Of a stretch of DNA of 30,489 nt, positions 1-30,489 are shown one piece after another. The first letter of the stretch is position 1; each line of letters starts with the position of its first letter. Both the position numbers and the translations under genes were made by a program. This DNA comes from Zoopage sp. CT-All (taxonomy: Eukaryota; Zoopagomycota; Zoopagomycetes; Zoopagales; Zoopagaceae). A model generated the notes under the pieces. The model saw only the letters and a program-made list of their open reading frames with translations, was not told where the DNA came from and did no database searches. Where the stretch lies: assembly GCA_004114245.1 (NCBI GenBank), contig QZWS01000070.1, forward strand, positions 1 through 30,489. The letters are read 5' to 3'.

Positions 1-1885
1 CCACCGAAACTTCGCTCGCCAGCTGCGAAAGTTGCCTGGCATATTCGTACTCCTGCCGCACAAGCTGCTTGGCAGATTCGGTTTCCAGCTTCTCAAGGTT
101 CTGGAAAGCTTCGATCGCCTTGTTTCCAAACTCGATGATATCTCTGATTAGCGTTCTGAAGGCTTGGTCTTTATTGGTCAAAAAATAATTCGACAGATAC
201 TCCAGGACATTCCTGGCAAGTATCTCGTTTTTAGTCGATATCCATTGAAGCAAAATCTTCACAATGGTCTTGTTAATAACACGTCGGGTCTCGCTGGCAT
301 CATGGGTGGTTTCGTTAGCGACCATTTCGAATTTCCCGAACTCTGCTGCGAGATACAGGTCGAGGATAAGAAAACCTGGGACAGTGTCGGAGGTGTACTG
401 CCGGGACTGCCAGTCAGTGCGCCTGTAGATCTTGGACGCGAACTCGCCGAGACAGGCGAGTGTCCACCCGAATGGCCCGAGTCCACGTTCTCCAATCATT
501 TTCAGGGTTAAATCAGGATGATGACAGCTTTGCTGTGCCACTTTGAACGAGGCGCTGGCGGTGCGCATCATCTCCTTAGCGGGCTGTTTTTTATGATAAT
601 TACGTACGTCCCACTCGCCCTTGACAATGAACCGCTCATCGTGGACAATCTTGCGCAGTGCGACAACAATACTTTTTTCCCATTCCTTCTTCTGAGACGG
701 GGTCATTCTAATGATATCGAACCAGAGTGGTTGCAGGTCCTTGGATGCAATTTCAATATCACCAATCATGCGTTCAGACTTGGAATGCTGCGTATTAGTG
801 GACCACTTGATCCCGACCGCGGTAAGGACAAAGAGAACCTTCCGCTTCGGATCGGTCATTTGAGCCGTGGAAAAGCGCGAATTAGCTACTTCACGTGAAT
901 GAAACCGTGCCAAGTGTTGGATCCTGCTGATCATGCGGGATTCCAATTCTCCCTGACATACGGTGGCGTACATCACTTGGAGAGCGGTGTGTCGCGGGGC
1001 AGAGAGCGCGGAAATGATTGCCCTATGCTTCGGATTGTCCGCTGAAATGAATGACGCGAGTCGCTTTGCTATTTTCTCATCAGCAATTGGCCTGATATGA
1101 AAGCTCGTATTTAGTGCCGTTCCGTCTACTTTGGAGAGCATTTTCGCGGATGCAATCCAATCAGCGATGGCTGACAGCCGAGATTGGTCGTCAGACTCAT
1201 TTGCCAATGATGGCATGGCAAGGGCGGCCCCAAATAGATTCTCCAAAGCAGCAGGAGACAAACGCAAGAGCCACGAAGAATCCACAGCAGGGGTATAAGG
1301 CGAGGCAGAAAATAATTGACGCACAGCGATGTCGGCGTCTTTGGGCTTATTGTCGAGATCGAGCGCCGAAAGCGAAACGTCTAACGGCGTCGTTTGCGAA
1401 CTCGGCGAAAGTTTGCGCTTCCTGCCGCTGAGTTGATCCGATGGTATATGTCCAGCTGACGGTATTAGGCCAACGACGCCTAAGGACGTGCTCAAGGACG
1501 TGCTCAAGGACGTGCTCGAAGACGCGCTCGAGAGCGTGCTCGAGGATGTGCTCGGTGACGCTAAAGAGACTAAGGATGGTGTACCACTGGAACCCAAGGA
1601 AGCGGCGGATGGCGAGCCGGACGAGCTATCCTGGGTCTGACGACCTGAATTCGGCATCGTCGGTGCACTCGAAAGCAAAGTCCCTCCCCGATAACCTTGC
1701 CGGGGGCTTGGCTCTGATGTCGTCAATTTTTTACTCTCAGGCATATGCAAATGCCGCAGTTTGTCTTCACTAAAGACGGTGGCTTTGCGTTGGCCATGCC
1801 ACGACGGCTTTCCGTTCTGGGATGACGCCGCAGCGCCAATGGCGACGACGACGAGCGCCAATAGGATGTGCACTGAGTTTTTCAT
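1..1885 (-). CDS. Partial secreted protein, unknown family (C-terminus off the left edge)
   Basis: An uninterrupted minus-strand reading frame runs from an ATG at 1883-1885 to the window edge, giving 628 codons with no stop. The N-terminus is a clear signal peptide: MKNS, then a hydrophobic run (VHILLALVVVAIGAAA) and a likely cut near residue 21. A low-complexity Ser/Thr-rich segment follows (roughly residues 80-135); part of it is encoded by a 12-base tandem repeat near 1488-1540. The rest is predicted mixed helical, with a charged, coiled-coil-like end rich in Glu, Lys and Gln. I recognise no catalytic motif. Being secreted is inferred from the signal peptide alone. The true C-terminus is unknown, so a transmembrane or anchor segment cannot be excluded. 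Its start lies 216 bases from the stop of the neighbouring hydrolase gene, which is on the same strand. Confidence 0.72.
   Translation of the reverse strand, partial: MKNSVHILLALVVVAIGAAASSQNGKPSWHGQRKATVFSEDKLRHLHMPESKKLTTSEPSPRQGYRGGTLLSSAPTMPNSGRQTQDSSSGSPSAASLGSSGTPSLVSLASPSTSSSTLSSASSSTSLSTSLSTSLGVVGLIPSAGHIPSDQLSGRKRKLSPSSQTTPLDVSLSALDLDNKPKDADIAVRQLFSASPYTPAVDSSWLLRLSPAALENLFGAALAMPSLANESDDQSRLSAIADWIASAKMLSKVDGTALNTSFHIRPIADEKIAKRLASFISADNPKHRAIISALSAPRHTALQVMYATVCQGELESRMISRIQHLARFHSREVANSRFSTAQMTDPKRKVLFVLTAVGIKWSTNTQHSKSERMIGDIEIASKDLQPLWFDIIRMTPSQKKEWEKSIVVALRKIVHDERFIVKGEWDVRNYHKKQPAKEMMRTASASFKVAQQSCHHPDLTLKMIGERGLGPFGWTLACLGEFASKIYRRTDWQSRQYTSDTVPGFLILDLYLAAEFGKFEMVANETTHDASETRRVINKTIVKILLQWISTKNEILARNVLEYLSNYFLTNKDQAFRTLIRDIIEFGNKAIEAFQNLEKLETESAKQLVRQEYEYARQLSQLASEVSV
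1488..1540. repeat. 12-base tandem repeat inside the secreted-protein gene
   Basis: The unit GACGTGCTCAAG and close variants recur in tandem, followed by more diverged units such as GACGCGCTCGAG. On the coding (minus) strand this gives the repeating Ser-Thr-Ser-Leu pattern. The unit length is a multiple of three, so copy-number change would keep the frame. Confidence 0.7.
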
Positions 1886-2101
1886 TCTATATTGCTGTTC
1901 GTGGTGCGTCTATGGGCGTGTGGTTATTGCGTGAAGAGAGGCGGGCAAAGGTGAAAGAATCGGGCGGCTCGCCATGTGGACACAACTCGAACATAATTTT
2001 TATGCATCCGATCCTGTCACACAAGTAGCACATGGTAATGAAACAACAGCATCGGACGCATCGGACCGGAATATGCATAGTGGGTAGTGGGCAAGCTGCC
2101 A

Positions 2102-3436
2102 TTAAGATAGCAAAAACCTAGTGATGGCAGCGGAAACGTGCTCCGGATGGGTCATCACAACATCATGTCCTGCGCCCTCAACCACCTCCCAGGCTGCCGT
2201 GGGAAGGTGCCAGCATGCGCGTGGAGCGCATGTGCTATATGGCACCACGTTATCCTTGTCGCCCTAATGCATCGTTTAGGACTGGCACTTCCGCAATTGA
2301 CAACGGGCACCAACCCAGATGAGAAGCACGCGGGTGGACGATTCCTCTCGCAGCATCCTGGCAGCCACGACATCCCAGGCATCGTGCAGATTGGCCAGAG
2401 GAAAGTCCCTCACAGTGCGAAACAAGGCGGGAAAGTAGCCAGGATGATGCACGATCTGTTCGATCTGCAGTGTCATGCATACTTGACCGAACTCATTCAG
2501 TGGCCTTGAGGCAAGCGCTTTTCGGAGCAGCCATTGTTGCACCGACACAAGTCGGATGGCTACCTTGACTATTTCAAATAGAATAGGGCCAAGAAGCGGT
2601 CGTTTCACTATGTGAGTGAGTGGTCCAAAGTCTTTGACCTATTGCGTGACGTCAATACTGTCGAGATGATGCCGGCGCAGGATTACCGACATTAGTCCCG
2701 CAGGGGCAATCAGCACCAGCTGGTCCACGCGCTTAGGATACCATCGGGCGAACGCCATTGCAATGCCACCACCCTGCAGGCTCATCAGATCGATGGAGCA
2801 GCCAAGGAGTGACTCGCCATAGAAAGGCCAACGACGTGGCTCTTGAACCAGCCAACATGGTCCAAAATGCCCGCCATTTGAACGGCGTATATTTCTGCCT
2901 TGTGTGAGCCAGTGTCCGGACAAGGTGCGTCCGAATACCCTCGCGACCATGTATCTGTCAAGTCATGCATGTAGACAGAGACGCAAACATGCATGCCATG
3001 GCATACCATACAGAAGTACCTGGAAGCCAGCGCGGACCAATAGCGCAGAAACATCTCGAAATGCAATGCAAGGCGTCGATATGCCATGCACCAAGACGAC
3101 CTTGGGGCCATTTTCCGGTCCGAGGAGATAGAAACGCGATCTGCCAAACGGCAGCTCCGCAAACGCGCCGTTGGGATAGAAATTCAACGGATATGATTTA
3201 TACTCAAGATTAATGAGCACCTCATCTTCCAATGCAGCATCGATGCGCGGTGCGCCGACGCTGGGCTCGCCAAGGCCGGCAGAGTCGCACTGCGCCAGGG
3301 AAATAGCGCGTTCTGCGGCAGGATGCCGGCACGCGCAATGCTTCTGCCGTCCTGGCAAAGCAAATGCCAGAACCAGCACGATTCCGACGATGGCAGCGGC
3401 CAGCCTGTCTGCTGGTATTGACGCAAGCAGGGACAT
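2102..3436 (-). CDS. Membrane-anchored or secreted alpha/beta hydrolase, five exons
   Basis: Model: complement(2102..2263, 2315..2607, 2659..2773, 2818..2954, 3007..3436), 378 aa. Every junction keeps phase, and no single frame covers the gene. The N-terminus (MSLLASIPADRLAAAI, then a hydrophobic stretch) is a signal anchor or signal peptide. Next come the oxyanion region VVLVHGI, the segment SRGYSDAP, the nucleophile elbow GLSMGG (catalytic Ser), the acid region LLIWGDKDNVVP and the histidine loop GAGHD. This order is that of alpha/beta hydrolases related to epoxide hydrolases and lipases; the substrate cannot be read from sequence. The elbow is assembled across an intron with GC-AG borders (2774-2817). 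The open frame extends upstream of 3436 to a TTG but has no ATG there, so 3436 is the best start. Confidence 0.82.
2774..2817 (-). other. GC-AG intron in the hydrolase gene (44 nt)
   Basis: The intron begins GCGAGT and ends CTGCAG, with a branch-like CTGATG near the 3' end. It sits in phase 0 between GLSM and GGG. The only GT nearby shifts the frame, so the GC donor is the option that restores the nucleophile elbow. Confidence 0.7.
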
Positions 3437-3677
3437 CAGTGTATGTGTCGATGAGCTGAGCAATTTCCCACGGGGTTTTTCACGCTTGACGGTGGATAGT
3501 AGCTTTTGTATAGTCAATCACAGATAATTATATCTCCACAACAGCACTGCAAGTAGATTTACACAAATAGAAGGATAATATTAAATCTCCAAAACATATC
3601 GCACCTCAAAGTACTAGTCTGCTGTCATGCGTAACAATGGAGACACACTGCGCGGAAGTTGTCACATACTTGATCAA

Positions 3678-5668
3678 TCAGTCGTGTCGTTGGCGATGCT
3701 CCGGCGGTGGCTCGCCGTTCTCATCTGCCTCATAGACATCGCTTGGCAATGGCCGATCCGTGGCAGCAAGATCAGTAGTCCGCTCCGGCGCACTTTCTTG
3801 TGATTTCTTTTGCGAGGCGCGGCGCATGCGGCCAGCACCACTCGAGCGCGTGCTTTTGCGTGCTTTGGGCACGGTAAATCCAACCTCTTCTGCCGTAGGC
3901 TCAGATACAGGAGAGACCGACATGGGCGGTGCTATTGGCAGTGCTTGTTGGGCCGACTCCATATCCGGGTTGCCATGTCGGGGTGCGTTGAGCACGTCTG
4001 CTTGCAGGTCGACCGCTTCTGCGGCTACTGATGGGCGATCCAACTGGGGCCGGTTGCTGTGGCGCTGCGATACAGCTCGGCTTGATCCGCCGCTGCTATA
4101 AGCTGTCTCTGCTGCCAGAGGCATATAGGCCGGAGCAGGAATCGATATGGGCGACGAGGTGGTCGCAGGGTCGTCATCCATATCGAGCCCGTCAATCTCC
4201 ATGCGTGTCATCCGCCGCCGGGCCTTGGGGGCAGGAGCCCTTCCGGCCGATGCCAATGGAGCAGCCTCTTCGTCTCCGCTGCTATCGGCCAGGGCGGTGC
4301 GATCGATGGGCGCCAAATCTGCACACCCTTCGCTAGCAGCCTGGATCAGCGCGGACCTTGTCGAGGGATCATCGGGCTTGGCCTCGCGGATCCTCAGCTC
4401 GCTGTACTGCGACCCACCACCAGCGCCTTGCGAAGAGCCCTGGCTCCCATACGAGTTGCGCTTGTTGTTGCCAGCGGACATGCGCGTGAAACTGCTCTTG
4501 TGCCCAGGCGACTTTTTGGGGGCATGAATTTTGTACCAATCATAGACCGTGAAACGATCCTCCATGGCCTGCTGCTCCTTGCTTAGCTCCGGGCCTTTCT
4601 CGCCAGGCTTTGGCTTGTGCCGCTTCCTCACCTTGAGCGGATTGTCCTCGAGGAGGAGCTCCTCCAACTCATGTGTGGCGTCAAAATTAGCGTTGCGCGT
4701 GTCGGGAGTGAAGGGCGGATCGACAGCCTTGGCCTCCAGCTTGTCCCAGTCGTAGCCGTGGAACCAGGCATGTGCACGGATGGCCGCGAAGCCGGTGCAG
4801 CCCAGCCGCTTCTCACAGTCGCGCTCAATAAGCATTCTGAGGGCGTCGAGACAGGCGGGACTGACGCGCTGCTCAGCATCCGCGGGAAACCTGAGCTCGT
4901 CGTTGAGGATGGCCTGGGTGAGCTGCTGGTTGGTCTTGCCGCGGAACGGGCGCTTGCCGAACAGCAGCTCGTAGGAGACAATGCCCAGGGACCACCAGTC
5001 GACGGAGGCGAAATAGCCGCGTTTGCGCAGCACCTCTGGGGCCATGTAGGCCATGGAGCCGGCGACGGCGGTGAGCGGCCGCGTCTCGGTGTACCTCACG
5101 GCAATGTTGAAATCGGTGAGATGCGCGTGGCCGGCCTCATCGAGCAGCACATTGTCTGGCTTCAAGTCGCGATGCACGATGCGCTTTGAGTGGAGGTAGG
5201 CGAGGGCAAGGGCCATCTCGGCGCAGTAGAACCGCACCATGTCCTCCTCGAGGCCGTTTTGGCGCCGATCGAGGTGAAAGCGCAGATCACCGCCCAGCAT
5301 AAGATCGATCACCATGAAGAGATTCTCGTCGTCCTGGAACGCGAAGCGCAGATTGACCACGAACGGATGGTTGATTTCCTCTAGCAGACGGCGCTCCTGG
5401 ATGATGTTCTCCACGGCGCGCATCTTTATGCATTTCTGCTTGTTGATGTACTTGAGAGCGTAGTTGCGCTTGTCGCGCTTGTGTTGCACGATGCGGACTT
5501 TTCCGAACGCGCCTTTCCCCACCACGCGGAGCAGATAGAAGTGTCCGAGCTCGACTGCAGACGGGCGGGGGATTAATAATTGCTGGGGAGATGGGAGGCG
5601 GGGATGGCGGACGTACCTTCGACGTTGTCATAGTCGATGATATCCTCGCTGCAGCACAGTGCGCCCAT
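3678..5668 (-). CDS. YANK/STK32-type AGC-like serine/threonine kinase
   Basis: Model: complement(3678..5554, 5617..5668), 642 aa. The 62-base intron has borders GTACGT and CTGCAG. Exon 1 gives MGALCCSEDIIDYDNVE; Gly2 plus Cys5 and Cys6 suggests N-myristoylation and palmitoylation, so the kinase is probably membrane-bound. Kinase domain, about residues 22-290: glycine loop GKGAFGKV, Lys52 in ALKYI, HRDLKPDN at about 145, a DFN in place of DFG at about 165, and APE at about 189. DFN is typical of the YANK family and does not by itself mean an inactive kinase. The tail, from about residue 330, is a long low-complexity region rich in Ser, Pro and Arg. The gene ends only about 240 bases from the hydrolase start. 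Confidence 0.9.
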
Positions 5669-5954
5669 GACGGCGGCGAAGGAAGGAAGCGGGCGGTTGG
5701 CACGAGCAGAAGCCGACGGGTGGCGGGGGATGTGGCAGATGGATGGTGTGGCAGAGCCGCCAGGCACAAATTGCCATCTCGGGAGCACAGGCCCAGCCGG
5801 GAAGGGCTGCGTGACGAGAGCCGGGCCCATGCGGAATCGCAGATAAACTCATGCAGTGCAGTCGGGCGGATGGCCAGTCTTTCTGTCGAAAACATACATT
5901 CATCAGCAGCAGCTTATCCTGTAAGCTGCCACTAGCTAAACATCCCTTCGCTCA

Positions 5955-6845
5955 TCATCCAGACGCAGCTCCGGTTGCCGGACCAACAATTGGCAGAGCA
6001 TTGTCGGCGGGAGCGGAAGAAAGGTCGGTAGCACCGCTGCTGGGAGTAGCAACACTGTCGGTGTGAGAAGAAGCGCTGTCGGTGGGAGTAGCAGCGCTGT
6101 CGGTGGGAGAGGCAGCGCTATCGGCCCCAGCCGCACCGTCCATCCCCTTGCTCTTCTTATCCGGCGAGCCCGGGTCCACTGAAGCAGCCTGCACCATACC
6201 CCCATCGGCGGGCGGCGCCGACGCCTTTTCCCGGATCACCACCTTCACGCACTCCTTTCCGCCCATCGCGGCGGCCATGCCCTGCGCCTCGCTGCCGTTG
6301 TCCGTCAGCTTGGCCAGCCCATTTGGCTCGCTGCACCCCAGGCCAAACCCAATGACGAACCCGCCATCGACGTCCGGCGACTCGTCCCGCGCATTGGCCA
6401 TCTCGGGAAGGCCTTTGACCTGCATGATGTCCAGCACGAGGGCGACTTCGTCGGTGAAGATGGCGTAGGGGAGGTTGATGGTGCAGGCGAGGGAGGTTGG
6501 GGTGGCGCGGCAGTCGGGGTGGACAAGGCCGAGGTTGTTGAGGAGGTGGTAGGAGGTGATGCGCGACAGGATCTCGGGGATGACGACCTCGGGGCCAATG
6601 TCACCGTAGGAGGCGGGGTTGGCGCCGCCATCAACGGCGTCGCTGCTCTTGGTCGGCGCCACCAGGGCTGCAGGGTCCTGACCCGCATTGCCCGCACTGC
6701 CCGCATTGCCCGGGCGGATGGAGCCCACCGACAGCGTGGCAGGGCCGAGGAGCAGCGCCTGGGAGTGGATGGCCGCCGAGGCAGAGGCGAGGCTGGCGAA
6801 CGCGCACAGCACGAGCAGGCCCAGAGAAACGCGAGACGAAAGCAT
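5955..6845 (-). CDS. Secreted protein with four cysteines and a Thr/Ser/Ala repeat tail
   Basis: The best start is the ATG at 6843-6845, giving 296 aa. Longer versions of the same open frame run into upstream simple repeats and lack a signal sequence at their start. Residues 1-24 are a signal peptide (hydrophobic LGLLVLCAFASLASASA). The middle (about 65-200) contains four cysteines, in HPDCR, LACT, LGCSE and KECV, and looks folded. The tail is low complexity, with degenerate repeats of the type DSAATPT. I do not recognise the family. There is no hydrophobic C-terminus for a GPI anchor unless an unseen 3' exon exists. A cell-wall or extracellular protein is plausible. Confidence 0.68.
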   Translation of the reverse strand: MLSSRVSLGLLVLCAFASLASASAAIHSQALLLGPATLSVGSIRPGNAGSAGNAGQDPAALVAPTKSSDAVDGGANPASYGDIGPEVVIPEILSRITSYHLLNNLGLVHPDCRATPTSLACTINLPYAIFTDEVALVLDIMQVKGLPEMANARDESPDVDGGFVIGFGLGCSEPNGLAKLTDNGSEAQGMAAAMGGKECVKVVIREKASAPPADGGMVQAASVDPGSPDKKSKGMDGAAGADSAASPTDSAATPTDSASSHTDSVATPSSGATDLSSAPADNALPIVGPATGAASG

Positions 6846-6984
6846 TGGGGAGAAGGAAAGGATGATCAACAGAAAGAAGGAGGGTGCGGCAGAGATGCAG
6901 CGGCGGCAAGGAAAGTGGGCAGAAGAGTTGGCCGGGACGGTCACCGTTGTGAAAAAAGGTGGCAGCGGCAAGGTGGCTGGGACG

Positions 6985-7075
6985 TGGCAGATGCAGGTGT
7001 AGGTGTAGGTGCAGATGCAGGTGCAGGTACAGGAGTGGGTGCGGGAGTGGGTGCGGGAGTGGATGCGCAGGCATG
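6985..7075. repeat. GTAGGT/GCAGGT-type microsatellite and GGGAGTGGGTGC repeat
   Basis: Short tandem units (GTAGGT, GCAGGT, then GGGAGTGGGTGC) sit 140-230 bases upstream of the secreted-protein start, in its presumed promoter or 5' UTR. They end about 65 bases before the retroelement fragment begins. Confidence 0.75.
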
Positions 7076-7139
7076 GATAATGGATACACAGATACACAGG
7101 CGCGGGACACTGCACCGCAAGGCGTTTGGAGCATGTGCC

Positions 7140-8658
7140 CACCCTGTTTTTAGCTGATTTTAACCTTATCATCGAGCATCGCCCTGGACACGAGCACAAG
7201 AGGGCCGATGCGCTTTCGCGAAGATCAGAGTATGTCCCTCAGGAGGGGGATGAGCGCCTGTTGCAGCAACGCACCGCCCTACTCCGTTCCGATCAGTTTG
7301 TGGTAGGTGCCGTGGCCGTGTCAATCCAACCCAAGCCAAAGGACGTCATTTCTTCCCTGCCACTCTCCAACGAGGAACGCCTGCGGATTGTCCAAGAATG
7401 TCATGATAGTCCCGCCGCAGGCCACTATGGTCATCGCAAAACTCTTGAACTTGTTCGTCGCCTGGCTGAGTGGCCAGGACAAAGCAGCTTCGTCCGCCGC
7501 TACGTTCTTACCTGTGATGTTTGTGCCCGCGCCAAGTCTCCGCGTCACGCACCCTACGGGTTGTTACAACCACTGCCCATTCCTGAACGGCCCTGGGGTT
7601 CCATCTCCATAGACTTCATTGTAGATCTCCCCCGCTCCCGTGGATTCGACTCCATACTGGTCGTGGTCAATTGCCTGACCAAGATGGCGCACTTCACGCC
7701 CTGCCTCAAGTCTGCCACAAGCGCCGACATAGCAAAACTCATACTGGATAATGTGGTTCGTCTTCACGGGCTTCCAGATGACATCGTCTCCAATTGCGGT
7801 CCCCAGTTTGCATCCAAGTTCTGGTCCCGTCTGCTGGCTCTCCTTGGTACGCGAGTAAAGATGTCAACTGCCTACCACCCCCAAACAGACGGTCAGTCCG
7901 AACGAGTCAACCAAGTGTTAGAGCAGTACCTACGGTGCACGATCAATTACCGTCAAGATAACTGGTCAGATCTCTTGCCCCTCGCTGAATTCTCTTACAA
8001 CAATGCCATTCACGCTTTGACAGGACAAACTCCCTTCTTTGCCAATATGGGGCGTCATCCCCGTTTTAGCATCCTACCCCACAAACAAGCAACGGTCCCT
8101 GCCGCTGAAGACTACACCGTATGGATCTCTGGCGTGCAAGACAAACTCAGACAGCACCTCGTCAAGGCCCAAGAGCAGTACAAACACTTCGCCGACAAGC
8201 ACCGCTGCCCAGCGCCAATGTACAAACTGGGCAATCTTGTGTGGCTCCTTGCGCGGAATGTGAAAACTAGCCGCCCAAGCAAAAAGTTAGATTATAAGCG
8301 CCTTGGACCCTTCCCCATTGCCGAGCAAATCTCGCTGTTGGCCTACCGTCTAGCTCTTCCCGTGACCGTAGCTATTCACAATGTGTTCCATGTTTCCCTA
8401 ATCGAGCCGCATTTCACGTCCTCTATCCTGGGTCAGCGCACTCTGCCGCCTCCTCCCGTCTTTGTCCAAGGCAATGAAGAGTATGAAGTAAACAAAATAC
8501 TTGATTCGCGGGTACAGAGGAAACAACTACATTATCTTGTCTCGTGGAAAGGCTATGGGACAGGCAATCAATTCTGGGAACCAGTCTCCAACCTCGACAA
8601 CTGTCTTGATCTCATCCAAGCCTTCCATGCCATTCACCCGGATTGTCCTGTGCCTTGA
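7140..8658 (+). pseudogene. pol: Chromovirus pol fragment: RNase H end, integrase, chromodomain
   Basis: The frame is open with no internal stop but has no ATG at its start. The order is: RNase H end (IEHRPGHEHKRADALSRR); integrase zinc finger (His residues in CHDSPAAGH, then CDVC); the integrase core with first acid in SIDF, AYHPQTDGQSE carrying the Glu, and LTKMAHF; then a C-terminal chromodomain (YEVNKILD, LVSWKGY, FWEP). The second catalytic acid is lost: the family has a Ser-Asp-Arg-Gly here and this copy reads SNCG. The earlier Asp-Arg before LTKMAHF also reads Asn-Cys. Such an integrase should be inactive. The chromodomain looks complete and could still bind chromatin if expressed. Confidence 0.88.
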
Positions 8659-8669
8659 GGAGGGGATGG

Positions 8670-8785
8670 TGTAAGGATTGCATTGGACAGGGGGTTGAAC
8701 TGGGAATAGCAGTCTATTATTTCTTGTCTGACCAACACTAGTGTTGGTCAATACATAGCTTCTACATCTGATTCCGGGCCTCACA
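8670..8785 (+). repeat. Probable 3' LTR of the chromovirus fragment
   Basis: It starts TGTAAGG directly after the polypurine tract and ends CCTCACA, which pair as imperfect inverted ends (6 of 7). At 116 bases it is short for an LTR. It holds a perfect 20-base palindrome at 8730-8749. No second copy is available in the window to prove the borders. Confidence 0.5.
8730..8749. promoter_or_regulatory. Perfect 20-base palindrome in the LTR
   Basis: GACCAACACTAGTGTTGGTC reads the same on both strands. A near-identical palindrome occurs at 27861-27878 in another LTR-like stretch. It could bind a dimeric transcription factor or form a hairpin in RNA; the role is inferred. Confidence 0.5.
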
Positions 8786-8799
8786 GTGATCAGGGTTGA

Positions 8800-9768
8800 A
8801 TGAAAAAGAAAACCCTGGTCAGTGCACCCAAGACTAAACCGATGCTTCAGCTTCCAACATCCACTGCAAGCAAAGATGAACTTCTATCTAGACAGGTGCC
8901 TAAGCTGATCATTAAAGGGATACGCACCATTGTACCTGCCAGAAATCAGCCAAATCAGCCTAGCAATTCAGAAAAGAAGAGAAAGCATGGGGGAGATGGC
9001 AATAGTGAATTACCCAAGGAGCAGGTCGCCGAGCCTGATCAGAAGTGGGTTCAACTTGACAGCCACCCACCTGACAATCACCTTCCACATTCAAAGAATC
9101 AACCCACAGCCTTGTTGCTCACTAGCAAAGGACCTCTGAGGGTAGTGATTTTGCTTAGCAAACAGCAATCCTCTGGGACCAGCGCCATCCCTCAACCTGG
9201 ACTGACTCCTCTGCAAACTGATCCTTTATCTAAAAAGAGTTCGTCCAAGGCGAGTGCAACTGCTGCCAGAAACCAGTCAAATCAGCCCAACAGTCCAGCA
9301 AAGGGAAGAAAACGCGCGAGAAAAGGCAATGGCAAACCATCTAAAGTCCAAGATGCCAAGCGATTGTGACTTGACAATCGTCCATCTGACGATCACGCTC
9401 TACATCCGATGGAGCAACGTGCAGAGCAGCCAAATACCATCATCCATCAGCAGAGTAAGAAAAAGAAAGGCGATAAAGTGCAGCCTATGTCTAATATTTT
9501 GCGACGCAATTACAATTCACAATCAAAAGCTGATCAAAAAGTTATTTGTGCATTCCTAGATAAGGATGTCAATTGCAATATTTGTGGCGAAAACCTGAGG
9601 TTGGGTGGAGTTAAACATCATTTTGATATAAAGCATGCAAACTACCCTTCCAAGATGAAGTTCACATGCCCAGCCTGTGGCGTTACATCACCAGCAATCA
9701 CTTCCAATAGTCATTCCTCCTCACCAGGTCATGTAAAGGCATATCTTCAAAGTGTTGGCAAAGGCTGA
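8800..9768 (+). pseudogene. Broken double C2H2 zinc-finger gene (one in-frame stop)
   Basis: One reading frame runs from the ATG at 8800 to the stop at 9766-9768, interrupted by a single TGA at 9367-9369. The second half could start at the ATG at 9409. The first half is Lys/Pro/Gln-rich and contains a diverged internal duplication (about 8941-9110 and 9268-9430). The stop falls inside the second unit, where the first has a Gln. The C-terminal part carries two fingers: C-x2-C-x11-H-x4-H, then C-x2-C-x11-H-x5-H. This is the same spacing as in the two secreted proteins at 26.4-29.3 kb, so it is a family member. It lacks their signal peptide, and its start lies 15 bases after the LTR, which suggests the 5' end was cut off by the element. 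A working gene with read-through or an unseen intron is less likely. Confidence 0.6.
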
Positions 9769-10032
9769 GTATGCACTACTATGTATTGAGAACAATTTAG
9801 CAGTGACAAGTATGCTGGAGCAAGGACATAGTGACCGGGATACAGTATATAGATAGTTGAAAGAATATTTATTTCCCTCAAATATTTATGTCCGAGCTGC
9901 CCACCTGAGTTGGCATGAGACAGACGCGCTGCTCCACAGCCTCATGGCGATGGTGGGCTGCTCCCGAAACGTGCACCTCTCCTAACGGCCAAACTTTTCC
10001 CGGACCTGCCCCACATCCATCGCACTCCCGCC

Positions 10033-12415
10033 ATGGTCCGCCAGCTCCGAGGTCCGTAGCCACTCATCCCCCCGCCTCATCGAATTATATATAGTCTACA
10101 TCGAGGACTGCCGATTGGTGCAGTCCTCCCCGCTGCACCATCTGCAAAACACCCGCGTGGCCATCGATGCCATGCACTGGCTGCGCACCGCCATCCTGTC
10201 CCAGACGAAGGAGCCCATGGTCGCTGCCATGGGCGGAGCCCCGTATATGATGCGGCTGGCCATTGAGCGCGAACTGGTGCTGCTGCGAAAGGCCGGGATC
10301 GACGTGTTTTTTGTCTTTCCCGGGCTTGCGCTGCCAAAGCGCGATCCCGATGGCGTGGGCAGCTCAAGGCCCTTCGGGAGCGATGACACGCGGCCGGCGA
10401 AGCGCGGCGCGGCGTGGGATGCCTATGGAAAGGGGAAGATGGAAGCTGCGCAGGCTGGCTGGATAGCCGCTGGCATGCCGCCCTACCCGCTCGCCGACTA
10501 TCTCCCGGTGCTCGTAAAGGTGCTTGCACAGGCCGGGATCGAGTATATCCGTGCGCCCTACTCCTCCTGGGGCCAACTGGCATATCTCGAGCACCATGTC
10601 CCCGAGGACGATCAGCTTGTGCATGCAGTCTGCGCCGGCAGCGAGTACCTAATGTTCCCGGGCGTGGATCGCGTCATATTCAATGTGGACTTTGAAAAGA
10701 GCACATTCTCGTGGGTATCGAAGCGCATGCTGTTGAACGATCTGCAGATTTCAGAGGACCAGTTCCTGGATGCCTGTTGTCTGGCTGGGTTCGAGTACCT
10801 GCCAACGTTCCCGGTGCTAAGCGAACTCGCACGCGGCCCAGCAGGCGCGCCCGGTGCCATGAGCATCTCTGGCGGCTTCAGCTTCAAGCTCGCACACGAC
10901 TGCATCCGGCAGTTCAGGAGCGGGTACAACGCGGTTCAATTCCACGCGCAGCATCCGGATGTGGTGCGACAGCGATACGCTGAGCAATACTGCCGCGCTC
11001 ATGCTGCAATTCGGTTCCATTTGGTCATGCATATCGATGGTATTGTGCGACCTATTCCGCCACAGCTTCCGCCTACTGTGAATCGCGATGCCCCAGAGCA
11101 GGTTGCTGCTGCCACACGCGCCGCTGTGCCTAGCGATCTGCATGAGATATTTGGCGATCGCTTGCCTGATCAGGTCTACCGCTATCTCGCAAATATGCTC
11201 GTGTCTGCAGCATCCTCAAGTGTTGTTACAACGCTGCTTTCCGGCCAGCATGTTGAGCCGCCACCTCTGTGCAACGGAGAGGCCAAAGAGTACCAGGACC
11301 TGATTCGCAGATTGACCGGCGTCCGCACCCGTGCGCTTCGCATCGTGACCTCTCACATGCACGCCGAGTTTAAGAACCGTCGTTGTGCCATGATTGCCTG
11401 GTTCGAGCCAGACACGGATTATGCCCTGCTATTCCACCTTGATCAAGACCCAACGTCGTCGTGGGCAGCCCAGGAATCGTTCTATGCCAGCGAATTGGCT
11501 CGACAAGGCATGGCGAATCACGGCGTCAGTATCGATTTTTGCCTCAAGGCGCTTTCGGCTCAAGACCGTGCCGCAAGCACAGTCGGCAAGCGCATAGCGC
11601 GGTATACGACGTGCGACGCAGTTCTTGGTGACACATTGATGCAGCTCCTCGAGCAACGCGAGTACATCAGCTCTGACACACACCAGCTCACTGTGAACGG
11701 GCAGGCCTTGTTCGCTGCGCTTCAGGCATACAAAGATGCGTCTTCCACGCCACCTGCTCCTCGAAAAGAGATCGCCGAGCAGCTCCTCATCGCCATGGAA
11801 TTCACTCGCTACGGGCTTCTTCACGCGCGGCCCTATTCCCACACATACACTAGTGGGCCAATGCCAGGGAGCACCGCCGAGAAGCACCACGTCCGTCTGA
11901 TTGCCCGTGTTGCGACCCTCGTCTCAGCCTCCACTCACCACGCCCGCTCCTTTCTAGGTCCCGTAAATCGCGACCTGCTTGTCGTTCAGTCCATGTCGCG
12001 TGCCATCATTCGCGCCCATCGCCAGCTTGCCGAGGCAATCGTCCTGCGCTCTTTTATGCGCGGCGATTACCTTCGATCACGCACCGACTACGCTGATATC
12101 GCCATGCAATTGCCATTCGCCATGGAGCCGAATACGGCTTGCGGAATTCTCGTCAAGGCATACCTTGACTATATCTTGTCCAACCATGATGGCAAGGTTC
12201 CAGAAGGGCAAACGCTGACGAGCTGTGCATGCAATGCTCTTGCACAGACATTTTCAGGATTCGATGATGTGCAAGGAGAGCTGGACCGCGCCTTTGCCTT
12301 CTGGTTTTCGGTTGTCGCAGCGATCGGTGTGCTTGCGAAGAGTGGCAAGGTCAGCAAGCAAGTGGCAGACGAATTCGAAGCTGCAAACGCTTGGCTGTTG
12401 ACCAGAACGCCGTGA
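10033..12415 (+). CDS. MKT1: Mkt1-like XPG/PIN-fold post-transcriptional regulator
   Basis: Model: join(10033..10051, 10095..12415), 779 aa. The long frame has no ATG near its start. A 19-base exon (MVRQLR) joined by a 43-base intron (GTCCGT to TATAG) gives an N-terminus that continues straight into the XPG-like domain: NTRVAIDAMHWLR at about residue 30, FFVFPGL at about 85, QLAYLEHHVPEDDQLVHAVCAGSEYL at about 165-190. The remaining two thirds match the Mkt1 central and C-terminal regions, ending EFEAANAWLL. In yeast Mkt1 acts with Pbp1 in the cytoplasm on mRNA fate; nuclease activity is not established. Length is close to that of fungal homologues. It converges with the Spa2-type gene, with 135 bases between stops. 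Confidence 0.87.
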
Positions 12416-12550
12416 ACCAAGGCGCAGATAGGTGCACGTTTCTTGCGCACTTGAATGCAAATGTGAACAATACTGCGGAGCAGCGCCAGCTAGATCGCAT
12501 AATAGCATTACCTTAAACAACAGTTACAAAGGCCACAATCAAACAGCGTC

Positions 12551-14871
12551 CTAGTCGATCAGCGCAATCAACTCCTTGGTGTACTTGGCCAGCTCGAAAC
12601 TAACGCCGGCCAGCTCCTGCTTGCCAGGAGTGCCGTCGGCGCCAGACGTCTGCACATCACCATGCATGGGAAATCGATCCTTGAGATGCTCCAGGTGACT
12701 ATTGCTCTCCTCCAGATTGTACAAAATCTCATTGCCTTGCGCTCGGTATGCCTGGCCCGCCTTGCCGTCGAGCGTTCGTCGCGCACGCTTCACCAAATTT
12801 CGCACAATGTCATTAATCGTGCCCAAATTTTCCACCAAATCAACGGCGTCCACGGTCGGTGCGCGCATGGATCCGACCAGGTCTTGGATCGCCTGCACGA
12901 TAGCATCGGCGCGTTGCTCGAGGTAGATCTGAATGAAAGGGACGTGCGTTACAGGAAATTTAGCGAATCTAGAAAGCGTGCCTTGAGTTCTTCCACGTCA
13001 TGGTTGCTGAGGCTTTCGACGGATCGAGCATGGCCCCCGTTGGCGCCTGCGTCTACTTGGTCGGCAGATGCGGAGCGGCGGTTGGAACGCTTACCGTCAT
13101 TCAGAAGGCCATTGGCGTGGTTGTCTGGTTGAATTCGCAGCAAGCGGACAGTCTCCACGACGACTTCTGTCAGCACCATGACTGCCGTTTCCACGGTTCC
13201 GACGGGGCTGACACCAAATCCGGTTGCATGGCTCTTGGCGGCAGCGACCAACTCGCCCAGGGACTGGGACAGCTGAGACTTGAGCAGGTCCAGCTGCTCC
13301 ACAAAATCGTCCTCGTCTGATTCGCTCTGACACCGCTGCATGACAGCGGTCAAGTCCTTGCAGCTGATGACAACATCCTTCATGACCATGAGCACACGGG
13401 TTGGGGTCTCGGAGCGGGCGGCGCGGAGCAGCGTGTCGACGGCGAGCTGGTATCCGGTAACGTGGCGAAGTTCAAGCCTGCCGCCGTTGACAGGTTCGAG
13501 CAGGTTCTCCCCGTCTTCGTCAAATTCAGCCTTGGGGTTGTTGCGGACATACTCCGATGTGCCGCGGAGCGCACGAAGCTCGCGACGCTGCTCCTCTACC
13601 GTGCGCGACAGCTGTTTGTTTTCGTCGGAAAGCGTATGAAGGCGATCGTTGACGCCGTTGCGGAACTCCTCCAGCTCCTCGTTCCGTCGCGCCAATTCTT
13701 CAATCGTTTCCAGCAAGGACGCCACTTCGCGCGCAGAGCCATGGTTGGACCCGTTTGATCCATTAGAGCCCTTGTGGCCCCCGCATTGCCGGTGTTCTTG
13801 CTGAAGGTCGCGGTAATCGTGCTTTAGCTCGTTGAATCGAGACTCAAGATCTCGGTTGATTTCCTCCTGGTCGCGAAGCAAACTTCGGAGTTCCTGCACT
13901 TGCGACGAGTCTGCTCGGTCGTTTTTCTAGCAAATTCGGGTCAATGATGCGAGGGGCTGGAGGCGAGATACCGAAGCAAGCTTGGACTCGAGATCACGAA
14001 CACGCTCACGCATCGAGCGTATTTCGCGCTCGTATTCCTGAAATCGCATAATATCGGCAGGATTCGATCCCACGGCGCTTCCGCTGCTTTCCTTGCGCTC
14101 CAGCGGCATGCCGTTCCCATACTCAACCTCGCCACCCCGCCCATCGTGCACGGTGTAATTCAGCCCCTCTTCCCCTGGGGCGACGAGCACGGCCTGTGCC
14201 TGCATGGGAATGATCATTGTCTCGTGGGGATGGGGCGATGGGACTGGGGCGTGTTTTGGGGCGATCGGGGATTGCTCAATGCGCTTTGGGCCATTCGAAG
14301 GCGGCTTGTCGTCGAAGGAGGGGCCGTTTCTGCTGGACGCGGATGCTGGAATCGGCGGCGCTTTTCGAGGCGGTGCAGCACCGCTGGATGAAGACCCGAG
14401 CGTGGTCATGGAGGCGCTGGCAGACACGGTAGATGATCCATCCAGAGGCGACAGCGGCGCCATATCCTCCCCTGCCGCCGCCGCCTGTTGCGCTGCATCG
14501 TGCGCCAGCAACACCTCCCACTCCTTCCCAAACTGCGGATACCTTCGACTTAGCTCTGCAAACACATCGCTGGCCAGATCCTTGAACCGCGCCTTGGGCA
14601 GCGTCGCGAGCTTCTGCCGCGCCTGGTTGCGTTTCGGATGGTACTCTGTTTTGAGCGGCAAGAACGGAACGGTGGGAGAATTGAGAAGGCGCCGGCAAAG
14701 CTCGTCGTATACATCGGTGGAGAGCTCCTGGAACTGTTGCTGAGTGAGCCGGACGAGCTTATCGCGCGCGGACTGGCGTTGTGCGGAGATGCCGAGCTGT
14801 TCCTTGATGAGGTGCGAAGCAAGGTATTTTCGCAGCGCGATATAGTGCGTTTTGGCAATCTCCAAGGACAT
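12551..14871 (-). CDS. Spa2/GIT-type polarity scaffold with two SHD repeats and coiled coils
   Basis: Model: complement(12551..12928, 12997..13926, 13972..14871), 735 aa. The start is the ATG at 14869-14871 (context GCCGCCATG); upstream in frame there is only a TTG. Residues about 33-63 and 80-112 are two Spa2-homology repeats (SARDKLVRLTQQQFQELSTD and QARQKLATLPKARFKDLASD). A Ser/Pro-rich linker follows, then a long coiled coil (about 270-400, heptad-like Leu/Glu/Arg) and a helical C-terminal domain. In fungi this family links polarity regulators and actin at growing sites. The first intron (13927-13971, GTATCT to GCTAG) is secure. The second is less certain: a 68-base intron with a weak GTGGAA donor keeps the frame, while the nicer GTAACG donor would give an intron of only 24 bases in the wrong frame. 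Confidence 0.8.
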
Positions 14872-15043
14872 GGCGGCGACGTGGGTCGGCGACGATGGGG
14901 TGAGGGGCAAGGATGATTGATGCAGGCCAGGAGGTGGCGAGTCTTCAGCTGGACAAAAGTGAACTTGGTCAGCATCGACGCCCTGGCTGCGGACGGCTGC
15001 CTATTGCATTCCAATTGCAGGCTACTGCGTCGGAGGCATCTGA

Positions 15044-15541
15044 CTACGAGTACCCGCCGGTTGGCCCGCCGGCCCGGACGACGTAGGACAGCCCAACCCG
15101 CCTCGACGCATGCCTCAATAGCTCCTGCCCTCGCTCCATGCCTTCCTCAGAGCCAGTGCATTCTACAGCGTGAGGATGCTCGCTGGCCGCAGAGCCACTC
15201 CCATCCGACTCTTCCGAAAGCAGCGAGGAGTCCGCAATGGCACTCGGCACTGGATCATCCTTGTACATCGGCGCGGGCCATTCCCCGAGCCGAGAAAGCG
15301 GCTCCACCCCGCTGGTGTCTGCTCCGCGGACATGCGAGACGAAGGCCAGCAGCCGCGTGATATCGCGCTCGAGCTGCCCAGGGTCTGCAGGCACCGGCAG
15401 ACCAGCCATACGACATAGCTTGGGGATATCGATCCGCGATAGTTGCTTCGGGCGCGCTTCGGGAGGACTATGGCCGGCGGCCGGAGCAAGGAGGGTCCGT
15501 GGGGACCAGGAGGGCGCCGCGGGCTACACCCCGTCAGGCAT
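15044..15541 (-). CDS. GatC-like subunit of mitochondrial Glu-tRNA(Gln) amidotransferase
   Basis: The 15044-15445 part reads QLSRIDIPKLCRMAGLPVPA, then an Asp-Pro, then the GatC pattern ERDITRLLAFVSHVRGADTS followed by GVEPL. The end, ELLRHASRRVGLSYVV, is typical of the GatC C-terminus. GatC is a small subunit that holds GatA and GatB together to make Gln-tRNA in mitochondria. The 5' end is uncertain: a 12-base first exon (MPDG, 15530-15541) joined by an 84-base intron (GTGTAG to CGAAG) restores an ATG, giving 137 aa. A start at the internal ATG at 15407-15409 would lose the first helix. It lies 172 bases upstream of the Spa2-type gene, on the same strand. Confidence 0.62.
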
Positions 15542-15779
15542 ATGCTGATTCAAGCCATGGGGCCTACGAATTCGAAAACCCGCAGCGCCGGGATGCTTGC
15601 TTTTGATCGGCGCGTGCAGCGAACTGCGCCGAGGCGGCAATGCGGCAGCACAAAGCGGCGGCTCAGCATGCAGACATGCCGAGTGCGGTGACTGGCAAGA
15701 AGGCCAGTCAAGAAACGCAATGTTCATTTTTCAATACACGCACATGGGCGAGAGCATCGATTGAAGCTTATTTTCAGCG

Positions 15780-17689
15780 TCAATCTCGTCGAACGGCGAC
15801 GAACCCATCAACCTCGCTCTCGACGCCTGTCCACTCTCCAGCCGAGGTTACTGTGTTTGGAGATCCGAGGGGCGACTCGATTGGCGTCGGTGTGAATGGC
15901 TCCAGCGGCTTTGGCACGGCAACGGTCCGCGATGCCAGCCCAGATACGACAGTCTCCACCTTGACACTGCCTTTGTCAACGGGGGGCTGGGATTTCTCTG
16001 GCACGTCAGGCACATCCTCCTTGCCTCTTTTGGCCGGCTTCGGACGAGAACTAGACAGCACGGTGTCGGCGGAGAGGAGACCGAGCGCAATCCATGTCCC
16101 AAAGAAAGACACGCTCCTCCATACCGTCGTAATTTTGTCCACTGCAAGCAAATCAAATGCAACAAGGGGATAGTATAAAGCGAAGGACGACGCAAGCCAC
16201 CACCAAGCCGGAAGCAAATACTCCCGCAGCACCGTTTTGAATGGCGTGTTTTGAATACCCGATGGGGTAGCCTCGCGGTGCGTGATGCCAACCCATGAGT
16301 AGAATGGGGTCATGAGTCGACGTGCCGACTGTTCCGCGCGCTCTTCGAGAAACTCGCATGCAAAGCAGATGAAGTAGCCGAGATGAAACCCGTGCCAGAG
16401 CGCGAGAAAAGACAACGTGAGCGCCAACGAAGCGTTCTTGTTCCCGAGAAACTTGAGCCGTTTGAAGATATACCGCTTCGACCATGCATTCGTATTGCGG
16501 TTGAAAACGGCGACATACGTCCCGAGGGACTGGGCGGTTTCAAAGCCGAGTTCATCCACGTTGTTGAGCCCATCCCATCGGGCTGCAGAGCTTTTGTCGA
16601 ATCCAGCGAACGATATTCCAGAGATGATGGTTGCACCCTCACTGATCTTCCACGTTGCAATATACTACCGGGAACGTGATAAAGCTATCCGGCGCCTTGG
16701 CACACTTACCTTTTGAATGACGGAGCGACCGGCGAGCCACACCCACATCAACTTTTCGCCAAAGCCTCTGCGCATGTATTCCTCTGTCAACAACCAATGC
16801 GTGCTGATGAGGCGTCCCAACCCAACCGTCGCAACAAGGTACAGAAGGCCAATAGCAAGGGATTTCGCAGCACTCTTCGCCCTTCCTGGCGGGCAAACTC
16901 CACCCGGTACGTGCTCGTCGGCAAGAAAACTTTGGTAGAGATCAAACGAGAATTGTGGACCGATAAGAAAGGTGGATGGAAAGTACGCATAGCCGAGCAC
17001 CGTGAGGAGGGATGGAAGTGTACGGAGCGGAGATGTGTGCGGGAAAGCGACGAGGCCCGTCGCGGCGGAATCATCCGTGTGTGCTATCATACGCTTCGAT
17101 TTTTCGTCACTGTCGTCGTCGCTGGAGACGGGCGGGAGGCGTGCGCCGTCGCAGTAGTCCCACGCGAGCCCGATCATCCGGAGACAGAGCACGCATTGCG
17201 GCATCGTCCAGCTGATATCGTACTCTGTAAAAGACGATTTACACCACGCGTTGAAGTAGTAGGAAATGCAGTACCATCGGCAAAGGTCGCATAGTATCCC
17301 CAGAGAAGATATCCAAATGACCAAATAAACACTGCTGCAGCGGCAACATCCCTGCGTCCAGCGACCGCTCCCGCCACCAGCATAATTAAATACGCCACCA
17401 CAGTCGTCAAAACGCCATGAGCCGTGTCGACACCGCAGTAGAACCATGAAAGTGCCAAGCCTGACATCAGCAGGAATGCGTTTCTGATAGCCGTCGAAGT
17501 TGTTGCGCGATGTACAGCGGCCGCGTACAGTGTTGCCGGAACATAGGCAAGGAGAATGACGAGCAGCAGCCGGAGAGCCGATTCGGAGGTTCCGACGGCA
17601 GCCGCGAGCTGCTTTACAACGAGCAGCATGTTGGGCTGGTCAAGGACTGCTGTTGAGTTTCGGCCAAAAGTCCGTACGTGCTGCGACAT
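15780..17689 (-). CDS. MBOAT lysophospholipid acyltransferase (Ale1/LPCAT type), three exons
   Basis: Model: complement(15780..16664, 16710..17224, 17275..17689), 604 aa. The introns are 45 and 50 bases with GTAAGT/GTAG and GTACTG/ACAG borders. The frame begins at the ATG at 17687-17689. It is a polytopic membrane protein with many hydrophobic segments. Family marks are DISWTMPQ, the loop before AWDYCDG, AYFPSTFLIGPQFSF, the conserved Asn in VFNRNTNAWSKRYIF, and the catalytic His in FLALWHGFHLGYF. The enzyme would re-acylate lysophospholipids in the ER. The C-terminal ~70 residues are polar and Pro/Ser-rich, and are not part of the catalytic fold. It is head-to-head with the Mer3 gene, with 12 bases between the two ATGs. 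Confidence 0.88.
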
Positions 17690-17701
17690 CACGCGCTCCT
17701 C
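17690..17701. promoter_or_regulatory. 12-base gap between divergent start codons (MBOAT / Mer3)
   Basis: The MBOAT ATG (minus, 17689) and the first in-frame Mer3 ATG (plus, 17702) face away from each other with only 12 bases between. Both promoters must then lie inside the other gene's leader or coding region, or Mer3 starts further in, for example at the Met codon at 17822. Confidence 0.55.
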
Positions 17702-20700
17702 ATGACATTCAGCACACCACCAACATCGTCAACGTCGCGCCGTTTTACCGGCAAATCATCCTATGCCGGCCGCGGAAATTACTCCAGTAGTCGGTTGGGC
17801 GACGACGGGACTGGCGCCGGCATGAATCCGTCTTCGCTTCCTGGCTGGTCATTATCGCCGAATGCGACGACCAACATCCGGTCCGGAAGGATTTCACTTC
17901 CGCCTCCCGTCGGATCGATTTACTCTGTTTCGTACTGTTTTATGCATCTAGTGCCTGATTCGACATTGACATCGGTAGACACGATGGCATGCTGGCTGGG
18001 AATGAGAATTGGTTCGTGCAGCCATCCTCGCAGCCGCCTTACCTCCATCACGCCACGGAGCACCGCATGCACGCTGTGGGAGATGAACATGTATTTGATG
18101 GCGTCGGAGGTAGTATCCTTCCGTCTCGGGGCCCTTTGGTTCCGAACAACAGCAGGTGACTGCGCCAGTATCTGCGTGCTTATCTGCGTATAGACGCGCT
18201 GTATTGTGCTTCTGATAGCGCATATATGGGGCAAGAGGCGATGAACTTTGGATATGAGGACATTGCACAGGATGAATATTATCCTTTGTCGGTGCATTCT
18301 CAGCAGGGATATGTTCCCCAGCAACCAGCCCAACCATTAGTGTCCGGCACGTACCAACATCAAGTAGCTATTGCCCGACTTTTATTATTCTATACTGACT
18401 ATCACTAAGCATTTGTGGGAGCAGCCCGGTATGATCACTGCCGCTGCCGCCCAGATCCACGAGCCATCTCGTCCGCGCAACTGCGCCGTTTCTGTACCAA
18501 GGAAGACACGATTTCGAGCGTACAATGATAACGGCACCGTCAACCAGAGTATCGCACAAATTTACTCAGCGCTTAGTTTGATTGTTTTAAATAGTCTCTC
18601 ATGGGACAGGACATCTTCCTGTGTCGCCACTTAGCCGCACAAGTCATCATGAGGAAATAGTCCGCGATATCCCGCTTCGTCCAATATCTGAACTGCGCAT
18701 GACATATATTTATATTGTCCGCTTATTTGAGGCTGACCTAGCACTTCAATTTCGGAGCCTTTATACGTATCCAGTTTTCAATAAGATCCAATCAGACTGT
18801 TTCGACTTGGTACGTCACGTTTATTACTCCAAGCGTCCAAGACATTGCCTCGATAGGCGTTTCACTCCTCCGCCAACCTTGTTGTCAGTGGTATCGTCTT
18901 TCGCATTGCTTATGTGCTGCTTGGTTGACGTCATCTAGCCCCAACTGGTGCTGGCAAGACGGTCATTATGGAGCTCGCTCTCCTCGGCTTGTTTGCTCGC
19001 GAGAATGTTCACTCTGCTAAAGTAATTTACATGGCACCCACGAAGGTATGCCGCACAATTTCTGAATCGCGGCTGCGCTGACAATGCCTAGGCCTTGTGC
19101 TCTGAGCGCCAGCGTGACTGGAGCAACCGCCTCGCCACCACTGGCATTAAATGTTCGTCTATGACCGTTACCACCGCGTTTTTACCAACACTTCCTTTGT
19201 AGGTCGTGAATTAACTGGCGATAGCGACTACTCAACTCTCTATGAAATTCGCGACGTGCAAATTATGTATATCGATCATACTCTATATCGTTGCCTACAC
19301 CTCGCAATCTAGTATTACAACTCCAGAGAAATGGGACTCGGTGACGCGTCGATGGAAAGATCAACGTAAACTTATGGACTTGATTCGTCTCTTTATGGTA
19401 TTTACATCTACCGTATCTGATTTGCTGGATAAGACCTTGGTCAGATCGACGAAGTGCATATGCTCAACGAAAGACGCGGTTCGACGCTTGAGGCTGTCGT
19501 CAGTCGTATGAGAACCGTGGGCACGCCAATTCGCTTCCTCGCCATCTCTGCTACTGTTCCAAATATTGACGACGTTGCTACCTGGTTAACGCATGGCCAA
19601 GCAGATGAATATAGTCAATGCTACCTTGCGAGCACTGGTGCAAGCGACGCAGCCGTAGTCAAATCTTATGGCGAAGCATATCGCCCAGTGCGACTTCAGC
19701 GTATTGTATATGCGTACCCGAAGAGCGCCCATGCCAATGTGTTTATCTTCGATCGTAGTCTAGACCAGTAGTGTGTATTTTCGCCAGCGGGTATGAGAGC
19801 TTGACCACCTTTAGCCTCGCCGAATTAGTCGATCGTCATTCGGATGGGAAGCCAACCCTTGTGGTATGACGGAGTTGCAATGTTGGTTTTATCACGTTTC
19901 CTAGTTCTGCAACACGCGCAAGTCCGCCGAACAAGCTTGTTCAGCGTTGCTCAAAGACATCCGTTGGCGTCGCTCAATTGGATATTTGCCGAACAACGAG
20001 GCTCTCTATACGTGAGCATGAAATTTTGCCAAATTGCTAACCTCATGGATGGTTACAGTGCGCGGAACGCTGCTTTCCAAGACAGGAAACTTCAGGGCAC
20101 TGCTGTTTGCTCACTTAACTCCTTTTCTAACAGATCAGTAGAGCTCGCGACCTATGGTATTGGGTTTCACCATGCAGGGCTCAAGCCTGAAGATCGTCGC
20201 ATCACAGAACAACTCTTTATCCAAGGTGTCATCCAAGTCGCATGTGAGTTTCATATAGAATTGCTGTATCGACAATGCCGACACTGCTTCAGGCACCACT
20301 AGCACCCTGGCCGTCGGCGTTAATCTTCCTGCGCATCTTGTTATTGTTAAATCGACATCTCAATACGCAAATGGCGGGTACAGCGAGTACTCTGAATTGG
20401 ATATTCTTCAAATGATCGGCCGTGCTGGTGCGTTTGTAAGCTTTATACGGTTACATTATGGGCGTTAGGTCGGCCACAATTCGATGACTCTGGTGTTGCT
20501 TTGATCATGACAAGCACAGATATGAAAACCAAGTATGAATTGCTAGCATCGGGCTCCGAGGTCATCGAAAGCAGCCTCCATGAGAGCCTCATTGAGCATC
20601 TGAATTCGGAGACGTGTAATGGCAGCATTACCAGCATTGAGAGCGCCATTAATTGGTAATGATAACTGCGGATGCTCAATTCTACAATCAACTTCATTCT

Positions 20701-23205
20701 GACAGGCTTAAATCTACCTTCCTATGGGTACGGGTCCGCAGCAATCCTTCGCGCTATCGACTCTCCCATGGACTATCCGCGGTTTCCCCTGAGAAGCAAA
20801 TGGAAGAGCTCTGTCTTCGCGACATGCAGCTTCTTGACCAACACGGAATGATCAAACTAGATATGGGTAGTAAGAAGCTCAGTGGAACAGGTACAGTTAT
20901 ACTTGAATTTAACAATAAATATCTCGATAGACGTTGGTTCCGCGATGGCAAAATACTACGTTGCGTTTGAGACGATGGTTAAATTTGTCAATGTGCAAGA
21001 CACGTCGTTGAAAGGACTTGTAAGTAAAAGTATCCTGCTGCCCGCACCCGAGTCCGCTTTATAGCTTGAAGTCGTCGCCATGGCCGAGGAATTCGCAGAT
21101 ATTCGCTTTAATTCGGGCGACAAAGGCGCACTTAAAGAAGCGTCAAAGAACACTGGTATCCGCTTTCCGGTGAAGGGTTTATTCAAAGACGCATGGCAAA
21201 AAGTGTTCATTATGATTCAAGTTTGACACCCAGTTTATGGCAATCATGTCGAGTTCTCTAGTGCACGCTCGCTGGAATTGATTTTACACCAAAAAGCGCC
21301 AGCGCCGCCGTTGAAATGCAAGCAGCTTATGTTGGATGCTGGTCAGCCGTCGCTAACGCAGCAATAGGATGACTGTTATGCGAACGAGTGCGCGCATCGC
21401 GTCCTGTCTTGTTGAATGCTTGGCTCTTCGTGAAAATGTGCATTCCTTGAGAAACGCGGTCGAAATGTGAATAATGAGCGTAGCTCGATATATCTAACGT
21501 CATTTAGTCATCGATGTTTAAAGTTAAAGATGTGGGAAAATTCGACATTGATGCTTAGGCAGATTGACCGCATTGGTACGATGCTGCGATATTCTATGCT
21601 TGCCAACTGCCTCTGAATTAGGCTTGCAGTACGCTACCAGTCTTTCCAACAAGGGCATAACCAGCTTTGAGAAGCTAAAAGCCACTGACCCACGTCAGCT
21701 TGAAGCGGTAGCAGCCGTCAAGCAGCGCGCTTTAATCACCAGTGTTAGATGCTGAATCGCAACCCGCCTTTTGGCGATCTCCTTCACGACAATGTCCGTC
21801 GCCTTCCCAAGATTACAGCTACAGTGAACAAGGGAAAGGTTACCAGTAATGCCGTCCAATTTTCAATTGCGTTATCGCTGTCCAATGCGGATGCCGCCAT
21901 CAATAAAGGAAATCTGCTGTGCATGGCTTCACTGATCGTGGGCGTTCAGAATAGGCTTGTCGATTTTCGTCGACTAAGGTTGCTTTCTCACTTGGCAAAT
22001 ATGCTAACACACCTTTAGTCTACGTAAAGTTCGGGATGGAATCACGGTCCGTGTTTCACCAGAATTTGACCGACCCAAGCAACCCTTGAGCATCTTTGTC
22101 ATATGCGAAGATTATCGTATGATTCAGCCATGGCAAATCTATTTTTAACATTGACAGACGGGCTTGATGTGCTTGAGGAGTATGACCCATGCCTGCCCGC
22201 AAGCGCCTTCCCATCGCATATTCCGCATCAGCAAGATATTGCCAAGGCGGGCAGGCTATCGCGTGAGGGACAATCCTCACCAATTGGTAGATGCTTGAGC
22301 GCCGTCCAGAGGCAGTCGCTGCGGACGACAAGTTGACTTATCGCGGTACTTGGCATTGCTCTGCCGATGCTTGCTTACCAGTGCATTAGAGCGCAAATCC
22401 CCTGATCTGAACCCCAGCTCTGATGGGTTGTGGCTTTTCGAAGATCTGCCCATCCCGGGTAAGCTTCATGCCGCGCCAGTCTCCAGTATTCCAGAAAGCG
22501 TATTTAGAGCCCCCAGTCCCTATTCCCATGTCATTTCACTATGATACTGCCAATGCTCAGTCGTGTAATCATCGCTGCAAAAATCGCACCGCGTGCAAGC
22601 ACACCTGCTGCAAGGTTGGAGTCTTGAATAAGACTGCAAAGCGCCGTGCCGGTCAAAGAAAGCGTGACGATGCTACTGCTCTTGATGCTTTCAAGATGAG
22701 CAGTTCCACTCCAACGTCTGCACCAAAAAAAGCTCGGCAGGACGAAGTATTTTTTTCTGGTATCCCCGGAGGTATTCATGCATGCACACCGCAGAGTCGT
22801 CGGCGTATGTCTACGCTGGATCGATCTGTGCTTCCTATTGCTCCGCTTGGCTGTCCATTCGATGACGCCTTGGATGATATTGCTTCTCAAACCGGCAGCT
22901 ACACTGCCGAGTTGGACTCCGCCATGTTCTCGACGCCATTTAATCAGCAACCTCGGCCGCCGGCAGATATCTCTACTGCGGAAGTATTACTTGGTATGGG
23001 TCAGCATTTCGCGACTTGGGTGCAGCCAACAGCCGATGTCATTGGCGCTGATGACGTTCCCATGCGTGCCGCAAAGGCAAATGGCAATGAACCGATCTAT
23101 ATCAGTTGCGACGAAGACGAGGAGTGGCAGTATGACGACCCACGAGCTGGAGAGCTCTACGACTTGTCCAACATGCAGTACGATATGGATTTGTATGAGG
23201 CTTAG
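17702..23205 (+). CDS. HFM1: Mer3/HFM1 meiotic DNA helicase, 31 exons
   Basis: Exons: 17702-17931, 17979-18155, 18219-18363, 18410-18548, 18595-18696, 18742-18809, 18857-18890, 18939-19045, 19092-19152, 19203-19266, 19313-19397, 19445-19770, 19815-19863, 19905-20011, 20059-20096, 20142-20243, 20293-20427, 20469-20655, 20706-20890, 20931-21019, 21065-21220, 21262-21317, 21368-21466, 21508-21575, 21622-21707, 21749-21978, 22019-22116, 22158-22262, 22310-22345, 22390-22458, 22508-23205. All phases close, giving 1376 aa. Motifs in order: motif [10 protein letters not shown] split by an intron, DEVH box [38 protein letters not shown], then a winged-helix and Sec63-like region, and the HFM1-type Cys/His cluster [20 protein letters not shown], followed by an acidic tail. 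The family unwinds DNA in meiotic recombination and stabilises crossover intermediates (ZMM group). Introns are 40-63 bases; three appear to be GC-AG. Exons 28-30 are the least certain. Confidence 0.88.
18697..18741 (+). other. GC-AG intron in Mer3 (45 nt, frame-preserving)
   Basis: Borders are GCATGA and GACCTAG, with branch-like GGCTGACC. Removing it joins PISEL to [11 protein letters not shown] with only PLQ between, as in relatives. It has no stop and is a multiple of three, so retention would only insert 15 residues. Confidence 0.6.
20097..20141 (+). other. GC-AG intron in Mer3 (45 nt, frame-preserving)
   Basis: Borders are GCACTG and CAGTAG. Removing it gives [19 protein letters not shown], which fits the family well; keeping it inserts 15 polar residues with no stop. 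There is no GT donor at this point. Confidence 0.55.
21318..21367 (+). other. GC-AG intron in Mer3 (50 nt)
   Basis: Borders are GCAAGC, close to the ideal GC-donor sequence, and GCAATAG, with branch TCGCTAAC. Using it joins SAAVEM to [20 protein letters not shown] in phase; reading through hits a stop. Confidence 0.7.
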
Positions 23206-23302
23206 CCACTTTGGGACTTTGCAGGATGCATATATATGAATGCAACAATATGCTAATTGTGTTGTAAAATGGTACTACTTGGGTGCTATTGAACATTATA
23301 TC

Positions 23303-24319
23303 CTAATCATTTGCGTACTTGCCACTAGAAGGCGACGGCCAGGCCGTGGGTGCCGCGACTCCGCTCCCGTCCACCAGCAATGATCCATACACAACTCTGG
23401 CATCTTTCAACCAAAATCGATACCAGGCCCAAACCATGGGAATGGTAGCTGCGTGCCATAGACTGTGCGCATCGATGGTACTAAATATTGGTGGGAAATC
23501 CATCAATTCGAACGACATGGCCGCAGACATGGCGAGACATAGAGCCGACGGAACCCACCAGTCCGTGCGGCGGTTGCGTGCTCGGAACGACCAGTAAAGC
23601 CATAGCAGGCTGTGAAGGATTCCAACAGTGACGCATGCCATCATATTATATCCGTAGTCGAATTTGACAAAGCCCAAATACCCGATATGTACGATGTAGA
23701 GGGGAGTGACGAGGAGAAGGAGCAGTATCTGAGACCAAGGTTGCGTGATCCACGCGATGCGTGCAAACGCAAACGCCGTAGAGAAGAGAATCCCGAGCCC
23801 AGCGGAGAAATAGTCCGCCTTCTCAGTCCATGGCACATCACGCGTGTGAAACACCGCAGACCATAGCCACACATTCATCCCACACCAACAATATAGCAGC
23901 ATCAACGCACGAAATGGGTGATCACGCGGAAGCGATGCAACACGGCGTCGGTTTGCGTAGTGGCCGTAGCCATTGAGAAGCGAGAAGACAACAGAGGCAG
24001 GCTCTTGTGCGCCAAGGAGTCGGTGGAAGGGCCACTTGCCGTAGTACTGCAACACAGGCCAGCCACGATTGACGCGTGATTGCGTTACTTCGTGCTGGCA
24101 GTGGTATGAGCAGTCTGAGGGGCAGGACCAAAAGGTCAAGCGCAAGGAAAGATCGAGCGGTGCAGACTTGGCGATCTCAGAGCACCGGGAAGCGGTGCAG
24201 AGGGCCAAGCACTGCTGGAACTCGGGGTCGCGGTCGCCCACAGACGGCGCGGACGGTGCGACGAATAGCGTGAGCAGGAGAAGCGGCACAATGGACGCGA
24301 ACAAGAAGCATCGGGGCAT
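23303..24319 (-). CDS. PER1: Per1/PGAP3 family GPI-lipid remodelling protein
   Basis: Single exon, 338 aa, from the ATG at 24317-24319. A signal peptide (FLFASIVPLLLLTLFV) is followed by a Cys-rich lumenal part (QCLALCTASRC, WSCPSDCSYHCQ), the block QYYGKWPFHRLLGAQEPASV and about seven membrane segments. Conserved points include FHTRD and TEKADYFSAG, the FDYGYNM region and DAHSLWHAATIP. Family members act in the ER or Golgi on the lipid part of GPI anchors (removal of an acyl chain in the known cases). The length matches the family. Its stop lies 97 bases from the Mer3 stop (convergent). Confidence 0.93.
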   Translation of the reverse strand: MPRCFLFASIVPLLLLTLFVAPSAPSVGDRDPEFQQCLALCTASRCSEIAKSAPLDLSLRLTFWSCPSDCSYHCQHEVTQSRVNRGWPVLQYYGKWPFHRLLGAQEPASVVFSLLNGYGHYANRRRVASLPRDHPFRALMLLYCWCGMNVWLWSAVFHTRDVPWTEKADYFSAGLGILFSTAFAFARIAWITQPWSQILLLLLVTPLYIVHIGYLGFVKFDYGYNMMACVTVGILHSLLWLYWSFRARNRRTDWWVPSALCLAMSAAMSFELMDFPPIFSTIDAHSLWHAATIPMVWAWYRFWLKDARVVYGSLLVDGSGVAAPTAWPSPSSGKYAND

Positions 24320-24421
24320 TCTGGTGTATTAGCAGTCAAGGTAATTTGTCAAGTGTGCTTGCCAATAGTCCTCAATGGAATAGTCGAGCTCGACGTTCAT
24401 TTCTCTCTATGTTGCTGCCGA

Positions 24422-25456
24422 CTACATTCTATTCAGCAGGCGCATAGCCATCTCAAAACTACCAAAGGCATTACAAGCAACGCTAAAGAAGCAGGTTGTA
24501 TATACCATAAGAAGGTGGCAGCGTTGGCTGGGGCAGCACGCAACATACACGGCGCCAAGCCCCGGAAGAATCCGGTTACGCCCTCGCTAGAATATATCTT
24601 TCGCGCACAGTCCATCATGGACCGATACTTACGGTCAGAGGACGTAAATCCATCTGTCTGTAATTTTGACTTGATCACATCCAGCGGGAATATAGTCAGC
24701 CACAACGAGTATCCGGCTACCGCACCGTTCATGCACACCCTCCACGTCTCAAGCTTTTCTCTTGGTTTGCGTAAATGCGCCATGTCGCGCTGAATCAGGT
24801 GCTCGTATACCATGAAATACATGCCGAATCCACCAAACTCTCTGAGCATGGTCACTCCCTGACCCTTGTATATCCCTGGAATGCCATGCGCGGAGTACAC
24901 TTTGCTCGCAAGGTCGAGTGGGCCAGCATAGGGCAGAGCACCGCCAATGGCTGTCGCAGACTGGACCTGGAGGCGCGTTCGAATGTGCTCAACGGGCCCG
25001 GCAACAAACGAGTTGGCCACTCCAGCTACTGCACCCGATATGAACAGCTGAGGAAGAGTTAGGCCAGCACCAGCGGCGCTGTCTTTCCTTAGGGCGTTGG
25101 TGTGCGTAAAGTGCCGCTTCATGAACTCGAGGACGCCAAATTGAATGCTGACACAGAGCCCGACACCAAGCAGTGGCGTAGTCGTGCCCTTATAGAACGC
25201 GCCGAGGCCCTCGGCTGCGGTCTTTCGTGCACAACCCAGCATCCCGGAGTATTGTGGCGGTTGGCCGGGCGGCGGCACGGCCTGCGCCTGCAACCTAACT
25301 TTAATCGTGTCGAACGGCTTAGTACGAGTCAGAGCGTGAGCATAACAAGATCCTCGGGCATACCTGGCCTGTGAGGACCTGGGCAATGCCACCGACGGTT
25401 CCCGCAGTCAAGTCCTTGGCCGTGCGTGCAAAGCCTTCATCGTGACGCGCGTCCAT
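24422..25456 (-). CDS. Mitochondrial inner-membrane carrier, YMC-like, three exons
   Basis: Model: complement(24422..24458, 24506..25317, 25364..25456), 313 aa. The introns are 47 bases (GTATAT to GGTAG) and 46 bases (GTATGC to ACTAAG). Three carrier repeats show the signatures PFDTIKVRLQ, PVEHIRTRLQ and PLDVIKSKLQ. The second repeat has Glu instead of Asp, and MLREFGGFGMYF follows, which together resemble the Ymc1/Ymc2 branch and related basic amino acid or acylcarnitine carriers. The transported substrate cannot be fixed from sequence. The C-terminal 12-residue exon (FEMAMRLLNRM) replaces an unspliced tail that would read into junk. It is divergent with the methyltransferase, with 33 bases between ATGs. 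A decayed relative lies at 29.6-30.3 kb. Confidence 0.9.
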
Positions 25457-25489
25457 CGGAGAATGATTTTTGTTTTGCGCAAATTTGCG
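25457..25489. promoter_or_regulatory. 33-base gap between divergent start codons (carrier / methyltransferase)
   Basis: The carrier ATG (minus, 25456) and the preferred methyltransferase ATG (plus, 25490) are 33 bases apart. An in-frame upstream ATG at 25463 would shrink the gap to 6 bases. Confidence 0.5.
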
Positions 25490-26146
25490 ATGCCTTCCGC
25501 CGCTCCGCCGGAATATGGCGAACTTCAATATTGGGAATCGCGGTTCCAGCACGAGTCGGCATTTGAGTGGCTCCTGCCGTTCGCAGCATTTCGGGATAGC
25601 ATCATCGCTGTCCTTGGTGCTCCCGATGACGCCGACGACCGACGCATTCTCCACATCGGCTGTGGCACCTCCACGCTCCCACAAGACCTAGCCGCTGCTG
25701 GATATGCCCAAAATATTGTGCATACGGATTTCAGTGAGACGGTGGTTGGACGGTGCCGAGACAAGAGCCCCGAGCTGTCGTGGGCTGTGGTCGACGCACT
25801 TCAGCTCTCGGTCGCCTATGCACCAGCCTCCTTCGATGTGGTCATTGAAAAAAGTGTTGCAGATGCCATATCATGTTCGGATGATGATAATTCGTCAAGG
25901 CTGCAGCAGCTATCCGCAGAAGTCCATCATGTATTGAAGCCTGGGGGCGTCTGGTGGATGCTGTCATATTCTGCCAATCGAGATTGCACGCGGTTTGGGC
26001 ACGGATGGGCAGTGACTCGCACGGAATTCTTGCTGACGCACCCGGAAGAACAGTCTGAAGGCATAAGGAGGGTGCATCGGCCTGCAACACTGAATTATGT
26101 GTATGTGCACCAGAAGCCCGGTGGCGAGGTTGCCATAGAGTGTTGA
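25490..26146 (+). CDS. Class I SAM-dependent methyltransferase, METTL13/EEF1A-lysine type
   Basis: 218 aa from the ATG at 25490, chosen because MPSAAPPEYGELQYWESRF matches the typical start of this group. A 9-codon longer form from 25463 is possible. The SAM-binding motif I is ILHIGCGTSTLPQDL; the acidic second-strand position is in HTDFS; SFDVVIEKSVADAI and VLKPGGVWWMLSY complete the Rossmann fold. The small size and start resemble eukaryotic methyltransferases that modify EF1A lysines, but the target is inferred. Single exon. Confidence 0.85.
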   Translation: MPSAAPPEYGELQYWESRFQHESAFEWLLPFAAFRDSIIAVLGAPDDADDRRILHIGCGTSTLPQDLAAAGYAQNIVHTDFSETVVGRCRDKSPELSWAVVDALQLSVAYAPASFDVVIEKSVADAISCSDDDNSSRLQQLSAEVHHVLKPGGVWWMLSYSANRDCTRFGHGWAVTRTEFLLTHPEEQSEGIRRVHRPATLNYVYVHQKPGGEVAIEC

Positions 26147-26376
26147 TAGACCTCAATAGTCTGCTAGCCAGCTCGTTTATGTATTGCTGTGGTAATTGCT
26201 TGCATTCCAATAGGCACAAAATGATATGATACAGCCACCAGTAGTGTTGTAATGAAGCTCCCAGTCCGGGTTGCAGTGTTTAGGCAGATATCTACATTAA
26301 TGGAGCATCTTGCCTAGGATGAAAGAATTTCAATAACCTAAGGATAGGCGAGTACATTTCCAGCCTATTTGACTGT

Positions 26377-27366
26377 TTACTTCTCACTGCTCAGTGCCTT
26401 CTCAACTGCCTTCATATGCATCACTTGGTAATAATGCTCAATGACTCTCTTGCTATCTCCTGACCACGAACAAGTACTGCATTTGATTGTCTCTGTAGCT
26501 ATCTGGTCAGAATGTTTCAACCTGTAATGCTTTACAAGGTCTTCTACTGATGTAGTGAAGTTGCACTTGCTGCACTTGACAGGCTGCTTCATATACGCGA
26601 AATAAGGCTTCCTTTCCTCGTCTGGTAAATCAAGAATACGTTTTCTGCGTTCAGATCTTTTAGTACTGTCTTCACGCCGCCCCTTGTGCATTGTGCGGTT
26701 CTTTACAATGCCACGCGGTTGTTTAGCTTTCTTGCTGTGGGTAATACCAGGGTTGTGCTTTGCCAAATACTGGTTAGGATCCATGTAATCCAAAGAAGGT
26801 GGGTAAGGACTTTGGATGGAAGCAAGAGATGGATGATTCCCCGGAACGTGAGACATATAGTTAGGAGACGGAGGAGTCCATAGATTGGGATTGGAAGCAT
26901 GTAGTTGAATCAATGGTGAATAAGTGGGGCCAAGAGGCGGATAATTCCTCAGAGTTTGAGACACATAGTTAGTAAGAGGCAGGTGAGTATGCTGAATGGG
27001 AGCAGGCTGCTGTGGATTCGATGGCAAAATATTGGGGCCAAAAGATGCATGATTCCCCGAGGGTTGAACAGCATAATTTGAAGGAGGTGGGGGAGTACGC
27101 TGAATGGGAGCAGGCTGCTGTGGATTCGATGGCAAATAAGGGGGGCCAAAAGACGGATAATACCCCAGGGTTTGAGACACATAATTTGAAGGAACTTGTC
27201 TCAGAAATGGGAGGATATTTGACGCTTTTGCAACAGGCAGACGATACCGGTCAAGTTCTTCCTCTGGTTTGTCCCGCGAATCCGATGGCGAGCTTGCCCT
27301 GACGCTTACTCTTCCGACAGCAATGGCAGCAAATACTGCAATGCAGATTGTATGGCGAATTCTCAT
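26377..27366 (-). CDS. Secreted protein with Pro-rich repeats, basic segment and two C2H2 fingers (copy A)
   Basis: 329 aa, single exon, ATG at 27364-27366. Signal peptide: MRIRHTICIAVFAAIAVGRV, likely cut near VRA-SSP. Residues 60-192 are about four tandem units of about 36 residues, rich in Pro, Asn, Gln and Tyr, with the core NYVSQTLGYYPSFGP. Residues about 211-247 are strongly basic (SKKAKQPRGIVKNR, RSERRKRI), like a nuclear-localisation stretch. Two zinc fingers follow: Cys265, Cys268, His280, His285 and Cys296, Cys299, His311, His317. I know of no named family with this arrangement. It may be an exported effector-like protein or a metal- or DNA-binding extracellular protein; both are inference. 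Paralogous to copy B at 28.5-29.3 kb. Confidence 0.82.
   Translation of the reverse strand: MRIRHTICIAVFAAIAVGRVSVRASSPSDSRDKPEEELDRYRLPVAKASNILPFLRQVPSNYVSQTLGYYPSFGPPYLPSNPQQPAPIQRTPPPPSNYAVQPSGNHASFGPNILPSNPQQPAPIQHTHLPLTNYVSQTLRNYPPLGPTYSPLIQLHASNPNLWTPPSPNYMSHVPGNHPSLASIQSPYPPSLDYMDPNQYLAKHNPGITHSKKAKQPRGIVKNRTMHKGRREDSTKRSERRKRILDLPDEERKPYFAYMKQPVKCSKCNFTTSVEDLVKHYRLKHSDQIATETIKCSTCSWSGDSKRVIEHYYQVMHMKAVEKALSSEK
26850..27190. repeat. 108-base tandem repeats encoding the 36-residue Pro-rich units
   Basis: Units aligned at about 27082-27189 and 26974-27081 are very similar (shared GGGAGCAGGCTGCTGTGGAT and nearby sequence). The next two units toward 26790 are more diverged. Unit length is a multiple of three, so changes in number keep the frame. 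Confidence 0.75.
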
Positions 27367-27440
27367 GGCTTATTGGATGCTTTTGTGATTTCTGTGGTGA
27401 ATGAGGGCGTGTTCAAGCAGGCCGCGTGGTTGATATTGGG
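27300..27440. repeat. Signal-peptide plus upstream module, near-identical to 29278-29418
   Basis: The segment holding the first ~22 codons and about 75 bases upstream matches the start of copy B with only a few differences. Just inside the mature region the two genes diverge strongly. Confidence 0.8.
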
Positions 27441-27654
27441 GTGCAAAAAATGCCACACTGACGGCTGCCCATATGCTTCAGTCCAAATGCTCAGCATCTT
27501 TTTCCTGCTGGTGGAAAATGCAGAGTCAGCCATGCTAAAGATCAACATAATATCAGCTATGACATGTCACTGACCATGGTCACCTTTAATGTGCTAGACA
27601 TTCCAAAGTGTGTTGCAGAATTGGTGCAATCTTGAGCAGTTAGTAAATAGCCCA

Positions 27655-27735
27655 TCCAGGCAAGGAATTCAATGAACCTAGGGATAGTGCCTACATTTCT
27701 ACCAGCATTCAATCTGTTTTATTCTTAATTGCATT
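27655..27735 (-). pseudogene. Ghost of a third copy: 3' flank without a coding region
   Basis: This stretch (ATGAACCTAGGGATAG, then TGCCTACATTTC and ACCAGCATTCAATCTG) resembles the 3' flank of copy A (about 26325-26380) and of copy B (about 28495-28550). No finger coding sequence follows it. It is best read as the remains of a lost family member. Confidence 0.5.
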
Positions 27736-27786
27736 TGTGTGGTTTATGTTGGAAAGGTTTACTCTCACTAGGTATCAGGGGTTGGG

Positions 27787-27962
27787 TGTGTAGACTGCTG
27801 AAAGAAAGATTATCTCATTTCTTGCACTATCACTGTCACAGTCTCTTTTCTTCTTATCTTGTCAACACCAGTGTTGACCATAATACACCCTATTAACATC
27901 CTTCCCTTCTTTATACTACCTCCTCCTATTGCCTTTCTCCTCCCCTAGAGTCGGTCATCACA
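27787..27962. repeat. Solo LTR-like fragment between the paralogues
   Basis: It begins TGTGTAG, ends TCATCACA and holds the near-palindrome GTCAACACCAGTGTTGAC (27861-27878) followed by ATAATACA. The LTR at 8670-8785 has the same layout (palindrome, then ATACATA). The orientation and edges are approximate. Confidence 0.4.
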
Positions 27963-28540
27963 ATCATTGTGCCACTTGCCCTCAATCCAACAATTTACTT
28001 TGTAGTAATGGTATTTAGCTATTCTGAATTCCACTATGTTGTGGTATGGAAAGTCAGTTAAAGAGTAGTCTCTTTTTCTAATATCCAAATATATGGAGAG
28101 TTCTGTCAATCCTAATCCCCCTTGACACTACCCATGATACCTTACCCATCCACACACTACAACTGCTATGGAAAATTTACTCTTTACTACAAACACATAA
28201 CAATAGTATACTATTAGCCTATATAATATCATAAATATCAAATAAGGCAATTAATTAAGTGAATGGAAACAGGAAATACAATGATCAAAAGTAGTAGATA
28301 GCAGAGTGGATGGTAGCAATCATTTCAACAAAAGAACAAACAGATAAACAACCATCCTATCCTATTAAAGTGCTTATTAAGCATGATGAAGTGCATGCAT
28401 GAATTATAGCAAAATAGGATGGCAGCGATTACAAAACATATGCAAGGGCACAATTTGGTAGAGGTACTCTTGAGTAAATTGCTCCTACAGGTAAGAATAT
28501 GAACCTAAGTATAGGTGCCTACATTCCACCAGCATCCAGC
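27963..28540. other. AT-rich intergenic stretch with no gene seen
   Basis: I see no long open frame, RNA gene or clear repeat here. It is rich in short A/T runs and holds the 3' flank of copy B at its right end. Several stretches look like old, worn repeat DNA. Confidence 0.5.
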
Positions 28541-29344
28541 TTATTTTGGCTGTTTTTTCAACCGCCTCAATGCCGCCTCAACTGCCTTGACATGTTTCAG
28601 TATGCAATAATGACGCTGGATTAATCCGTGTTCCACTTGGTGATGACAATAGTCGCACTCAATTGACTCTTTAGGACTCTGGCCTTTATGCTTCTTCTCA
28701 TAATGCGCTGGAAGGTCTTCAAATGCCAGACTGGAGTCGCACTTGCTGCACGTGACAGGCTGCTCCATATACTTGAAATAAGGCTTGCTTTCCTTAATTG
28801 GCAGTTTATCGATTCTTTTTTTGCGCGTATCCCTTAAAACATTGGACTTGCGTTGCGTCTTGTTTTTCTCACTTGACTTAACAATGCCACGCGATTGTTT
28901 AACTCGACGATTGGTGCGGATCTTCCATGGCGCAACAACATGATTGGGGCTTGTCAATGTATTTCTGCGGCCAGCAATGCCTGATTGTTCTGCATCAATA
29001 GAATTGGCAGCAACAATAGCAAGGTCATGAATTGTTGATGGTACTCCTAAATTTTGAGCCACAAAGGTAGGAGGCGAAGGAGCATGTTTGAGATTATGAG
29101 CAGGCTGCAGTGAATGCGATGGCGAAACATTGAAGGCAAAAGGCGGATGATTCTCCGGGGTTTGAGCCACATGAGCTGGAGGAGCATATCTCAGGGATTC
29201 AAGGGCTTCTGATGCTTCTGCTTCTGCAGCAGACAGTTGACGCCGGTTGGGCCTTTCATCTGCTGGGGAGCTTGCCCTGACGCTTACTCTTCCGGCAGCA
29301 ATGGCAGCAAATACTGCAATGCATATTGTATGGCGAATTCTCAT
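28541..29344 (-). CDS. Secreted protein with basic segment and two C2H2 fingers (copy B)
   Basis: 267 aa, single exon, ATG at 29342-29344. The signal peptide is identical to that of copy A over the first 16 residues. The Pro-rich part is short and worn: about one and a half units (HVAQTPENHPPFAFN, TFVAQNLG). A basic stretch (about 143-180: TNRRVKQSRGIVKSSEK, RKSNVLRDTRKKRIDKLP) aligns with copy A. Fingers: Cys199, Cys202, His214, His219 and Cys230, Cys233, His245, His251, followed by the shared VKAVEAAL helix. The mature proteins are only loosely similar outside the RGIVK, KPYF-YM-QPV and finger blocks. Function unknown; possibly an effector-like secreted protein. Confidence 0.8.
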   Translation of the reverse strand: MRIRHTICIAVFAAIAAGRVSVRASSPADERPNRRQLSAAEAEASEALESLRYAPPAHVAQTPENHPPFAFNVSPSHSLQPAHNLKHAPSPPTFVAQNLGVPSTIHDLAIVAANSIDAEQSGIAGRRNTLTSPNHVVAPWKIRTNRRVKQSRGIVKSSEKNKTQRKSNVLRDTRKKRIDKLPIKESKPYFKYMEQPVTCSKCDSSLAFEDLPAHYEKKHKGQSPKESIECDYCHHQVEHGLIQRHYCILKHVKAVEAALRRLKKQPK

Positions 29345-29418
29345 GGCCTATTGGATGCTTTTGTGATTTCTGTGGTGAATGAGGGCGTGTTCAAGCAGGC
29401 TGCGTGGTTGATTCTGGG
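29278..29418. repeat. Signal-peptide plus upstream module (second copy)
   Basis: The partner of 27300-27440. By eye about 5 to 7 differences were seen over about 140 bases, including silent or conservative changes in the signal peptide. Confidence 0.8.
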
Positions 29419-29574
29419 CGGTGCAAAATGTTACCACGTGGACTACCGGCATTCAACAGTGTATTTGCTTCATTCTTAATTGCGCAAAGTGCGTTCATTA
29501 CTCTGCACATACATTTGAAGTTATGTATGAGGTACAGTAAACTATGTACTCATTTAACTGCTGTTTTGCTGTCA

Positions 29575-30262
29575 TCAGTGCATGACTCTCATCACCAGCT
29601 CAAAGCTATTCCAGATATATGTCAGAGTGATGAACACGCAAAGAACCTTATTACCAGACAAAGGTCGCAGTGTTGGTTGGTGCAGCACAAACCAGGACTG
29701 GCATCAATCCTTGATAAAATCCTCGAAATCCCTGAGTTTGGTATGTTTGCTTGACACAGTCCAGGACAGAGTGGTAGCAACATTTGGAGCCAGCCCAGCC
29801 ATCTGTTTGTATTTTGGACTTGATCACATCCTAGATTCAGATATGAATCAAAACAAATACTAAACATACTATTGGTAGGATGTTGAACCAGAGGCAGTAG
29901 CTAGCAAGCGCACCATAAGCTGCTACCCGTCAGGGTGCAATTTCCTGTTGCTTGAGTCCATGTATGCACATTTCCTGCCACACTAGCCACTTGTATGACA
30001 TGAAGTAGATACCATAGCCAAAGAACTCATGTGTCATGGTGATGCTAAGGCCACGGTATATGCCAGCAATTCCATAGTTCCAATAGATGTTGCAAATGGC
30101 TGAAATAGGCCTGGAATATGGCCCAGCACAGCCTTGTTGTATTTGAAGACCTTTAAACTGTGCCTTTAAATATTAGCATGCATAATTTACTTACAAGAAC
30201 AAATATGTTCAATTGGTAAATTCAATGCCTTCAGTGGGATTACCCCATAAGTGTTACGCCTG
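29575..30262 (-). pseudogene. Decayed second mitochondrial carrier (YMC/CRC-like)
   Basis: The C-terminal 60 percent of a carrier is readable as exons at about 29575-29605, 29655-29830, 29870-30150 and 30195-30262. The introns are 49, 39 and 44 bases, and the last one (nearest the C-terminus) sits exactly where the intact carrier has its own. Recognisable parts are PIEH followed by CLQIQ, AGIYRGLSITMTHEFFGYGI, DVIKSKIQTDG, GFRGFYQGLMP and AAPTNTATF. The break is a TGA in the loop before the third repeat, and the first repeat is missing. Key arginines are lost (PIEHICSC for PIEHIRxR; THE for LRE). Expression as a carrier is very unlikely. Confidence 0.75.
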
Positions 30263-30489
30263 TGGAGCGGCAATTAATTTAGTAGTGACTGTTTTGTATT
30301 TACCCGATTACACAGCGTCCCACAGTGCACCGCGGGTGCATTGCCCACACACCACCCCCACCTCACCACAACGCCACCCAGGCCTGGGGGCCCAGGAGCA
30401 GGCAGGATGTCAGAGATGTATGAGGAGGGCGGTATAAAGTGTGTTGATTGCACAGAAAAGACACTAGACTGCTCTACCAGGGATACCAT
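30263..30489. other. Right edge: GC-rich patch, no supported gene
   Basis: A C-rich stretch (about 30325-30400) with CCCAGGCCTGGG is followed by GGTATAAAGTG, a TATA-like site on the plus strand. Open frames here lack family features. A promoter for a gene beyond the edge is possible. Confidence 0.35.

What the first reader, a model, noticed from the sequence alone, without database searches (positions are those of the whole stretch)
26377..29344. Lineage-specific family of secreted proteins carrying two C2H2 fingers and an NLS-like stretch
Copies A and B, plus the broken gene at 8800-9768, share exactly the same double-finger spacing: C-x2-C-x11-H-x4-H, then C-x2-C-x11-H-x5-H, with a helix after it. 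Copies A and B add a signal peptide and a strongly basic segment. Export together with nuclear-type domains is unusual, and is known from effectors of plant- and animal-associated microbes, so these may be exported proteins that reach a nucleus. That role is inference; the arrangement is seen directly.
Basis: partly seen in the sequence, partly recalled or inferred. Interest (0 to 1): 0.85.

Follow-up and report, generated by a model that had tools for sequence, protein, structure and literature searches.

The report
Fungal family of exported zinc-finger proteins
An unidentified early-branching fungus carries dozens of related genes whose proteins look built for export yet end in paired zinc fingers whose outer surface is changing fast, which is what one would expect of proteins that act inside a host, though that role is not shown.

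Summary
Copies A and B are intact single-frame genes: export signal, long disordered Pro/Gln-rich linker, basic stretch, two C2H2 fingers. The assembly (8.6 Mb) holds about 55 loci or fragments of the family on 39 of 419 contigs (grouped by hand). All 24 uninterrupted frames open with a hydrophobic signal-like start and have no second membrane segment. Of 67 profile hits 55 keep all eight metal ligands; the other 12 are fragments or damaged copies. AlphaFold2 folds both fingers as beta-beta-alpha.

No relative scored in searches of a 5.8-billion-protein set; A, B and the third copy reach no Pfam cut-off. Best reading: a lineage-specific, diversifying candidate effector family. Export is well supported, host targeting inferred, nuclear action unproven (12 of 24 match a simple NLS pattern). 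"Chytrid" is not established. Secreted C2H2 effectors are known, so this is a new variant.

The parts
26377..27366 (-). Copy A, complete single-exon gene, 329 aa
27289..27366 (-). Copy A signal-peptide-like start (residues 1-26); 10-residue core mean hydropathy 3.02, highest elsewhere 1.01
26575..26799 (-). Copy A basic segment (75 residues before the first Cys, 27% K+R)
26416..26574 (-). Copy A paired C2H2 fingers
27423..27429 (-). CCACGCG, degenerate form of the family's upstream CACGTG box, 63 nt before copy A's start codon
28541..29344 (-). Copy B, complete single-exon gene, 267 aa
29267..29344 (-). Copy B signal-peptide-like start (residues 1-26); core 3.02, highest elsewhere 1.50
28751..28975 (-). 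Copy B basic segment (29% K+R)
28592..28750 (-). Copy B paired C2H2 fingers, predicted beta-beta-alpha twice
29435..29440 (-). CACGTG box 96 nt before copy B's start codon (a degenerate CCACGCA lies at 29401-29407, the place that matches copy A's)
8800..9768 (+). Broken third copy: two open pieces (8800-9369 and 9370-9768), matching the gene in L037 (contig C365); no signal peptide found
9574..9732 (+). Paired fingers of the broken copy

Best explanation
A lineage-specific, expanded family of exported zinc-finger proteins, most likely effectors. Proposed working: (1) transcription from a shared short promoter with a CACGTG-type box [shown as a sequence pattern in part of the family; regulation inferred]; (2) entry into the secretory pathway by a cleaved N-terminal signal [strong sequence support, not assayed]; (3) release and uptake by another cell [inferred]; (4) the disordered Pro/Gln linker and basic stretch deliver the C-terminal module to its site, probably the nucleus [inferred]; (5) the paired C2H2 fingers, zinc-bound, hold a nucleic acid or a protein through one face of their helices [fold predicted, ligand unknown]; (6) that face diversifies between paralogues while metal ligands and core are kept [shown by codon analysis, moderate strength], as expected if copies follow different or moving targets. 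My estimates: export 0.85; action on another organism 0.6; nuclear nucleic-acid binding 0.35.
For: Own-genome searches with six members give about 55 loci or fragments on 39 of 419 contigs, grouped by hand (one more start seen). 24 of 24 intact frames start with a hydrophobic core (mean 2.46-3.73), have no other membrane segment and no KDEL-type end; 17 of 24 have V/I-x-A-S at the expected place. Of the neighbours, Per1, a secretory-pathway protein, scores 2.82 and MKT1 0.97. 55 of 67 profile hits keep all eight ligands; ligand losses are seen only among the other 12, which are fragments or damaged. Both fingers are predicted beta-beta-alpha. CACGTG lies within 100 nt upstream of 16 of 35 starts; 35 sites occur in all 149,672 letters held, these included; the window has 3 against 8.8 expected. 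Pooled NG86 omega on 11 close pairs: helix face 2.31 (bootstrap 1.27-4.00), other exposed 0.64, ligands 0. ML: face 2.12, other exposed 1.57, core 0.71, ligands 0.001, face against other p 0.00085; positions -1, 3, 6: 2.54 against 1.62, p 0.00015. 24 of 46 clusters lie within 1 kb of a contig end, 4.9 expected. No relatives scored in the protein set, whereas MKT1 from the same window found 28 proteins, the 23 named ones all fungal.
Confidence: 0.5

Rival explanations
1. Exported proteins whose fingers bind proteins rather than nucleic acid: short-spaced fingers like those of TRAF, Sina and Di19-type proteins hold a host or partner protein, in cytoplasm or at the cell interface; the basic stretch is a binding surface, not an NLS.
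For: Copy A's best Pfam match is Sina_ZnF (E 8e-5, below cut-off) and zf-Di19 matches 3 of 15 members weakly. Foldseek ranks Cep104, TRAF6 and zf-TRAF fingers beside CTCF. The hottest sites include helix positions after the first His (18 and 19 of finger 1), outside the classical base-reading set.
Against: All matches are below cut-off or weak. Classical positions -1, 3, 6 are nonetheless enriched, and a basic flank suits nucleic acid, as in the GAGA-type arrangement described for MoHTR1/2 (passages of PMC7672089).
Confidence: 0.25
2. Not exported to a host: the start is an organelle signal (mitochondrial or endomembrane) and the family works inside the fungus.
For: Many starts hold Arg and no acid before the core (as printed), and the organism and its lifestyle are unknown. 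Nothing here measures secretion.
Against: 24 of 24 have a 10-residue core of high hydropathy, without charges as far as I read them, and 17 of 24 have V/I-x-A-S after it, which fits a secretory signal better than an amphipathic mitochondrial one. An expanded, fast-diversifying family is unusual for a housekeeping role.
Confidence: 0.13
3. A repeat-driven, largely neutral gene family: copies spread by duplication near repeats or chromosome ends and decay, with no strong function.
For: Gene-wide omega between paralogues is 0.41-1.60 in 11 pairs; many copies are broken or end at contig ends; the broken copy lies next to a Ty3-type fragment.
Against: Neutral decay would not keep all eight ligands in 55 of 67 hits (the profile favours such hits), a core omega of 0.7 with a helix face of about 2, nor a box shared by divergent members. 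24 long frames are uninterrupted.
Confidence: 0.1

Closest known systems
MoHTR1 and MoHTR2, nuclear effectors of Magnaporthe oryzae (PMC7672089, passages seen)
   Same: Signal peptide, basic residues around a C2H2 finger domain; shown there to reach host nuclei
   Different: Two selected proteins compared there with the single-finger GAGA factor, against a family of dozens with paired x11 fingers, one or two modules per intact frame; no host, nuclear or DNA-binding evidence here; sequence relation not tested directly
MiISE5 of the nematode Meloidogyne incognita (PMC5940819, passages seen)
   Same: Signal peptide, predicted NLS and two C2H2 fingers in a 435-residue protein
   Different: From a nematode; NLS near the N-terminus; its discussion weighs non-nuclear sites for zinc-finger proteins; sequence relation not tested directly
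RAYH candidate effectors of Synchytrium endobioticum (PMC6572847 and PMC12503489, passages seen)
   Same: Large species-specific secreted family, placement near scaffold ends, conserved gene architecture with variable proteins, NLS over-represented
   Different: Defined by the RAYH motif in a helix bundle; 0 of 24 intact members here contain RAYH. 'C2H2' occurs in neither main text
Vertebrate poly-zinc-finger genes (PMC2604467, passages seen)
   Same: Lineage-specific expansion with positive selection concentrated at helix positions -1, 3 and 6
   Different: Long arrays, often with KRAB, SCAN or BTB domains; intracellular and without signal peptide (recalled). Here the enrichment at those positions is weaker and other helix sites are as fast
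TRAF / Sina / Di19 / Cep104-type fingers
   Same: Short-spaced C2H2-like fingers in pairs or arrays (spacing recalled)
   Different: Pfam matches below curated cut-off for copy A, fold matches weak

Membership tests
Secreted C2H2 nuclear effectors (MoHTR type, a functional class) | N-terminal secretion signal, no membrane anchor or ER retention | tested here: met
   24 of 24 intact frames by hydropathy, no second hydrophobic segment, no KDEL-type end; heuristic, no dedicated predictor was available; GPI anchors not tested
Secreted C2H2 nuclear effectors (MoHTR type, a functional class) | C2H2 zinc-finger fold | tested here: met
   Eight ligands in 55 of 67 profile hits; beta-beta-alpha twice, block-mean pLDDT 78-89 over the fingers of copy B
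Secreted C2H2 nuclear effectors (MoHTR type, a functional class) | Nuclear localisation signal | tested here: inconclusive
   12 of 24 match simple patterns, 4.9 expected from shuffles
Secreted C2H2 nuclear effectors (MoHTR type, a functional class) | Found in host nuclei, binds DNA, expressed in infection | not testable with these tools
   No host, expression or binding data
Classical C2H2 domain families of Pfam | Score above the curated cut-off | tested here: not met
   Copies A, B and the 9370-9768 piece have no family above cut-off; for the other members one search shows E-values only
TRAF / Sina / Di19-type fingers | Score above the curated cut-off | tested here: not met
   Copy A: Sina_ZnF 23.4 bits against 32, zf-Di19 13.6 against 27.5
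TRAF / Sina / Di19-type fingers | Shared fold beyond a common small finger | tested here: inconclusive
RAYH candidate effectors of S. endobioticum | RAYH motif | tested here: not met
   0 of 24 intact members
Crinkler-type effectors | Conserved N-terminal translocation domain | not tested
   Considered from memory only

The most novel reading that the evidence does not exclude
A repertoire of dozens of exported, co-regulated zinc-finger proteins in which one or two finger pairs are mounted on a disordered carrier and diversify at their reading face, so that the fungus in effect sends a changing set of DNA- or RNA-reading regulators into its host: an independent, fungal counterpart of exported transcription regulators.
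Probability: 0.25. Interest if true: 0.88.

Novelty: new variant of a known kind. Interest (0 to 1): 0.68.

Why it matters
Secreted zinc-finger effectors are known from single proteins. A whole family in an early-branching fungus, with an upstream box shared by many members and fast change on the finger helices, makes 'does an exported protein read a host genome?' a testable question: the positions that should change target choice are already marked by evolution. It also gives a signature (start, box, module) for finding such genes in related, poorly known fungi.

Tried and rejected
Relatives elsewhere: single-sequence search with copy B (1470 candidates, none at E 0.001) and profile search with 15 members (the 7991 candidates sharing most words were scored, none at E 0.01; a capped list). 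The positive control MKT1 found 28 proteins among 7995 scored, so early-diverging fungi are represented, though the best is only 38% identical.

PDB by sequence: profile A1 best match CTCF finger 1x6h, E 8.5e-4, a generic finger similarity. A fold that does not appear in the second-look list is not excluded.

Organism: the MKT1 tree leaves the query in an open polytomy. Two flagellar families gave nothing, but nothing rang in the controls either, so this says nothing.

Selection: IQ-TREE codon runs printed no omega, so I wrote a codon likelihood, with branch lengths taken in proportion from IQ-TREE. The N-terminal block gave omega 3.0, probably misalignment, and was left out of later fits. A parsimony count gave 1.39 and 1.40 for the two helix faces against 0.91 for all non-ligand finger sites. 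The 36 modules used were picked by a pattern that requires the ligands, so their zero replacement changes are partly by construction; some of the 36 come from genes cut by contig edges or stops (for example L017). Searches give the less biased ligand count.

Controls that failed: the kinase, carrier and 2-1873 rows do not begin at a true start and the methyltransferase row is out of frame; only Per1 and MKT1 are usable. The contig-end expectation ignores cluster length and is slightly low.

Literature: in seven searches no listed title or abstract start describes this family; 'secreted zinc finger' with effector and fungal gave 0 papers. The lists are capped and subscription papers are mostly not held.

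Full report
WHAT IS THERE. Copies A (26377-27366) and B (28541-29344), both on the minus strand, are open single-exon genes in an AT-richer part of the window (GC 0.39-0.46 in the four 26-30 kb bins, 0.46-0.66 in the other bins). Their first 26 residues differ by one amino-acid change and their 5' flank is alike (84% over 212 nt), but they share only 44% of aligned residues overall. Omega is 0.15 for the signal segment (three changes in all), 1.06 for the linker, 0.41 for the basic part, 0.84 for the finger module. AlphaFold2 on full-length B, with A as the only other row, leaves residues 17-164 without confidence and folds the finger part. On the C-terminal part alone, with three window rows, mean pLDDT is 72.5 with two beta-beta-alpha units.

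HOW BIG THE FAMILY IS. Own-genome searches with six members, plus one start seen, give matches that I grouped by hand into 46 clusters (listed in the script) holding about 55 genes or fragments on 39 of 419 contigs. The tool says such counts are lower bounds. Re-reading the fetched loci with a profile gives 67 module hits: 55 are complete with eight ligands (49 with C-x2-C or C-x3-C in finger 1, six with C-x4-C), and 12 are not. Those 12 are ten pieces cut by a contig end or a broken frame and two modules in L044, a locus with in-frame stops. Ligand losses inside the stretch covered are seen only among the 12 (L044 twice, and by eye L034:571-810 and L048). 24 frames hold a signal-like start and at least one complete module without interruption; one (L038) ends at a contig edge. 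Of these 24, 20 have one complete module and 4 have two. One locus (L017) has three, separated by stop codons.

EXPORT. In 24 of 24 the first 30 residues hold a 10-residue core of mean hydropathy 2.46-3.73; the highest value elsewhere in any of them is 1.89. None has a second membrane-like segment or a KDEL-type end, and 17 of 24 have V/I-x-A-S at the expected place; a much looser site pattern fits all 24. Per1, a secretory-pathway protein in the same window, scores 2.82; MKT1 0.97. The other rows of that control are not usable. No dedicated predictor was available, so this is a heuristic.

NUCLEAR FEATURES. The 75 residues before the first Cys are richer in K+R than the linker in 24 of 24, in L037 only just. 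Simple NLS patterns occur in 12 of 24 against 4.9 expected. Both are compatible with an NLS and equally with a nucleic-acid-binding flank. Cysteines outside the recognised finger span number 0 to 8 per mature protein (in L038 the figure includes a cut second module), so a 'cysteines only in the fingers' rule does not hold for all members.

SHARED UPSTREAM BOX. CACGTG lies 38-96 nt before the start codon in 16 of 35 signal-peptide starts examined, including divergent members (L022, L027, L031, L035, L037); 19 lack it, some of them with a degenerate form. All 149,672 letters held contain 35 sites, these included. In the window CACGTG is rarer than expected (3 against 8.8); one of the three lies before B. 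A and B carry degenerate forms 63 nt upstream. The starts are paralogues, so the binomial value printed is not an honest probability.

SELECTION. Gene-wide omega runs from 0.41 to 1.60 in 11 pairs. On 36 modules with identical spacing I tested 12 helix-face sites (positions -1, 1, 2, 3, 5, 6 of both fingers, set before the first count). Parsimony counts give 1.39 and 1.40 for the two faces against 0.91 for non-ligand finger sites. 11 disjoint close pairs give omega 0 for ligands, 0.95 for non-ligand finger sites and 2.31 for the face (bootstrap 1.27-4.00; 24 of 5000 random 12-site sets reach it). With three distance cut-offs the face value is 7.0, 2.3 and 1.8. A fixed-site codon likelihood gives face 2.12, other exposed 1.57, core 0.71, ligands 0.001 (at its bound); face against other p 0.00085. 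Against this, 18 of 200 random sets reach the face value, 8 of 100 in a 24-module subfamily, and the effect sits in finger 2 (3.20) more than finger 1 (1.46). Positions -1, 3, 6 give 2.54 against 1.62 (p 0.00015; 11 of 300 random sets). Sites H-2, H-1, H+2, H+3, chosen after seeing the data, give 3.82. The ordering ligands < core < other exposed < helix face holds in the likelihood fits; in the pairwise counts core and other exposed change places between cut-offs. Absolute values are model-dependent. Vertebrate poly-zinc-finger genes show concentration at -1, 3, 6 (PMC2604467, passages).

THE BROKEN COPY. The pieces at 8800-9369 and 9370-9768 match the gene in L037 (36% and 63% identity in two stretches). 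No signal peptide was found upstream, where a Ty3-type integrase-chromodomain fragment ends at 8658.

WHAT IT IS NOT. No relative scored in the protein set, no Pfam family above cut-off for A, B or the third piece, no RAYH motif in 24 members. Weak resemblances split between DNA-binding CTCF fingers and TRAF/Cep104-type fingers, with JAZ and spliceosomal fingers in the second look, so the ligand of the fingers is open.

ORGANISM. The 23 named MKT1 matches are all fungal, best Calcarisporiella at 38%; the tree does not place the query. 'Chytrid' is neither supported nor excluded.

VERDICT. A real and striking family: exported by sequence, paired-finger, in good part with a shared upstream box, diversifying on the finger helices. 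Effector is the best explanation (0.5); host-nuclear nucleic-acid binding remains a hypothesis (0.35). In kind it joins known secreted C2H2 effectors; in scale and site-focused change it is a new variant.

Noticed in passing
window 2-1885, minus strand: Another secreted-looking orphan (MKNSVHILLALVVVAIGAAASSQ...), Ser-rich then helical-looking, open at the window edge; no second copy in the genome (query without the first four residues) and no Pfam family above cut-off.
   Followed up: partly
window 5955-7238, minus strand: A further signal-peptide-like orphan (MLSSRVSLGLLVLCAFASLASASA...) with Thr/Asp/Ser/Ala repeats near its end; no Pfam match.
   Followed up: partly
window 7081-8658, plus strand: 3' part of a Ty3-type element (H2C2 zinc domain, SH3, chromodomain; integrase core just below cut-off) abutting the broken copy; nine other matches in the genome.
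   Followed up: partly
window 19433-20970, plus strand: Pieces of what looks by eye like one helicase gene over several frames, with a DEAD-box match (E 4.9e-5, 23.6 bits, below its cut-off of 26) only on 19433-19771; introns or decay not resolved.
   Followed up: no
L026 (contig C315): A family member with a long Ala-Asn/Gln-His repeat tract and two modules in one 721-residue frame.
   Followed up: no
39 contigs of the genome: 24 of 46 family clusters lie within 1 kb of a contig end, 4.9 expected: repeats that break the assembly, or chromosome ends.
   Followed up: partly
window 24650-24682 and 29799-29831: A 33-nt near-repeat (91%) between the mitochondrial carrier gene and the region beyond copy B, perhaps a carrier gene remnant.
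   Followed up: no
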